From Halopseudomonas nanhaiensis (GTDB taxonomy: Bacteria > Pseudomonadota > Gammaproteobacteria > Pseudomonadales > Pseudomonadaceae): a DNA stretch of 64,000 nt. Location of the stretch: NCBI RefSeq assembly GCF_020025155.1, contig NZ_CP073751.1, forward strand, positions 2,108,001 through 2,172,000, read 5' to 3'. The number at the start of each line of letters is the position of its first letter. The first letter of the stretch is position 1. Both the position numbers and the translations under genes were made by a program. Under the pieces are notes generated by a model. That model did not search any database, was not told the DNA's origin, and saw nothing but the letters and a program-made list of their open reading frames with translations. This document shows positions 1-64,000 of this stretch, in pieces.

Positions 1-135
1 ATTACCGATCTGTTGTTCGAGCTCAATCGGGAACAGGGGACGACGTTGGTGATGGTCACTCATGACGCGCGACTTGCCGAACGCTGTCAGCGCGCCCTGC
101 ACATTGAAGCCGGTCGCCTGGTACAACCGACATGA
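1..135 (+). CDS. ABC transporter ATP-binding protein, C-terminal fragment (YbbA-type)
   Basis: Only the last 44 codons are inside the window; the gene begins before position 1. The visible part carries the H-loop switch sequence VMVTHD and ends with a short tail typical of small LolD/YbbA-type ATPases. The stop codon overlaps the start of the next gene (ATGA at 132-135), so the ATPase and the large permease that follows are translationally coupled and probably form one exporter. By family knowledge, YbbA pairs with the YbbP permease in the inner membrane. The partner identifies it better than the fragment does; a LolD-like assignment cannot be excluded. Confidence 0.8.
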   Translation: MTDLLFELNREQGTTLVMVTHDARLAERCQRALHIEAGRLVQPT

Positions 136-2645
136 GCCGCAGCGCATCGACCTGGGTGCTGGCCACACGGCTCCTGGCCCGCGACTGGCGTGCGGGCGAG
201 CTCAAGGTGCTGCTGGTGGCTCTGATCATCGCGGTATTGGTCAGCACCGCGATCAGCTTCTTCACCAACCGGCTCGAGCGCGGGATGAGCAGCCGGGCAG
301 CAGAATTTCTCGGCGCGGATCTCGTTGTATCGTCGCGAGCCGAGTTGCCCCCAGCCTTTCTCGAGCAAGCCCGGGCGCTTGGAATGTCACACTCGGAGAT
401 GGTCGAGTTTTCCAGCGTCATAGCCAGCACCGAGGACATGCAACTGTCCAGCGTCAAGGCGGTGAGCGACGGATATCCCCTGCGCGGCGAGGTGCGCACG
501 GCTGACGGACCTTTCGGTGAGGAGCGCATTGCCGCCGGCGTTCCACCGCGGGGTACCATCTGGACCGAGGCCCGACTATTGAACGTGCTGGGCAGCTCGG
601 TCGGCGAGAATCTCGAAGTGGGCATGAGCGAATTGGCCGTCAGCGCCGTACTGACACACGAGCCAGACCGGGCGGGTGACTTCTACAGCCTCACGCCCCG
701 GGTACTGATGAATCTCCAGGACCTGGGTGCCACGGGGATCATCCAGCCTGGCAGCCGGGTTCGTTACCGTCTATTGCTAGCCGGCTCCGAGCAACAGCGG
801 CAGCAGTATGCCGACTGGATCGGCCCACGCCTGGAAGACAATCAGCGATTGACCAGCGTGTCGGACGACAACCGGCAGATCGGCAGCGCACTGGGCCGCG
901 CCAGTCAGTTCCTCGGTCTGGCGAGCATCGCAGCGGTCGTCCTGGCGGGCGTCGCCGTTGCGCTGTCGGCAAACCGTTTTGCCAGCCGCCATTTCGATAC
1001 CAGCGCCCTGCTGCGTTGTCTGGGCGCCAGTCGCCGGCGTGTGATGTCGCTGTTTCTCATCCAGCTGGCCTGCCTTGGGCTGCTCGCGACGCTGATCGGC
1101 GTGACGCTTGGCTGGGGCATGCAGGCGGGACTGGTGTGGCTGCTCAAGGACCTGCTGCCGCCGGATATGCCGGCACCCGGGATCAAGCCGCTGCTGGTCG
1201 GCGCCGGCACCGGACTGATCGCACTGGCCGGCTTTGCTCTCCCCCCCTTGCTGCGGCTCGGACGCGTCGCGCCCCTGCGAGTGCTGCGCCGGGACCTGGC
1301 GCCATTGCCCAGCAGCGGTTGGGTTATCTACGGTTTGGCTCTCACCGCGCTGGCCCTGCTGATGTGGCAGTTCACCGGCAATCTGAAACTCACACTGGCG
1401 GTAGTGCTGGGCGGGGCCGTGGCAGCGCTCGTGCTGGGCGCAGTGGCATGGGCGCTGCTGCGTTTCGCCGGCAAGCGCCTCCGTAATGCCAGCCTCGCCT
1501 GGCGGCTGGGCAGCGGACAATTGCTCAAGCAACCGGTTACCGCCGCCGGCCAGATCCTGTCGTTCGGTTTGATTATCATGTCGATGCTGGTAATCGTGCT
1601 GTTGCGCACCGAACTGCTGGATGCCTGGCAGACCCAGCTGCCCGAGGACACTCCCAACCATTTTGCGCTGAACATCCTACCGTCCGAGGAATCCGCTTTT
1701 CGCGCCAAGCTCAACGAGATCGGCGCGGTAGCCGCGCCGCTGTATCCGGTCACGCCAGGCCGGCTGGTCGAGGTCAACGGCCAACCGGTGCGCGCGCTGG
1801 TCACCAAGGACAGCCAGGCCGACCGCGCCATCAATCGCGATCTCAGTCTCACCTCCGCTCCTGATCTGGCGGCAGACAACACGCTGGTAGAAGGCAGCTG
1901 GTGGAACGAGGTCGAGGAGACCGGCGAGCCGATGGTATCGATCGAAGCGGAACTCGCCGACGGCATGGGCGTGAAGATCGATGATCTGTTGACCTTCGTC
2001 ATTGCCGGCAGCCGCCTGGAAGCGCGCGTCACCAGCATCCGCGAGGTGCAGTGGGACACCTTCACCCCGAACTTCTACATGATTTTCTCGCCAGGCACGC
2101 TCGATGACGCCCCGACGACCATTCTCACGGCGTTCAGCCTGCCGAGTGAAAACCGCGAAGCACTGCGCAGCCTGTCACGGGAATTCCCGGCCATGACGCT
2201 CCTGGAGGTCGAGGCCATCCTTGCACAGATCAGAGACATCCTCGCGCAGGTGACCCTGGCGGTGGAGTACGTACTGCTGTTCGTGTTGCTGGCAGGCTTT
2301 ACGGTGCTCTTCGCAGCCCTGCAGGCCACACTGGATGAAAGGCTCTACGAAGGCGCCCTGCTGCGCACACTCGGTGCCGGACGAAGCCTGCTCCGACGGG
2401 CCAACCGCATGGAGTTTGCGCTGCTTGGCGCGCTCGCTGGCGTCCTGGCGATATTCGCCGCCGAACTGATCACCTGGGGGCTTTACAGCCAGGTAATGGA
2501 CCTTCAGTGGCAACCGCACTGGCTGGCATGGCTGCTGGTGCCGTTTGGCAGTGCCGTGCTGATCGGCGTCGCTGGCGCACTGGGGACGCGCGCAGTGGTC
2601 AACCAGAGCCCGATGCGACTGATCAATCAGGGTAACGGAACATGA
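132..2645 (+). CDS. ybbP: ABC transporter permease, YbbP/FtsX family
   Basis: An 837-residue inner-membrane permease, the length usual for YbbP and about twice a LolC/LolE subunit. It starts with a cytoplasmic segment and a first membrane helix (about residues 24-44), followed by a large extracytoplasmic domain. FtsX-like blocks of helices lie near residues 255-420 and 700-830, with further helices near 430-500. The arrangement is the duplicated FtsX/MacB_PCD type. It probably works with the upstream ATPase as an exporter or lipid/protein-releasing machine; in E. coli the pair sits beside the tesA esterase gene, but substrate is unknown. The ATG overlaps the ATPase stop, and the stop overlaps greB by ATGA. 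Confidence 0.88.
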   Translation: MSRSASTWVLATRLLARDWRAGELKVLLVALIIAVLVSTAISFFTNRLERGMSSRAAEFLGADLVVSSRAELPPAFLEQARALGMSHSEMVEFSSVIASTEDMQLSSVKAVSDGYPLRGEVRTADGPFGEERIAAGVPPRGTIWTEARLLNVLGSSVGENLEVGMSELAVSAVLTHEPDRAGDFYSLTPRVLMNLQDLGATGIIQPGSRVRYRLLLAGSEQQRQQYADWIGPRLEDNQRLTSVSDDNRQIGSALGRASQFLGLASIAAVVLAGVAVALSANRFASRHFDTSALLRCLGASRRRVMSLFLIQLACLGLLATLIGVTLGWGMQAGLVWLLKDLLPPDMPAPGIKPLLVGAGTGLIALAGFALPPLLRLGRVAPLRVLRRDLAPLPSSGWVIYGLALTALALLMWQFTGNLKLTLAVVLGGAVAALVLGAVAWALLRFAGKRLRNASLAWRLGSGQLLKQPVTAAGQILSFGLIIMSMLVIVLLRTELLDAWQTQLPEDTPNHFALNILPSEESAFRAKLNEIGAVAAPLYPVTPGRLVEVNGQPVRALVTKDSQADRAINRDLSLTSAPDLAADNTLVEGSWWNEVEETGEPMVSIEAELADGMGVKIDDLLTFVIAGSRLEARVTSIREVQWDTFTPNFYMIFSPGTLDDAPTTILTAFSLPSENREALRSLSREFPAMTLLEVEAILAQIRDILAQVTLAVEYVLLFVLLAGFTVLFAALQATLDERLYEGALLRTLGAGRSLLRRANRMEFALLGALAGVLAIFAAELITWGLYSQVMDLQWQPHWLAWLLVPFGSAVLIGVAGALGTRAVVNQSPMRLINQGNGT

Positions 2646-3136
2646 GCCGCTACCGACCTCCGCGTTCGGCCGGTACACCGCTGATAACCGCCGACGGGGC
2701 GCAGCGCCTGCGCGACGAGCTGCATGAGCTCTGGAACGTGCGCCGGCCTGTGGTCACGCAGGCGGTGAGCGAAGCGGCTGCGCAGGGCGATCGCTCGGAA
2801 AACGCCGAGTACACCTACGGCAAGAAGATGCTGCGGGAAATCGACAGCCGGGTTCGCTTCCTGCGCAAGCGACTGGAAAATCTCAAGGTGGTGGACCAAC
2901 CACCGTCCAACCCGGAGAAGGTGTATTTCAGCGCACGCGTGACGCTTGAAGATGAGGATGGCGTTCCGCTTCAGGTACGGATTGTCGGCCCCGACGAAAT
3001 CGACCCGAAGAGGCAGCACATAAGCATCGATAGCCCGATGGCTCGGGCATTGGTCGGCAAGCAGGTCGATGACGAGGTAACAGTGCGGGCGCCGGCCGGC
3101 GAAAAGCTGTACTGGATCGTGTCGATCGAGTATTGA
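2642..3136 (+). CDS. greB: Transcription elongation factor GreB
   Basis: A 164-residue Gre-family protein that binds the RNA polymerase secondary channel and stimulates cleavage of backtracked transcripts. The N-terminal coiled coil contains the acidic tip region DRSENAEY near residues 49-56, whose acidic residues hold the catalytic Mg ion in this family. The C-terminal half is the FKBP-like domain (IVGPDEID, then SPMARALVGK). Length and the basic start MSRYRPPR favour GreB over GreA. The start codon overlaps the permease stop by ATGA. It converges on the hydroquinone reductase gene, with only 21 bases between the two stops. Confidence 0.95.
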   Translation: MSRYRPPRSAGTPLITADGAQRLRDELHELWNVRRPVVTQAVSEAAAQGDRSENAEYTYGKKMLREIDSRVRFLRKRLENLKVVDQPPSNPEKVYFSARVTLEDEDGVPLQVRIVGPDEIDPKRQHISIDSPMARALVGKQVDDEVTVRAPAGEKLYWIVSIEY

Positions 3137-3157
3137 GCGGGCCGGCACGGCACCTGG

Positions 3158-4117
3158 CTACATGCCCATCCATTCCGAGGGCGGCGCACCGCGGCCATGC
3201 GGCTCGTTCAGGTCCATGCCCTCGCCCAGCGGCACGATGCGGGTTGGGTTGATGTGCTCGTGACTGTAGTAATAATGTTGCTTGATGTGCTCGAAGTTCA
3301 CCGTATCGGCCACCCCCGGCCACTGATACAGCTCACGCAGGTAGCCGGACATGTTGAAGTAGTCCTGTATACGGCGGATGTTGCACTTGAAATGTCCGTG
3401 ATACACCGGATCGAAGCGCACCAGCGTGGTGAACAAACGCCAGTCGGCTTCGGTGATTCTGTCTCCAGCCAGGTAGCGCTGCTTGCTCAGAATGTCCTCG
3501 ACCCAATCCAGCGCGTCGAACAGCTTCAGGCATTCCTTCTCGTACACCTCCTGCGCGGTCGCGAAGCCGGTCTTGTACACCCCGTTGTTGATCTCGTGGT
3601 AGACCCGATGATTGATCGCATCGATGGTCTCGCGCAGGTCGGCCGGATAATAATCATCGCGGTTGCCGGTGAGCTGGTCGAAGGCGCTATTGAAGAGGCG
3701 GATGATCTCTGCCGACTCGTTGTTGACGATGGTCTCGTCCCGTTTGTCCCAGAGCACAGGCACCGTCACTCGCCCGGTGTAGTCTGACTTGGCGTGGGTG
3801 TATAGCTCATGGTGACGGGTGTGGCCGTAGAGCGGCTCGGCGGGGTCATAGGTCCAGCCCTGCTCCAGCATATGCGGATGCACCACGGTGACATCGATAT
3901 GCGGCTCCAGCCCTTTTAGCGAGCGCATGATCAGCGTGCGATGCGCCCACGGACAGGCCAGCGAGACATACAGGTGGTAGCGGCCCGACTCCGGCGCAAA
4001 CCGACCGCCGGTCTCTACCTGATTGCGGAAGCCGGCGTCTTCCCGTACAAAGGCGCCTCCGGTGCTCTTGGTGTCATACCATTCATCGTGCCATGTACCT
4101 TCGACAAGGCGTCCCAT
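3158..4117 (-). CDS. yqjG: Glutathionyl-hydroquinone reductase (YqjG/Xi-class GST)
   Basis: A 319-residue Xi-class glutathione transferase that reduces glutathionyl-hydroquinones to hydroquinones with glutathione. The catalytic cysteine is C55 in the motif SLACPWAHR; this CPW motif distinguishes the class from Ser/Tyr GSTs. The N-terminal thioredoxin-like half is followed by the all-helical half ending in GRGAPPSEW. The reverse complement carries a GAGGA-like site just before the ATG. It is transcribed away from the helicase gene, sharing a 137-base intergenic region. Length fits the family (about 315-330). Confidence 0.92.
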   Translation of the reverse strand: MGRLVEGTWHDEWYDTKSTGGAFVREDAGFRNQVETGGRFAPESGRYHLYVSLACPWAHRTLIMRSLKGLEPHIDVTVVHPHMLEQGWTYDPAEPLYGHTRHHELYTHAKSDYTGRVTVPVLWDKRDETIVNNESAEIIRLFNSAFDQLTGNRDDYYPADLRETIDAINHRVYHEINNGVYKTGFATAQEVYEKECLKLFDALDWVEDILSKQRYLAGDRITEADWRLFTTLVRFDPVYHGHFKCNIRRIQDYFNMSGYLRELYQWPGVADTVNFEHIKQHYYYSHEHINPTRIVPLGEGMDLNEPHGRGAPPSEWMGM

Positions 4118-4215
4118 ACGGTCCTCCTCTTGTGTGTCCGTTTGTCAGCCTGACAGGCCTTTGCGGGGAAGGCCAGCCGCGGAAAAAGCTTGCGGCAAAT
4201 CCCCTGTGTTGCGCG

Positions 4216-4221
4216 TATACT
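4216..4221 (+). promoter_or_regulatory. Candidate sigma-70 -10 box for the helicase gene
   Basis: TATACT lies 33 bases before the helicase start, preceded by GCGCG. A -35 match is weak (GCGGCA at an 18-base spacing, or TTGCGG at 20), so this is a sequence-pattern call only. Confidence 0.35.
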
Positions 4222-4254
4222 ATTCGACTCTTTCCCCCAAGGTTTATCTCCCGT

Positions 4255-5958
4255 ATGTCCGATACCGCTCCGGCGGCAGTGCATTTCGCCGATCTCGGCT
4301 TGCCTGCACCGCTCCTCCAGGCTTTGAGCAGCCTGGGCTATGAAACACCTTCTCCGATTCAGGCAGAGGCGATTCCGACTCTGCTGGCTGGGCAGGATCT
4401 GCTGGGTCTGGCTCAGACCGGCACCGGCAAGACAGCCGCCTTTGCCTTGCCGGTTCTGGCCGGCATCGACGTCAGCTTGCGCGCCACGCAGGCTTTGATC
4501 CTGACTCCCACGCGGGAGCTCGCACTGCAGGTAGCCGAAGCACTGCAGCGCTATGCGCAGAACATGCGCGGTTTCTCCGTGCTGGCGCTGTACGGCGGCT
4601 CGGCTTTCGCGCCGCAATTCAAGGCGCTCGAGCGTGGAGCCCATGTTGTCGTCGCTACGCCGGGTCGTCTGACCGACCACATGCGCCGCGGCAGCATCAA
4701 ATTCGATTCGATGCGCTTCCTGGTGCTCGACGAAGCTGACGAAATGCTCAAGATGGGCTTCGCCGATGATCTCGACGCCGTCTTCGAAAAGGTTCCGGAA
4801 GCCACCCAGAAGGCACTGTTCTCCGCAACCATGCCGGCCGGCGTGCGCACCGTGGCGCGCAAGCACATGCGCGACCCCAAGGAAATTCGCCTGCACAGCG
4901 GCGTGAGCAGCAGTCTGGACACCATCACCCAGAAGGTCTGGGAAGTGTCCAATCATCACAAGCTCGATGCCATGACCCGCCTGCTCGAAGTCGAGCCGGT
5001 CGAGGCGATGATCGTATTCGTCCGCACCAAGACGGCTAGTCTTGAGCTGGCAGAGCGTCTCGAGGCGCGCGGCTTCGCTGCTGCTGCGCTCAATGGCGAC
5101 CTTAGCCAGCAACTGCGTGAGCAGGTGGTCGACCGCCTCAAGCGAGGGTTGCTGGACATCGTTGTGGCCACCGACGTGGCGGCCCGCGGCCTGGACGTCG
5201 AGCGTATTTCGCACGTGTTGAACTATGATCTGCCGCACGACAGCGAGTCCTACGTTCACCGTATCGGTCGTACCGGCCGGGCCGGCCGCTCGGGCACCGC
5301 GATCCTGTTCGCCACCCCGCGTGAGCGCCGTCTTCTGCACGTGCTGGAGAAAGCCACCGGTCAGAAGATCCAGCCGCAGGCCCTGCCCAGTGCCGATGCC
5401 GTTCGCAGCGGTCGACTCAGCAAGCTGGCTGCACGCCTGAACAGCGCGCGAGAAAATACCGGCGCGCTGCATCAGCAACTGGTTCGCGATCTGCTGGAAC
5501 TGACCAACATGGATCCGGAAGAACTGGTTGCCGCGTTGCTGAGCGTGTTGCCAGGCGCCAAAACACTCGTCGAGCCGGTGGCAGATCTGCCTGCCGCGCC
5601 GCCGCGCCGCGAAGGTGCAGATGATCGCGATTCCGGTCTGGTCCGTTACAAGGTTCAGGGTGGCCGCGCAAACAATCTGATGCCCAAGCCGCTGGTTGAT
5701 GCGCTGGTCAAGCATGGTCGGCTTCAGCGCCAGCAGATCGGTCACATCAAGATGTTTACCGAGCACACCGGCGTGTATCTGCCGCAGCTGGACGACGCCA
5801 CACTGGGTCGCCTGGCTGATGTGGAGATCAACGGCGTAGCGCTGCAGATCCGCTCCTGGCCGGCACCGCCCGGCGAGAGCGATCGCCCGCCGCGCCGCGC
5901 ACCGCGCAAGGATTTCGCCGGCAAACCGAAACCTGCGCCAAAGCCCCGCCAGGGCTGA
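4255..5958 (+). CDS. deaD: DEAD-box ATP-dependent RNA helicase (DeaD/CsdA-like)
   Basis: A 567-residue ATP-dependent RNA helicase for ribosome assembly or mRNA turnover. Visible motifs: Q-motif region (PSPIQ), Walker A AQTGTGKT at 53-60, PTRELA, the DEAD box at 159-162, SAT, and HRIGRTGRAGR (motif VI) in the second RecA domain. The C-terminus holds a DbpA-type RNA-binding domain (about residues 470-545: GGRANNLMPK ... GHIKMFTEHTGVYLP), then a short basic, proline-rich tail. The open frame extends 54 codons upstream, but ATG 4255 begins with the family-like MSDTAPAAVHF and has AAGG about 14 bases upstream and a good -10 box nearby. DeaD is preferred over RhlE or DbpA because of the domain order, but the symbol is tentative. 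Confidence 0.87.
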   Translation: MSDTAPAAVHFADLGLPAPLLQALSSLGYETPSPIQAEAIPTLLAGQDLLGLAQTGTGKTAAFALPVLAGIDVSLRATQALILTPTRELALQVAEALQRYAQNMRGFSVLALYGGSAFAPQFKALERGAHVVVATPGRLTDHMRRGSIKFDSMRFLVLDEADEMLKMGFADDLDAVFEKVPEATQKALFSATMPAGVRTVARKHMRDPKEIRLHSGVSSSLDTITQKVWEVSNHHKLDAMTRLLEVEPVEAMIVFVRTKTASLELAERLEARGFAAAALNGDLSQQLREQVVDRLKRGLLDIVVATDVAARGLDVERISHVLNYDLPHDSESYVHRIGRTGRAGRSGTAILFATPRERRLLHVLEKATGQKIQPQALPSADAVRSGRLSKLAARLNSARENTGALHQQLVRDLLELTNMDPEELVAALLSVLPGAKTLVEPVADLPAAPPRREGADDRDSGLVRYKVQGGRANNLMPKPLVDALVKHGRLQRQQIGHIKMFTEHTGVYLPQLDDATLGRLADVEINGVALQIRSWPAPPGESDRPPRRAPRKDFAGKPKPAPKPRQG

Positions 5959-5961
5959 GCA

Positions 5962-6786
5962 GTGGACTGGATCGATATCGGCGTCAATCTCACTGACGCC
6001 GCCTTCGACGCCGACCGCCAGGCCGTTCTTGAACGAGCCTGGCAGGCCGGTATCAGTCAGATGGTGTTGACATCCACGTCATCCCATACAGCAAAAGCGG
6101 TTCAGGACCTCTGCAGCACGCAGCCTGACCGACTCTTCTGTACCGCAGGCATTCATCCTCACGAAGCGCGCCACTGGACCTCTGAGTTGAGTGACGAGGT
6201 TCGCGAGCTGGCGAATGCTGATCCGGTCCGCGCGATTGGTGAATGCGGCCTGGACTTCAATCGAGATTTTTCTCCGCGTTCTTCTCAGATCAAGGCACTC
6301 GAGGAGCAGCTTCAGCTCGCCGTCGAACTTCAGCTTCCTGTCTTTCTGCACGAGCGCGACGCCAGCGAACAGCTCGTGCACATCCTCAAGGACTACCGCG
6401 ATCAACTCCCCGCAGCGGTGGTGCACTGCTTCACCGCCGGACGCGAGGCCCTGTTTGCCTATCTCGATCTGGACCTGCACATCGGCATCACCGGCTGGAT
6501 CTGCGATGAGCGGCGGGGCACCCATCTGCTCGAACTGGTTCCGAATATTCCTGCTGGCCGCCTCATGCTGGAAACGGACGCACCCTGGCTGCTTCCGCGC
6601 ACACTCGATCCGAAGCCCAGAAACCGGCGTAACGAACCGGCGTTCATAGGCGCTGTCGCGGAAACCGTGGCCACTTGCAGGCATGAATCGGTAACCGATC
6701 TGGCTCGCCACACGACCCGCACCGCCCGCACATTCTTCAAGCTGCCAACGCCCGCTGCAGAGCCCCTGCGAGACCAGGCGTCATAA
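5962..6786 (+). CDS. tatD: TatD-family metal-dependent deoxyribonuclease
   Basis: A 274-residue TIM-barrel hydrolase. It starts at GTG 5962, three bases after the helicase stop, so the two are probably co-transcribed. The start [11 protein letters not shown] is typical of TatD itself, which lacks the HxH seen in YcfH paralogues. Other metal and active-site motifs are [35 protein letters not shown] and LETDAPWL. TatD proteins are 3'-5' DNA exonucleases linked to DNA repair after oxidative damage; there is no tatABC gene here. Confidence 0.92.
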
Positions 6787-6908
6787 GACTACCGTCAATC
6801 GCCTGACCCTATGCGCCCGCACGCTTTTGCGTGATGATGGCGTCATTAGAACACCCTGCCTGCGAGCGGGGGCCCGGCCGCTGTCCGCCCTGGAGTATTC
6901 AGCCCATC

Positions 6909-8381
6909 ATGATCGGCTCGTTGAAGTTTTCTTTGCGTTACCTGATTCCCGCAATCGCCCTGCTTGCTGCGCCGGTAGCGACCGTTGCGGCCGACTCGGG
7001 CACCCTTCCCGCTCAGGTCCGCTCGGCGCTGGCCAACGCGAAGATCCCTGCCTCGGCGTTCTCGCTCGCGGTGATTCCTCTGGAAGGTCAGGGCATGGCG
7101 CAATACGTCAATGCCGATCAGGCGGTAAATCCTGCCTCGACGATGAAACTGGTAACCACCTACGCGGCACTTGAGCTCCTGGGTCCTACGTACCAGTGGC
7201 GCAGTGAGTTTTACGGCACCGGCCCGATACGCGATGGAAAACTGAACGGTGATCTGGTGTTCCGAGGAGATGCCGATCCGAAACTGACCATGGAACGCAT
7301 CTGGTTAATGCTGCGCGATCTGCGGGCCGCCGGCGTTCGTGAGGTGACCGGCGATCTGGTGCTGCAACCGGGCGATTTGCGCATGCCGGTGGACCTGCCC
7401 GCCTTCCGCGATGACGGCAACGATCCCAGCCGTCCGTTTCTGGTGGAACCGGACCCGTTGCTGACCAACCTCAAACTGTTCAATCTCAAGACATATGGCG
7501 AGGCAGGCGGCATCCGAGTTCACCTCGACCCAGCGTTGCCCGAGTTGCAGATCATCAACCAGGTCAAGCTGCTGCCCCCGGTGAAGTCTTGCCCCTGGCC
7601 CAATGTCACCTATGGCCTGACCGATAACGGCAATCACGCTCAGATGCGCCTGACCGGTGCCATTCACCAGGGCTGTTCCGCCGAACGCTATCTCTCCGCC
7701 CTGAACGCTCAGACCTATACGGCCAGTCTTATTCGCACTCTGTGGTACGAGATGGGCGGCAGCATCGCCGGCGCCACGCGCGTCGACAAGGCTCCGGCTG
7801 GGGCCAGATTGCTTGCCCGGAGCACCTCTCCTGACCTGGTAACCGTGGTGCGGGAGATCAACAAGTTCAGCAACAACACCATGGCGCGCCAGCTGTTTCT
7901 GACCATAGGCCGCGAGCAGCGCAGTCCAGTCGATGCGGACGATCACAAGGCAGCAACACGGATCATCAATCAATGGCTGGCGGACAAGGGCATCGCCCCC
8001 GACGCACTGGTGATGGAGAACGGCTCCGGGCTGTCGCGCAGCGAGCGACTAACCGCGCGTGAGATGGCCCAGCTGCTCGAGGCGGCATGGAAAAGCCCCT
8101 ACGCATCGGAATTCATCGCCTCCATGCCGCTGGCTGCGATGGATGGCACAATGCGCAAACGGTTGCGCAATACCCCGGTGGCCGGACGTGCGCACATCAA
8201 GACCGGGTCACTGAGCTCGGTGCGGGCCATCGCCGGCATTACCCAGGACGCCAATGGGCAAAGCTGGGCAGTGACAGCCATCGTCAATCATCCGGCCGCC
8301 GGCGGCAGCCGACATGCCATGGACCTGGTTCTTCAGGACGTCTTCCGCCGGGTCCCGACCGATATCGCTACCAAGCAGTAA
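6909..8381 (+). CDS. dacB: D-alanyl-D-alanine carboxypeptidase/endopeptidase (PBP4-type)
   Basis: A 490-residue periplasmic class C penicillin-binding protein that trims or opens peptidoglycan cross-links. The chosen ATG gives a clear signal peptide (MIGSLKFSLR then a hydrophobic core, probable cut after AVA-type residues near 27). Active-site motifs: STMK at 77-80 (nucleophile S77), SNN in KFSNNTMARQ, and HIKTGSLS near the C-terminus. A large insert between the first two motifs matches the PBP4 layout. An in-frame ATG 26 codons upstream would bury the signal peptide and is disfavoured. A REP-like palindrome follows the stop. Confidence 0.93.
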   Translation: MIGSLKFSLRYLIPAIALLAAPVATVAADSGTLPAQVRSALANAKIPASAFSLAVIPLEGQGMAQYVNADQAVNPASTMKLVTTYAALELLGPTYQWRSEFYGTGPIRDGKLNGDLVFRGDADPKLTMERIWLMLRDLRAAGVREVTGDLVLQPGDLRMPVDLPAFRDDGNDPSRPFLVEPDPLLTNLKLFNLKTYGEAGGIRVHLDPALPELQIINQVKLLPPVKSCPWPNVTYGLTDNGNHAQMRLTGAIHQGCSAERYLSALNAQTYTASLIRTLWYEMGGSIAGATRVDKAPAGARLLARSTSPDLVTVVREINKFSNNTMARQLFLTIGREQRSPVDADDHKAATRIINQWLADKGIAPDALVMENGSGLSRSERLTAREMAQLLEAAWKSPYASEFIASMPLAAMDGTMRKRLRNTPVAGRAHIKTGSLSSVRAIAGITQDANGQSWAVTAIVNHPAAGGSRHAMDLVLQDVFRRVPTDIATKQ

Positions 8382-8429
8382 AGGTCTACCAACAATAGAG
8401 CATGCGGTTTCCGGCCCGCCGTCATGCTC

Positions 8430-8483
8430 GCTCCTACAATGCGGCCCCCGGCTCAGTGTAGGAGCGCACCTGGGCGCGAAAGC
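8430..8483. repeat. REP-like palindromic element
   Basis: The 9-base arm GCTCCTACA (8430-8438) is the exact reverse complement of TGTAGGAGC (8457-8465). The right arm continues as GTAGGAGCGCACCTGGGCG and CGAAAGC, close to the Pseudomonas REP consensus (GTAGGAGCG...CGCGAA). It lies between the convergent dacB and rlmKL genes, the usual location for REP/BIME elements. No second copy was noticed in the window. Confidence 0.65.
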
Positions 8484-8570
8484 GGACTGGCCGACCCCAC
8501 CCAGACCCAAACCCTTCGCGGTCATGCCCGCGCCTGCAAGGGATGTGCTTGCTATACGGTGCTTGGGGCA

Positions 8571-10760
8571 TCACTCGCGACGGGTAATACGCCAGGTCTT
8601 GTGGATACGCGTATTGCGCTGAAAATCCCGGTCGAGTGTCTGGGCGCTGATATCCTCGATCTGGTAAGCCCGCTGCAAGCCTTCATCGAGCTTGAACCGA
8701 CGGAAATTGTTCGAGAAATACATCACCCCGCGCTGTGTCAGTCTGGCCATGGCAAGGTTGATCAGATGCACGTGATCACGCTGCACGTCGAAGATGTCGT
8801 CCAACCGCTTCGAGTTCGAGAAGGTCGGGGGATCGATGAAGATCAACTCGTATTCGCCGCGATCTTCTTCCAGCCACTGCATGACGTCAGCCTGAACCAG
8901 CTGGTGCAGATCGGACAGACCGTTCAGCGACAGGTTGCGCCGTGCCCAGTCCAGGTAGGTTCGTGACAGATCCACACTGGTGGTGCGCCGCGCCCCACCC
9001 GCGGCGGCATGAACACTGGCACTGGCGGTATAGCAGAACAGATTGAGGAACCGCTTGCCGGCAGCTTCGGAGGCAATACGCAGCCTCAGAGGGCGATGGT
9101 CCAGGAACAGCCCCGTATCCAGATAGTCAGTGAGGTTGACCAACAGGCGAACCCGACCTTCATTGACTTCCATGAACTGTCCACGGCGGTCCATCCGCTG
9201 ATACTGCTGCTTTCCGGCCTGGCGCTGCCGTTGTTTGAGCACTACCTGGTCGGCAGGGATTCCCAGCACATCAGGCAGCGCAGCCAGTACATCCTGCAGC
9301 CGCGACTGTGCCTTGTCCTCACTGATGGTGGCCGGTGCCGCATACTCCTGCACGTGTGCCCAGTCATCATACAGATCGATCGCGACGGAGAACTCCGGCA
9401 TATCCGCATCGTACAGGCGGTAGCAGCTGATCTCGTTCTGCCGGGCCCATTTTCCCAGCAGCTTGAGGTTCTTTCGCAGCCGGTTGGCGAACATCTGCGC
9501 CGATTCGCTGAGTCTGGCCGGCGCGTTGCGGTCGGGCTGTGACGTCTCCCTGGTTGCCTCGCCGGATGGCTCGGCCTTGCCGGTAACGAACCGCTCCGGG
9601 GACAGGTCCATCATGAGCAGCTTGCAGGGTATCGCCCCGTTGAACAGCGCATATTGCTTGTGACTACGAATGCCCATTCGCTTGCCCAGATCGGGATTGC
9701 CGGTGAAGATCGCTGCCTGCCAGCCCTGGCAACGCTCCCTGAGGACCTCGCCCAGCTTCTGATACAGATAGACCAGGCTTGCGGTATCGCCCAGACGCTC
9801 GCCGTAGGGAGGATTGGTCACGATCAGGCCGGCCTGACCGCGATCAGGGCTGGGGGCAAAGGTGGCCAGTTCACCCTGATAGACCTTGACCCATTCATTG
9901 AGTCCTGCGCGCTGTATGTTGTTGCGCACCGGCTGAAGCAGCCGCGGATCGGCTTCGTAGCCGCGAATCCATAGGGGCGAGCCGGCGAGCCCCGCTTCCG
10001 CCCTGTCCCGCGCAGCGGCCAGCAAAGGCTCCCAGATGGTCGGCACGTGCTGCAGCCAGCGTGAGAAGCCCCAACTGACCCGATGCAGATTCGGCGCGAC
10101 GTCTGCGGCCATGAGGGCTGCTTCAACCAGGAAGGTACCTGACCCGCACATCGGGTCAGCCAGCGCACCGCCTGCCTTGGCGAGCTGTGGCCAGCCGGCG
10201 CGGATCAGAATGGCCGCGGCAAGGTTTTCCTTGAGCGGCGCCGCGCCCTGCTGCAAGCGGTATCCCCGCTGATGCAGGCTGTTCCCTGACAGATCGATGG
10301 CAACCTGCGCCTGGCCGCTGCGGCAGTGCACATTGACCCGCAGATGTGGAGCGATCTTGTCGACCGACGGCCGCGTACCGTCCGCCTCGCGCAACGCATC
10401 GACGATGGCATCCTTGACCTTGAGGGCACCGAAATGGGTGTTGTCGACGCCGGTCAGCGTACCGCTGAAATCGACCGCCAGCGTACCCGAGGCAGTAAGG
10501 TGCTCTCGCCAATCGATGGCACGCATGCCGTCATACAGGCTCTGCGCCGTATCGGCGGGAAAGCGGTCGAGGATCAACAGAACACGGTTTGCCAGACGCG
10601 ACCAGAGGCAGCAGCGGTAACCAAATGCAAGGTCGGCTATGACGTTGGTCCCGGCGACCGTTTCTTTCACCGACTCCGCGCCGAGGGTACGCAACTCCTC
10701 AAGCAATAGCCCTTCAATGCCTTTCGGACAGGTCACAAAGAATTCTAGATTGTTACGCAT
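8571..10760 (-). CDS. rlmL: Bifunctional 23S rRNA (guanine) methyltransferase RlmKL
   Basis: A 729-residue fusion of two methyltransferases that modify 23S rRNA: RlmL (m2G2445) in the N-terminal half and RlmK (m7G2069) in the C-terminal half, by E. coli homology. The N-terminus FFVTCPKGIEGLL leads into a THUMP domain. The first catalytic motif is NPPYGERLG; an SAM-binding region DPMCGSGTFLVEAAL precedes it. The second half has NLFCYTASASVHAAAGG and FIDPPTFSNSKR. The start MRNNLEFF was chosen over an in-frame ATG 37 codons upstream because it fits the family N-terminus. It is divergent from rmf. Confidence 0.95.
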   Translation of the reverse strand: MRNNLEFFVTCPKGIEGLLLEELRTLGAESVKETVAGTNVIADLAFGYRCCLWSRLANRVLLILDRFPADTAQSLYDGMRAIDWREHLTASGTLAVDFSGTLTGVDNTHFGALKVKDAIVDALREADGTRPSVDKIAPHLRVNVHCRSGQAQVAIDLSGNSLHQRGYRLQQGAAPLKENLAAAILIRAGWPQLAKAGGALADPMCGSGTFLVEAALMAADVAPNLHRVSWGFSRWLQHVPTIWEPLLAAARDRAEAGLAGSPLWIRGYEADPRLLQPVRNNIQRAGLNEWVKVYQGELATFAPSPDRGQAGLIVTNPPYGERLGDTASLVYLYQKLGEVLRERCQGWQAAIFTGNPDLGKRMGIRSHKQYALFNGAIPCKLLMMDLSPERFVTGKAEPSGEATRETSQPDRNAPARLSESAQMFANRLRKNLKLLGKWARQNEISCYRLYDADMPEFSVAIDLYDDWAHVQEYAAPATISEDKAQSRLQDVLAALPDVLGIPADQVVLKQRQRQAGKQQYQRMDRRGQFMEVNEGRVRLLVNLTDYLDTGLFLDHRPLRLRIASEAAGKRFLNLFCYTASASVHAAAGGARRTTSVDLSRTYLDWARRNLSLNGLSDLHQLVQADVMQWLEEDRGEYELIFIDPPTFSNSKRLDDIFDVQRDHVHLINLAMARLTQRGVMYFSNNFRRFKLDEGLQRAYQIEDISAQTLDRDFQRNTRIHKTWRITRRE

Positions 10761-11006
10761 GTGCTTGATTTTCCGAAGTTGCATTGCCTGGATATGGTCC
10801 AGACGCTTAATGAGGACGCTACCTATACCAAATCGATCTTTGGCCGGCGCTGTCAGGTTAGGGTACAACAACCCAATGACTTGTGTTCAGACCCGTTCTG
10901 GGGCGACCTGCAACAGGAAGCTCCGGCAGCGGCGGGATCGGCCCGCAGCTGCACCTGACTGCCGCCAGGCAGCCAGGGTTTCAACACCACATGAGGGCTC
11001 TACCCT

Positions 11007-11222
11007 ATGAGAAGACTCAAGCGTGATCCGATGGAACGAGCATTTCTGCGCGGCTATCAACATGGTGTTCATGGTAAATCACAAGATTCCTGCCCCTTCG
11101 CCAGCCCCGATGTACGACAGAACTGGATCAACGGGTGGCGTGAAGGCCGGGCCGATCACTGGGCCGGGTTTACGGGCATTTCCGGCGTGCACCGCCTGAA
11201 CGAGATGCATGCTGTAGGCTAA
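11007..11222 (+). CDS. rmf: Ribosome modulation factor
   Basis: A 71-residue basic protein that dimerises 70S ribosomes into inactive 100S particles in stationary phase. The N-terminus MRRLKRDPMERAFLRGY and the motifs GKSQDSCPF and WINGWREGRADHW are characteristic of RMF. Length is slightly above the 55-residue E. coli protein, as in Pseudomonas. It is divergent from rlmKL, with 246 bases between starts that should hold both promoters; in known species rmf responds to growth rate and ppGpp, which cannot be confirmed here. Confidence 0.96.
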   Translation: MRRLKRDPMERAFLRGYQHGVHGKSQDSCPFASPDVRQNWINGWREGRADHWAGFTGISGVHRLNEMHAVG

Positions 11223-11289
11223 AGCCTTCCTGATACTGCCGATTTTCTCCCAGGGCGCTCTTCCCAAGCGCCGGGCCTAACGGCCCACC

Positions 11290-11318
11290 GGCCCCCGTCA
11301 TGCGGGGGCCACTTGTTT
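11290..11318 (+). terminator. Probable rho-independent terminator after rmf
   Basis: A perfect 8-bp GC stem, GGCCCCCG (11290-11297) with CGGGGGCC (11303-11310), a 5-base loop and a short imperfect T tract (ACTTGTTT). It lies 67 bases past the rmf stop and just before the converging pyrD stop. The T tract is only on the plus side. A second, weaker hairpin (GGCGCT/AGCGCC near 11254-11272) precedes it. Confidence 0.6.
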
Positions 11319-12340
11319 CAGCGATCCATCGAAGCAAGCGCCTCGACGCACTCGCGGATCAGCTCAGGCCCGCGATAAATGAAACCGCTGTAGATCTGCA
11401 CCAGACTTGCCCCGGCGCGGACTTTCTCGACGGCATCCGCTGCGCTGAATATCCCGCCGACGCCGATGATCGGCATGCGCCCGGCCAGCGTGCCGGCCAG
11501 TGTACGAATGACTTCCGTCGAAGCCGCCGTAAGCGGCGCCCCAGACAGTCCGCCCGCTTCAGTCGCGTGTTCAAGTCCTTCCACTGCAGTCCGATCCAGC
11601 GTGGTGTTGGTCGCGATGACGGCGTCCATGCCCTGCTCCAACAAGGTCGAAGCGACCAGTTCGAGTTCTTCGCTAGTCATGTCCGGGGCGATCTTGATGG
11701 CGATGGGAACGTAACGGCCCCGCTCGCCCGCCAACTGCATCTGACAGCCCTTGATCTGCTCGAGCAGCACCTTCAGCGTATCGCCATACTGCAGGGTACG
11801 GAGGCCGGGTGTGTTGGGCGACGACAGATTCACCGTCACATAGCTCGCTCGATCGTAGACCCGGCGCAGACAATGAAGGTAGTCATCGACCGCGTTCTCC
11901 ACCGGTGTCACTGCGTTCTTGCCGATATTGATGCCGAGCACTCCGCGGTAACGCACGGCATCGAGGCGCTCGAGCAGCGCGTCGACGCCCAGATTGTTGA
12001 AACCCATTCGGTTGATGATCGCCTGGGCCTCAGGCAGCCGGAAAAGACGCGGCTTGGGATTGCCTGGCTGCGGCCTGGGGGTGACGGTGCCAACCTCCAC
12101 AAAACCGAAGCCCAGCGCGGCCATGCCGTCGACCGCGACGGCATTCTTGTCCAGTCCGGCGGCGAGTCCGACCGGGTTGTCGAAGGTCATTCCCAGCAAT
12201 GAGACAGGCCGGGAAAGCCTGGGCCCGGCAAGGCGCTCCGCGATACCCAGCCGCCCGGCGGCGCCGATCATGTCCAGAGCCAGATCGTGTGATGTTTCAG
12301 CCGGCAGGCGGAACATGAGCGAGCGCAAGGAGGAATACAT
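11318..12340 (-). CDS. pyrD: Dihydroorotate dehydrogenase, quinone-dependent (class 2)
   Basis: A 340-residue FMN enzyme that oxidises dihydroorotate to orotate in pyrimidine synthesis, passing electrons to membrane quinone. The N-terminal helical extension ([15 protein letters not shown]) that binds the membrane marks class 2. Other motifs: [12 protein letters not shown], the catalytic-serine loop [21 protein letters not shown] and [10 protein letters not shown]. Length fits (E. coli 336). It is convergent with rmf, and downstream of the gdhB/DUF2835 pair on the same strand. Confidence 0.97.
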
Positions 12341-12382
12341 GTATCGAAGTCCCGGAAAAAAATGTGGCGCGAGTATACCGGT

Positions 12383-12607
12383 TTAGCTGTCCAGGCGCTC
12401 CAGGGAGAGTAGTTTGCCGTCATCGGTAAAACGCATGACGAAGGCCCCGTAAACGCCGTCATGCGTGAGAAAGGGACGCAAATGATGCGCCGGCAGGCTC
12501 ACCCGCCGGCCATCCCGACTGTGCATCAACACACGCTGGGCACTGCCGCGATACCAGGCAAGATACCGGTCGGCAGGCAGAGCGATGTCGATGATCAGTT
12601 GTTGCAT
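12383..12607 (-). CDS. DUF2835 family protein
   Basis: A 74-residue small protein matching the DUF2835 pattern: start MQQLIIDIALPADRYLAWY, a central RDGRRVSLPA, then HLRPFLTHDGVYG and a final LSLERL. Function is unknown. The start lies 13 bases inside the 3' end of gdhB, so it is likely translated by coupling to gdhB. The same gdhB - DUF2835 - pyrD order is recalled in other Pseudomonas genomes. No signal peptide or membrane helix is visible. Confidence 0.85.
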   Translation of the reverse strand: MQQLIIDIALPADRYLAWYRGSAQRVLMHSRDGRRVSLPAHHLRPFLTHDGVYGAFVMRFTDDGKLLSLERLDS

Positions 12608-15600
12608 AGCGCTCCCATGGCAGTCTGGCGGGCATTCTGCGCCAGATCCAGCAGTTCGCGCATTGCCACCGCCACCATCGGGTAGTCATGACTGCTCGCG
12701 CTTTTCAATTCGGCGAGCATGACACGCCAGCGCTGAAGGAGGAACTGGTTGCGGTCCAACCATACCTCGACGATCTCCTGTGGCGTGAGATCCTCTCCGG
12801 CGAGCTGCAATGCCGAGACCGTCATGCTTCGTACCTGCCAATCCAGATCATCGCGGTAGCTCTCGCGCGCCAGGGCCTGCCAGTGGCTGTCGACCTGCAG
12901 GCCGGTGACCACCTGCGTGAACCACGGCATCTGCAGCTCGCTGCCGAGCGAGAAGAACACCTGTGCGACGCGCTCGGTGGGCTGACCTGTTTCGTCAGCC
13001 GCTTCGATGATGCCGAGCATGGTAAAGAAATGACCGGTGCCGGCAACGAAACGCGCGATGGATTCCGGCACACCAGCCTGGCAGTACTGATCAAAACGGG
13101 TTTCCCAGACGTCCCGGACCGGACCTTCGAACAGGACGTCGGCCTGCTCGGTCAGCTCGGCGATCCGCGGCGCGAAATGAGCAACTTCCTGCTCGGGCTT
13201 CAATCCCAGCCGCCGGTTGCGGATGAACCATCGCGCCGAGCGCCGGCCAAGGCGCATGAGATCGTCCATCAGATCCATCTGGATGTCCGCCGGGATCTGA
13301 TGGTCGAGCGCTTCGATACGCGCGAACTGATCCTCCAGCCCGAACACATCCCGTCCTACGACATAGGCGCGAGCGATATCGCCGGGCGGCGCACCGGTGG
13401 ACTGCTGCAACCGCCGCAGGAAAGTGATCCCCATGTGGTTGACCAGGTTGTTGGCCAATTGGGTGGCGATGATCTCCCGGCGCAGGCGGTGCTGTTCCAG
13501 GGCGTCGCCGTGCCGATCCACCAGCATCGGCGGGAAGGCCGTCTTGAGCTCGCGACTCATGTACGGATCGTCAGGCAGATCGGACGCCGCCAGGGTCTCT
13601 TTCAAATCGGCCTTCGAGTACGAGATCAGAACCGACAGCTCCGCCCGGGTAAGTCCGCCGCCCTGCGCAGACCGCTCGGCAAGGGTGTCGTCTGCAGCGA
13701 TGAACTCCAGTGATCGGTTCAACTTGCCGGCCGTTTCCATGGCATTGATGAACCGCCGATATTCGCCCATCGCCTTGGTCGCCTGTCGCTGCGCGAGGCT
13801 GATGGCCTGGGTCTGCTTGTAATTGTTATCCAGCACCAGACCGGCTACCGACTCGGTCATGCTCGCCAACAGTTCATTTCGCTGCTTGAGCGTAATGTCC
13901 TGCGCCGCGACCACTTCGTTGAGCAGGATCTTGATATTCACCTCGTGATCGGAACAATCGACGCCGCCGGCGTTGTCGATGAAGTCCGTATTCACGCCGC
14001 CGCCATTCAATGCGTACTCGATACGCCCGAGCTGGGTCATGCCGAGGTTGCCGCCTTCCCCGACGACGCGGCAACGCAGATCGCGGCCGTCCACCCGCAG
14101 GGCGTCATTGGCCTTGTCACCCACTTCGGCATGGGTTTCGCCACTGCCTTTCACGTAGGTACCGATGCCGCCATTCCACAGCAGATCGACCGGCGCCTTG
14201 AGCAGACGATTGATCAGCTCGGCCGGCGTCAACGTATCGGCATCGATATCGAACAGCTCCTTCATCCGCGCGGTCAGTCTGATCTGTTTCAGGCTGCGCT
14301 CGAAGATTCCGCCGCCTTCGGAGATAAGACTGGCGTCATAGTCGGTCCAGCTCGAACGAGGAAGATCGAACAAGCGTTGGCGCTCCTCGAAACTGCGCTC
14401 GGGATCCGGATCCGGATCGATGAAAATGTGCATGTGATTGAACGCAGCGACCAGCTTGAGCTGGCGCGAGAGCAGCATGCCGTTGCCGAATACGTCACCG
14501 GCCATGTCGCCGATGCCAATCACCGTGATCGGCTCTTCCTGAATGTTCACCCCGCGCTCGCGGAAATGCCGCTGGACGGAGACCCAGGCGCCGCGCGCAG
14601 TGATACCCATCTTCTTGTGATCGTAGCCAGCGGAACCACCCGAGGCGAAGGCGTCGCCAAGCCAGAAGTTGTACTCGGCCGCAATAGAATTCGCTATGTC
14701 GGAAAAGGTCGCAGTGCCCTTGTCTGCAGCCACGACCAGGTAGGGATCATCGTCATCGTAGCGAACCACCTGCGCCGGTGGGCTCACCTCGCCTTCCACC
14801 AGATTGTCGGTCAGGTCGAGCAGGCCGCGGATGAACAGTCGGTAGCAGGCGATGGCCTCCTGTTGAATATCGTCGCGACTGCCTCCCAGGGGGAGGCGCC
14901 GGGGGACGAAGCCGCCCTTTGCGCCGACCGGTACGATTACCGCATTCTTGACCTGCTGCGCCTTGACCAGCCCGAGCACCTCGGTACGGTAGTCTTCCTC
15001 GCGGTCAGACCAGCGCAAGCCCCCCCTGGCGACCTTGCCGCCGCGCAGATGCACGCCCTCGAAGCGCGGCGAGTACACATAGATCTCATACATCGGCCGG
15101 GGTAGCGGTAGTTCCGGGATCCGCTGCGGATCGAACTTGAGACTGATGTACTCCTTGGGCTGCCCCCGCTCATCATTCTGATAGAAGTTGGTACGCAGCG
15201 TGGCCTTGATCAGATCCAGATAGCGACGCAGGATCCGGTCTTCGTTGAGTACCGCCACACCGTCGAGCGCACCGATGATCGCGGCCTCGAGCTTGTCTTC
15301 CAGCTCGGCGGCGCTGGCCTTGCGCGCAAGGTAGAAGCGCGTCTTGAACAGCCGCACCAGCTCGTGCGCGATATCCCAGTGCGAAACCAGCGTGCTGGCA
15401 AGGTATGGCAGTTCGAAGCCCATGCGGATCTGCTTGATGTAGCGCGCATAGGCTCTGAGCAGCGCCACGTCGCGCCAGGACATGTTGGCCAGCAGCACCA
15501 GCCGATTGAAGGCGTCGTTCTCTGCCTGCCCGCGCCAGATGGTGATGAAGGCATCGCGAAACAGCTGGTTGACCTCCTGCAGATCGCGGGTGCTCTCCAG

Positions 15601-17463
15601 TGCGTAGGTGAACTCGAAATCGTGAATCCAGTAGGTGCGCCCGTCCGCACCGACGATACGGAAGGGAAACTCGCCCATCACGCGCAAGCCAAGGTTCTCC
15701 AGTATCGGCATGATGTCCGAGAGCGGAAGCGGCTCTCCCATGTGGTAGAGCTTGCAATGCAGAACCCCCTGCTGCTGCGTGAGCGGCTGATAAAAGCTCA
15801 TACCCAGTGGATCGGCCTCGCTGAGTGACAGGAGATGGCGTAGGTCGACCACGGCAGACGCCGTGGTGAAGCGTTCGCTGTAGCCTGCCGGGAAGCTCTC
15901 CCCGAAGTTCGCCCAGGCGATCACCGCTTCCGCCTCCCCCAGGCTGTCCTCGAGCCGGTCGCGGAAGTCGTCATGCCAATCGCGGCAGGCCTGAATGACG
16001 TCCCGCTCGATCTGCTGATGATCGATGTCGTGCTCAATGCGCGAGGGCTCGATCCGCAGGATGAACTGGGTTCGGGTAAGGATGGATTCGGAAAAATAGG
16101 TCCAGAATTCGCATTCGGTAGCCTGCAGCCGGTCCATCAGCACTGCCTGAATCTTCAGTCGGATGTCCGTCGAATACAGATCGCGCGGCACGAATACCAG
16201 GCAGTAATAGAAGCGGCTGTAGTTTCCGCGGCGAAGAAACACACGAATCCGGGCCCGTTCCTGCATCTGCACGATGCCGATGGCGGTCTCGCGCAGGACC
16301 TCCGGGGACATCTGGAACAGATCATCGCGGGGCAGCACCTGCAGGGTCTGGTCGAGCTCCTTGCCCAGGTGGCTGTCCGGGTCGAGCCCCAGCTCATTAC
16401 GTACCGCCTCGACCTTACGGCGCAGGTAGGGAATGCGGTCCACCCCGTCTCGATACACCTTCGAGGTGTACAGCCCCATGAAGCGGTGTTCGAGGAGCAC
16501 GTTGCCCTCTGCATCCACCTCCCGGATCGACACGTAGTCCGGATAGGCCGGACGGTGCACGCGGCTGAAATGCGAGGCCTTGGCGAACGAAAGCAGCAGC
16601 GGCTGCTGGAGGTAACTGATGACCGTGTCAGGTAGCTCCTCGGTCGAGTCATCCCATTGATCGAGCGCCAGCACCCCCAGGCTGTGTTCCGATTGCACGC
16701 CCAGGCGCTGCTCGCTCAAGCCTTCGCTTATGGCGAACCGCTCATACCCCAGGAAGGTGAAATGGTCGGCCAGCAGCCATTGCAGAAAGTCCATCGCCTC
16801 GGCGCGCTCGCTTTCGTCGAAGTAGCTCGGCTGATCATCGGCGAGGGTGTTGATCACGTCTCGCAGGCGCTCCTGCATGACCGGGAAGTCGCCCACGGCA
16901 GCCCTGACATGCCCCAGCGCTTCCATCAGGCCGTGCTCGATAGCCTTGAGGCCGCCGGCGGTAGCGCAGCGCTCGACTTCTATGTAGATAACCGATTCGG
17001 CGCGAACCCGCTCATCGACCGGCGTGGACGCATCATGCACGGCGACCAGCTCGCCACGCTCGTCACGCTCAACCTTCATCACGCTGTTTTGCAGCGTGTG
17101 AACCGTCAGCCCCTGGCGCTTGAGTTCGATGCGTATGGAATCCACGAGAAACGGCGAGTCCGGATGCAACATCTCGATGACCGAGTGCGTGGTCTGCCAG
17201 CCATGTTGCTGCGTGTCGGGGTTGAACACCCGGAGCTTTTCGGTGGGGCCGGAGCGCTGCTGCATGAAGCGCCAGAAGGACAGCGTGCCGCCAAGCAGGT
17301 CCGAATCATGCCGGGTGAGCAGTTCCTCCAGCGGAACGATGCCGAAGAAGTGCCGGGTGAATCGGGCGATGTCCTGTTCGTCGCCCGTTTCGACCAGCGA
17401 TTGCAGACGTTCGGTAAGAATCTCCAGAAGTTCCTGTTTGCTGCTGGCCAGGATCAAAGCCAT
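12595..17463 (-). CDS. gdhB: NAD-specific glutamate dehydrogenase, large (~180 kDa) type
   Basis: A 1622-residue enzyme that oxidatively deaminates glutamate to 2-oxoglutarate and ammonia with NAD, the form used by Pseudomonas for catabolism of glutamate and arginine. The long N-terminal regulatory region is followed by the catalytic core: RGGLRWSDREEDYRTEVLG, KGGFVPRRLP, GIGDMAGDVFGNGMLLS and GGVNTDFIDNAGGVDCSDHE. ATG 17463 (MALILASSKQELLEIL) has GGAGG upstream and matches the known length; the frame is open 132 codons further but that part has no family likeness. It is divergent from moxR and overlaps the DUF2835 gene by 13 bases. Confidence 0.95.
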   Translation of the reverse strand: MALILASSKQELLEILTERLQSLVETGDEQDIARFTRHFFGIVPLEELLTRHDSDLLGGTLSFWRFMQQRSGPTEKLRVFNPDTQQHGWQTTHSVIEMLHPDSPFLVDSIRIELKRQGLTVHTLQNSVMKVERDERGELVAVHDASTPVDERVRAESVIYIEVERCATAGGLKAIEHGLMEALGHVRAAVGDFPVMQERLRDVINTLADDQPSYFDESERAEAMDFLQWLLADHFTFLGYERFAISEGLSEQRLGVQSEHSLGVLALDQWDDSTEELPDTVISYLQQPLLLSFAKASHFSRVHRPAYPDYVSIREVDAEGNVLLEHRFMGLYTSKVYRDGVDRIPYLRRKVEAVRNELGLDPDSHLGKELDQTLQVLPRDDLFQMSPEVLRETAIGIVQMQERARIRVFLRRGNYSRFYYCLVFVPRDLYSTDIRLKIQAVLMDRLQATECEFWTYFSESILTRTQFILRIEPSRIEHDIDHQQIERDVIQACRDWHDDFRDRLEDSLGEAEAVIAWANFGESFPAGYSERFTTASAVVDLRHLLSLSEADPLGMSFYQPLTQQQGVLHCKLYHMGEPLPLSDIMPILENLGLRVMGEFPFRIVGADGRTYWIHDFEFTYALESTRDLQEVNQLFRDAFITIWRGQAENDAFNRLVLLANMSWRDVALLRAYARYIKQIRMGFELPYLASTLVSHWDIAHELVRLFKTRFYLARKASAAELEDKLEAAIIGALDGVAVLNEDRILRRYLDLIKATLRTNFYQNDERGQPKEYISLKFDPQRIPELPLPRPMYEIYVYSPRFEGVHLRGGKVARGGLRWSDREEDYRTEVLGLVKAQQVKNAVIVPVGAKGGFVPRRLPLGGSRDDIQQEAIACYRLFIRGLLDLTDNLVEGEVSPPAQVVRYDDDDPYLVVAADKGTATFSDIANSIAAEYNFWLGDAFASGGSAGYDHKKMGITARGAWVSVQRHFRERGVNIQEEPITVIGIGDMAGDVFGNGMLLSRQLKLVAAFNHMHIFIDPDPDPERSFEERQRLFDLPRSSWTDYDASLISEGGGIFERSLKQIRLTARMKELFDIDADTLTPAELINRLLKAPVDLLWNGGIGTYVKGSGETHAEVGDKANDALRVDGRDLRCRVVGEGGNLGMTQLGRIEYALNGGGVNTDFIDNAGGVDCSDHEVNIKILLNEVVAAQDITLKQRNELLASMTESVAGLVLDNNYKQTQAISLAQRQATKAMGEYRRFINAMETAGKLNRSLEFIAADDTLAERSAQGGGLTRAELSVLISYSKADLKETLAASDLPDDPYMSRELKTAFPPMLVDRHGDALEQHRLRREIIATQLANNLVNHMGITFLRRLQQSTGAPPGDIARAYVVGRDVFGLEDQFARIEALDHQIPADIQMDLMDDLMRLGRRSARWFIRNRRLGLKPEQEVAHFAPRIAELTEQADVLFEGPVRDVWETRFDQYCQAGVPESIARFVAGTGHFFTMLGIIEAADETGQPTERVAQVFFSLGSELQMPWFTQVVTGLQVDSHWQALARESYRDDLDWQVRSMTVSALQLAGEDLTPQEIVEVWLDRNQFLLQRWRVMLAELKSASSHDYPMVAVAMRELLDLAQNARQTAMGALCNN

Positions 17464-17623
17464 TGTTGCCTCCGGCAGGTTGGGTGTGCCATCCAGGTGG
17501 AGCGTCGCCGTGATTCGCGCATGCGCTCGAGTTAACAATTTGTCGTCGGGAATTAGTCTAGACCAAGCGTATTTAGGTAAAGTGTCGATTCCAGGGAATT
17601 CCCAGTTGTTGATGGACGCACCC

Positions 17624-18583
17624 ATGACCCACCGCGATTCGCTCCTCGAGCTCAAGTCGTTTCTGAACCAGCAGATTTTTGGCCAGGAAGTGCTCATCGA
17701 TCGCATGCTGATCTGTCTCCTCGCCGGCGGGCACGTGCTCGTAGAGGGTGCACCGGGATTAGCCAAGACCAAGGCGATCAAGGTGCTGTCCGAAGGCATC
17801 GAAGCGGACTTCCACAGAGTGCAGTTCACGCCCGACCTGCTGCCTGCGGATATCACCGGCACTGAGATCTACCGTCCCGAAACGGCAAGTTTCAGTTTCC
17901 AGCAGGGCCCGATCTTTCATCATCTGGTGCTGGCAGACGAGATCAACCGGGCCCCCGCCAAGGTGCAGTCCGCGCTGCTCGAAGCGATGGCCGAGCGGCA
18001 GGTGAGCATCGGCCGGCAGACCTACCCCCTTCCCGAGTTGTTCATGGTGATGGCCACGCAGAATCCCATCGAACAGGAAGGCACCTACCCGCTGCCCGAA
18101 GCGCAACTCGATCGATTCCTGATGCACGTTCGTATCGGCTTTCCGGACGCGGCACTCGAGCGCCGCATCCTTCATCTGGCACGCGGCGAGGCGCAGGGAA
18201 TCGAACCGCGCATGAACAACAAGGTCAGCCAGACGACCATCTTCGCTGCGCGGCAGGAGGTTCTCGAGATGTTCATGGCCGATGCTGTGGAGGAGTATCT
18301 GATCCAGCTGGTCATGGCGACCCGTCGTCCGGAGATGTATCACCCGCAGCTCGCCGAGTGGCTGCAACTGGGCGCAAGCCCGCGCGGCACCATTGCGCTC
18401 GACCGCTGCGCCCGCGCGCATGCCTGGCTCGCCGGTCGCGACTTCGTCAGCCCCGAAGATGTGCAGGCAGTGGTGCATGACGTGCTGCGCCACCGGTTGA
18501 TGCTCAGCTTCGAGGCCGAGGCGGCGGGTATCGATGCCGACCGGGCGATTGCCCTGCTGGTTGAATCGGTTGCCGTGGTCTGA
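17624..18583 (+). CDS. moxR: MoxR-family AAA ATPase
   Basis: A 319-residue AAA+ chaperone-like ATPase. Walker A is GAPGLAKT, Walker B region LADEINRAPAKVQ, sensor region MATQNPIEQEGTYPLPEAQLDRF. MoxR proteins act with VWA-domain partners, which follow in this operon, to mature or remodel protein complexes. The ATG at 17624 (MTHRDSLLELK) was chosen by family N-terminus; an in-frame ATG lies four codons upstream (17612). It opens a six-gene plus-strand operon, with two bases before the next ATG. Confidence 0.92.
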   Translation: MTHRDSLLELKSFLNQQIFGQEVLIDRMLICLLAGGHVLVEGAPGLAKTKAIKVLSEGIEADFHRVQFTPDLLPADITGTEIYRPETASFSFQQGPIFHHLVLADEINRAPAKVQSALLEAMAERQVSIGRQTYPLPELFMVMATQNPIEQEGTYPLPEAQLDRFLMHVRIGFPDAALERRILHLARGEAQGIEPRMNNKVSQTTIFAARQEVLEMFMADAVEEYLIQLVMATRRPEMYHPQLAEWLQLGASPRGTIALDRCARAHAWLAGRDFVSPEDVQAVVHDVLRHRLMLSFEAEAAGIDADRAIALLVESVAVV

Positions 18584-18585
18584 CC

Positions 18586-19539
18586 ATGACATCCGAATCG
18601 CCTGGCGTGGTCATCGATGTGACCCTGGACACGCTTCTCGGCGCACGTCAGCACTGCCAGCAGCTGCCCCTGTTCAGCCGCCCCATGCGAACCAGCCGCC
18701 AGGCGGGTAGGCAATATTCGAGACTGCGGGGACGCGGCGTGGACTTCGATCAGGTTCGCGCCTACCAGCCGGGCGACGACATCCGCAACATCGATTGGCG
18801 GGTCACGGCTCGCAGCCAGAAAGTGCACACCAAGGTATTCAACGAGGAGCGCGAGCGCCCGGTGTTCATCATCTGCGAGCAGAGCAATCGACTCTGCTTC
18901 GGCAGCCAGCGCTACTTCAAGTCTTCTCTGGTGGCCGAGGCCAGTGCCCTGATCGCCTGGACGGCACTGAGCCACAACGATCGCGTCGGTGGGATGGTTT
19001 TCGCCCCGGGGATCTGCCACGAGGTCCGACCCCGCCGCAACCGCGGCGCCATCCTGCAGTTGTTCCGTCTGCTGCTGGAAGCCAACGGGCGTCTGAATCC
19101 GGCGCAGAGCAGCCCTGCCCCGGACCTCAGCGAGCCGCTCAATCTGGCGTTGCGTCACAGCCGGGAGATCATCCGCCCCGGCAGCATCCTCTACCTTCTG
19201 TGTGATCACGCGGCAATCGATCTCATGCAGCAGAGTCTGCTGGTGCCGCTGGCGGCCCACAATGACCTGATTCTGCTCCCGGTACATGATCGGCTCGATG
19301 CCGAGCTGCCACGTCACGGTTCGCTGGCATTCACACAGGGAGGCGAAACGCTGACCATCGATACCAGTGATGACAGTGTGCGTGATGCCTATCACGCTCA
19401 GTTCCTCGGCCGTCAGCAGGCCTGGCAGCGCCTCGCCAGCCGCCTGCGCTGCACGCTCAATCCGCTGGAAACGGCCCACTCCCCTGTCGAGCAGCTGCGC
19501 AACATGCTCGGCGGCACAGCCGCAAGAGCACGGACATGA
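18586..19539 (+). CDS. DUF58 domain protein
   Basis: A 317-residue protein of the DUF58 group that always travels with MoxR. The diagnostic block is RGRGVDFDQVRAY, PGDDIRNIDWRVTAR and KVFNEERERPVFI, about residues 45-90. The rest is a degenerate VWA-like fold. No membrane helix is obvious. The start is two bases after moxR and the stop overlaps the next gene by ATGA. A role as adaptor between MoxR and the VWA membrane proteins is inferred from operon conservation. Confidence 0.88.
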   Translation: MTSESPGVVIDVTLDTLLGARQHCQQLPLFSRPMRTSRQAGRQYSRLRGRGVDFDQVRAYQPGDDIRNIDWRVTARSQKVHTKVFNEERERPVFIICEQSNRLCFGSQRYFKSSLVAEASALIAWTALSHNDRVGGMVFAPGICHEVRPRRNRGAILQLFRLLLEANGRLNPAQSSPAPDLSEPLNLALRHSREIIRPGSILYLLCDHAAIDLMQQSLLVPLAAHNDLILLPVHDRLDAELPRHGSLAFTQGGETLTIDTSDDSVRDAYHAQFLGRQQAWQRLASRLRCTLNPLETAHSPVEQLRNMLGGTAARART

Positions 19540-19997
19540 ACGAGGCGCTGGCGCAACAGCTGATCCATCCATCCAGCCCGCCGGCCGTGTCCTGGTGGCC
19601 CCTCGCACCGGGATGGTGGGTGCTGATCGCGGCGGCAGTATTGCTGTGCATCCTGCTACCGCTCGCGGCGCGACGGCTGCGCCGCCGAGGCGACCGGCGC
19701 AGCCATGCCCAGCAGGAGCTGCAGAGAATCTCCGGTCAGTTGACTGACCGCGATTGGCTCACTGCGCACAATTCCTTGATCAAGCGATTGCTCAAGGCCC
19801 AGGGCCGGGATGAGGCCACTCGACTGTATGGCGAAGCCTGGCTCGACTATTTGTGCCAGAGCAGTCCGAACGTTGAACGCGTGGCGCTGCAACCCCTTGC
19901 CGGAGAGCTCTATCGGCCCACCGCCCATCTCACCCAGTCCCAGCGCCGCGCACTGGTGCGCGAGCTGCAACGCTGGATGCGCCATCAGAATGTTTGA
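19536..19997 (+). CDS. DUF4381 membrane protein
   Basis: A 153-residue protein with a short N-terminal segment, one strong membrane helix (about residues 28-46, WWVLIAAAVLLCILLPLAA) and a basic cytoplasmic domain rich in Arg and Leu. This matches the DUF4381 component of Bat/MoxR operons. It overlaps DUF58 by four bases and the next VWA gene by eight. Function is unknown beyond membership of the complex. Confidence 0.85.
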   Translation: MNEALAQQLIHPSSPPAVSWWPLAPGWWVLIAAAVLLCILLPLAARRLRRRGDRRSHAQQELQRISGQLTDRDWLTAHNSLIKRLLKAQGRDEATRLYGEAWLDYLCQSSPNVERVALQPLAGELYRPTAHLTQSQRRALVRELQRWMRHQNV

Positions 19998-20979
19998 CTT
20001 CCACTGGCCTCTGGCATTTCTGGCCCTGCCGCTGCCCTGGCTGTTGCGGCGCTGGCTACCCGCCGACAATCGGCGTAGCGCGGCGCTGCAGGTGAGCTTC
20101 CTGCCGAGGCTGCAGCAGATCCCGGCCACCCAGGGCGAGTCCACGCAAGTAGCCCGGTTATCCCTGTTGACCATCGCCGTGTGGCTGCTGTTGGTGAGCG
20201 CGGCGGCTCGCCCGGAATGGCTCGGAGAGCCGCTGTCGGTGCCGTCGAGCGGACGCGACCTGATGCTTGCGGTCGATCTTTCGGGAAGCATGGAATATCG
20301 CGACATGCAGCTCGACGGCGAAGACGTCGATCGGCTGACGATACTCAAGCATTTTCTGGGCGAGTTTATCGAGCGTCGCCATGGCGACCGGGTTGGCCTG
20401 ATCCTGTTCGGATCCAGTGCCTATGTCCAGGCTCCCCTGACGCTCGATCGCGACGCCGTTTCCCAGTGGCTGGACGAATCGTTCATCGGTCTTGCCGGGC
20501 GGGAAACCGCGATCGGGGATGCCATCGGGCTGTCCATCAAACGCCTCGCGGACCAACCCGCTACCAGCCGCGTGATGATCCTCATAACGGACGGCGCCAG
20601 CACTGCCGGAAGACTGTCGCCGCTGCAGGCGGCCCGGCTGGCTGCCGAACAGCAGATCCGGATTTTTACGATAGGCGTCGGCGCCGAGCGCGCGGCCGGC
20701 CAGTCCCCTGCCGGGCTTCTGGACCAGGCCGACCCGTCGGTAGACCTCGATGAGGACACGCTCAAGGAGCTTGCTCACCTGACCGGTGGCCGGTACTTCC
20801 GAGCCCGCGACGCAGAGGATCTCGAGAGCATTCACGCCAGCATGGACCAGCTCGAGCCAGCGCTGCATGACAGCGCACCCGTACGCGCAGCAACGCCGCT
20901 TTACCCTTGGCCCCTGGGTCTCGCGCTGCTGGCAAGTCTGGCCTGGGCGGCCTGGCACGGAGGCCGCGATGCTGTTTGA
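19990..20979 (+). CDS. VWA-domain membrane protein (BatA-like)
   Basis: A 329-residue inner-membrane protein with an intact von Willebrand A domain. Two N-terminal helices (about 7-20 and 55-75) precede the MIDAS motif DLSGSM, then a later Thr/Asp pair (GRETAIGDAIG and LITDGAST). A C-terminal helix ends the protein. The start lies inside the DUF4381 gene (eight-base overlap), and its stop overlaps the next VWA/TPR gene by 11 bases. It is likely the metal-binding VWA partner of MoxR. Confidence 0.9.
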   Translation: MFDFHWPLAFLALPLPWLLRRWLPADNRRSAALQVSFLPRLQQIPATQGESTQVARLSLLTIAVWLLLVSAAARPEWLGEPLSVPSSGRDLMLAVDLSGSMEYRDMQLDGEDVDRLTILKHFLGEFIERRHGDRVGLILFGSSAYVQAPLTLDRDAVSQWLDESFIGLAGRETAIGDAIGLSIKRLADQPATSRVMILITDGASTAGRLSPLQAARLAAEQQIRIFTIGVGAERAAGQSPAGLLDQADPSVDLDEDTLKELAHLTGGRYFRARDAEDLESIHASMDQLEPALHDSAPVRAATPLYPWPLGLALLASLAWAAWHGGRDAV

Positions 20980-22762
20980 ACACCTGATGTTCAGCTTGGC
21001 GCGGCCGGCGTGGCTGCTGGCCATCTTGCCAGCCGTGGCGGTGTGCTGGCTGCTGTATCAGCGATCGCAAAGGCGCTCGGGCTGGGAAGCGATTCTACCC
21101 TCCGCCATGCAACCACGATTGCTGCAACGCGTGGCGAGTGACCGCCCGCGTGGACGATACCTGCTGCTTGGCTGCGCGTGGTTACTGGCGATCATTGCGC
21201 TCGCCGGCCCGTCGTGGTCTGTGCCGTACAAGGGCGACTCCACCAACCACGCAGCCATTGTGCTGGTTATGGAAGTGACACCAGCGATGCTCGCCACTGA
21301 CGTCACCCCCAGTCGTCTGCAGCGCGCCCGTCATAAGGTTCATGATGTAATCCGGCTGGCAGCCGACCACAGACTTGCGCTGGTAGCCTATGCCGGAAGC
21401 GCCCATCGGGTGACCCCGTTGAGTCACGACCGCTCAACACTGACCAACCTGCTCGGGGCCCTGGAACCGGCCATCATGCCGGCTGAAGGCAACAGTCTGG
21501 ACGCTGCATTGACGCTCGCCCGAGAGATGATCGCCGACCTGCCCCCGGCAAGCTCGCAGATTCTTCTGCTCACCAGCAGCAGCAACAGGGAACAGCTGGA
21601 CGTTCTGGACAGACACGCGGCGGAGCTGGGCCCCCAGTTGGCCATCCTCGGCATCGGCACTCAGGCCGGCGCGCCTGTTCCGAACGTTGATGGTGGATTT
21701 CAACGCGATACCGCCGGCCGCATTCTCGTGCCCCGGCTCGACAGCCAGGCGCTGGCCGCCGTTGTCCGCCGGCACGGCGGTGCCTACCACCGGGTAACCA
21801 CGACCGATGACGATCTGGAACAGCTCCTGTCGTTGCGGCAATCCCCAGGGGCAGTACAACAGGGGCAGCAGCTGGTTTCCCGCGAACAGGGCCACTGGCT
21901 CCTGTTGCTGCTGTTGCCGATAGCAGCGCTGGGTGCACGGCGAGGCTGGCTGGGCGTCGCGGTGCTGATTGGCGTTCTTCCCGCACCTGTCGAGGCAGCC
22001 TGGGCTGACTGGTGGCAGCGCCCCGATCAGCAAGGCGCCGTGTTACTGGAGCAGCGCCGCCCTCTGGAAGCCGCAGAACGTTTCGAAGACCCTGCGTGGA
22101 AAGCCTGGTCGCTCTATCAGGCCAAGCGCTTCCCGGCCGCGGTCGACGCCTATGCCGACGTAGTCGCCCGGGAGCCGGAGAACGCCGCCCACCATTTTCA
22201 CTACGGCACCGCCCTGACGATGGCCGAGCGTTACGAAGCGGCGCTGGAGGCTTTCGAGCAAGCGCTGACCCGTGACCCGGAGCACGAAGCCGCGAGGCAC
22301 AATCGCAGCAAGGTCGAGGCGCTGCTCGAAGCACTGCGCGAGCAGGCTCGGCAATCAGGCACCGACACCCCTCCCGGCGAAGGTGAAAGCGATGACCGAG
22401 GTGATGGGAGTGGAGATGAGCGGGAAACGCAGAGCTCGCAGGACTCGGCTGCGCAGGACCCGTCCCCACAGGACACCAATGCAGCAGACGACTCGGCCCA
22501 GCAGCGCTCGGCGGAATCCGGCGAGGCCGGCGGCGACCCTGTCGCCGGCAGTGCGCAGGATGCAGACGCAGCCTCCTCGATGAATGGCGGCGAGTCGGGC
22601 AGCGGCGCAGCTACGATTGATCCGGTTGCCGCGGCACGCCAGACCGAGCAGGCCCAGGCGCTTCGCCAATGGCTCGAGGAGATTCCGGACAACCCTGCCG
22701 AGCTGCTACGGCGCAAGTTTCTCTACCAGCACATGCAGCAACAGCAAGGACAACAACCATGA
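20969..22762 (+). CDS. VWA and TPR domain protein (BatB/BatC fusion-like)
   Basis: A 597-residue protein: two N-terminal membrane helices, a VWA domain (about 85-290), another hydrophobic segment (near 310-345), then TPR repeats (about 385-450, with YEAALEAFEQAL) and a long acidic Ser/Asp/Gln-rich low-complexity region (about 465-555) before a conserved end (RRKFLYQHMQQQ). The MIDAS is degenerate: the DxSxS position reads EVTPA, so metal binding is doubtful. The start was placed at ATG 20969, giving MLFEHLMFSLARPAWLL as in BatA/BatB proteins; the frame is open 61 codons further upstream inside the previous gene. It overlaps BatD by ATGA. Confidence 0.87.
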   Translation: MLFEHLMFSLARPAWLLAILPAVAVCWLLYQRSQRRSGWEAILPSAMQPRLLQRVASDRPRGRYLLLGCAWLLAIIALAGPSWSVPYKGDSTNHAAIVLVMEVTPAMLATDVTPSRLQRARHKVHDVIRLAADHRLALVAYAGSAHRVTPLSHDRSTLTNLLGALEPAIMPAEGNSLDAALTLAREMIADLPPASSQILLLTSSSNREQLDVLDRHAAELGPQLAILGIGTQAGAPVPNVDGGFQRDTAGRILVPRLDSQALAAVVRRHGGAYHRVTTTDDDLEQLLSLRQSPGAVQQGQQLVSREQGHWLLLLLLPIAALGARRGWLGVAVLIGVLPAPVEAAWADWWQRPDQQGAVLLEQRRPLEAAERFEDPAWKAWSLYQAKRFPAAVDAYADVVAREPENAAHHFHYGTALTMAERYEAALEAFEQALTRDPEHEAARHNRSKVEALLEALREQARQSGTDTPPGEGESDDRGDGSGDERETQSSQDSAAQDPSPQDTNAADDSAQQRSAESGEAGGDPVAGSAQDADAASSMNGGESGSGAATIDPVAAARQTEQAQALRQWLEEIPDNPAELLRRKFLYQHMQQQQGQQP

Positions 22763-24429
22763 TCCGATGGCTCATCTGCTGGCTGCTCGCCATGCTACCG
22801 CTTGTTTCTCACGCAGCCTTGGGCGCAAGCGTGGACAGAACCCGGCTGATCGAAGGCGAAACGTTTGAGCTGACATTGGAAAGTGCAGCGGCCAATCGCT
22901 TCAGCCAGCCGGATCTCAGCGTGCTCGAAGAGCTGTTCGAGATACGTGATACGCGGCAGCTGAGTCTGATGGTGGATATCGATGGCAAGACTCAGCCGGT
23001 CGCCCGCTGGGTCTTGACGCTGGTCCCGAAGCGAACCGGTTTTGTGGTAATTCCTCCGGTGAGCCTGGGGACCGCCATGAGCGACCCGATCAGCCTGCGG
23101 GTTCTTTCGGCAGCCGAAGCCGCATCCGACCCGGTCGCGGACATGGCACCGGTATTCATCGACAGCGAGGTCGACGTCGAAAACCCGTATGTGCAGGCCC
23201 AGGCCCTGCTGACCCTGCGGGTGTACCACTCCGTGTCTCTATACGATGATTCGACGCTAAGCGGACTGGCCATACCCCAGGCCCGGGTGGAAAGCCTGGG
23301 CCCGCCACGGCACTACGAAAAGCGCATCAACGGCGTGAAGCATGGTGTCATCGAGGTGCGCTACGCGATCTTCGCGCAGCAGAGCGGGTCGCTGGAGATC
23401 CCCTCTCAGCTGTTCAGCGCAACCATCCTGCAGCCGCGCAACCCGGATGAGCGCTTCTCCGCCAGGACCGGCAAGGTCGTCCAGGTGCGCTCGCCGAACA
23501 TCGTGCTGGATGTCCGGCCGGTGCCCGATGCCTACCCGCGTGGCGCTCCCTGGCTGCCGGCGCGTGACCTGTCTCTGACCCAGCAATGGCAGCCCGACCC
23601 CGGCATCGACCTGCTGGCCGGTGAGCCATTGACGCGGACGCTGACGCTGGAGGCAGAGGGGCTGACTGCAAGTCAATTGCCTGCGCTGCACAGCATCATC
23701 AATGGAGCGGATCGCAACCTGCGTCAATACGACGACCAGCCTCGCCTGGACAACCAGATCCGTGACCTGGGCATCCGCGGCAAACGACAGGACAGCTCTG
23801 CGCTGGTCGCGCAGCAAGACGGCACCTACGCCCTGCCCGCCCTGGAAGTGCACTGGTGGGACACCACCCAGGACCGATTGCGCACCTCACGACTGGATCC
23901 GGTCGCGCTCAACGTCCGGAACGATAAAAGCTTTGATGGCACCGGTGCTGCGGAGCCCACCGTAGCAGTGCAGGAGTCTGGGCCTGCACCGCTTCTGTGG
24001 CCCTGGCAGCTTGCCTGCCTGCTGCTCAGTCTCGGGCTCGCCGCCGCCCTTGCATTGCTGTATCGGGCGCGGAGGAAGCTGTACCAGCTGGACCTGCCTG
24101 AAGAGGAGGAAAGTCTGGATGACAATGTGCCCGACAATCCGCTGGGCGACCTGCAGGCAGCCTGTCGCGGAAACCAGCCCGCCGAGGCGCGCAAGGCGCT
24201 GGAGACCTGGGCGCGACAGCAGCACAGCGACGGTCTGATTGGTCTTACTCATCCCTATCCCGAGCTTGCCGAGGCGCTGGACGACCTCAACGCCTGTCTC
24301 TTCGGTCAGCTGGAAACACCCTGGCGCGGCAAGCCGTTGTGGCGCGCCGTCCGCATGGTGGTACAGAGTCGCAAGCGGGCCGGAGAGACTCCCCCGGAAC
24401 AGCTCGCAAGCCTCTACCCCGACGTCTAG
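22759..24429 (+). CDS. BatD family protein
   Basis: A 556-residue envelope protein of the BatD/oxygen-tolerance family. It has a signal peptide (MIRWLICWLLAMLPLVSHA), a long beta-rich periplasmic part beginning ASVDRTRLIEGETFEL, a membrane helix near residues 415-435, and a cytoplasmic C-terminal helical region. The frame is open 30 codons upstream, but ATG 22759 overlaps the preceding stop and gives the signal peptide. Last gene of the MoxR/Bat operon. The cellular role in pseudomonads is uncertain; Bat proteins are linked to envelope or oxidative stress in other bacteria. Confidence 0.87.
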   Translation: MIRWLICWLLAMLPLVSHAALGASVDRTRLIEGETFELTLESAAANRFSQPDLSVLEELFEIRDTRQLSLMVDIDGKTQPVARWVLTLVPKRTGFVVIPPVSLGTAMSDPISLRVLSAAEAASDPVADMAPVFIDSEVDVENPYVQAQALLTLRVYHSVSLYDDSTLSGLAIPQARVESLGPPRHYEKRINGVKHGVIEVRYAIFAQQSGSLEIPSQLFSATILQPRNPDERFSARTGKVVQVRSPNIVLDVRPVPDAYPRGAPWLPARDLSLTQQWQPDPGIDLLAGEPLTRTLTLEAEGLTASQLPALHSIINGADRNLRQYDDQPRLDNQIRDLGIRGKRQDSSALVAQQDGTYALPALEVHWWDTTQDRLRTSRLDPVALNVRNDKSFDGTGAAEPTVAVQESGPAPLLWPWQLACLLLSLGLAAALALLYRARRKLYQLDLPEEEESLDDNVPDNPLGDLQAACRGNQPAEARKALETWARQQHSDGLIGLTHPYPELAEALDDLNACLFGQLETPWRGKPLWRAVRMVVQSRKRAGETPPEQLASLYPDV

Positions 24430-24555
24430 TTACCCGAGGACGCCACTGCGGGCCGTGTACCGCTCATCCTGTTGATGGAACCCCTTGCGGTCCTGCGACT
24501 TCTACTGAGGAAGTCCACCAATCGTCGGCCCCGGTCGGCGCAGCAAGGAGGTCCA

Positions 24556-25773
24556 ATGCACGTGAAACTCAAACCGCTCCACGAACAGGTCATCGTCATT
24601 ACTGGCGCATCCAGCGGGATCGGATTAGCCACCGCCCGGATGGCGGCCGAGGCCGGTGCGCGGCTGGTATTGGTTGCACGCAACGAAGAAGCGCTCAAGG
24701 AAATCGAACGCGAGCTCGATGCCGGCGATACCGTCAAGCATCTGGTCGGCGATGTCGGCAAGCGCGAGGACCTCGAGCGCGTCGCCAGCCAGACCATTAC
24801 ACAGTTCGGCGGTTTTGATACCTGGATCAACAATGCCGGGAGTGCGGTGTGGGGTCGTCTGGACGAGGTCAGCGACGAGGACCAGGAGAAGGTTATGCAG
24901 ACCAACTTCTTCGGCACCATGTACGGCTCGAACATTGCTGCCCGCCACTTGCGCGACAAGGGCGGTGCGATCATCAACATCGGCAGCGTGGAATCCGCCG
25001 CACCGATGCCCTTTCACTCCAGCTACAGCGCAAGCAAGCACGCCGTCAAGGCACTGACCGATGTGCTGCGAGTCGAGTTGCAGGAGGCCGGCGCACCGGT
25101 GTCCGTGACGCTGGTCAGACCACCGGCGATCAATACGATGTTCAACGACCACGCCAAGAGCTACCTGCCCTCGGCGCCCTCGTTTCCACCGCCGGTCTAC
25201 AGCCCCGACGTTGTAGCGCAGGCGATCCTCCATGCTGCGGTGCATCCGCAGCGTGACGTGTACATCGGCAATTCGAAGATGTTCACGCGCATGGCTCAGG
25301 TGACCCCTCGCCTGGCCGACCTAGTTAGCCGTACCTTCATTTACGACATCGTCCAGAGTGGGCGACCTGATAAGCATCGAGGAGGCACCTTGCAAAACTC
25401 AGACGTAGGTACCGTTCAAGACGGTAAGGCATCCGGTCAGTATCCGGGACATGTCAAACAGAGCAGCTTGTATACCCGCGCCGCGCAGCACCCGGTGGCC
25501 ACGGCCCTGATTGCAGTTGGCGCCATCGCGCTTATCGCTTCGGTGATCGGCGGGAGCAAGCGAATGAAGTCACACAAGGGGCTATCAAGCCTGGGCGCCA
25601 TCGCAGGTCTGGAAAGCGCAAAGAAACATGCGCACATGCCCCGCCTGCGCAAATCGCATCGTCGCGGTGGCCTTTTCGGCACCGGACTGAAGCTGGCCGC
25701 GCTTGGCCAGGGTGCGAAGCTGTCCCGACAGGCTGGTAAGGTGTCCGGAGCTGTCCGCAGCCACCTGCCGTGA
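24556..25773 (+). CDS. Short-chain dehydrogenase/reductase with C-terminal extension
   Basis: A 405-residue protein whose first 270 residues are a classical SDR: cofactor loop TGASSGIG, WINNAG, NIGSVES with the catalytic Ser, and YSASK with catalytic Tyr and Lys. An AAGGAGG site lies 4 bases before ATG 24556. Residues 275-405 form an extension: a linker, a hydrophobic helix (ATALIAVGAIALIASVIGG), and a Lys/Arg/Gly-rich end. This suggests membrane association. Substrate is unknown. It is separate from the Bat operon (126-base gap), and the pair terminator follows. Confidence 0.88.
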   Translation: MHVKLKPLHEQVIVITGASSGIGLATARMAAEAGARLVLVARNEEALKEIERELDAGDTVKHLVGDVGKREDLERVASQTITQFGGFDTWINNAGSAVWGRLDEVSDEDQEKVMQTNFFGTMYGSNIAARHLRDKGGAIINIGSVESAAPMPFHSSYSASKHAVKALTDVLRVELQEAGAPVSVTLVRPPAINTMFNDHAKSYLPSAPSFPPPVYSPDVVAQAILHAAVHPQRDVYIGNSKMFTRMAQVTPRLADLVSRTFIYDIVQSGRPDKHRGGTLQNSDVGTVQDGKASGQYPGHVKQSSLYTRAAQHPVATALIAVGAIALIASVIGGSKRMKSHKGLSSLGAIAGLESAKKHAHMPRLRKSHRRGGLFGTGLKLAALGQGAKLSRQAGKVSGAVRSHLP

Positions 25774-25838
25774 TCCAGCAGCCCTTCAGAGTGTCAGCAT
25801 TGAAAGACGGCTGACACCCGCAACTGAAGGATAAAAAA

Positions 25839-25863
25839 AGCCGCTCCCTGGGAGCGGCTTTTT
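25839..25863. terminator. Bidirectional rho-independent terminator
   Basis: A perfect 9-bp stem AGCCGCTCC (25839-25847) and GGAGCGGCT (25851-25859), three-base loop, with an A tract (25833-25839) on the left and a T tract on the right. It lies between the convergent SDR and RND genes and can serve both. Confidence 0.92.
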
Positions 25864-25875
25864 GCTGCGCTGCGT

Positions 25876-28224
25876 TTACTCTCGCAGCTTTTCGGGCCGA
25901 ATGAGGAAGCGAGCCAGTGCTGGCAGCAACCACAGTGCGCCAAACATGTTCCACAGGAACATGAAGGTCAGCAGGATACCCATGTCAGCCTGGAACTTGA
26001 TCGCAGAGAAGATCCAGGTCGCCACGCCAATGGCCAGGGTGAAGCCGGTGAAGGTCACCGCCTTACCCGTCGTCTTCAGCGTTTCATAGTAGGCTTCCTG
26101 CAAAGGCAGCCCCTGACGCAGATACGTCTCGAGTCGGCTGTAGATGTAAATCCCGTAGTCGACCCCGATACCTACCCCCAGCGCGATGACCGGAAGCGTT
26201 GCAACCTTCACACCGATCCCGAGGAAGGCCATCAGCGCGTTGGCCAGCACCGAGGTCAACGCGAGCGGTATGATGATGCACAGCACCGCGCGAATCGAAC
26301 GGAAGGTGATCAGACACATGAAGATCACCACGGCGTACACCGTCAGCAGCATCTTGGTCTGCGACTTCTCGATCACGACGTTGGTCGCCGCCTCGATGCC
26401 AGCATTACCTGCAGCCAGCTTGAACTCGAGTCCCTCGGTATTGTATTCCTCGGCGAAGTCCTCGACGGCAGCGGTCACCCGCTCAAGCGTATCGGCCTTG
26501 TGATCGTTGAGGTAAAGCATTACCGGAGCCAGCGAGCACGATGCATTGAACAGGCCTTGCGGAGCACGGCTGATCGCATTGTTCAGGTTGTCCTGGTTAC
26601 GCGACAGGGTCTGCCATTTCAGGCTGCCCTCGTTGTTACCCATGATGACCTGCTTGGCTACAGTGACCATCGACACCGCCGACTGAACACCAGGCATGTT
26701 GACCATGCGCCATTCGAGCTGGTCGATCGCTTCCATGGTTTCGTATGCCGAACACATCTCCGGAGGCGTCGACACCATCACCACCAGAACGTCCGAGCTG
26801 GTCGAATAGTTGGAGATGATGAAATCGTTGTCGAGGTTGTAGCGTGAGTCGGGTCGCAGCTCCGGAGCACCCGGATCAAGGTCACCGATTTCAACGTTCT
26901 TGCCATGATAAATGCCGAAGGCAAATGCCAGGATCGCCAGGACGACGGAAATCGGCGCTACCGTTGGGTGGGCAAACTTGGAGATGGTCAGCCACAGGCG
27001 CTGCGGGCGGCTCGCCAGCAGGCGGTTGCGCTCCACAGCCCGTTTGCTCATTCCGATATACGACATCAGGATGGGCAGCAGGATCAGGTTGGTCAGGATG
27101 ATCACGCCCACACCGATCGATGCCGCAATGCCCAGCTCACGGATAACTTCGATCTCGATCAGCAGCAGCGTAACGAAACCGACCGCGTCGGACACCAGTG
27201 CGACGATGCCGGGAATGTACAGCGCTCGGAACGCCCTACGCGCCGCCGTGTTGGCATCTTCAGCGTGGGCATATTCGATGGCCATGCCGTTGATGATCTG
27301 AACACCGTGGGAAATACCGATGGCGAAGACCAGAAACGGTACCAGAATCGAATACGGATCCAGGCCAAAACCCAGTGTGCGCAACAAGCCCAGCTGCCAG
27401 ACTACCGCAATGACCGAGCAGATCAGCGTGGTGATCGAGCTCTTGAGGCAGCGGGTGAAGATCAGCAGAAGAACGAAGGTGATCAGCAGCGCGGCGCCGA
27501 AGAACATCAGTACCTTGATGATACCTTCGATCAGATCACCAACCTTCTTGGCGAAGCCGACGATATGGATGCTGATGTTCGGGTTCTCGGCTTGAAATTC
27601 GCTGCGGATCTTCTCCTCGAGCTGCCGCGAGAACTCGCCGTAATCCAGGCGAATCTGTTCGCTCTGGTTGTCCGGATTGGGATACGACTCCTGCAGCGGG
27701 ACTTCAATGATGGTGGATTTGAAGTTGTTCGCTACCAGACGACCGATCTCACCCGACTTGAGTACGTTGTCGCGCAGCTCTTCCAGATCGTCGTCGGTGA
27801 CATAGGCAGGACGATTGGCAACAGGGCCGCCATCAAACCCGTACTCGGTCACCTCCGTCCAGCGAACGTTCGGCGTCCACAGGGACCGGAGATTGGATCG
27901 ATCCACCCCAGGAAGGAAGAACACCTCGTCATTGATGCGTTTGAGGGTTTCCATGTACTCGGTAGAAAAGATGTCGCCATCTTCGATCGCTACAGCGATG
28001 CGGATCGAGTTACCCAGGTTCGCCAGATCGTTTTCGTGCTCGATCATGTTGACGATGTAGGGGTGCTTCAGAGGAATCATTTTTTCGAAACTGGTATCGG
28101 GCCTGACCTGCGCTGCCTGATATCCGAAGAATATCGTCAGCAGCGCAAAGATGAGCAAGACGGCGATACGGTTCTTGAAGATCAACCGCTCCATGAATGG
28201 AGCGGTCTCATGTTGTTTGGACAT
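25876..28224 (-). CDS. MMPL/RND-family exporter (copy 1)
   Basis: A 782-residue inner-membrane protein of the RND superfamily (MMPL/HpnN-like, single-chain, about 12 helices). It has a first helix at 18-36, a large periplasmic loop (EDGDIF, FFLPGV, FDGGPVANRPAY), helix blocks near 235-400, a second periplasmic loop (LDPGAPELRPDS), and final helices with ALGVGIGVDYGIYIYSR. Such proteins move lipids or hydrophobic compounds. The upstream YCF48-type gene ends 18 bases before it on the same strand. It is strongly similar throughout to the exporter at 29573-31951, so the two are duplicates. Substrate is unknown. Confidence 0.88.
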   Translation of the reverse strand: MSKQHETAPFMERLIFKNRIAVLLIFALLTIFFGYQAAQVRPDTSFEKMIPLKHPYIVNMIEHENDLANLGNSIRIAVAIEDGDIFSTEYMETLKRINDEVFFLPGVDRSNLRSLWTPNVRWTEVTEYGFDGGPVANRPAYVTDDDLEELRDNVLKSGEIGRLVANNFKSTIIEVPLQESYPNPDNQSEQIRLDYGEFSRQLEEKIRSEFQAENPNISIHIVGFAKKVGDLIEGIIKVLMFFGAALLITFVLLLIFTRCLKSSITTLICSVIAVVWQLGLLRTLGFGLDPYSILVPFLVFAIGISHGVQIINGMAIEYAHAEDANTAARRAFRALYIPGIVALVSDAVGFVTLLLIEIEVIRELGIAASIGVGVIILTNLILLPILMSYIGMSKRAVERNRLLASRPQRLWLTISKFAHPTVAPISVVLAILAFAFGIYHGKNVEIGDLDPGAPELRPDSRYNLDNDFIISNYSTSSDVLVVMVSTPPEMCSAYETMEAIDQLEWRMVNMPGVQSAVSMVTVAKQVIMGNNEGSLKWQTLSRNQDNLNNAISRAPQGLFNASCSLAPVMLYLNDHKADTLERVTAAVEDFAEEYNTEGLEFKLAAGNAGIEAATNVVIEKSQTKMLLTVYAVVIFMCLITFRSIRAVLCIIIPLALTSVLANALMAFLGIGVKVATLPVIALGVGIGVDYGIYIYSRLETYLRQGLPLQEAYYETLKTTGKAVTFTGFTLAIGVATWIFSAIKFQADMGILLTFMFLWNMFGALWLLPALARFLIRPEKLRE

Positions 28225-28242
28225 CCGGAGTCTCCAGAATTC

Positions 28243-29373
28243 TTATAATTGAGCGGGCAGGCCGTTGGAGTCAGCCTTGATTGCGCCGCGCTGACCTACA
28301 AGCAGAACCTGTCCACTCTCCAGCACCTTCCCGGTAGCCAATGTCGACCGGTCGGGACGGAAAGCGACTTCGAACGTCTGCCCCTGGTCTTCGCTGGTGA
28401 CCACTGCCCCGCCGGCGCCCACGACCACGATCTTGCCGTCGTCAGTGGCGGTGCCGCCGAACAGCGTGGCTTCCAGCGGGCCGTTATGCGGCGTGTCCAG
28501 CTCGACCTGTTCCCAGCTGTCGCCAAAGTCGTTGCTGCGGAACATGTTGCCTCGCAGGCCCCAGATGAACACCACGTCCTCTTCGCCTACACCGGTTGCT
28601 CCGAACAGCGAACCGTCATAGGGCATCTCTTCGATGGTCTCCCAGGTCTCACCCAGATCGCGCGAGCGATACATGGTGCCCATCTCGCCTACCAGAAACA
28701 GGCCCTGCTCGCCCACTCGGGTGATCGCGTTGTAATGAAAGCCATCCTGGTTGTCGATGTCGTAGGTAATGTCATTCCAGGTTTCCCCGCCGTCATCGGT
28801 GCGTAACGCGAGGCCATAGGCTCCGAAGGCGAAACCGGTGTTGACGTCTCGAAACCATACGTCCATCAGCGGTTTCTCCAGAAGTCCGGGACCGTCTGGG
28901 TCGATGGCCTCTTCCAGCTCCGGATCGCGATACTGGATCTCCCAGCTTTCGCCAGCATCGCTGGTGCGCAGGATCAGCGAATCATGACCCACAGCCCAAC
29001 CGTTCCTGTCATCGACGAAGTGAACAGCCGTCAGCATGGCGCGGGTCGGTACAGGAGCCTGGATCCAGGTGTCGCCCTTGTCGTCGGAATAGACCACATG
29101 GCCACGGGCGCCTACCGCGACCAGGCGATCGCCGGCCCGTCCGATGTCAAGCAACAGCGTTTGCGCGGCCTTCAAAGACATCACCGCAGGACGGGTATCA
29201 TCGTGGGGACCCTGGGCGTGGGCCGTTCCCATGGGAAGACATACCATCGCGCCGGCGAGACTAAGCGCAACCGCGATCTGGCGAGTGAGTGATAGTGTAC
29301 TGCCTTCGTTCGACCGGCTTCTGCCATCAATCGAATCAAAGGACGAGACGAGCCGCTGGTTGGGCTTACGCAT
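28243..29373 (-). CDS. YCF48/BNR-repeat secreted protein (copy 1)
   Basis: A 376-residue exported protein. A long basic N-region is followed by a hydrophobic core and a probable signal-peptidase site around AHAQ (residues 51-54). The rest is a beta-propeller of the YCF48/Hcf136-type with repeated Gly-Asp/Glu-Ser/Thr-Trp turns (GDTW, GESW, GETW, GDSW). In plants and cyanobacteria this fold assists photosystem II assembly; in proteobacteria it commonly accompanies RND exporters with no settled role. It is the first gene of a two-gene unit with the exporter downstream, and it has a paralogue at 31973-33106. A shared motif lies about 95 bases upstream of the ATG. Confidence 0.87.
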   Translation of the reverse strand: MRKPNQRLVSSFDSIDGRSRSNEGSTLSLTRQIAVALSLAGAMVCLPMGTAHAQGPHDDTRPAVMSLKAAQTLLLDIGRAGDRLVAVGARGHVVYSDDKGDTWIQAPVPTRAMLTAVHFVDDRNGWAVGHDSLILRTSDAGESWEIQYRDPELEEAIDPDGPGLLEKPLMDVWFRDVNTGFAFGAYGLALRTDDGGETWNDITYDIDNQDGFHYNAITRVGEQGLFLVGEMGTMYRSRDLGETWETIEEMPYDGSLFGATGVGEEDVVFIWGLRGNMFRSNDFGDSWEQVELDTPHNGPLEATLFGGTATDDGKIVVVGAGGAVVTSEDQGQTFEVAFRPDRSTLATGKVLESGQVLLVGQRGAIKADSNGLPAQL

Positions 29374-29466
29374 AGGACATCCCCCTTATTCTTATAGGAC
29401 AGCCGCAATACGGCATGACCATCAATACTAGCGGGCATTACCAGGGGGGCCAACCGGAGGGGGGTT

Positions 29467-29478
29467 ATCTTTTGTTAA
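29467..29478 (-). promoter_or_regulatory. Motif TTAACAAAAGAT upstream of YCF48 copy 1
   Basis: On the minus strand TTAACAAAAGAT lies 94-105 bases before the start codon. The same 12 bases, followed in both places by one variable base and AC, recur at nearly the same distance from YCF48 copy 2 (33203-33214), while most of the surrounding upstream sequence has diverged. It may be an activator or promoter site. Confidence 0.45.
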
Positions 29479-29536
29479 TCAGCACAGTGATACAAGAGCG
29501 GTAAAAACGGAAGAAAATCGCCTGCGGCGGGCAAAA

Positions 29537-29560
29537 AAAACCCCGCCGGAGCGGGGTTTT
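29537..29560. terminator. Rho-independent terminator after RND copy 2
   Basis: CCCCGC (29541-29546) and GCGGGG (29551-29556) pair around CGGA, flanked by an A tract and TTTT; extended A-T pairing makes a 10-bp stem. It lies 13 bases beyond the stop of the minus-strand exporter (29573) with a T run on that strand. It separates the two YCF48/RND units. Confidence 0.92.
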
Positions 29561-29572
29561 CGATGCTGCAGT

Positions 29573-31951
29573 TTAGTGAGTCAGCTTCGACGCTTGCTTG
29601 GCACGCACCTTCGCCGGGTCGATCAGGAACCGAGCCAGAGCCGGCAGCAACAGCAGCGCGCCGATCATGTTGACCAGGAACATGAAGGTCAGCATCAAGC
29701 CCATGTCGGCCTGGAACTTGATCGCGGAGAACACCCAGGTCACTACGCCGATGGCCAGGCACAGACCGGTGAACAGTACTGCACGGCCGGTCGAACGCAG
29801 CGTTTCGTAGTAAGCCGGCTGCAGTGCCATGCCCTGCCGCAGGAATGTCTCCAGTCGACTGTAGATGTAGATACCGTAGTCAACACCGACACCCACGCCC
29901 AGCGCAATGACCGGCAGGGTCGCGACCTTCATCCCGATACCAAGGAATGCCATCAGTGCGTTGCCCAGTACCGAGGTCAGAACCAGCGGCAGAACGATGC
30001 AGATGGTCGCCGGCAAGGAACGGAAGGTGGCGTAACACATGATCGCAACCCAGATGTACACCAGAGCGAGAATCAGCATTTCAGAGCTGGCGATGACTTC
30101 GTTGGTCGCTGCCTCGATACCAGCATTGCCCGCAGCCAGCTTGAACTTCAGGTTCTCGGTATTGTACTCCTCGGCAAAATCCTCGACCGCGGCAGTGGCG
30201 CGCTTGAGCGTCTCGGCCTTGTGGTCATTGAGGAAGATCATGACCGGAGCGAGCGAACAGGATGAGTTGAACATGCCTTCCGGAGCCCGGCTGATGGCGT
30301 TGTTCAGGTTGTCCTGGTTGCGCGACAGGGTCTGCCATTTCAGGTTGCCCTCGTTGTTGCCCATGATCACCTGTTTGGCGACGGTCACCAGCGAGACCGC
30401 TGACTGGACGCCCGGCAGGTTGTTCATGCGCCACTCGAGCTGATCGATCGCTTCCATCGTCTCGTAGGACGAACACATCTCCGGCGGCGTTTCGACCATC
30501 ACCACCAGAATGTCCGAGCTGGTCGAGTAGTTGCGGATGATGAAATCGTTGTCCAGGTTGTAACGCGAGTCCGGACGCAGCTCAGGCGCACCCGGATCCA
30601 GGTCACCGATCTGAATGTTGGCTTTCTGGTAGAAGAAGCAGCCAACACCAGCCACCAGCGCAACGACCACGACGATAGGAGCGACCTTCGGGTGCGCCAC
30701 GAACGCCATGTTGCGCCAGAAGGGGTGGTCGCGCACGGCGTCTTCCTTGCTGCGTGCAACGGCCTTCTTGCTGATGCCCAGGTAGGAAATGGTTACCGGC
30801 AGCATGATCAGGTTGGTGAAGACGATGACACCCACACCGATCGAGGCGCCGATCGCCAGTTCGTGGATAACGCCGATATCGATGACCAGCAGCGTAATGA
30901 AGCCTACCGCGTCAGCAAGAATCGCGATCATGCCGGGCAGGAACAGTTGGCGGAAGGTCCGGCGGGCGGCCAGCAGAGCGGTGTCCGCGTCACTCGACTG
31001 CAGCGCGATACCGTTGATCTTCTGGACCCCGTGCGAAATACCGATGGCGAAGATCAGGAATGGCACCAGCATCGAATACGGATCCAGACCGAAGCCGACC
31101 AGGCGCATCAGGCCTAACTGCCAGATCACCGCGATGACGGTAGTCATCAGCACCGCGACGGTACTGCGCATGCAGCGGGTGAACCAGAACAGCAGGATGA
31201 ACGTGATCACGAACGCAATACCGAAGAACGCAACGACCGCGGTGAGGCCATCGATCAGGTCGCCGACCTTCTTGGCGAAGCCGACGATATGGATCTCGAT
31301 ATTGGGATTCTCGTTCTGGAACTGGTCGCGAATCTTCTCTTCGAGCTGCTCGGAGAAGTCGCCGTAGTCCAGTCGCAGCAGTTCGCTCTGGTTCTCCGGG
31401 TTCGGGTAGAACTCCTGCAGCGGAACCTCGATGATGGAGGACTTGAAGTTGTTGGCGACCAGGCGGCCGATTTCGCCGGACTTGAGTACGTTGACACGCA
31501 GCTCCTCCAGGTCGTCCTCGTTCAGGTAGGCCGGGCGGTTGGCGACCGGGCCGCCATCGAAGCCGTATTCGGTCACCTCGGTCCACCGCACGTTCGGTGT
31601 CCACAGAGAACGCAGACCTGAACGGCTCACACCCGGCAGGAAAAACACCTCATCGTTGATGCGCTTGAGGGTTTCCATGTACTCGGTGGTGAAGATGTCG
31701 CCTTCCTTGATCTCCACCGAAATACGAATCGAGTTACCCAGGCTGGCCAGATCATCCTGATGCTCGAGCATGTTGACGATGTACGGATGCTCAAGGGGGA
31801 TCATCTTGGTAAAGCTGGTATCGGGACGGATCTGCGCCGCGAAGTAGCCTAATACGACGGTAATGACGGAAAACGCCAGCACCACGAACAGACGGTTATT
31901 GAAGACCAGACGCTCCATGAAGGTAGCGTCTTCGTGCTCAAACTGTGACAT
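29573..31951 (-). CDS. MMPL/RND-family exporter (copy 2)
   Basis: A 792-residue paralogue of the exporter at 25876-28224. Most diagnostic blocks are the same: MIPLEHPYIVNM, GEIGRLVANNFKS, HIVGFAKKVGDLI, LDPGAPELRPDS, ALGVGVGVDYGIYIYSR. The copies differ mainly at the N-terminus and in membrane helices, and this one has a longer basic end (RAKQASKLTH). It lies 21 bases downstream of YCF48 copy 2, as copy 1 does of its partner. The pairing suggests that each exporter works with its own YCF48 protein. Confidence 0.88.
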   Translation of the reverse strand: MSQFEHEDATFMERLVFNNRLFVVLAFSVITVVLGYFAAQIRPDTSFTKMIPLEHPYIVNMLEHQDDLASLGNSIRISVEIKEGDIFTTEYMETLKRINDEVFFLPGVSRSGLRSLWTPNVRWTEVTEYGFDGGPVANRPAYLNEDDLEELRVNVLKSGEIGRLVANNFKSSIIEVPLQEFYPNPENQSELLRLDYGDFSEQLEEKIRDQFQNENPNIEIHIVGFAKKVGDLIDGLTAVVAFFGIAFVITFILLFWFTRCMRSTVAVLMTTVIAVIWQLGLMRLVGFGLDPYSMLVPFLIFAIGISHGVQKINGIALQSSDADTALLAARRTFRQLFLPGMIAILADAVGFITLLVIDIGVIHELAIGASIGVGVIVFTNLIMLPVTISYLGISKKAVARSKEDAVRDHPFWRNMAFVAHPKVAPIVVVVALVAGVGCFFYQKANIQIGDLDPGAPELRPDSRYNLDNDFIIRNYSTSSDILVVMVETPPEMCSSYETMEAIDQLEWRMNNLPGVQSAVSLVTVAKQVIMGNNEGNLKWQTLSRNQDNLNNAISRAPEGMFNSSCSLAPVMIFLNDHKAETLKRATAAVEDFAEEYNTENLKFKLAAGNAGIEAATNEVIASSEMLILALVYIWVAIMCYATFRSLPATICIVLPLVLTSVLGNALMAFLGIGMKVATLPVIALGVGVGVDYGIYIYSRLETFLRQGMALQPAYYETLRSTGRAVLFTGLCLAIGVVTWVFSAIKFQADMGLMLTFMFLVNMIGALLLLPALARFLIDPAKVRAKQASKLTH

Positions 31952-31972
31952 CCAGAGTCTCCTGGTGCGTAA

Positions 31973-33106
31973 TTATTGTTGGGTAGTCGAGCCGTCTGCG
32001 GAGGTCTTGATCGCCCCGCGCTGGCCCAGCAGAAGGAGATGGTCGTCGTCGGTTGTCGTCGCAGAAGCCAGCGAGACGCGATCAGGACGAATGCTCACAT
32101 CGAAATTGCGACCGCCATCCTGGCTGGTGGCAACCACGCCACCGGTGCCGACAATGACGATGCTGCCGTCGGCAGTCAGACCACCACCCGACAAGGTGGA
32201 TTCCAGCGGGCCGTTGTTCGGCGTCATCAACTCGACCTGCTGCCAGCTGTTGCCGAAATCATCCGAACGAAACAGGTTGCCGCGAAGACCCCAGGCGAGC
32301 ACGCCGTTGGCCTCGCCAGTGCCGGATACGCCAAACCAGGAGCCGTCATACGGCAGATCCTGCAAGGTTTCCCAGGTATCGCCCAGATCGGCCGACCGGT
32401 ACATGGTACCCATCTCGCCGACGACGAACAGACCGGCGCCCTTGATCTCGGCGATGGCGTTGTAGTGCAGTCCGTCCGGGTTATCGATATCGAAGCTGAT
32501 ATCGTCCCAGGTCGCCCCGCCGTCCCGCGTGCGCAGGGCCAGCCCGTAGGCGCCCACAGCAAGGCCATGATTGGCATCGCGGAACCACACATCCATGAGA
32601 GGTTTTTCGAGCAGGCCGCCCGCGTCTGGATCGGGCGCTTCGGCCAGTTCGGGATCGCGATGCTGAATGGACCAGGTTTCACCTGCATCGGAACTGTGCA
32701 GGATCAGGGAATCGTGCCCGACCGCCCAGCCGTTCTTGTCGTCGACGAAGTGTACGGCGGCGATCAGTTGGCGCACTGGTACCTGCGCCTGGATCCAGGT
32801 TTCGCCCTGATCGTCGGAGTAGACGATATGACCACGAACGCCGACCGCCACCAGGCGGTCACCGGCACGGGCCGAGTCGAGCAGGAGCGAAGTGCTGGAT
32901 TCGAGCGACATGACTGCCGGACGAGTCTGGGAGTCGGCGGCTTCCTGTGCAAATGCCAGAGATGCGGGCCCACAGACGATCGCGGCGGCTATCCCCAAAA
33001 CTCGAAAAAATGGAAGTGAAACAGAAGACTTGCGACCTTTGAGAGGCTGGCTGGCAGAGCTGGCCTGAGCAAAGGATTGAGCGCGCCGCATGTTGGGCTC
33101 ACGCAT
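31973..33106 (-). CDS. YCF48/BNR-repeat secreted protein (copy 2)
   Basis: A 377-residue paralogue of the protein at 28243-29373. The signal-peptide region differs (hydrophobic core near residues 32-50, likely cut around AFAQ), while the mature part is closely alike (TRPAVMSLES, RAGDRLVAVGVRGH, HFVDDKNGWAVGHDSLIL, LLEKPLMDVWFRD). It has the same Gly-Asp/Glu-Thr-Trp repeat turns and is first in its own unit. Role unknown; a propeller partner of the exporter is the likeliest inference. Confidence 0.87.
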   Translation of the reverse strand: MREPNMRRAQSFAQASSASQPLKGRKSSVSLPFFRVLGIAAAIVCGPASLAFAQEAADSQTRPAVMSLESSTSLLLDSARAGDRLVAVGVRGHIVYSDDQGETWIQAQVPVRQLIAAVHFVDDKNGWAVGHDSLILHSSDAGETWSIQHRDPELAEAPDPDAGGLLEKPLMDVWFRDANHGLAVGAYGLALRTRDGGATWDDISFDIDNPDGLHYNAIAEIKGAGLFVVGEMGTMYRSADLGDTWETLQDLPYDGSWFGVSGTGEANGVLAWGLRGNLFRSDDFGNSWQQVELMTPNNGPLESTLSGGGLTADGSIVIVGTGGVVATSQDGGRNFDVSIRPDRVSLASATTTDDDHLLLLGQRGAIKTSADGSTTQQ

Positions 33107-33202
33107 ATACCAACCCCCGATTGTTATTATCTGACGCCCTGCTCTGAGTCAGGGCAAGTCATAGTAATTTGAATCGAGTAGCTCCACCAATAGGGATGAG
33201 TA

Positions 33203-33214
33203 ATCTTTTGTTAA
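33203..33214 (-). promoter_or_regulatory. Motif TTAACAAAAGAT upstream of YCF48 copy 2
   Basis: Same 12-base motif as at 29467-29478, here 97-108 bases before the YCF48 copy 2 start codon on the minus strand. The conserved placement suggests a common regulator of both units. Confidence 0.45.
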
Positions 33215-33244
33215 GAAACGGTCAATGTGTCTCACGGTCGCAGC

Positions 33245-33270
33245 GGGCCGCCTCTCGGAACAGGCGGCCC
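33245..33270. terminator. Stem-loop after pepN
   Basis: A perfect 9-bp stem, GGGCCGCCT (33245-33253) and AGGCGGCCC (33262-33270), begins 12 bases past the pepN stop. There is no T run on the minus strand, so it may be a rho-assisted or 3'-end stabilising hairpin rather than a full terminator. Confidence 0.5.
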
Positions 33271-33282
33271 CTGGTTTTCTGC

Positions 33283-35934
33283 TCAGGCTAATGACTTGCT
33301 GACCACCTCATAAACGTCAGGCGACAAATCCGGCTTGCCGAGAATTCGGGCAAGCTCCTGCTTCATCAGCGCCTGGCGATCCGGATCGAATTTGCGCCAG
33401 CGAGACAGCGGTGTGACCAGGCGTGAAGCTATCTGCGGATTGGTGCCGTCCAGCAGGAGGATCTGGTCGGCCAGGAAGCGATAGCCGGCCCCGTCGCCGC
33501 GGTGGAAGTTGACCAGATTCTGATTGGCAAAGGCACCGATCAACGAGCGGACCTTGTTGGGATTGCGCAGGGTGAACAGCGGGTGTTCCATCAGTTCCTG
33601 AACGCGCGCCAGACCGTCGGCGGCAGGCGATCCGGCCTGAATGCTGAACCACTGATCCATCACCAGCGGATAGTCCTTCCAGCGCTCCGCGAATTCGGTC
33701 AGCGCCGCACGACGCTGATCCTCGAAGGGCGAGTTGACCAGTGCAACCAGCGCCGCCTGACGATCGGTCATGTTGTTGGCCTCGACGAACTGCCGAACGC
33801 ACGCTGCGACCGCATTGTGCGATTCGGTCAGCATAAGGTAGCCGAGCACGGTGTTCTTCAGACTGCGACGAGCAAACTGGATCGCCTCGGCGCGGTACGG
33901 CACAGGTTCATCGAGGCGTCGGTAGATCCCCCACAGCTGCTCTTCGAGCGTGGTTGCCAGCTCGCGCCGGACCCAGTCACGAACACTGTGGATGGCGTCC
34001 ACGTTGGCCTGTTCAGCCAGCTCGACGAGGTAAGCTTCGGACGGCAATCGGATGATCTCAGCCACCATGGCCGGATCGAGCGTCTCATCGGCGAGCACAG
34101 TGCTGTACACGTCTATCAGGCGCTGATCCATCATCAGCGGTCTTCCAGCGACGTGGATTTCAACCAGTCCCTGCAGGACATCAACCGCCAGACTTTGCGC
34201 AGCTTCCCAGCGATTAAACCCATCCGGATCGTGCTTGGCGAGGAACACCCTGTCGTCGCGGTGGTAGGGATAGCTCAGCCTGACCGGCGCGGAGAAACCA
34301 CGCAGCAGCGAAGGCAGCGGTTCTTCGGCGAGATCGGTGAACGTGAAGAGCTGCTCGGCCTCGGTTACCGACAGCACGGTTTCCATCCCGCGCTCCTCTG
34401 CTTCGCCAGCCAACCGGAGCGGCATCTCCCGACCCTGTGCGTCCAGCAGGGCCATGCGCACCGGGATGACAAACGGCAGTTTTTCGCTCTGACCGGGAGT
34501 CGGCGGACAACTTTGGCGGAACAGCAGTGAAAACGTCCCGGTTGCCGCGTCCCAGCGCCCTTCAGCACTCAGGCGAGGCGTCCCCGCCTGGCTGTACCAA
34601 CGCTTGAACTGGCTGAAATCGGCCCCGTTGGCGTCCTCGAGTGCCTTGATGAAGTCATCGCATGTCACAGCCTGGCCATCGTGCCGTTCGAAGTACAGAT
34701 CAGTGCCTTTGCGGAAGCCCTCAGGGCCGAGCAACGTGTGCAGCATCCGCACCACTTCGGCGCCCTTCTCGTAAACGGTCAGCGTGTAGAAATTGGAAAT
34801 CTCGATGAACGAGTCCGGGCGTACCGGGTGAGCCATCGGACCTGCATCTTCGGCGAACTGGTTTGCACGCAGGAAGCCTACGTCCTCGATCCGCTTGACC
34901 GTCGCCGAGTTCATATCGGCGGAAAACTCGGCATCGCGAAATACGGTGAAGCCTTCCTTCAGTGACAGCTGAAACCAGTCGCGGCAGGTGACTCGGTTGC
35001 CCGACCAGTTGTGGAAGTACTCATGAGCCACCACCGCCTCGACACGCTGAAACGCCGCGTCTGTCGCGGTGTCGGGGTGCGCGAGCACGCAGCTCGAGTT
35101 GAACACGTTGAGGCCCTTGTTTTCCATCGCCCCCATGTTGAAGTCGTTCACCGCGACGATCATGAAGATGTCCAGATCGTACTCGCGCCCGTAGACCTCC
35201 TCGTCCCAACGCATAGATCGCTTCAGGCTGTCCATGGCGTGGCCGCACTGCTCACGGTTATCCGGCTCAACATAGATGCGCAGGTCGATGGTGCGGCCGC
35301 TCATGGTGGTGAAACTGTCCTGGATCAGACACAGGTCACCGGCGACCAGGGCAAACAGATAGGCAGGCTTGGGGAATGGGTCTTCCCAGGTCACCCAATG
35401 ACGGTCGCCGTCATGCTCGCCGCGGGCAATCGGGTTACCGTTCGATAGCAGCACCGGGTAGTTGCCCTTGTCGGCAATCACGGTGGTGGTGAACCGGCTC
35501 ATCACATCAGGCCGATCCAGATAATAGGTAATCTTGCGAAAGCCCTCGGCCTCGCACTGCGTGCAGAACATCGACCCTGACTGATACAACCCTTCCAGCG
35601 CGGTGTTTTCCCGCGGTTTGATACGCGTGGTAATCGACAGATCGAAACTGTCGCGGCCCGGCTGGAGACGAAAGGTGTCTTCGTCCAACTGGAAATCGCC
35701 GCTGGCCAGCCTCTCGTCATCGAGCTCCACGGACATCAGCTCGAGATTCTGCCCGTCCAGCACCAGCTCCGGCCGCGCTGCCCCTGACTTGTGCGCATTG
35801 ACTCGAATCGCCAGCCGGCTGTGAACCAGAGCGTGATCCTCGAAAAGTTCGAAGGTCAGGTGCGTTTCATCAATCCAATAGTCAGGCTGCTGATAATCCT
35901 TGAGATAGATCGTCTTCGGTTGTTCGGTACGCAT
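33283..35934 (-). CDS. pepN: Aminopeptidase N (M1 family)
   Basis: An 883-residue zinc metallopeptidase that removes N-terminal amino acids from peptides in the cytoplasm. The exopeptidase motif GAMEN is at 268-272, the zinc motif HEYFH at 304-308, and the third zinc ligand Glu at 327 (SLKEG). Length is that of proteobacterial PepN (about 870-885). Last gene of a minus-strand run with the DUF2797 gene 24 bases upstream. Confidence 0.96.
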   Translation of the reverse strand: MRTEQPKTIYLKDYQQPDYWIDETHLTFELFEDHALVHSRLAIRVNAHKSGAARPELVLDGQNLELMSVELDDERLASGDFQLDEDTFRLQPGRDSFDLSITTRIKPRENTALEGLYQSGSMFCTQCEAEGFRKITYYLDRPDVMSRFTTTVIADKGNYPVLLSNGNPIARGEHDGDRHWVTWEDPFPKPAYLFALVAGDLCLIQDSFTTMSGRTIDLRIYVEPDNREQCGHAMDSLKRSMRWDEEVYGREYDLDIFMIVAVNDFNMGAMENKGLNVFNSSCVLAHPDTATDAAFQRVEAVVAHEYFHNWSGNRVTCRDWFQLSLKEGFTVFRDAEFSADMNSATVKRIEDVGFLRANQFAEDAGPMAHPVRPDSFIEISNFYTLTVYEKGAEVVRMLHTLLGPEGFRKGTDLYFERHDGQAVTCDDFIKALEDANGADFSQFKRWYSQAGTPRLSAEGRWDAATGTFSLLFRQSCPPTPGQSEKLPFVIPVRMALLDAQGREMPLRLAGEAEERGMETVLSVTEAEQLFTFTDLAEEPLPSLLRGFSAPVRLSYPYHRDDRVFLAKHDPDGFNRWEAAQSLAVDVLQGLVEIHVAGRPLMMDQRLIDVYSTVLADETLDPAMVAEIIRLPSEAYLVELAEQANVDAIHSVRDWVRRELATTLEEQLWGIYRRLDEPVPYRAEAIQFARRSLKNTVLGYLMLTESHNAVAACVRQFVEANNMTDRQAALVALVNSPFEDQRRAALTEFAERWKDYPLVMDQWFSIQAGSPAADGLARVQELMEHPLFTLRNPNKVRSLIGAFANQNLVNFHRGDGAGYRFLADQILLLDGTNPQIASRLVTPLSRWRKFDPDRQALMKQELARILGKPDLSPDVYEVVSKSLA

Positions 35935-35958
35935 GGGTAGATCCTGTGCCGGTAGCGC

Positions 35959-36798
35959 TCAGACGACGCTGAAAGCCATAGTGTAGGCGGTGTACTTGCG
36001 GATATTGATGACCGCAGTATCGAGTAACAGATATTGACCCTTGATGCCCAGAAGCGTGCCCTCGAGCATCGGCTCCTTGTCGAGGTTCGCCGATTTGGGC
36101 TTAGGGCTGTAGGCGCTGACCGGATAGTTGATGGTCAGGGGTTCCGCATCGGCAAGGGGCTGAAAGGCCTGGATGCCGAAGCGCTGATGCAGCGCAGCGA
36201 GCCCTGGCTGCGCCCGGTCGAGAATCGCATCGCGCTGTTCGGACAGATCGACCGGATCCGGTTCGCCCTGAAGCATCGCGCGCCAATTGGTCTTGTCTGC
36301 CACCTGTTGACGCAGAAGCTCTTCGACCATCCCGGAGTGCTGACGCGCAGGAACGCGCATGATCGGCAGTCCCTGGCTGGCGCCCTGATCGATCCACCGG
36401 GTGGGCAATTGGGTAGCGCGGGTGATACCGACCTTCAGCCCGGACGAATTGGCCAGGTAGACGATATGGTCGGTCATGCAGAACTGCTCGCCCCAGGCAG
36501 GATCGCGACAGGTACCGTGCTCGTAGTGGCAGCGCTCGGGGCTGACGATACACAGGTCACACTGCGCCAGACGCGTGAAACACGGGTAGCAGTAGCCCTG
36601 GCTGTAGCTCTTGCGCGTGCGTCGGCCGCAGTGGGAGCAATGAATATCGCCAGAGGCCTGCAGCCGGACGGTACGTCCTAGCCATTCATTCAGCGGGATC
36701 AGCTGTTCACCAAGCGGGAGACTGTACTGAACCGGTTCACTGCTGCCCGCGCGCAGCTCGCCCTTGAGTTTGCGCAGGGTACCGCTGGCCGACAGCAT
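35959..36798 (-). CDS. DUF2797 family protein
   Basis: A 279-residue protein of the DUF2797 family. It contains a Cys-rich cluster near residues 55-110 (CSHCGRR, CYPCF, CDLC, CHYEHGTC) that probably binds zinc, then a conserved block DHIVYLANSSGLKVGITR. Start MLSASGTLRKLKG was chosen because it overlaps the preceding stop as TGATG; the frame is open 62 codons further upstream but unlike the family. Function unknown. Between a YeaC-like gene and pepN. Confidence 0.85.
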   Translation of the reverse strand: MLSASGTLRKLKGELRAGSSEPVQYSLPLGEQLIPLNEWLGRTVRLQASGDIHCSHCGRRTRKSYSQGYCYPCFTRLAQCDLCIVSPERCHYEHGTCRDPAWGEQFCMTDHIVYLANSSGLKVGITRATQLPTRWIDQGASQGLPIMRVPARQHSGMVEELLRQQVADKTNWRAMLQGEPDPVDLSEQRDAILDRAQPGLAALHQRFGIQAFQPLADAEPLTINYPVSAYSPKPKSANLDKEPMLEGTLLGIKGQYLLLDTAVINIRKYTAYTMAFSVV

Positions 36799-37064
36799 CA
36801 GTGCAGCGTGTCCGAACCAGTCGAGAACAGAATATTGGGGATGGTCTTGGTTTCCGACTTGCAGTGCTGGGGAGGCATGTAGCCGGTGCGCTCTTCCTCG
36901 GGAAGGTTTTCCTGCTCCCAGGCGATCATCGCTTGCAGACACATTTCCTTCTGCTCCTGGGTCAGCTTGCGGCCGTCCGGCCATTTGCCGAGCTCCACCG
37001 CGGTCTTGAACGTTGCGTAGGTGTCGGCGGTAATGCTGCGCAGCATGTCGAGAAAAGTGGTCAT
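36798..37064 (-). CDS. YeaC-like DUF1315 protein
   Basis: An 88-residue small acidic protein. The pattern LGKWPDGRKLTQEQKEMCLQ followed by AMIAWEQENLPEEERTGYM is characteristic of the DUF1315/YeaC family; function unknown. Its stop shares one base with the DUF2797 start (TGATG), implying coupling. Confidence 0.87.
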   Translation of the reverse strand: MTTFLDMLRSITADTYATFKTAVELGKWPDGRKLTQEQKEMCLQAMIAWEQENLPEEERTGYMPPQHCKSETKTIPNILFSTGSDTLH

Positions 37065-37105
37065 GAGTCGCTCCGGAGCTGATTGACCGCGCTATTGTAG
37101 CGCGT

Positions 37106-37933
37106 TCAGCGCCCGCGCTGCAGTGCTCCTGCGATCGCCCCGGCGATGCAGCCGGAGACCAGCCCGCCGATGTGTGCAGCGTTGGCGATCTGCCCCAGGC
37201 CGGCCAGTGTAATCAGCCCGGAGACCCCCAGCGCCAGCCATACGAGCATGAGTATCACCACACCCTTGGGCAGCGCAAAGAATACGTTCGGCGCCAGCAT
37301 TTGATAGATCCAGCAGTAGCCAAGCAGACCGTACAGCACGCCCGAGAGTCCGCCGAACACCGCATCCGGGCTGACGAGCCATTGCGCCAGATTTGACGCC
37401 AGACCGAACAGGACGGTCAGCCCCAGCAACCAGAGACTGCCGGAGTAAAGCTCGATCCGGCGCCCGAGCTCCCAGTACCAGAGTGCGTTGAACGTGAGAT
37501 GCAGGAGACCGAAGTGCAGAAAGATCGGACTCAACACACGCCATGGCTGTGAAAAGTCGAGATCCGGTGCCAGATAACCCGTAGCTGCCAGGGGTGTGAA
37601 TGTGAGATGAATGATCGTTTCCGCGCGCGTGCCCAGCCCGGTCCACAGCGCAACCAATCCGGTGACGACCAGAATCGCCAGGGTCAGCGGGATCCTGCGC
37701 AACATTGCCCCGCTGGCCGGCGCCATGCTCGGGGTCGGCTTTGCCGGCTCGGCGACGTCGGGCACGCCCTGCTCATACACGGCCCGCACCACCTGGGCAT
37801 CGGCTTCGTCCACGGTCCATACTACCTGACGACCACCCTCCTCGGTTATCCGATGAACCAGACCACGGCTGCGCAGGAACCGGGTGAGCTGGCGGAGATC
37901 TTCGTCCAATGGACATTGCATCGCTCGGTACAT
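37106..37933 (-). CDS. Rhomboid-family intramembrane serine protease (GlpG-like)
   Basis: A 275-residue protein with an N-terminal cytoplasmic domain and about six membrane helices. The catalytic serine is in GGLSGVLYGLLGY and the histidine in HIGGLVSG, the Ser-His dyad of rhomboids; HFGLLHLTFNALWYW holds the conserved loop-1/TM2 His-Asn. ATG 37933 has GAGG about 7 bases upstream; an alternative ATG lies four codons downstream. It begins seven bases after the phosphatase gene. Confidence 0.9.
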   Translation of the reverse strand: MYRAMQCPLDEDLRQLTRFLRSRGLVHRITEEGGRQVVWTVDEADAQVVRAVYEQGVPDVAEPAKPTPSMAPASGAMLRRIPLTLAILVVTGLVALWTGLGTRAETIIHLTFTPLAATGYLAPDLDFSQPWRVLSPIFLHFGLLHLTFNALWYWELGRRIELYSGSLWLLGLTVLFGLASNLAQWLVSPDAVFGGLSGVLYGLLGYCWIYQMLAPNVFFALPKGVVILMLVWLALGVSGLITLAGLGQIANAAHIGGLVSGCIAGAIAGALQRGR

Positions 37934-37940
37934 CGTTACC

Positions 37941-38906
37941 TCATCCCCAACGGGGTACGTCGACCCAGACAAAGTGATCACGCTCGAGCCTTGCCTCGCC
38001 GTCCCACCGATAGGCCACCATCTTGCCAAATTTCACCGCGCTGTAATCCAGACAAGCGAGGTTCGGACGGATCGGATGCGGGCGCCCTTCGCGCCAGTAG
38101 TGCCCCACGAAGAGGATCGGCTCGTCGGGGCCATACAGCATCAGCTCAGCCTTCTGTGAATCGCTCAATGGACGGGCCGCGATGTCTTCGGGCAGGGGAT
38201 CGGGCTGAAACTGCACATCGCCGTAGGTCTGCGGATCCTCTTCCCAGAACTTGGTGCGAAAGAACGACCGCGTAATGCCGTCTCGGCCGGTCATCTTCAG
38301 GCCATGTGGCAACGGCATACCGGTTCCGCGCAGCAGGCGGTCCTGAACCTGATACGCGAAGGTGCCCGGATAAACCGATTCCTGAATGAAGTCGACGTCG
38401 ATGCAGCCATCCGGATACATACCCCGAAAAGCATCGATAAGCCCATGATCCCAACAGGCATGCACCAGGCGGAATTCGCCCATGTCCAGATATAGTGGAA
38501 GGGTGTGAAACCACTCCAGAAAATACTCCCACTCGTCCGGCCAGTCGGCGAACTGATCGAGGGTGGCGCGGATCTGTCTCAGCTGCCGCTCGTTGTGCTC
38601 CCGCACATGGGGCCGACCGCTCCCAGCCGGGCCCGGTGTGTGCCAGCCCAGCGCATTGAACTCGTGGTTGCCCATGATGCACCGGGCATGTCCCGCTTCG
38701 ACCATATCGTGCACGAGGTGCAGCGACTCGCGAATGCGGGGCCCGCGGTCGATAATGTCGCCCAGGAACAGCGCCTGGCGGTCGGGGTGCTGCCAAACTC
38801 CCTGCGTACGGGCATAGCCCATCTGCTCGAGCAGTCGGACCAGCGTATTCGCGCACCCGTGTATATCGCCAATGATGTCGTAGCCCTGGTACTCCCGCTC
38901 GTGCAT
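37941..38906 (-). CDS. Calcineurin-like metallophosphatase
   Basis: A 321-residue phosphoesterase with the PPP-type metal motifs GDIHG, GDIIDRGP and GNHEFNALGW near the N-terminus, and VGHYWREG later. This is the PrpE/ApaH-like arrangement, with two metal ions hydrolysing phosphoesters; substrate unknown. It follows nadK by three bases and precedes the rhomboid gene by seven. ApaH itself is shorter and lies with rsmA/apaG, so that symbol is not used. Confidence 0.88.
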   Translation of the reverse strand: MHEREYQGYDIIGDIHGCANTLVRLLEQMGYARTQGVWQHPDRQALFLGDIIDRGPRIRESLHLVHDMVEAGHARCIMGNHEFNALGWHTPGPAGSGRPHVREHNERQLRQIRATLDQFADWPDEWEYFLEWFHTLPLYLDMGEFRLVHACWDHGLIDAFRGMYPDGCIDVDFIQESVYPGTFAYQVQDRLLRGTGMPLPHGLKMTGRDGITRSFFRTKFWEEDPQTYGDVQFQPDPLPEDIAARPLSDSQKAELMLYGPDEPILFVGHYWREGRPHPIRPNLACLDYSAVKFGKMVAYRWDGEARLERDHFVWVDVPRWG

Positions 38907-38909
38907 CGA

Positions 38910-39791
38910 TTACTCCGTGAGTCGACTCGCCCAGCCCAGCTTGCTCCGGCAAATCGCATAGAAATTATGATCCAGCGGATGCAGCAGCCGCAGCTTCTGC
39001 GGCTTCTTGCGAATGGTGATGCTGTCCCCCGGGGCACATGCGATGTGCACCTGCCCGTCGCAACTGACCTGCGGATAGATACCGCTCTGCTTGGAGATGA
39101 TGATCTTCAGCTCGCTGTTGCCGTCGACCACGATCGGCCGGCTGGACAGCGTGTGCGGAAACATCGGGACCAGCACCACCGCATCGAGCTTTGGATGCAT
39201 GATCGGCCCACCCGCGGACAGTGCATACGCAGTGGATCCTGTCGGGGTCGCCACGATCAGTCCATCCGACTTCTGGCTATACACGATCTGACCGTCGACA
39301 TAGAGCTCGAATTCAATCATGCGGGCCGACTTGCCGGGGTGCAGGACCACGTCGTTGAGCGCCTCGCTGGTACCCAGCTGCTCATCCCCGCGGCGTACAA
39401 AGGCATCCAGCAGGAAGCGGTTCTCCACCAGGTACTGGCCGGCGAGCACTTCGCCCACGCGGCTCTCGAGTTCATCCGGGGAGATATCCGTCAGAAAGCC
39501 CAGGCCGCCGCGGTTCACCCCGAGTACCGGCACGTTGTACCGGCACAGCGCGCGCGCGGCGCCCAGCAGGCTCCCGTCTCCGCCGACGACGATGACCAGA
39601 TCGCAAATCTCGCCCATCATTTTGCGCGAGCACACCTGCAGCTGGTGCCCTGGCAGCAGGTCCGCCACCGAGTCCTCGAGGATCACGCTATGGCCGCTAT
39701 CCACCAGGAACCGCTTCAGGCGCTTGAGCGTGTCGACCACGCGGCCGCTGCCGAGGCGTCCGATCAAGCCGATGTTGCGGAATTGCTCCAT
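38910..39791 (-). CDS. nadK: NAD kinase
   Basis: A 293-residue cytoplasmic enzyme that phosphorylates NAD to NADP with ATP. The catalytic GGDGS motif is at 70-74 (Asp72), NDVV at 146-149, and SGGPIMHP-type sequence follows in TAYALSAGGPI. The start MEQFRNIGLIGR is canonical. First gene of the run nadK - phosphatase - rhomboid - yeaC-like - DUF2797 - pepN on the minus strand. It is divergent from the DUF1853 gene. Confidence 0.96.
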   Translation of the reverse strand: MEQFRNIGLIGRLGSGRVVDTLKRLKRFLVDSGHSVILEDSVADLLPGHQLQVCSRKMMGEICDLVIVVGGDGSLLGAARALCRYNVPVLGVNRGGLGFLTDISPDELESRVGEVLAGQYLVENRFLLDAFVRRGDEQLGTSEALNDVVLHPGKSARMIEFELYVDGQIVYSQKSDGLIVATPTGSTAYALSAGGPIMHPKLDAVVLVPMFPHTLSSRPIVVDGNSELKIIISKQSGIYPQVSCDGQVHIACAPGDSITIRKKPQKLRLLHPLDHNFYAICRSKLGWASRLTE

Positions 39792-39896
39792 ACCTGTCTC
39801 TCTTGTCGTCTTGTCGGAACTCCGGACATGCAGGACACTGCCCGGGAAGCCCTCCGATTATCCGCAGCCAGCCCGGTACTGGCAAATAGGCCCGGT

Positions 39897-40826
39897 ATGC
39901 CGTTAGCGCATTTAGTGCAGCCGATCTGTCGCGATCTGGCCTGGATCGCCGAAGCACCACCCCTGCTCGCCGACGGCAGCATGTCGGTGCGTGATCCGCT
40001 CGCCGGCAGTCTGTGGCGCGACGACCCCGAACGACTGCATCACGCTCTCCGACAGCTCGATGACGATCCCGTGCGATTGACGGCGAAATTCGGCGAGTCC
40101 ACTGACTACCGGCTGGGCCGCTATTACGAACGTTTGTGGCAGGTGCTTCTGGAGTTGGCGCCGGACATCCGGGTCATCGCACATAACGTGCCGGTACGCC
40201 ACCAGCGCCGCAGCCTGGGCGAACTGGACCTGATAATCGAAGCCGCCGATGGCGCGGTGATCCATTTCGAGCTGGCGATCAAGTTCTACCTTGGGCGTCC
40301 TGAGCTCGATGCATGCGGTCCGTGCAGCGCCCACAGCGCCTGGTGGGGCCCGGATCCGAAAGACCGCCTGGACATAAAGGTCGACCGGCTTGCCAGCCAT
40401 CAGTTACCGCTGGCTACACGGCATGCAGACCGCCTGGTCGGCCTGCCGCAGATCGATCGCTCCTGCGCCTGGCTGCAGGGTTGCCTGTTCTACCCCGCTG
40501 GCAGGGAGATGGCACCTGCGGAGCAGGCCGGGGTTCCGGCGTGGCGTCATGAATGGTGTTATCGAAGAGCGTTGGAGGAAGCATTGCCCTCAGGCTGGAT
40601 CGCCCTGCCTCACAAGCGTTGGCTGGCGCCCCCGGCCATGTCCGCCGATTTCAGCGGGTCGCTCGCCGCAGAGCCTTTCTCGCGGCCAGGTGCGCCGGTT
40701 ATGTTGATAAACGAGTCGCGCCGCGACTACTGCGACGCGCCAAGATTGCTGGTTATGCCTGACGGCTGGCCCGACCCGATTATTCCACCGAGGTGCGGTT
40801 CTGCAGTCGGCCCAGATCCCGCTTGA
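39897..40826 (+). CDS. DUF1853 family protein
   Basis: A 309-residue protein of the DUF1853 family, recognised by CRDLAWIAEAPPLL at the start, KFGESTDYRLGRYYERLW and HFELAIKFYLGRPELD in the middle. The Glu/Asp/Lys pattern LGELDLII ... HFELAIKFYL suggests a PD-(D/E)XK nuclease-like fold (inference). The start ATG 39897 fits the family N-terminus; an ATG 23 codons upstream (39828) is possible. The last 47 bases overlap tail-to-tail with the next, opposite gene. Confidence 0.8.
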   Translation: MPLAHLVQPICRDLAWIAEAPPLLADGSMSVRDPLAGSLWRDDPERLHHALRQLDDDPVRLTAKFGESTDYRLGRYYERLWQVLLELAPDIRVIAHNVPVRHQRRSLGELDLIIEAADGAVIHFELAIKFYLGRPELDACGPCSAHSAWWGPDPKDRLDIKVDRLASHQLPLATRHADRLVGLPQIDRSCAWLQGCLFYPAGREMAPAEQAGVPAWRHEWCYRRALEEALPSGWIALPHKRWLAPPAMSADFSGSLAAEPFSRPGAPVMLINESRRDYCDAPRLLVMPDGWPDPIIPPRCGSAVGPDPA

Positions 40827-41655
40827 GCGCTGCATTCGCCTTTTGCTGGGCGGCGAGCTCCTGCTTCACGTCCATCAGCTCGCCCTGTGCCACTTTCTGG
40901 TGGTCGGCATGCTCTTCCCGCAGCCGCTCAAGCTCGACCTGATGAGCTGACTGCATAGCGCGCAGCTGTTCCTGCAGGGACTGGATCTGCCGCGTGTACA
41001 GAGCCAGCTTGCGCTGAAAATCTTCCCGCTCCTGTTCCCGCTCCTGCGCGTTATCCGCCGGCGCCTCGGGGGCGGCAGGCTCGGTTAATTCCGGCTCCGG
41101 GGCGGGTGTCGAAGCAGAGGGCTCGATCGAATTGCCGCCACCGTACCAGGCATCTTCAGCAGCCACCTGCAGGCGTTCCGAGGCCAGAAGCGCCCGCGCC
41201 TCCTCGTCTTCGCCCACGATACCCAGCGCGTTGCGGCGTACCGCGTCCTTCAGCCAGGCCAGATCGGAGCGGCCATTCCTCTGGCCCGGCTTCCACAGGT
41301 GTGGCTTGTACTGCGTCTGATTGGTAAAGCCGAGACAGACCAGACGGATTGGTCCGCCGCCCATGTCCGGCCCACGGCCGGCCTTCTCGGCAATGCTGCG
41401 CAGCGGGAGATTCCACAGCCGGTTGACGAAGCCGTCGTCATCGAAATCGAGGGTGAAGAACACCGCTGCACGGATCTGCAGACGATTGTTGATCTGGAGG
41501 AAGACCGCTTCCATGGTTTCGTCTGCGAAATCGGGCGTACCCATCAGCCCGTCGAGCAGCGCTTCGAACTCGGGATACAGCATCTCCTTGCAAATCCCGC
41601 GCTCGGAAAAAAACATCACCGCTTCAGTCAGCAATGGTTTGGTTGCCGTGTTCAT
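40780..41655 (-). CDS. Conserved protein of unknown function with C-terminal coiled coil
   Basis: A 291-residue soluble protein, start at ATG 41655 with GGAG upstream. The N-terminal 150 residues are globular (LTEAVMFFSERGICKEMLYPEFE; LPLRSIAEKAGRGPDMGGG; KPGQRNGRSDLAWLKD). A Pro/Ala/Glu-rich linker (about 178-205) leads to a coiled coil near residues 205-285. I do not recognise a named family; similar proteins occur beside nadK/DUF1853 genes in Pseudomonas. Stop is at 40780, inside the opposing DUF1853 gene. Confidence 0.78.
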   Translation of the reverse strand: MNTATKPLLTEAVMFFSERGICKEMLYPEFEALLDGLMGTPDFADETMEAVFLQINNRLQIRAAVFFTLDFDDDGFVNRLWNLPLRSIAEKAGRGPDMGGGPIRLVCLGFTNQTQYKPHLWKPGQRNGRSDLAWLKDAVRRNALGIVGEDEEARALLASERLQVAAEDAWYGGGNSIEPSASTPAPEPELTEPAAPEAPADNAQEREQEREDFQRKLALYTRQIQSLQEQLRAMQSAHQVELERLREEHADHQKVAQGELMDVKQELAAQQKANAALKRDLGRLQNRTSVE

Positions 41656-41926
41656 GTGTTCTCCGCCAAGTCCTTCTTGCGATGCTGTCGGCCAGTATTG
41701 CCCAGGAATGTCCACTTTGTGCAAATTTTCGGACAAATGCACGCAGGTCGCGCAAGTGTAGGCCAAAAGGCCATCTGGCGATGTGACGGATTTGGCACAG
41801 CCCCCCGCTCGTGCGGCCTGCAGGCGCCCGTGAGTGGACTGCCCGCAAGCCGACTTCCTACGACACGCCGGTCAGATCAGGTGGATGGCCGCGTGGCCGC
41901 GCTATGCGAAGGGAACACCCCAGCCG

Positions 41927-44056
<2,130 letters not shown>

Positions 44057-44122
44057 TCACCCTGACTGACAGTTAAATAGCCGCTAATTACAACCTTGTT
44101 CAGCCTCTCCCCGGAAGCGCAG

Positions 44123-45160
44123 ATGAAGCTTGGCGATATTTCTGTTGGCTATCTCTACAGCCTGCGCACGGCGCTGGGTGCCCTTGGCCATGACAGTGCT
44201 GCCCTATTCCAGCGGTTTGAGATCGACGATGCCCTGCTGAGCACCGGGGAAGCACGCATCAGCATTCCCCGGTTCATGCGACTGGGCAATGCAGCGATTC
44301 AGTTGAGCGGTGAGCCGGCGATCGGTTTGCTGATGGGACGCCATAGTCACGCCAGCCATCTCGGATTGCCCGGAATAACCGCTGCATGCGCGCCTACGCT
44401 CGGGGAGGCATTTCGAACACTGGTACGCTATGAACGGCTGACCAGCCAGAACTACCGCGGTCATTCCAGCTTCACTGCGCCAGCACTGCGCTTCTACTCC
44501 ATCAGCCCCTACAACCAGTACAACCTGTTCGTGGTCGATTCAGCGCTGTGCTCGCGGGCGACCATCGCCCGGCATCTCACCGGTGGGCGGGCGCGGCTGC
44601 GTGAAGTGCACATCGAGTTCCCCGAGCCGGCGTACGCGTCAGACTACCCCGACTTTTTCGACTGCCCGGTGCTGTTCGGGCAGTCCGACAACCAGCTGAT
44701 ATTCGAGCCCGCCAGCCTCCAGCTACCGCTGGTGCAGGCTGCGCCGGCGACGCATGCCGAGCTCCTCGCGGTGTGTCAGGCGCGGCACGACCGGCTGAGC
44801 CGGGTACGACGGCTGCGCGACCGAGTGGCTGATATTGTTTCGCCGGAGCTGCATCGCCGCCTGCCCACCCTCAGCGAGGTAGCCCGGCAACTCGGCCAAC
44901 CATCGTGGACATTACGCAGACGGCTGCTCTCGGAAGACAATGTTCGCTTTCAGGATATTGTCGACGAGACCCGTCGGGATCTGGCGCTGAGTTACATCCG
45001 CGACACGGACATGGCGCTGGGAGAGGTAGCGTTCCTGTTGGGATTCTCGTCGCCGGCGGCTTTTCAGCGCGCGTTTCGGCGCTGGACCGGACAGGCTCCG
45101 GGGGGTTATAGACGGGATTTTCGGCGATTGCGCAGTGAGGCAATCACCAGGGAAGGCTAG
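44123..45160 (+). CDS. AraC-family transcriptional regulator
   Basis: A 345-residue regulator. The N-terminal 200 residues match the arabinose-binding-like/OruR-type domain (GEARISIPRFMRLGNAAIQL, GLLMGRHSHASHLG). The C-terminal HTH contains LSEVARQLGQPSWTLRRRL and the second helix block GEVAFLLGFSSPAAFQRAFRRW. ATG 44123 has GGAAG upstream; an in-frame TTG is nine codons earlier. It is divergent from fadH across 159 bases and may regulate it. Confidence 0.9.
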   Translation: MKLGDISVGYLYSLRTALGALGHDSAALFQRFEIDDALLSTGEARISIPRFMRLGNAAIQLSGEPAIGLLMGRHSHASHLGLPGITAACAPTLGEAFRTLVRYERLTSQNYRGHSSFTAPALRFYSISPYNQYNLFVVDSALCSRATIARHLTGGRARLREVHIEFPEPAYASDYPDFFDCPVLFGQSDNQLIFEPASLQLPLVQAAPATHAELLAVCQARHDRLSRVRRLRDRVADIVSPELHRRLPTLSEVARQLGQPSWTLRRRLLSEDNVRFQDIVDETRRDLALSYIRDTDMALGEVAFLLGFSSPAAFQRAFRRWTGQAPGGYRRDFRRLRSEAITREG

Positions 45161-45214
45161 GACACTGTCGACTGCCGATTTCCGGGGAAGCAGCGCAGCA
45201 GCGGAGCGGAAGCG

Positions 45215-45295
45215 TTACATCTCTTCCGCGTCTTCGACTTCCTGGTCCCATTCCTGAGCATGCTGCTCGATGAGTTCTTCTACGTAATCATTCAT
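45215..45295 (-). CDS. Small acidic protein, 26 residues
   Basis: A 26-codon open frame: start MNDYVEELIEQHAQEW, then a Glu/Asp-rich helix ending EEM. It has a strong AGGAG site 9 bases before ATG 45295 (AGGAGAACGCGC then ATG), its own place between the AraC gene and cobS, and no overlap with other genes. The residue pattern is amphipathic-helical and strongly acidic. No known family; coding status rests on the ribosome-binding site and composition. Confidence 0.6.
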   Translation of the reverse strand: MNDYVEELIEQHAQEWDQEVEDAEEM

Positions 45296-45395
45296 GCGCG
45301 TTCTCCTGATTGTATGAGCGAGGCCAAACAGGGCCTCGACTCGACGCTATTGTCCTTACATTACAATCAGATGAAGCGCGTTTGGGAAAGTTCAC

Positions 45396-46136
45396 TCAAG
45401 AGACGAACGGTCCATTCGCCCACACCAGGCCGACCAGTGCCAGCGCTTCGCCAAGCTCGACCAGCGCACCGGCGGTGTCACCGGTCGTTCCGCCCACTCG
45501 GCGCTTGATCAGCGCGCGCCACACGGCCCCCAGCAGCAATACCGCCAGCAGCCAGCCGAATCCACCGATGACCATCATTGCAAAGCCGTGAACGAACAGT
45601 ACAGCTGGAAGCCAGATACGCGGGATGTGCTCGCTCAAGACCTGTCCCAGGCCGCCAGGGCGAACGTACTGGGTGGTCAGAAGCAATGCCGGCAGCAGCC
45701 AGCGGCCTATCCAGGGCGCGATCAGCAAGGCCCACCACAGATTCATCTCGATGACCGTCACCAGTGCGGCGAACTTGATGAGCAGTACCAGCACCAGCGC
45801 AAGGACGCCCATCGGCCCGCTGGCCGGATCCTTCATGATCGCCAGGGTCTTCTCACGGTCGCCGTGACCGCCTACCCAGGCATCTACCGTATCCGCGAGT
45901 CCGTCGAGATGCAGGCCACCGGTCAACGCCACCCAGAATGCCAGCACCAGCGCCGCCTGGAGCAGGATCGGCAACCCGGCGACGGACCACTGGACAAGCA
46001 GCAGCAACAGACCGACGAGGAAACCCACTACCGGATACCACAGCAGTGAGGCACCGGATTCCTCTGCCTTCGGCGACCGCGACAGACGAATAGGAATGGC
46101 GGTGAGAAACTGCAGGGCGATCATCAGCGGGGTCAT
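45396..46136 (-). CDS. cobS: Adenosylcobinamide-GDP ribazoletransferase (cobalamin synthase)
   Basis: A 246-residue inner-membrane enzyme joining adenosylcobinamide-GDP to alpha-ribazole (or its phosphate) in the last steps of cobalamin assembly. Motifs: start MIALQFLTAIPIR, GGLHLDGLADTVDAW and HGDREKTLAIMKD, which carry the Asp/His residues of the family, with several membrane helices. Last gene of the cobalamin operon; overlaps cobC by four bases. Confidence 0.95.
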   Translation of the reverse strand: MTPLMIALQFLTAIPIRLSRSPKAEESGASLLWYPVVGFLVGLLLLLVQWSVAGLPILLQAALVLAFWVALTGGLHLDGLADTVDAWVGGHGDREKTLAIMKDPASGPMGVLALVLVLLIKFAALVTVIEMNLWWALLIAPWIGRWLLPALLLTTQYVRPGGLGQVLSEHIPRIWLPAVLFVHGFAMMVIGGFGWLLAVLLLGAVWRALIKRRVGGTTGDTAGALVELGEALALVGLVWANGPFVS

Positions 46137-46705
46137 GCTTTTTCCTCTTTCAGGGTGCCGTCTTCGTACCGGTGCAGGCGGACCAGCTCTGCGTAGCCTA
46201 CCTGCACTTGCAACAGATCACGATCGGCCAGTTCGCGAGCCCGAGCCAGCAGCAGACGCATGACCCCGGCATGGGTGACGACCAGCAATCGCTGACCGGC
46301 ATAGCGCAGGGCCAGCGAGGCCAGCTCAGCGATGACCCGCTGGCGGAACGCAGCGACAAGCTCGGCCTGCGGCGGCGTGTAAGCGTACGGATCATTCCAG
46401 AACTGGCCGAGCTCATCGGCCTGATCGAGCATCAGGTCGGCCGGATGTCTGCCCTCCCACAAGCCGAAGTGCAGCTCGCGCAAGTCCGGGCGAATATCCA
46501 CTGCGACCCCACGCGAGTCTGCCAGTTCGGCTGCAAAGGCGGCACACCGTTGCAGTGGAGAAGACACAACGGCGTCCCAACCGTTCAGACCATCGACTGC
46601 GGCGCGCATCTGTGCCCAGCCAGCGGACGTCAACGGGTCATCGACGCTGCCGCGAAAGCCTCCACCCCGCTCGGTCTCCCCATGGCGCAGCAGCTCGAGG
46701 ATCAC
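46133..46705 (-). CDS. cobC: Alpha-ribazole phosphatase (histidine phosphatase family)
   Basis: A 190-residue phosphoglycerate-mutase-like enzyme that dephosphorylates alpha-ribazole phosphate or the corresponding cobalamin phosphate. The start is GTG 46705, which overlaps the cobT stop as GTGA, giving the canonical start [14 protein letters not shown] with the catalytic RHG. Further motifs: [16 protein letters not shown] and VVTHAGVMR. An in-frame ATG 21 codons upstream would lie inside cobT and give a non-family N-terminus. Overlaps cobS by four bases. Confidence 0.92.
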
Positions 46706-47760
46706 GCGGGCGACCCGCTCGATATCGCCGCCTCGGCAAAGGTGGCCATGTCGTTGTGCAGGGCGCACGCCAGTCGCAGCAGAGGCACGGCAGCCGCCGC
46801 CCCGCTGGCCTCGCCCAGGCGCATGTCTATATCGAGCAGAGGCTTTGCCGCGAGAGCCTCAAGCACGTGGCGATGACCCGGTTCGGCGCTGCGGTGGCCA
46901 AACAGCAGCCACGGTCGGACCGTCGCGTTCAGTCGCACGGCGCAGAGCGCTGCAACCGAACAGATATAGCCATCGACCAGTACCGGTACGCCGCGCTGGG
47001 CGGCGCGCACATAGGCGCCTGTCAGCGCGGCGATTTCCAGTCCGCCGAGGCAGGCCAGGGCGTCGAACGGTGCATCCGTTCTCTGCTTGTGCAGGGCCAG
47101 GCCCCGCTCGATGACGGCCAGCTTGCGCTCCACGCCGCGGGCATCCAGTCCAGTGCCCGGCCCGACCAGATCGCGGGGCGCAAGCGTGAGCAGCGCGCTG
47201 GCCAGCGCGCATGCGCTAGTGGTATTGCCAATGCCCATTTCGCCGGCGATGTAGATATCCAGACCATCAGCTACTGCCGCGTCGAGTGCGTCACGGCCCG
47301 CTTCCAGTGCCTGATTGCAGTGCGCGTCGGTCATCGCCGGGGCGCTGCAGAAATTCGTCGAGCCCGGAGCAATGTTCAATTGACTGACACCTGCGAGCGG
47401 CTCGACCGGCGCGGCAAGCCCCAGATCGAACACGCGCAGGTGTGCATTCAGACAGCGAGCCAGCACGTTGATCGCCGCACCGCCATTGGCGAAGTTCGCC
47501 AGCATCTGTCCGGTCACGGCCTGCGGAAATGCCGAAACGCCCTCAGCGACCACCCCATGGTCAGCGGCGAAGATATGAATGGCAAGGCGCTCGGCGTCAG
47601 GTCGCTCGCGACCCTGCAGCGCAGCCAGAGTGATGGCGACCTCTTCCAGCCGCCCCAGCGACCCTGGCGGCTTGGTCAGCTCCGTCTGTCGCGCAGTGGC
47701 GTGGAGCTGGCGTTCTTCGTCAGGCACTGCCGCCGCACCTTCCCACCATGAGCAGGTCAT
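46702..47760 (-). CDS. cobT: Nicotinate-nucleotide--dimethylbenzimidazole phosphoribosyltransferase
   Basis: A 352-residue enzyme activating the lower ligand dimethylbenzimidazole to alpha-ribazole phosphate. Motifs: [11 protein letters not shown] near the N-terminus, [23 protein letters not shown], and [13 protein letters not shown] with the catalytic Glu near the C-terminus. Length matches the family (about 350). It links functionally to bluB, which makes the base, in the same operon. It overlaps cobU by four bases and cobC by GTGA. Confidence 0.96.
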
Positions 47761-48278
47761 CTGCGCTCCCCTTTGAGGATCATTGGCAGACCGGCCACGC
47801 AGAAGGTAACTCGGTCGCTCAGGCCCGCGAGGGTCTGGTGCAGCATACCGGCCTCATCGACATAGCGGCGGGACAGCTCCCCCAGCGGCACCACTCCGAG
47901 ACCGGTCTCATTACTCACCATGATGATATGGCCCGGCAGCGTGGGCAGCACATCAACCAGCGCAGCGCGCTCGATGGCCAAGCGTTGCGGATCATCATGC
48001 AGGAGCAGGTTGGTCAACCACAGTGTCAGGCAGTCGATCAGAATGCAGCGATCGTCCCGCGCAGATCGAAGCAGAGCCTCGGCCAGCGCGACAGGCTCCT
48101 CGATCAGCGCCCAGTGCGCGGGACGTCGATCGCGATGATGGGCTATCCGCTCGGCCATCGCAGTGTCCAGCGGCTGGCTGGTGGCAACATAGGTGACCGC
48201 CAGACCCGACGCGTCGGCAGTCTGCTCAGCGAGGCGGCTCTTGCCGGAACGAGCGCCGCCCAATATCAATTCAATCAT
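47757..48278 (-). CDS. cobU: Adenosylcobinamide kinase / adenosylcobinamide-phosphate guanylyltransferase
   Basis: A 173-residue bifunctional enzyme. The P-loop GGARSGKS is at residues 7-14, and a middle motif HRDRRPAHW contains the His of the guanylylation site. [13 protein letters not shown] is a family block. It converts adenosylcobinamide to its GDP ester for CobS. Called cobP in Pseudomonas denitrificans nomenclature. Overlaps cobQ and cobT by four bases each. Confidence 0.95.
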
Positions 48279-49732
48279 AGGGTTACACCAATTAGCTCAC
48301 GCAACTTGCGCAGATCAAGATACCCCTCTATCAAGTCGGCAAGGCGATCAATGTCGCGGGCGCGCAGGGCTGCGTAATCGTGCTGCTCAACCTGCTTCAG
48401 TCCGGCCCATGTCAGCAGCGCGGTGCTTGCCTCGGCCCCTTCGAACAGTCCATGCAGATAGGTGCCGGCGATCTGGCCGTCGCTGCTCAGAACACCATCC
48501 GGCGTCCCGTCATCGAGTCGCAGCAGTGGGTGACCGAGCGCCGGGCCGGCGCTGACCCCGGCATGGATCTCGTAACCGCGCACCGCAGCGCCATGCAGTG
48601 CCAGCCGTCCCGAGACGTTGGCCAGTCGCTTCTCCGGTTGCAATGTGGTCGAAAAATCCAGCAGGCCGAACCCGGCGGAATCCCCCGGCGGCCCCTCGAG
48701 CCCCAGCGGATCGCAGACGCGACGGCCAAGCATCTGCAGTCCGCCACAGATGCCCAGCAGGCGGCCGCCGTAGCGAAGATGCCGAGCTATGGCCTGCTCC
48801 CAGCCCTCCCGGCGCAGGAACGCGAGATCCGACCGCACGCTCTTGGATCCGGGCAGAATGATCAGGTCCGAGGGTGGGATCGGCTCGCCCGAACGAACGA
48901 GCGTCAGGTCCACCTGTGGATGCAGGCGCAGCGGATCGAAATCGGTGTGGTTGCTGATGCGCGGCAGCACCGGCACCACGACCTTTAGCGCAACTGCAGG
49001 TTTGCATGGCTGGCTGGCATTGACCGCATCTTCTGCTTCGAGATGAAGGTCGTGAAGATAGGGCAAGACGCCGAGCACCGGTATACCGGTCCGCGCCTCG
49101 AGCCAGTCGATGCCCGGTTGCAGCAGGCTGACATCGCCGCGAAAGCGGTTGATCACGAACCCACGGACCCGGGCGCGCTCGCTCGCCGACAGCAGCTCCA
49201 GCGTGCCGACCAGATGGGCGAATACCCCGCCCTTGTCGATATCGGCGATCAGCAACACCGGACAGTCCACCGCTTCAGCAAAGCCCATGTTGGCGATATC
49301 GCCCTCACGAAGGTTGATCTCTGCCGGTGACCCTGCGCCCTCTACCATGACCACCTGATAGCGCTGGCGAAGACGTTCGTGGGAGGCCAACACTGCCCGC
49401 ATCGCTTCCGGCTTGTAGGCATGATAGGCACGCGCGTCCATGCAGCCGACCGCGTGCCCGTGGATGATCACCTGCGCGCCGGTGTCCGTATTGGGCTTGA
49501 GCAGCACCGGGTTCATGTCGGTATGCGGCGCGACGCCAGCGGCCTCGGCCTGGACCGCCTGAGCGCGGCCGATCTCACCGCCGTCGACCGTGACGGCCGA
49601 ATTGAGCGCCATGTTCTGCGGCTTGAACGGCGCCACGCTGACCCCCTGGCGCACCAGCCAGCGACACAGCGCGGTAACCAGCGTGCTCTTGCCGGCATCC
49701 GACGTCGTGCCCTGGACCATGATGGTCGACAT
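48275..49732 (-). CDS. cobQ: Cobyric acid synthase (glutamine-hydrolysing)
   Basis: A 485-residue amidotransferase adding four amide groups to adenosylcobyrinic acid a,c-diamide. The N-terminal ATPase part has GTTSDAGKS and [11 protein letters not shown]. The C-terminal glutaminase domain has the nucleophile Cys in [13 protein letters not shown] 49732 is used because it follows the cobD stop by one base and gives [12 protein letters not shown]; a longer frame is open 25 codons upstream. Confidence 0.95.
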
Positions 49733-49733
49733 G

Positions 49734-50726
49734 TCAGCTGACCTCCGCAAACGCTTGCAACGCCGTGTCCAGGCGACGCCAACCGGACTCATCGCCGGGT
49801 AAGCCAATGCGTACTGCCGCGCGCTCCGGGAACAGACGAATGAGCACGCCCTGTCGAGCGAGGCAGTCCTGCAGCGCGCGCGCGTCGGGATGTTCGATCC
49901 ACTGGAACAACGCGCAGCCTCCTGCAGGTTTCAGGCCCCGAGCGCACAGCAGCGCCGCCAGGCGCTCCCCGTCTGCCAAGAGCCGACTTCTCCACCTGTC
50001 CTGTGTCGAGCGGTCCGCCAGCGCACGCTGGCCGACATGGCGAGTGGGTCCGCTGACGGTCCACGGGCCGAGCGTCTCTGCCAGCTGCAGCAGGACCGAC
50101 TCGCCGGCCAGTACAAAACCCAACCGCGCCCCGCCGAGGCCGAAGAACTTGCCGAGCGAACGCAGGACGATCAGGCCTTGCAGGTGCGAGTAGCTCGCCA
50201 GACTGTGTTCAGGCGTTGTATCAACAAAGGCTTCGTCGACGATCAGACAGCCATCGCGCCGGGCCAGCGCTGCATGCCAGTGGAGCAGCTGTTCGACCGT
50301 GAACAACCGCCCGGTCGGGTTGTTGGGATTGACCAGCGCAAGCACGTCGAGCTGCTCCAGACGAGTATCCACGTCCGCTTCGGAAGCAAGCGATATTGGC
50401 GCAAAGCCCGCCATCTCCCAGGCGCGCCGGTGTTCGGCGTAGCAGGGCTCGACGATACCCACACGACAACCCCGGAACAGGCCCGGCAAAGACTGGATGG
50501 CAGCCTGGGAACCGGCTACCGGCAGCAGGAAGCGCGCGCCGTAATAGGCACAGGCAGCCTCTTCCAGTCCGTCCCCCTCCTCGGGCAGCCGGTGCCACAT
50601 ATCCGGCGGAACCGATGCAAGCGGCCAGGCGTAGGGCGCCAGGCCGGTAGAGAGATCGAGCCAGTCCCCAGTAGGAATACCGTACTCCAGCGCGGCCCGT
50701 CGCAACCGCCCGCCATGCTCAAGCAT
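49734..50726 (-). CDS. cobD: Threonine-phosphate decarboxylase
   Basis: A 330-residue PLP enzyme producing (R)-1-amino-2-propanol phosphate, the linker of the nucleotide loop. The PLP Lys lies in [16 protein letters not shown], and NPNNPTGR is a fold-type I motif. Called CobC in the aerobic (P. denitrificans) scheme; the symbol cobD follows Salmonella. It overlaps cbiB by eight bases. Some Pseudomonas genomes order these genes the same way. Confidence 0.92.
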
Positions 50727-51624
50727 GGCTCAGCCCCCAGATAATGAATGCGACTACCACCCAGAGCATCACGCTGCGGCGCACCAGACGCAGGGCATGC
50801 AGGATGTCGACCTCGGCCGGTTCCGGGCCGGCGCCAAGCAGCGGACGATGGTGGACCGCGCCGTCGTACGTGGCAGCGCCCCCCAGACTCACGCCCAGCG
50901 CCCCGGCGCCGGAAGCCATTACCGGCCCGGCGTTGGGGCTGTCCCAAAGCGGCGCCTGTTGGGCCCAGCAGGTCAGGGCGAGTCGCGTCTTGCCACACAG
51001 GGCATAGGTGAACGCGACCAGGCGTGCCGGAAGGTAGTTGAGCAGATCATCGATTTTCGCGGCAGCCCAGCCGAAATGCAGAAAGCGTTCGTTACGGTAG
51101 CCCCACATGGCGTCCAGCGTATTGGCCAGCCGATATAGCACCGCGCCCGGACCGCCGAAGATGGCGAACCAGAACAACGCCGCGAACACGGCATCGCTGC
51201 CGTTTTCCAGTACCGACTCGGTGGTCGCGCGGGCGACGCCGGCCTCATCAAGGGACTGAGTATTGCGGCTGACGATACGGCCCACCCGCTCGCGAGCGGC
51301 CTCCAGGTTGCCCGCACCCAGGGCGCGGACGATCGGCATGGCATGTTCCGAGAGGCTGCGCATTCCGATCGCCAGATACAGCAGCACCATCTCGACCAGC
51401 CAGCCGATACCGGGCAGATTGGACAGCAGCCAGGCCACAAAGGTAAGTGGGAGCACCGCCAGCGACCACCCCACTATTCCCCGCTTGCGCCGGGGGTGGC
51501 CGCGGTTGAAACGCAACTCGATAGCCGAGGCCAACCAGCCGAAGCCGACCAGCGGATGCCAGCGACGCGGCTCACCGAACAGTTGATCCAGCAGGATAGC
51601 GCCGAGCATCAGGGGGGCCATCAA
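50719..51624 (-). CDS. cbiB: Adenosylcobinamide-phosphate synthase, membrane protein
   Basis: A 301-residue membrane enzyme attaching the aminopropanol (or phosphate form) to adenosylcobyric acid. Motifs: [18 protein letters not shown] near the N-terminus, [28 protein letters not shown]-type block with Asp, and [11 protein letters not shown]. Several membrane helices. Named CobD in P. denitrificans nomenclature, so the cobD/cbiB symbols are easily confused. Overlaps cobD by eight bases and the btuF-like gene by four. Confidence 0.93.
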
Positions 51625-52418
51625 CTCATCCTCTGAGCAGCTTCACGGACCCGCAGCTGCAGCTGATCGAGGCCCAGCGTCAACGCCGATATGCCCGGCT
51701 GGAGGATGTCCGGCGATTTGATCTCATGGACCTGGCCATGCTGGATCGCGGGAATCGATTGCCAGCCCTCGCGCTCGCTCAGTTGTTCGGGACGAAACCG
51801 CTTGCCGCACCACGAACCGATAATCAAATCCGGGGCACGACGTACCACCTCCTGCGGATCGTTGATGTATCGCTGTCTTGCTCGGGGGTGATGGCTCAGC
51901 TCCGCAAAGCAGTCTTCGCCACCGGCGATATCGATCAACTCGCTGACCCAACGAATGCCGGAGATGAGCGGGTCGTTCCATTCCTCGAAGTAGACGCGGG
52001 GCTTGGCCGACAAGGTGGCCGCCTGCTGACGGGCCAGGTCGAGCCGAGCGCTCAGGGTCTCTACCAGATCGGCCGCGCGCGCGGTGCAGCCAACCAGCGC
52101 GCCGAGGGTTTCGATCATCCGCAGGATGCCGGCTATATCGCGCTGATTGAACAGATGAACTTCAAGCCCTTCCCGGGCCAGTTCGGCGGCTATGCCCGCC
52201 TGGAGGTCACAGTAACCTAGCACCAGGTCCGGCTTGAGCTCCAGGATCTTCTCCGTTTTCGCGCTGGTAAAGGCGGACACCTTCGGCTTTTCCCGGCGGG
52301 CTTGAGGCGGGTGCACGGTGAAGCCGGAAATGCCGGCTATGCGCCGGTCTTCGCCCAGACGATAGAGCACTTCACAGGTTTCGGTAGACAGGCAGACGAT
52401 ACGCTGCGGTCCCTTCAT
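51621..52418 (-). CDS. BtuF-like cobalamin-binding protein without signal peptide
   Basis: A 265-residue protein with the periplasmic-binding-protein fold of the BtuF/helical-backbone group ([16 protein letters not shown]-like [26 protein letters not shown]). The ATG at 52418 overlaps the bluB stop as ATGA and the protein starts [13 protein letters not shown] with no signal peptide. A longer frame is open upstream but yields no signal peptide either. The family normally delivers cobalamin in the periplasm to BtuCD, but there is no btuC or btuD here, so role and location are unclear. Confidence 0.82.
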
Positions 52419-53062
52419 TGCTGCCCCCAACTGTCTGTAAACACCAGTTCTTCCAAAGGACGGGGTTGGGCCCAGCCCTCCTGCTCCAGCATGGGCCGCG
52501 TGTAGAACTCGGCCACCGGTCCGAGACACAGCACGGCAACCGGCCTGGCGTCGGATGGCATGTTCAGCAGCTCTGCGAGCGCAGCAGGGTCGAACAACGA
52601 CACCCAGCCCATCCCCAGACCTTCGGCACGTGCAGCCAGCCACATGTTCTGGATCGCGCAGGAAAGTGAAGCCAGATCCATTTCCGGCAGCGTGCGGCGA
52701 CCGAATACATGCTTGTCACGCCCGTCCGGAAGCGCGGCGATCAACAACTCTGCGCAGTCGAGGATGCCTTCTACCTTGAGTTGCATGAAGTCATCGCCCC
52801 GTTCACCCAGCGCCTCGGCGGTCAGCCGACGCTCGGCCTCGACCAGCGCATGAATCATGCGGCGACGCTCGAGTTGGGAAATGCGAAGAAACCGCCAGGG
52901 CTGCATCAAACCGACGCTCGGCGCATGGTGGGCAGCCTGAAGCAGTCGGGCCAGCACCTCGGGCGCCACCTCGCCGCCGCAGAAATGGCGCATATCACGC
53001 CGCTCCCGGATGGCACGGTAAACAGCCGCACGTTCGGCGTCGGAAAAGGCCTGGTTACTCAT
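52415..53062 (-). CDS. bluB: 5,6-dimethylbenzimidazole synthase
   Basis: A 215-residue flavin-destructase that fragments reduced FMN with oxygen to give the lower ligand of cobalamin. Motifs of the nitroreductase-like fold: VYRAIRERRDMRHF, HHAPSVGLMQPWRF and WLAARAEGLGMGWVSLF. ATG 53062 gives a normal N-terminus (MSNQAFSDAERAAVY) and overlaps the cobB stop by ATGA; 39 extra open codons upstream are not used. It supplies the substrate of cobT. Confidence 0.93.
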   Translation of the reverse strand: MSNQAFSDAERAAVYRAIRERRDMRHFCGGEVAPEVLARLLQAAHHAPSVGLMQPWRFLRISQLERRRMIHALVEAERRLTAEALGERGDDFMQLKVEGILDCAELLIAALPDGRDKHVFGRRTLPEMDLASLSCAIQNMWLAARAEGLGMGWVSLFDPAALAELLNMPSDARPVAVLCLGPVAEFYTRPMLEQEGWAQPRPLEELVFTDSWGQQ

Positions 53063-54351
53063 GGCTTGAACAGCGCCGCCACCGCAGCCGGGTTGCCGGG
53101 GAAATATAGATGAATGTAGGAAGCCGTCAGGCGACCGATGCGATACACCGCTTCGGCCGTGCGCTTGTAGTTCGGACATTCGCCACGCGCCAGGAAAGGG
53201 AGCTCGCAGTGCATGGACGAATGATGGAAGGTGTGCCCGCGCAGCCGGCCTTCTGGCAGATCGACTTCCTGCAGCGCCAGCGCGGCCAGACGTTTTTGCA
53301 TCGTTACCTGGCCCGGCACCAGCCCGACCAGTTCCGCGGTCCTGCCCTCTGCATCCGTCAGCGTCTCAGACAGATAGAGCATGCCGCCGCACTCGGCAAG
53401 GATCGGCTTGCCCGCGCGTTGGTGCTGACGGATCGATCCCAGCATCGATGCATTCGCCGACAGCGCTTCCAGATGCAGCTCGGGATAGCCACCTGGCAGA
53501 TAGAGGCTATCAACCTCGGGCATCGCCACGTCCGTCAGGGGAGAGAAAAACGTGAGCTCGGCGCCCAGGGACTGAAGCACATCCAGGTTGGCCTGGTAGA
53601 GAAACGCGAATGCCGCGTCGCGTGCCACCCCAATGCGCACGCCCTCCAGCACCCGCGCCTCGGGTGCGCGCGGCTCGCCAGAAAAGCTTACCGCTGCCGG
53701 CAGCGTCGCACCGGCACTCGCCAGCAAGGCGTCAGCTGCTGCATCCAGACGGGCATCGAGATCGGCCAGTTCATCGGCTTGCACCAGGCCAAGATGCCGG
53801 CTGGGCAGTGTGACGTCTTCGCTGCGCGGGAGTGCGCCGTACCAGTGCATACCCGCCGGGAGGCTGTCGCGCAGGATCTCGCCGTGACGCGCGCTGCCCA
53901 CCTTGTTGCCCAGCACGCCGGAGAACGGCAGGTCTGGCTGGAAATGCGCCAGCCCATGAGCCATCGCACCAAAGGTCTGCGCCATGCCCGACCCGTCGAT
54001 AACGCCCATCACCGGCACGCCGAACCGCCGAGCGAGATCCGCCGCCGACGGGTTGCCGTCGAACAGACCCATCACGCCTTCGATCAGAATCAGATCGGCC
54101 TCGCCCGCGGCTTCCCAGAGCATGCGCCGGCTTTCCTGCTCGCCAATCATCCACAGGTCAAGCTGATAGACCGGTTGGCCGCTGGCGCGCCTGAGGATCA
54201 TCGGATCGAGAAAGTCCGGGCCACACTTGAAGACCCGCACGCGACGCCCTTCGCGGGCATGCAGTCGGGCCAGCGCAGCGGTAACCGTGGTCTTGCCCTG
54301 CCCTGAAGCCGGTGCCGCGACAAGCAGCGCCGGGCATGTGCGATCGGTCAA
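53059..54351 (-). CDS. cobB: Cobyrinic acid a,c-diamide synthase
   Basis: A 430-residue ATP-dependent amidotransferase adding amides at positions a and c of (hydrogeno)byrinic/cobyrinic acid. The N-terminal ATPase has APASGQGKTTV, GPDFLDPMIL and EGVMGLFDG. The glutaminase part has the active Cys in AECGGMLYLSETL and the ending HTFHHSSM. Overlaps cobO and bluB by four bases. Confidence 0.94.
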   Translation of the reverse strand: MTDRTCPALLVAAPASGQGKTTVTAALARLHAREGRRVRVFKCGPDFLDPMILRRASGQPVYQLDLWMIGEQESRRMLWEAAGEADLILIEGVMGLFDGNPSAADLARRFGVPVMGVIDGSGMAQTFGAMAHGLAHFQPDLPFSGVLGNKVGSARHGEILRDSLPAGMHWYGALPRSEDVTLPSRHLGLVQADELADLDARLDAAADALLASAGATLPAAVSFSGEPRAPEARVLEGVRIGVARDAAFAFLYQANLDVLQSLGAELTFFSPLTDVAMPEVDSLYLPGGYPELHLEALSANASMLGSIRQHQRAGKPILAECGGMLYLSETLTDAEGRTAELVGLVPGQVTMQKRLAALALQEVDLPEGRLRGHTFHHSSMHCELPFLARGECPNYKRTAEAVYRIGRLTASYIHLYFPGNPAAVAALFKP

Positions 54352-54956
54352 AACTCCACTCCCTTCTGAGCCTTGATGCCCGCCTTGAAGGCGTGCTTGA
54401 CCACGCCCATCTCGGTCACCGTGTCAGCGGCTTCGATCAACTCGGGCGGGGCGCCGCGTCCGGTCACCACCACGTGCTGATGCATCGGCCTAGAGCCGAT
54501 GTCCTTCACCACCTGCTCAACCTCGAGATAACGGTACTTCAGCGCAATGTTCAGCTCATCCAGCACCACCAGGGCGATGTCCGGATCGCTCATCAGCTCC
54601 ACGGCCACAGCCCATGCAGCCTGAGCCTTGGCCATGTCGTCCTTGCGGTCCTGGGTTTCCCAGGTAAAGCCGGCGCCCATCACGTGATAGCGGACTTCGT
54701 CAGGGAAAAGACGGAAAAACGTCTCCTCGCCGGTGCTCCGCGCACCCTTGATGAACTGGACGATACCCACCTTGTAACCATGGCCGAGCGAGCGAGCGGC
54801 CATACCGAAAGCAGAACTGCTCTTGCCCTTGCCGTTGCCCGTCAGCACCAGCAACAGACCGTGCTCGTCCTGCGCCTGGGCAATCTTCTCGTCCATCACC
54901 GCCTTCTTGCGCTGCATTCGCAGGCGGTGACGTTCATCCCGCTCGGCGTCGCTCAC
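54348..54956 (-). CDS. cobO: Cob(I)yrinic acid a,c-diamide adenosyltransferase (CobA/CobO family)
   Basis: A 202-residue enzyme transferring adenosyl from ATP to the cobalt. The P-loop is TGNGKGKSS at about residues 39-47, with VGIVQFIKGA, LVVLDELNIAL and VVVTGRGAPPELIEAAD following. Corresponds to BtuR/CobO. Overlaps cobB by four bases and the BtuM-like gene by four. Confidence 0.95.
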   Translation of the reverse strand: MSDAERDERHRLRMQRKKAVMDEKIAQAQDEHGLLLVLTGNGKGKSSSAFGMAARSLGHGYKVGIVQFIKGARSTGEETFFRLFPDEVRYHVMGAGFTWETQDRKDDMAKAQAAWAVAVELMSDPDIALVVLDELNIALKYRYLEVEQVVKDIGSRPMHQHVVVTGRGAPPELIEAADTVTEMGVVKHAFKAGIKAQKGVEF

Positions 54957-55528
54957 ACGCGGTGATCCTGCCCGCCACGAAGCGGCGCGGCAGCGTAGAA
55001 TGCGGCGTACAACAGCGCAGCGATAGCGACGTAAAACGCCATGGTCGACAGGTACTGCGGGTAGTAGACGGCGATGCGTTCAAGCATGCCGACGAAGGTC
55101 GGCTCGGCGTACCGGCCCGAGAAGAAGTAGAACCCGCCGCTGGAGAACAGCTGACACACCAGCGCGCTGCCTGCCATGACAGCTGCCAACGTCGACAGGC
55201 TGCGGACGCTATCCTGATGCCAGCGGGCGTAGAGGCGACCGCCGAACCAGAGGGCACCGTAGGCCGGAACCAGCATCCAGTAGGCAACGGTCATGCAATG
55301 GTGGCCGGCATTGGTCCAGCCGACGCTCATCACATCCATGAAGGTTGCCTGCAGGAACAACGCAGGGAAAACCCAGCGCGGGCGCAGCAGCACGCCAGCG
55401 AGGAAGAACACCGCCCATGAGGCGCTCGGCAGGTCGACCAGATTGAAATGGCTGCCGCGTGTCATTGCCATCAGCAGGACCAGCGCAATGCCGACCGCAA
55501 TCTGGCTACGTTTTGAAAGTTCGAGCAT
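54953..55528 (-). CDS. btuM: Putative BtuM-type cobalamin transporter (solitary S component)
   Basis: A 191-residue integral membrane protein with about six hydrophobic segments, no signal peptide, and only two cysteines: C78 (WTNAGHHCMTVAYWML) and C125. Length, the start region TRGSHFNLVDLPSASWAVFFLAG and the position of C78 resemble BtuM of Thiobacillus denitrificans, in which Cys80 coordinates the cobalt of cobalamin. Placement between btuB and cobO in a riboswitch-controlled operon, with no BtuCD, fits an inner-membrane vitamin B12 uptake protein. Assignment is from memory of the family; a cobalt-uptake protein is the main alternative. Confidence 0.62.
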   Translation of the reverse strand: MLELSKRSQIAVGIALVLLMAMTRGSHFNLVDLPSASWAVFFLAGVLLRPRWVFPALFLQATFMDVMSVGWTNAGHHCMTVAYWMLVPAYGALWFGGRLYARWHQDSVRSLSTLAAVMAGSALVCQLFSSGGFYFFSGRYAEPTFVGMLERIAVYYPQYLSTMAFYVAIAALLYAAFYAAAPLRGGQDHRV

Positions 55529-55566
55529 GTGTTTCCCCTTTTTTGCTGTCGTTATAAGTCAACTGT

Positions 55567-57387
55567 TCAGATCGGTTGGTAGCGCAAGGTGAGATAGCCT
55601 GCCCGCCCCGGCTGCTGATAGGTGCGAGCGGTTTCGTAATCATTGTCGAACAGGTTGGTGACGCTGACCTGAACGCGCCAGGCATGGCTGAACCAGTACT
55701 GCGCGCGCAGATCGACTGTATTGTAGCCAGACAATTCGTTGGTGTTCGCTGCATTGTCCCAACGACGGCCTTCCGTATGCAGGCTGGCTCCGACGCCGAT
55801 CGAGCCGAAGCGGCGGTCTACGTCCAGATTGAACAACTGCTCGGCGCGGCGCGCCAGGAGATCACCCTGATTCGCGCGGTTGGACCGATTGGCCGGGTCC
55901 TGCAAGGTGAGATTGCCGCGCCAGTCCCAACCCTGCCACTGGCTGCCTACATCAAACTCGATGCCACGGATCACCGCACGATCGATGTTGTAGGCGCGGA
56001 GCCCGTCGCCCTGGTTGAAGTAGGCAATCAGGTCTTCGATCTCGTTGCGAAACACCGCGACGGACCAGTCTCCCCAACCATGATTCCCGTTCAGGCCCAC
56101 CTCGACGTTGCGAGAGGTCTCGTCAGTGATACCGGGGTTGCCGTTGATGGGATGGTAGAGTTGGTTGAAGGTGGGCGCCTTGTAGGCGGTGCCATAGCTG
56201 GCGGTCGCCTGAATGGCGCGGTTGACGGCAAACCCATAGCCGATACTGCCGGTATTGTGGCGGCCATGCTCCTGGTTGTCGTCGCTGCGTACGCCTAGTT
56301 GCCAGCTATGGCGGCCGAAGTCGGCGAGGTATTGGGCATACACGCCGTGGTTGTCCCGGCTGTCTTCACGGAAGTCCGTGGTGCCGTTGACCGAATCCTC
56401 GAGATAATCGTAGCCGAGGGTCAGCAACTGATCCGTGCCGACCTGCAGGTCGTTCTGCCAACCGAAGCTGTCGCGACGGGTATCGATGCGTGTGTTGAAC
56501 ACACTGCCATTGAAGGTATCGAGCTTGTCCTCGCTGCGCCCTGCCTGCAACGTGACCTGCCAGGGCTCGAGCGGAGCAAAGGCTGCTCGCGCTCCATAGG
56601 TCTTGAGCACGTTATCGGCATTGGCGAGGCGGCCGGAATCGAAGTCGTTGTGCGAGCGCACTTCGGTAAGATAGCCATCCAGCGCCAGACCGCTGTCGAA
56701 GCGATAGCCGCCGTTGAGGCTGGCCGACAATTCGCGATACCCGTCATGGTCCGGCTCCGGTGCAGGTGAGCCCGGCCGCGCATCAATGCCACGCGTATCC
56801 AGGCTGCTGACGCCAAGGTTGTACCAGGCGCTGCCCTGTCCGCCCGACACACCCGCACTGCCGGCGTGATGGTTGTGGCTGCCGGCGGTGATCGATGCAT
56901 AGGGCGTGACGCCGTCCTGTTCACCGCGTCGGGTGAATATCTGGATGACGCCACCGATCGCTTCCGAACCGTACAGACTGGAGCGCGGCCCTCGCACAAC
57001 TTCGATGCGTTCGATCAGCTCGACCGGCAGGTTCTGCCAGGCCGCATCACCGGTTGTGGCCGATCCCGTGCGCACGCCGTCGATCAGTACCAGTACGTGG
57101 TTGCTGTTGCTGCCTCGAATGCTGACCGTCGTATTCTTGCCCGCGCCGCCCGTGTTTGTCAGGCTGAGTCCGGGTACCCGGCGCAGAAGATCCGGCACAT
57201 TGTTGGCCTGCAGACGCTCGATTTCGTAACGGCCGATCACACTGGTCGCGGCGATACCGGGGGTGGTGCTCTGAGTGGTTCGGGTGGCCGTGACCACCTG
57301 ATCGTCGAGGCGATAGGGGTTTGCTACGGATGACGTGGAAATAGCGAAGATGGCCGCGGCGACCGAGGCGGAAAGAAGAGTATTCAT
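55567..57387 (-). CDS. btuB: TonB-dependent vitamin B12 receptor
   Basis: A 606-residue outer-membrane receptor. Signal peptide at the start (MNTLLSASVAAAIFAIS, cut near SVAN), TonB box DDQVVTATR at about residues 27-36, plug domain with NVPDLLRRVPGLSL, SIRGSNSNHVLVLIDG and IEVVRGPRSSLYGSEAIGG, then a 22-strand-type barrel. The final residue is Ile in LTLRYQPI, where Phe is commoner in outer-membrane barrels. First gene of the operon, 39 bases before the BtuM-like gene; translation and probably the whole operon are under the cobalamin riboswitch. Confidence 0.93.
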   Translation of the reverse strand: MNTLLSASVAAAIFAISTSSVANPYRLDDQVVTATRTTQSTTPGIAATSVIGRYEIERLQANNVPDLLRRVPGLSLTNTGGAGKNTTVSIRGSNSNHVLVLIDGVRTGSATTGDAAWQNLPVELIERIEVVRGPRSSLYGSEAIGGVIQIFTRRGEQDGVTPYASITAGSHNHHAGSAGVSGGQGSAWYNLGVSSLDTRGIDARPGSPAPEPDHDGYRELSASLNGGYRFDSGLALDGYLTEVRSHNDFDSGRLANADNVLKTYGARAAFAPLEPWQVTLQAGRSEDKLDTFNGSVFNTRIDTRRDSFGWQNDLQVGTDQLLTLGYDYLEDSVNGTTDFREDSRDNHGVYAQYLADFGRHSWQLGVRSDDNQEHGRHNTGSIGYGFAVNRAIQATASYGTAYKAPTFNQLYHPINGNPGITDETSRNVEVGLNGNHGWGDWSVAVFRNEIEDLIAYFNQGDGLRAYNIDRAVIRGIEFDVGSQWQGWDWRGNLTLQDPANRSNRANQGDLLARRAEQLFNLDVDRRFGSIGVGASLHTEGRRWDNAANTNELSGYNTVDLRAQYWFSHAWRVQVSVTNLFDNDYETARTYQQPGRAGYLTLRYQPI

Positions 57388-57511
57388 TGGTGTCTGGCTG
57401 CTCCGTCGTGCCTACCCGCACGACCCTGCTGTTGGTAATGCAGGGGCGAACAACGCTGGCAGACGGCACGCGAGCCGCACACCCGCAGAAGCCCGCCGCT
57501 CTGCTGTGAAA
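57388..57511 (-). promoter_or_regulatory. btuB leader between riboswitch and start codon
   Basis: About 124 bases that likely contain the riboswitch expression platform. GC-rich inverted segments are present (CGGGCTTCTGCGGG region), but I could not settle whether it acts by termination or by hiding the ribosome-binding site. No gene was seen on either strand here. Confidence 0.4.
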
Positions 57512-57732
57512 GCGTCAGGCCGGTCTCCGGGCTCACAAGTGAATGATCCATCACATGGATCGTCGATTCGGCGATTGCACCTTCCCATGCCGAGGCACAG
57601 TGGTCTGAGCGATCGCTGCCGGCCAGATGGCTGGCGGCACTTGTATACCGTTGCGGGGGCAGCGCCGGGTTTGCTCATCGAGCGTACCGGCTTCCCAGTT
57701 TCACCCACCGAATCATTGGCGGGCACCTGAAG
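57512..57732 (-). promoter_or_regulatory. Cobalamin (AdoCbl) riboswitch
   Basis: On the minus strand, in order: GGTGCC ... GTGGGTGAAACTGGGAAGCC, then GCTGCCCCCGCAACGGTA, CACTGTGCC, GGGAAGG, and the B12 box GAGCCCGGAGACCGGCC (box centre 57518-57533). These are the defining conserved elements of the cobalamin aptamer. It ends about 125 bases before the btuB ATG, leaving room for an expression platform. High cobalamin should shut off btuB and the downstream genes. Confidence 0.95.
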
Positions 57733-57867
57733 CAGGCGCAAGGTTAGAAGTTTTGTAACAAGGCGTCAACGGAGATTGCGGTTCGGCGGTGCATTGCGGA
57801 TAGCGGATTTGCCACAACGCCTGCCAGTCGTCACCATGAAACGGGACAGTCTGTCAGGAGTCGCGTC

Positions 57868-58320
57868 ATGAGGATCGGAGAGTTGGCCGCCGTCACGGCG
57901 TGCCCGGTAGAAACCATTCGTTACTACGAGCGTGAGGGGTTGGTCCCTGCCCCGTCCCGCCTGGCGAACAACTATCGAATCTACGGGCGCGAACATGTAG
58001 AGCGGCTGACGTTCATTCGCAACTGCCGCTCTCTGGACATGACGCTGGAGGAGATCAGACGCTTGCTGTCCCTGCGTGACCAGCCGAGCGAGAGCTGTGA
58101 TTCGGTGAACAGTCTGATCGACGAGCACATGCGCCATGTGCAGACACGCATCGATGCCCTCCATCAACTGCAGGCTCAGCTGGCTCAGCTACGGGATCGA
58201 TGTGCCGGCTCGCAGGACATCGACCACTGCGCAATCCTTGGGCAATTGAAAACCACTGGTGCGCTGACGCCGTCGGAGTCCGACGGCAGCCATGTCGGCC
58301 GCAGCCACCCTCATCGCTAG
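57868..58320 (+). CDS. cadR: MerR-family regulator, Cd/Pb-responsive (CadR/PbrR-like)
   Basis: A 150-residue MerR regulator, start ATG 57868 after CAGGAG. The HTH is at the N-terminus (MRIGELAAVTACPVETIRYYEREGL). Metal-site cysteines are C77, C112 and C121; C77 and C112 match the CadR/PbrR numbering, and the C-terminus is His-rich (SHVGRSHPHR), as in CadR. Normally this regulator controls a neighbouring cadA/pbrA ATPase, but none is present here. It is divergent from the btuB riboswitch region. Confidence 0.83.
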   Translation: MRIGELAAVTACPVETIRYYEREGLVPAPSRLANNYRIYGREHVERLTFIRNCRSLDMTLEEIRRLLSLRDQPSESCDSVNSLIDEHMRHVQTRIDALHQLQAQLAQLRDRCAGSQDIDHCAILGQLKTTGALTPSESDGSHVGRSHPHR

Positions 58321-58612
58321 GCGCTCAGGCTGCGCGGGGACGCTGCAGCCGGCAGCAGGCGGAAACCGGTCCGGTAGCCGTGAACGAATCTTTCCCATAC
58401 CAGTCCCAATCCGAAAGCGAGACCACCAAAACGTCGTCCTAGACCAGATGGCCAGGGTTCGCTCGTTTGGCAACGCCGGTTCGCCGGCGGGAGCAGTGGT
58501 TCGTTCGCGATGGTGCGACCTCACCATCTGTTGCCAGAGCGCTTCGAAGAAGGCGCAGGATGCCAGGAAGGTCCAAGCCGGATGAGCACCAGGCCCCATA
58601 ACAGGTGCCCTG
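58321..58612. other. Intergenic region, no gene seen
   Basis: A 292-base stretch between the MerR gene and the oxidoreductase gene. No start codon with a plausible ribosome-binding site leads an unshadowed frame. The minus strand is open for 67 codons (58320-58520) with a hydrophobic Gly/Leu-rich translation but no ATG, so it is not called as a gene. It should contain the oxidoreductase promoter. Confidence 0.5.
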
Positions 58613-61582
58613 ATGAGCAAAGCGACAGACTGCACGATTATCTACGACGGACAGACACTGACCGGCAAAGCGGATCAGCCTCTGGTCGAATTCCTCGGCG
58701 AACACGGCATCGATCTGCCGCATGTCTGCTATCACCCGTCTCTGGGACCGTTGCAGACCTGCGATACCTGCTGGGTGCTGGTCGATGGCGAGCTGCAGCG
58801 CGGCTGCACCTTGAAAACCTCCGAGGGGCTGGCGCTCTCCAGCACCGGCCAGGCGCAGACCGCACGCGGCGAAGGGATGGACCGTCTGCTCGCCAAGCAT
58901 GAGCTGTATTGCACCGTCTGCGAGAACAACAACGACTGCACCCTTCACGACACGGTCGTGAGCATGGACATTCCGATTCAGCGTTATGAATTCCAGCGCA
59001 CGCCGCACGAGAAGGACCATTCCAACCCGTTCTATACCTACGATCCCGACCAGTGCATCCTCTGCGGACGCTGCGTCGAGGCCTGCCAGAATGTCGAGGT
59101 GAACGAAACGCTGAGCATCGACTTCACCATGGAGCGTCCGCGCGTGCTGTGGGATGGCGGCGACACCATCGAGGGATCAAGCTGCGTGAGTTGCGGGCAT
59201 TGCGTGACCGTGTGTCCCTGCAATGCGCTGATGGAAAAGACCATGCAGCCCGATGCGGGCCCCTTCACGTCCATTCCCCAGGAGGTGAAGCGTCCGATGA
59301 TCGACATGGTCAAGACCGTCGAACGCACGATCAGCGCCAAGCCGATCACTGCGATTTCGGTCATGGACAAGCACTGGCGGCAGCCGGAGGTAAAGCGCAC
59401 CAAGACCGTTTGCACTTACTGCGGCGTCGGCTGCTCCTTCGAGATGTGGACGCGTGATCGACAGATCCTCAAGGTGCAACCAGTGGAAAATGCGCCGGCC
59501 AACGGCATATCTACCTGCGTGAAGGGCAAGTTTGCCTGGGATTTCGTCAATGACCCCAAGCGTCTGACGACGCCGCTGATCCGTGAGAACGGCAAATTTC
59601 GCGAGGCGAGCTGGAACGAAGCACTGGATCTGGTGGCGCGACGATTCATGGAAATCCGCGACACCGAGGGGCCTGAAAAGATCGGGTTCATCGGCTCGAG
59701 CAAGGCCAGCAACGAAGAAGCCTATCTGACGCAGAAGATCGCCCGCCTGATCATCGGCACCAACAGCGTCGACAATTCCTCCCGGTACTGCCAGAACCCC
59801 GCAACCAAGGGACTCTTTCGCACAGTGGGTTACGGCGGTGATGCCGGGAGCATCGCCGACATGGAGAAGGCCGACCTGATCGTCATCGTCGGCAGCAATC
59901 TTTCCGAGAATCACCCCGTCATCGCCTCCAAGCTCAAGGCGGCGCGCAAGTTGCGCGGCCAGAAGCTGATCGTTGCAGACGTGCGCGGGCACGAGATGGC
60001 CGAGCGTGCCGATATCTTCCTGCGGCCGAACGCCAGCACAGACATGATCTGGGCCTCGGCGATGGCGCGCTACATCCTCGACAATGACCTGGCTGATACC
60101 GAGTTCCTGCGAACCAAGGTCAATCAGGTCGAGGAGTTCCACCAGTCGCTTGCACCGTTCACCATGGATTTCGCCGCCGAGAAGACCGGCATCCCCAGGC
60201 AGCAACTGATCGACGCGGCGGAGATGATCGCCGCAGCTGAATCGGTCTGCCTGTTGTGGGCCATGGGCATTACGCAGCACAGCCATGGCGCCGACACCAG
60301 CACGTCGCTGTCCAATCTGCTGCTGGTCACTGGCAACTATGGCAAGCCGGGTACCGGCGGCTATCCCATGCGGGGTCACAACAACGTACAGGGCGCCAGC
60401 GACTTCGGTTGCCTGAAGAACATGTATCCCGGCTACGAAAAGGTCACCGACGAGGCAGTTAGAGCCAAGTGGGCCAGAGCCTGGGGCGTCCCGCCCGAGC
60501 AGCTTTCAGACGAAGTAGGCTCGGACAACTTCCTGATGGTCCAGGATGCCGGCACCGACAAGCTCAAGGCGATGTTCATCATCGGCGAAGAGACCGCCTT
60601 CTCCGACGCCAACAGCCGCAGGGTTCACAGCTCCTTCACCGGGCTGGAGTTCATGGTGGTGCAGGACATCTTCCTCAGCCGCACCGCCCAGTTCGCCGAT
60701 GTGGTGCTGCCGGCCTGCCCCAGCGTGGAAAAGGAAGGCACCTTCACCAACACCGAGCGCCGCATTCAGCGCTTCTACCAGGTCATGCCGCCACTGGGTG
60801 ACAGCCGCCCGGACTGGGAGATTCTGACCGATCTGGCCAAACGAATGGGTCACGATTGGGGCTATACACACCCCTCCGAAATCATGGCCGAATGCGCGCA
60901 AATCTCCGACATGTTCCGCGGCGTCAGCTACGACCGGCTGGAAGGCTGGAAGTCCCAGTGCTGGCCGGTCCGCGAAGATGGCACCGACACGCCCCTGCTT
61001 TATACCGACGGGTTCCATACAGAGGACGGCAAGGCCGTGCTGTTCCCGCTGGAATGGAAAGAGCCGGCCGAGGGTCCGGACGCCGAATACGATCTGATGC
61101 TGGACAACGGGCGTATGCTTGAACATTTCCAGGGCGATAATCAAACCGGACGCGGCGATCGCGTGTTACCTCTGTCCCCCAACTGGTTCGTCGAGGTCAG
61201 CCCGGAGCTGGCCAAGGAAAACGGAATCGAAGACGGCACCTGGGTTCGCGTGACCTCGCGCAGAGGGTCAGTGGACGTCCAGGCCCTCGTGACCGAGCGG
61301 GTACGCGGCAAGACGCTGTTCATGCCGATTCACCAGGGCAAGCCGGGGCTCAACCTCCTGACTGGCGAACACCATGACCCGGACGTGAACACGCCGGCTT
61401 ACAAGGAAACGGCGGTCAAGCTCGAAGTGTTGCCCCGCGAGCGGGGGCCGTCGCCGCTGCCGGCTCACAACTTCCGCAACGGCAGGCGCACACCGAACGA
61501 AGGCGTACCCGTGGAAGTGAAATGGATGCAACCGGACTACGTGGAACCGCCCGTTCACGCACCTCAGCCGGAGAAATTCTGA
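58613..61582 (+). CDS. Formate dehydrogenase-like molybdopterin oxidoreductase, alpha subunit (YjgC/YrhE type)
   Basis: A 989-residue molybdoenzyme. N-terminal 2Fe-2S domain with C39, C50, C53, C65; His/Cys cluster site near 96-109; two 4Fe-4S motifs (CILCGRCVEACQ, CVSCGHCVTVCPC); then the bis-MGD domain with 4Fe-4S cysteines C267, C270, C274, C302. The molybdenum ligand position is C393 in SRYCQNPATKG; the catalytic His that follows Cys/Sec in true formate dehydrogenases is Gln here. The layout is that of NAD-linked FDH alpha chains, and the DUF1641 gene next to it matches Bacillus yrhE-yrhD/yjgC-yjgD pairs. No beta subunit, fdhD or Sec codon was found. Substrate formate is therefore not certain. 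Confidence 0.87.
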   Translation: MSKATDCTIIYDGQTLTGKADQPLVEFLGEHGIDLPHVCYHPSLGPLQTCDTCWVLVDGELQRGCTLKTSEGLALSSTGQAQTARGEGMDRLLAKHELYCTVCENNNDCTLHDTVVSMDIPIQRYEFQRTPHEKDHSNPFYTYDPDQCILCGRCVEACQNVEVNETLSIDFTMERPRVLWDGGDTIEGSSCVSCGHCVTVCPCNALMEKTMQPDAGPFTSIPQEVKRPMIDMVKTVERTISAKPITAISVMDKHWRQPEVKRTKTVCTYCGVGCSFEMWTRDRQILKVQPVENAPANGISTCVKGKFAWDFVNDPKRLTTPLIRENGKFREASWNEALDLVARRFMEIRDTEGPEKIGFIGSSKASNEEAYLTQKIARLIIGTNSVDNSSRYCQNPATKGLFRTVGYGGDAGSIADMEKADLIVIVGSNLSENHPVIASKLKAARKLRGQKLIVADVRGHEMAERADIFLRPNASTDMIWASAMARYILDNDLADTEFLRTKVNQVEEFHQSLAPFTMDFAAEKTGIPRQQLIDAAEMIAAAESVCLLWAMGITQHSHGADTSTSLSNLLLVTGNYGKPGTGGYPMRGHNNVQGASDFGCLKNMYPGYEKVTDEAVRAKWARAWGVPPEQLSDEVGSDNFLMVQDAGTDKLKAMFIIGEETAFSDANSRRVHSSFTGLEFMVVQDIFLSRTAQFADVVLPACPSVEKEGTFTNTERRIQRFYQVMPPLGDSRPDWEILTDLAKRMGHDWGYTHPSEIMAECAQISDMFRGVSYDRLEGWKSQCWPVREDGTDTPLLYTDGFHTEDGKAVLFPLEWKEPAEGPDAEYDLMLDNGRMLEHFQGDNQTGRGDRVLPLSPNWFVEVSPELAKENGIEDGTWVRVTSRRGSVDVQALVTERVRGKTLFMPIHQGKPGLNLLTGEHHDPDVNTPAYKETAVKLEVLPRERGPSPLPAHNFRNGRRTPNEGVPVEVKWMQPDYVEPPVHAPQPEKF

Positions 61583-62064
61583 TGGCAGAACCAATCGATT
61601 ATGACGTCAAACCCACGCCCATCGGTCCCGACGCGCACGAAGAGCTCGAGCGATTGCTGCAAAGCCTGCATGAAGGCGGCGTTCTGCGCTTTGCCAACGA
61701 TCTGGTGTCATCCAAGAGCGAAGTGACCAAGGTGCTGGTCGACGGACTCAATCAGGAAGGCTCCCTCAACGCGGTTCAGAACCTGTCGATTCTGCTCATG
61801 GCGCTATCGCGTATCGAGCCAGGGGAATTCTACAAGGTGGTGTTCGGGCTGAAGGATGCCATGACAGAGCTGAGCCGACACGCACCACAGAACAAGCGTG
61901 AGGATGCGCCTGGCATCACCGGCGCATACAAGATGCTACACGACGACAAACTCTGGGCTTCGCTTACGCCACTCATCGGCGCCCTTAAGGTGTTCGCCGA
62001 GCGCCTGGGTGAGGATACCGAGAAGCCGGTCACCAAGTTCACCGGCAAGCAGACCGAGCTGTAA
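61582..62064 (+). CDS. DUF1641 family protein
   Basis: A 160-residue protein of the DUF1641 family (HEELERLLQSLHEGGVLRFANDL; VLVDGLNQEGSLNAVQNL). ATG 61582 overlaps the oxidoreductase stop by one base (TGATG), so it is translationally coupled. Homologues accompany FdhA-like proteins in Bacillus and Staphylococcus and are assumed to be a partner subunit or assembly factor. No cofactor motif is visible. A terminator follows. Confidence 0.9.
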   Translation: MAEPIDYDVKPTPIGPDAHEELERLLQSLHEGGVLRFANDLVSSKSEVTKVLVDGLNQEGSLNAVQNLSILLMALSRIEPGEFYKVVFGLKDAMTELSRHAPQNKREDAPGITGAYKMLHDDKLWASLTPLIGALKVFAERLGEDTEKPVTKFTGKQTEL

Positions 62065-62087
62065 CTCCGACAGCGGCGCCTGAAACG

Positions 62088-62115
62088 AAAAAAGCGACCC
62101 AAAGGTCGCTTTTTT
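62088..62115. terminator. Bidirectional rho-independent terminator
   Basis: Stem AGCGACC (62093-62099) and GGTCGCT (62104-62110), a 4-base loop, A tract on the left and T tract on the right. It lies between the convergent DUF1641 gene and tRNA-Asp and can serve both. Confidence 0.93.
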
Positions 62116-62125
62116 AATCGAATAG

Positions 62126-62202
62126 TGGCGCAGCGGACGGGACTCGAACCCGCGACCCCCGGCGTGACAGGCCGGTATTCTAACCGACTGAACTACCGCT
62201 GC
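62126..62202 (-). tRNA. tRNA-Asp (GTC)
   Basis: A 77-base minus-strand tRNA with encoded CCA (62126-62128). Acceptor GCAGCGG pairs with CCGCTGC, D arm TAGTTCAGTCGG, anticodon stem-loop CGGCCTGTCACGCCG with anticodon GTC, T arm GCGGGTTCGAGTCCCG. It closely matches E. coli tRNA-Asp. Terminator just downstream. Confidence 0.98.
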
Positions 62203-62346
62203 GCGTTGGCCCAGCGACTCCGCGAACGGTACGGGTGGGGTGCACCCTGTCATCTGAACTGGCGCGCATTTTAACCATTCCCCAAGGCGAGTCAAGCAGT
62301 TAGCGGTTATTTTTGTCACGCTCTCGCAACTCCGCTGCCGCCGGAC

Positions 62347-64000
62347 TCAAGCCGCGTCGATAACCGCTCCTGAATCATCCGTTGCGTCCGATGCCAATGA
62401 CAGACGACACACCGCCGGAACCACAAGCAAGGTGAGCACGGTTGACGCCAGCAGCCCCGAAATAATCGCCCAGGCCATCGGCGGCCATAGCGTCGAAGAC
62501 GAAAACGCGAGCGGCAACAGTCCGGCGATGGTGGTAGCCGTGGTCAGCAGGATTGGCCGAGTTCGACGCGTTACGGCTTCGGCAACCGCCTCGCCAATCG
62601 ACCGGCCCTCGGCCAGACGCTGATCCACCACATCGATCAGCACGATGGCGTTGTTCACCACGATGCCGACCAGCGCGATGATGCCCAGCACCGACTGGAA
62701 GCCAAAAGGCGAACCGGACAGCACCAGTCCCGGGAACACCCCGACGCTGGCCAGCGGCACCGTAAGCAGGATGATCCCTACCCGGCGGAAGGAATTGAAC
62801 TGCAGCAGCAGGAAGAACAGCAGTAGCAGAACGCCGACGGGTGCCGTGGTGAACAGCGCACGGTTGGCGTCGCCCGAGCCTTCAGCGTCACCGCCCAGTT
62901 CGAGACGAGCGCCGGCTGGCAAGGGCTCTGTCTCGAGTCGCGTCTGCATTTGATCGAGTACCTGGCTGAAGCTGTAGCCGTCTTCAAGCCCGGAAGTCAC
63001 TGTGTACAGTCGCACGCCGTCACGCTGACGGATCGACGCTGGCTGCCAGTCGGCTGCGATGCGCGCAACCGCAGTCAACGGCACACCCTGCCCCTCGGCA
63101 TTGAACACCTGCGCCGACATCAGCCGTTCGATACTCTGCTGTGTGCCTTCGCGCGAACGCAGCACCAGCGGGATCGGATCCAGTTCCTGGCGGTATTGCT
63201 CGGCGGTAAAGCCCAGGCTCTGCGTGAACAGCGTGCGCGCCACATCGGCCCGTGTAACGCCATAGCGCTGCGCGAGCGCATCGTCCACATCAACTTTCAG
63301 GACCGGTACGCCCAGATCGACATCATGCCGCACGTCCACCGCCCCTTCGCTTTGCTTGAGCAGAGTAAACACCTGCTCTGCCGCAGCTATTCTTTGCCGA
63401 TCATCATGGTGATACACCCGCACCTCCACCGGGGCTGCACGCGGCGGGCCCTGCCCGAGCGTGCTCGCCACCACGTCCAGCTCCGGCATGGTCTCTGCCA
63501 CATGTCGGCGCACCCAATGAATAACGCCGCTGGTGTCGGCCAACGATTCGGTGGTGATCACCAGACGGGAGCGATTCGGCGCTTCCGGCGCACGCATCAG
63601 GTTGTAGTAGAAGCTCGGACCGGCCGAGCCGACGAAGCGGTGCACGGACGACACGTGCGGCCGCTGCCGAATCATCTGTTCCAGCTCGGCTGCCACCGTC
63701 TCGGTACGCTGCTGATCGGTTCCCTCCGGCATGTACAGCTCGACGACCACCTGCGGTCGATCGGCATTGGGGAAGAACTGCAGCTTCATGAACGGTGTCA
63801 GCCCCAGGCTGGCAATGACCACCACCAGGCCGAGCAAAATGACGCGGCGCGGCGCTCGGGTGGTGATGTCTGCCAGGCGTGAACCGAGTGCTTCCATCCG
63901 ATCGCCTCGGCTGGTCTTCGAGGGCTTGAGAAAGCGACCGGCCAGCAACGGCGCGACACTGATCGCCAGCAGATAACTGACCACCAGCGTGAGCATGATC
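62347..64000 (-). CDS. RND efflux permease, C-terminal part (gene runs off the right edge)
   Basis: About 551 C-terminal codons of an RND multidrug/hydrophobe efflux permease; the frame is open through position 64000. It begins in the helix that ends the first membrane block, then the second periplasmic loop, and finishes with helices 7-12. The family signature is VGIVVNNAIVLIDVVDQRL followed by TRRTRPILLTTATTI. Usual partners (membrane-fusion protein, outer-membrane channel) would lie beyond the window. Substrate unknown. The ORF terminates 145 bases from the tRNA-Asp gene. Confidence 0.9.
   Translation of the reverse strand, partial: IMLTLVVSYLLAISVAPLLAGRFLKPSKTSRGDRMEALGSRLADITTRAPRRVILLGLVVVIASLGLTPFMKLQFFPNADRPQVVVELYMPEGTDQQRTETVAAELEQMIRQRPHVSSVHRFVGSAGPSFYYNLMRAPEAPNRSRLVITTESLADTSGVIHWVRRHVAETMPELDVVASTLGQGPPRAAPVEVRVYHHDDRQRIAAAEQVFTLLKQSEGAVDVRHDVDLGVPVLKVDVDDALAQRYGVTRADVARTLFTQSLGFTAEQYRQELDPIPLVLRSREGTQQSIERLMSAQVFNAEGQGVPLTAVARIAADWQPASIRQRDGVRLYTVTSGLEDGYSFSQVLDQMQTRLETEPLPAGARLELGGDAEGSGDANRALFTTAPVGVLLLLFFLLLQFNSFRRVGIILLTVPLASVGVFPGLVLSGSPFGFQSVLGIIALVGIVVNNAIVLIDVVDQRLAEGRSIGEAVAEAVTRRTRPILLTTATTIAGLLPLAFSSSTLWPPMAWAIISGLLASTVLTLLVVPAVCRLSLASDATDDSGAVIDAA

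Follow-up and report, generated by a model that had tools for sequence, protein, structure and literature searches.

BtuM was reportedly first predicted by Rodionov and colleagues in 2003. The closest described protein is that of Thiobacillus denitrificans (Tbd_2719; structures 8c7p and 8ovv), in which Cys80 is the cobalt ligand and H28, D67, Y85 and R153 are conserved pocket residues (PMC6072759). It rescues the B12-dependent growth of Escherichia coli lacking btuC and btuF, for which Cys80 is needed, and does the same with hydroxocobalamin; facilitated diffusion with trapping by BtuR has been proposed as its mode of action (PMC6072759). The movement of cargo by solitary S-components is still called unclear (PMC11109136). 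In E. coli itself, inner-membrane uptake of B12 behind the receptor BtuB is the task of BtuCDF. A twelve-gene corrinoid salvage cluster with a cobalamin riboswitch and btuM beside btuB is described from Azotobacter chroococcum (PMC4465626), and BtuM has been reported in a Stutzerimonas (PMC10378866), so BtuM in salvage operons with a riboswitch and btuB is already in print. The passages on btuM in the former paper call it an optional receptor component and do not discuss a role as lone inner-membrane importer.

The window, the whole stretch of 64,000 nucleotides from Halopseudomonas nanhaiensis that was analysed, contains an operon of this kind. All features are on the minus strand, and where a role is taken from position this is stated.

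57501-57745, minus: cobalamin riboswitch (RF00174), head of the operon; cmscan 87.2 bits, gathering threshold 31.5
55567-57387, minus: btuB, outer-membrane B12 receptor; TIGR01779 654.4 bits, cut-off 599.7
54953-55528, minus: btuM, with Cys78 corresponding to Cys80 of T. denitrificans BtuM; phmmer 1.4e-47 to 8c7p, pocket residues, fold
54348-54956, minus: cobO/btuR, corrinoid adenosyltransferase with a GTG start; PF02572 3.2e-64, start table
53059-54351, minus: cobB-type amidotransferase (CbiA + GATase_3); PF07685, PF01656
52415-53062, minus: bluB, 5,6-dimethylbenzimidazole synthase, ATG at 53062; TIGR02476 250.1 bits, cut-off 150
51621-52418, minus: leaderless BtuF-like protein, 265 residues, predicted cytoplasmic; PF01497 2.6e-44, ATG at 52418, leaderless orthologues, fold
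50719-51621, minus: cbiB/cobD-type cobinamide-phosphate synthase; PF03186 3.1e-95
49734-50726, minus: class I/II aminotransferase in the position of the cobC/cobD decarboxylase; PF00155 1e-28, role from position
48275-49732, minus: cobQ, cobyric acid synthase; PF07685, PF01656, PF13500
47757-48278, minus: cobU, cobinamide kinase/guanylyltransferase; PF02283 6e-58
46702-47760, minus: cobT-type phosphoribosyltransferase; PF02277 1.2e-128
46133-46768, minus: histidine phosphatase-family protein in the position of cobC; PF00300 4.2e-43, role from position
45396-46136, minus: cobS, cobalamin-5-phosphate synthase; PF02654 1.6e-54

A preliminary description of this DNA had placed a 191-residue multi-helix protein between btuB and cobO in a riboswitch operon, and both the reading frame and the riboswitch upstream of btuB and btuM were confirmed; the plus-strand frame over the same stretch contains stops. 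Between the btuM stop and the GTG with which cobO begins there is an overlap of 4 nt. A start codon overlaps the btuM stop likewise in 46 of 53 related loci, a count that describes the junctions only, because in some of the loci translation may really begin at an ATG 3 nt downstream and in three of the 53 cobO is not beside btuM or another gene stands there. A promoter scan gave 2 sites against a mean of 2.4 in shuffled sequences, that is no excess, and terminator-like sites numbered 12 against 7.2 in the corresponding comparison; the interpretation below draws on neither.

The 191-residue protein is a BtuM by sequence, fold, pocket residues and context. When it was searched with phmmer against all PDB sequences the best match was BtuM 8c7p (1.4e-47, residues 2-180), and the remaining two matches were weak (E 0.09) and unrelated, while Pfam and NCBIfam scans of the protein gave no match at the thresholds used. 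It is in the same length class as T. denitrificans BtuM, with 82 of 179 positions identical (46%), and Cys78, which the preliminary description had put near the position of Cys80, aligns with it exactly; H27, D65, Y83 and R151 correspond to the pocket residues H28, D67, Y85 and R153. All five residues are identical in each of the 53 BtuM loci from named genomes. These loci were retrieved with two search patterns, one of which included the cysteine as an HCM motif; 38 of the 53 lack this motif and were therefore retrieved by the other pattern. The AlphaFold model (33 sequences; mean pLDDT 85.7) is a multi-helix bundle for which Foldseek finds 8c7p first (E 8.9e-12; TM 0.84/0.89) and 8ovv second (E 2.4e-11), followed by ECF S-components with E 0.34 or worse and TM about 0.45-0.57. 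A best match to a different membrane family without the cysteine, which had been named as the outcome that would speak against BtuM, was thus not what the comparisons gave. Chance is no explanation for the identification, because the phmmer match is so strong and the gene order of the operon is conserved in other species.

As in T. denitrificans, the gene lies next to an adenosyltransferase gene (PMC6072759). The difference is that btuM here belongs to a long salvage operon together with a leaderless BtuF-like gene, and that the protein is known from its sequence. Compared with E. coli BtuCDF, BtuM has neither an ATPase nor a periplasmic binding protein in its operon, although a BtuF-type protein is encoded elsewhere in the genome. 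The predicted model resembles the S-components of ECF transporters (RibU, FolT, ThiT and the solitary BioY), but above-threshold sequence matches to these are lacking and no ECF module was found in the genome. The earlier statement that no btuC or btuD accompanies btuB or the BtuF-like gene was borne out by a Pfam scan of ten operon proteins, among which there was no permease or ABC ATPase of this kind.

We consider it very likely that the gene encodes a true BtuM which imports corrinoids without an ECF module or ATPase, the cargo being trapped by CobO and the salvage enzymes. In such a scheme BtuB would deliver corrinoids (B12, and probably cobinamide) into the periplasm, and BtuM would hold the corrinoid in the base-off state with Cys78 on the cobalt and move it across the inner membrane without ATP or ECF module. 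The adjacent CobO, which would adenosylate the corrinoid, and the salvage enzymes of the same operon, which would complete the cofactor, would together provide the pull for net uptake. The riboswitch is expected to turn the operon off when cobalamin is plentiful. Transport, cobalt-cysteine ligation and decyanation by the protein are proposed here by analogy with T. denitrificans BtuM, and metabolic trapping and the direction of flux in H. nanhaiensis are likewise what we infer. The pairing of BtuB with a solitary importer, suggested in the preliminary description, is supported by sequence, fold, pocket, context and the missing ECF module, and this well-supported BtuM is probably responsible for the inner-membrane step in a B12 salvage operon that is run by a riboswitch and common to many Pseudomonadaceae.

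The protein could also be a membrane decyanase or a corrinoid-binding protein only, and not a transporter. T. denitrificans BtuM slowly decyanates cobinamide, and transport by the purified protein is not demonstrated in that work (PMC6072759), but its rescue of an E. coli deficient in btuC and btuF, with hydroxocobalamin too (PMC6072759), and the S-component-like fold that the model predicts to be kept here make this highly improbable.

The nature of the cargo is a less one-sided question. No match to CobH was found in the genome, nor any to the CbiQ/EcfT family, for which 10 of 14 controls were positive. The genome therefore probably depends on corrinoid salvage, and MetH is present; the organism is probably a corrinoid salvager, with the missing ring synthesis read from the single marker CobH. 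The operon includes cbiB, cobU, cobT, cobS and bluB, whose products complete cobinamide, and T. denitrificans BtuM has a Kd of about 0.6 uM for cobinamide (PMC6072759). Together with the missing CobH match, this would fit a BtuM that mainly imports cobinamide or another incomplete corrinoid in preference to complete B12. On the other hand, the T. denitrificans protein allows growth on B12 as well, and B12 was the ligand in its crystals (PMC6072759), and in Azomonas agilis none of the other operon genes is matched inside the 20 kb locus that holds btuB and btuM, which fits uptake of finished B12. A preference for incomplete corrinoids is in our opinion possible but less likely than not.

The FecCD permeases of the genome were searched for a dedicated BtuCD. 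There are nine FecCD permease matches in the genome, the ninth at C1:82722 with 30 bits, and six binding proteins of PF01497, four of which adjoin FecCD systems. Reading frames were inspected around six of the permease loci (L001-L005 and L007), and two, L001 and L003, were tested as BtuC. Among these two of the nine matches no dedicated btuCD was found: BtuC models are their top NCBIfam matches, yet the scores are below the BtuC cut-offs, and among solved structures a heme permease is the closest to them. L001 was rejected as BtuC as it is of heme type according to the solved matches and its ATPase, and L003 was rejected as its companion binding protein matches a ferrichrome/ferrioxamine model best, itself below the cut-off.

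Two features of the genome are of interest in this respect.

C1:3311191-3312276: periplasmic BtuF-type protein; PF01497 family, hydrophobic N-terminus
C1:3141861-3142994: orphan permease of a permease/ATPase pair; FecCD, HmuUV-like

The orphan BtuF-type protein and the orphan permease/ATPase pair may form an ABC side route for B12, and they could even be the main route, which would leave BtuM a secondary role, for instance in decyanation or with cobinamide. The best solved match of the BtuF-type protein is V. cholerae BtuF (5ysc, 6.4e-35), which together with the hydrophobic N-terminus favours such an importer, but the score against the BtuF model NF002894 is 126 bits with a cut-off of 234. 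Its gene faces, in convergent orientation, a second btuB-like gene (473.4 bits; cut-off 599.7) behind its own cobalamin riboswitch, which also speaks for the ABC route; against it, no riboswitch was found at the BtuF region in the four genus-mates examined (G001, G021, G005 and G010). The orphan permease has BtuC models as its best NCBIfam matches, below cut-off (251.5 bits against 334 for NF003001 and 268.5 against 461 for NF007081), whereas the hemin permeases BhuU and HmuU come ahead of BtuC among solved structures, the ATPase of the pair passes the cut-off of a heme model (312.3 against 261), and a gene for the heme-type protein ChaN follows. In H. nanhaiensis and in G011 no binding protein, HmuT-like or other, was found beside this permease; its counterparts in G001 and G006 have an HmuT-like protein as a neighbour, to which G001 adds a HemS protein. 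The relatives point in both directions. The nearly complete genomes G001 and G021 have MetH and the periplasmic BtuF but neither BtuM nor cobO, and BtuM is therefore not the sole B12 solution in the genus, if those cells use B12. Conversely, G003 (92% complete) and G006 (100%) have BtuM and only weak matches to the periplasmic BtuF of H. nanhaiensis. With the heme signature of the permease pair, we find it unlikely that the main route is an ABC importer, and continue to regard BtuM as the likely inner-membrane step.

The region of the second riboswitch, the btuB-like gene and the convergent BtuF-type gene (L027:224-3477; C1:3309023-3312276) contains no permease gene among its listed reading frames. 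The set of heme-type permease, ATPase and ChaN without an HmuT-like gene (L029:2244-4995 in H. nanhaiensis and L150:2730-5443 in G011) may be what remains of a heme operon that has lost some of its genes, or the permease may have taken on another function.

The fresh lead of the operon is a clade of leaderless BtuF-like proteins that co-occurs with BtuM. The gene between bluB and cbiB had been called BtuF-like in the preliminary description. Its membership of the binding-protein family stands (PF01497, 2.6e-44), but there is no signal peptide when the protein is read from the ATG at 52418, and the score of 44.5 bits against the BtuF model NF002894 is below the cut-off of 234. This start codon overlaps the 3' end of bluB, and the first residues already belong to the domain or lead directly into it. 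An orthologue is present in 28 of the 53 BtuM loci, one of them cut by a contig end, and with the starts chosen here all 28 lack a leader; in 11 of them the frame is closed no more than 15 codons before the domain, and in others the start is a matter of judgement, because the frame continues upstream into bluB. The absence of a leader was judged from hydropathy and the reading of starts, without a signal-peptide program: the N-terminal hydropathy maximum is 0.95-1.38 in the leaderless group against 1.97 in the periplasmic BtuF. Being without a leader, the protein should therefore be cytoplasmic, and as the start is read here we have rejected it as a periplasmic partner of the operon.

The model of the leaderless protein (pLDDT 92.1) has the fold of class III binding proteins. 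Its structural matches are headed by an iron-binding protein, with heme binders next and V. cholerae BtuF in eighth place, and in sequence comparison with solved proteins this iron-binding protein again ranks first and BtuF second, while one orthologue has BtuF as its best match. When the six cavity residues of BtuF (PMC5269720) are mapped by eye in an alignment, F33, F50 and Y69 fall at Y50, W66 and W85, whereas for the remaining three no clear conservation is seen. In the phylogenetic tree the leaderless proteins form one side of a branch with a support of 100/99, apart from the periplasmic BtuFs. Descent from the periplasmic BtuF of the genus itself is unsupported in view of this branch, and the exact place of the group is unsure through several long branches.

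BtuM is found in 90 of the 298 sampled genomes of the Pseudomonadaceae, and the leaderless protein in 36 of the 298 (in two pieces in G255), all 36 of them with BtuM. The contrast between 36 of 90 genomes with BtuM and 0 of 208 without it gives a Fisher value of 5e-22, but the association is inflated because of shared ancestry and because the operon moves as a block (in the genus, the 15 of 25 genomes with BtuM are also those with cobO). We found no description of a leaderless BtuF in a BtuM operon in the open-access literature searched. That this conserved protein is, in our sample, found only with BtuM leads to a testable idea for the cytoplasmic end of the transport: it could be a dedicated cytoplasmic corrinoid acceptor that takes the base-off corrinoid from BtuM and passes it on to CobO. 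We put this forward as a tentative and somewhat doubtful suggestion. If true, a solitary S-component would be partnered by a binding protein across the membrane, and the fold of periplasmic binding proteins would serve in the cytoplasm to power import.

The hosts of the BtuM loci are mostly Halopseudomonas, Pseudomonas and Stutzerimonas, but Azotobacter, Azomonas, Dyella, Frateuria and Hydrocarboniphaga are also represented. A btuB gene is present in 52 of the 53 loci and cobO in 49. In three Pseudomonas loci (L077, L082 and L083, downstream of 10570) there is no cobO, and cobB follows directly after btuM; another adenosyltransferase may serve these genomes. A relative of BtuM with 64% identity is found in Azotobacter vinelandii CA (L051:10001-10522), which contrasts with the statement that btuM is absent from A. 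vinelandii DJ (PMC4465626).

A third cobalamin riboswitch in the genome of H. nanhaiensis lies directly before a gene for a CobN-like protein (L028:352-5599; C1 from 321651). This protein has a signal-like N-terminus and a C-terminal helix, and its gene is followed by one of the MotA/ExbB family; the locus also holds a reading frame at 5108-5599. It may encode a chelatase-like system that is exported and controlled by B12.
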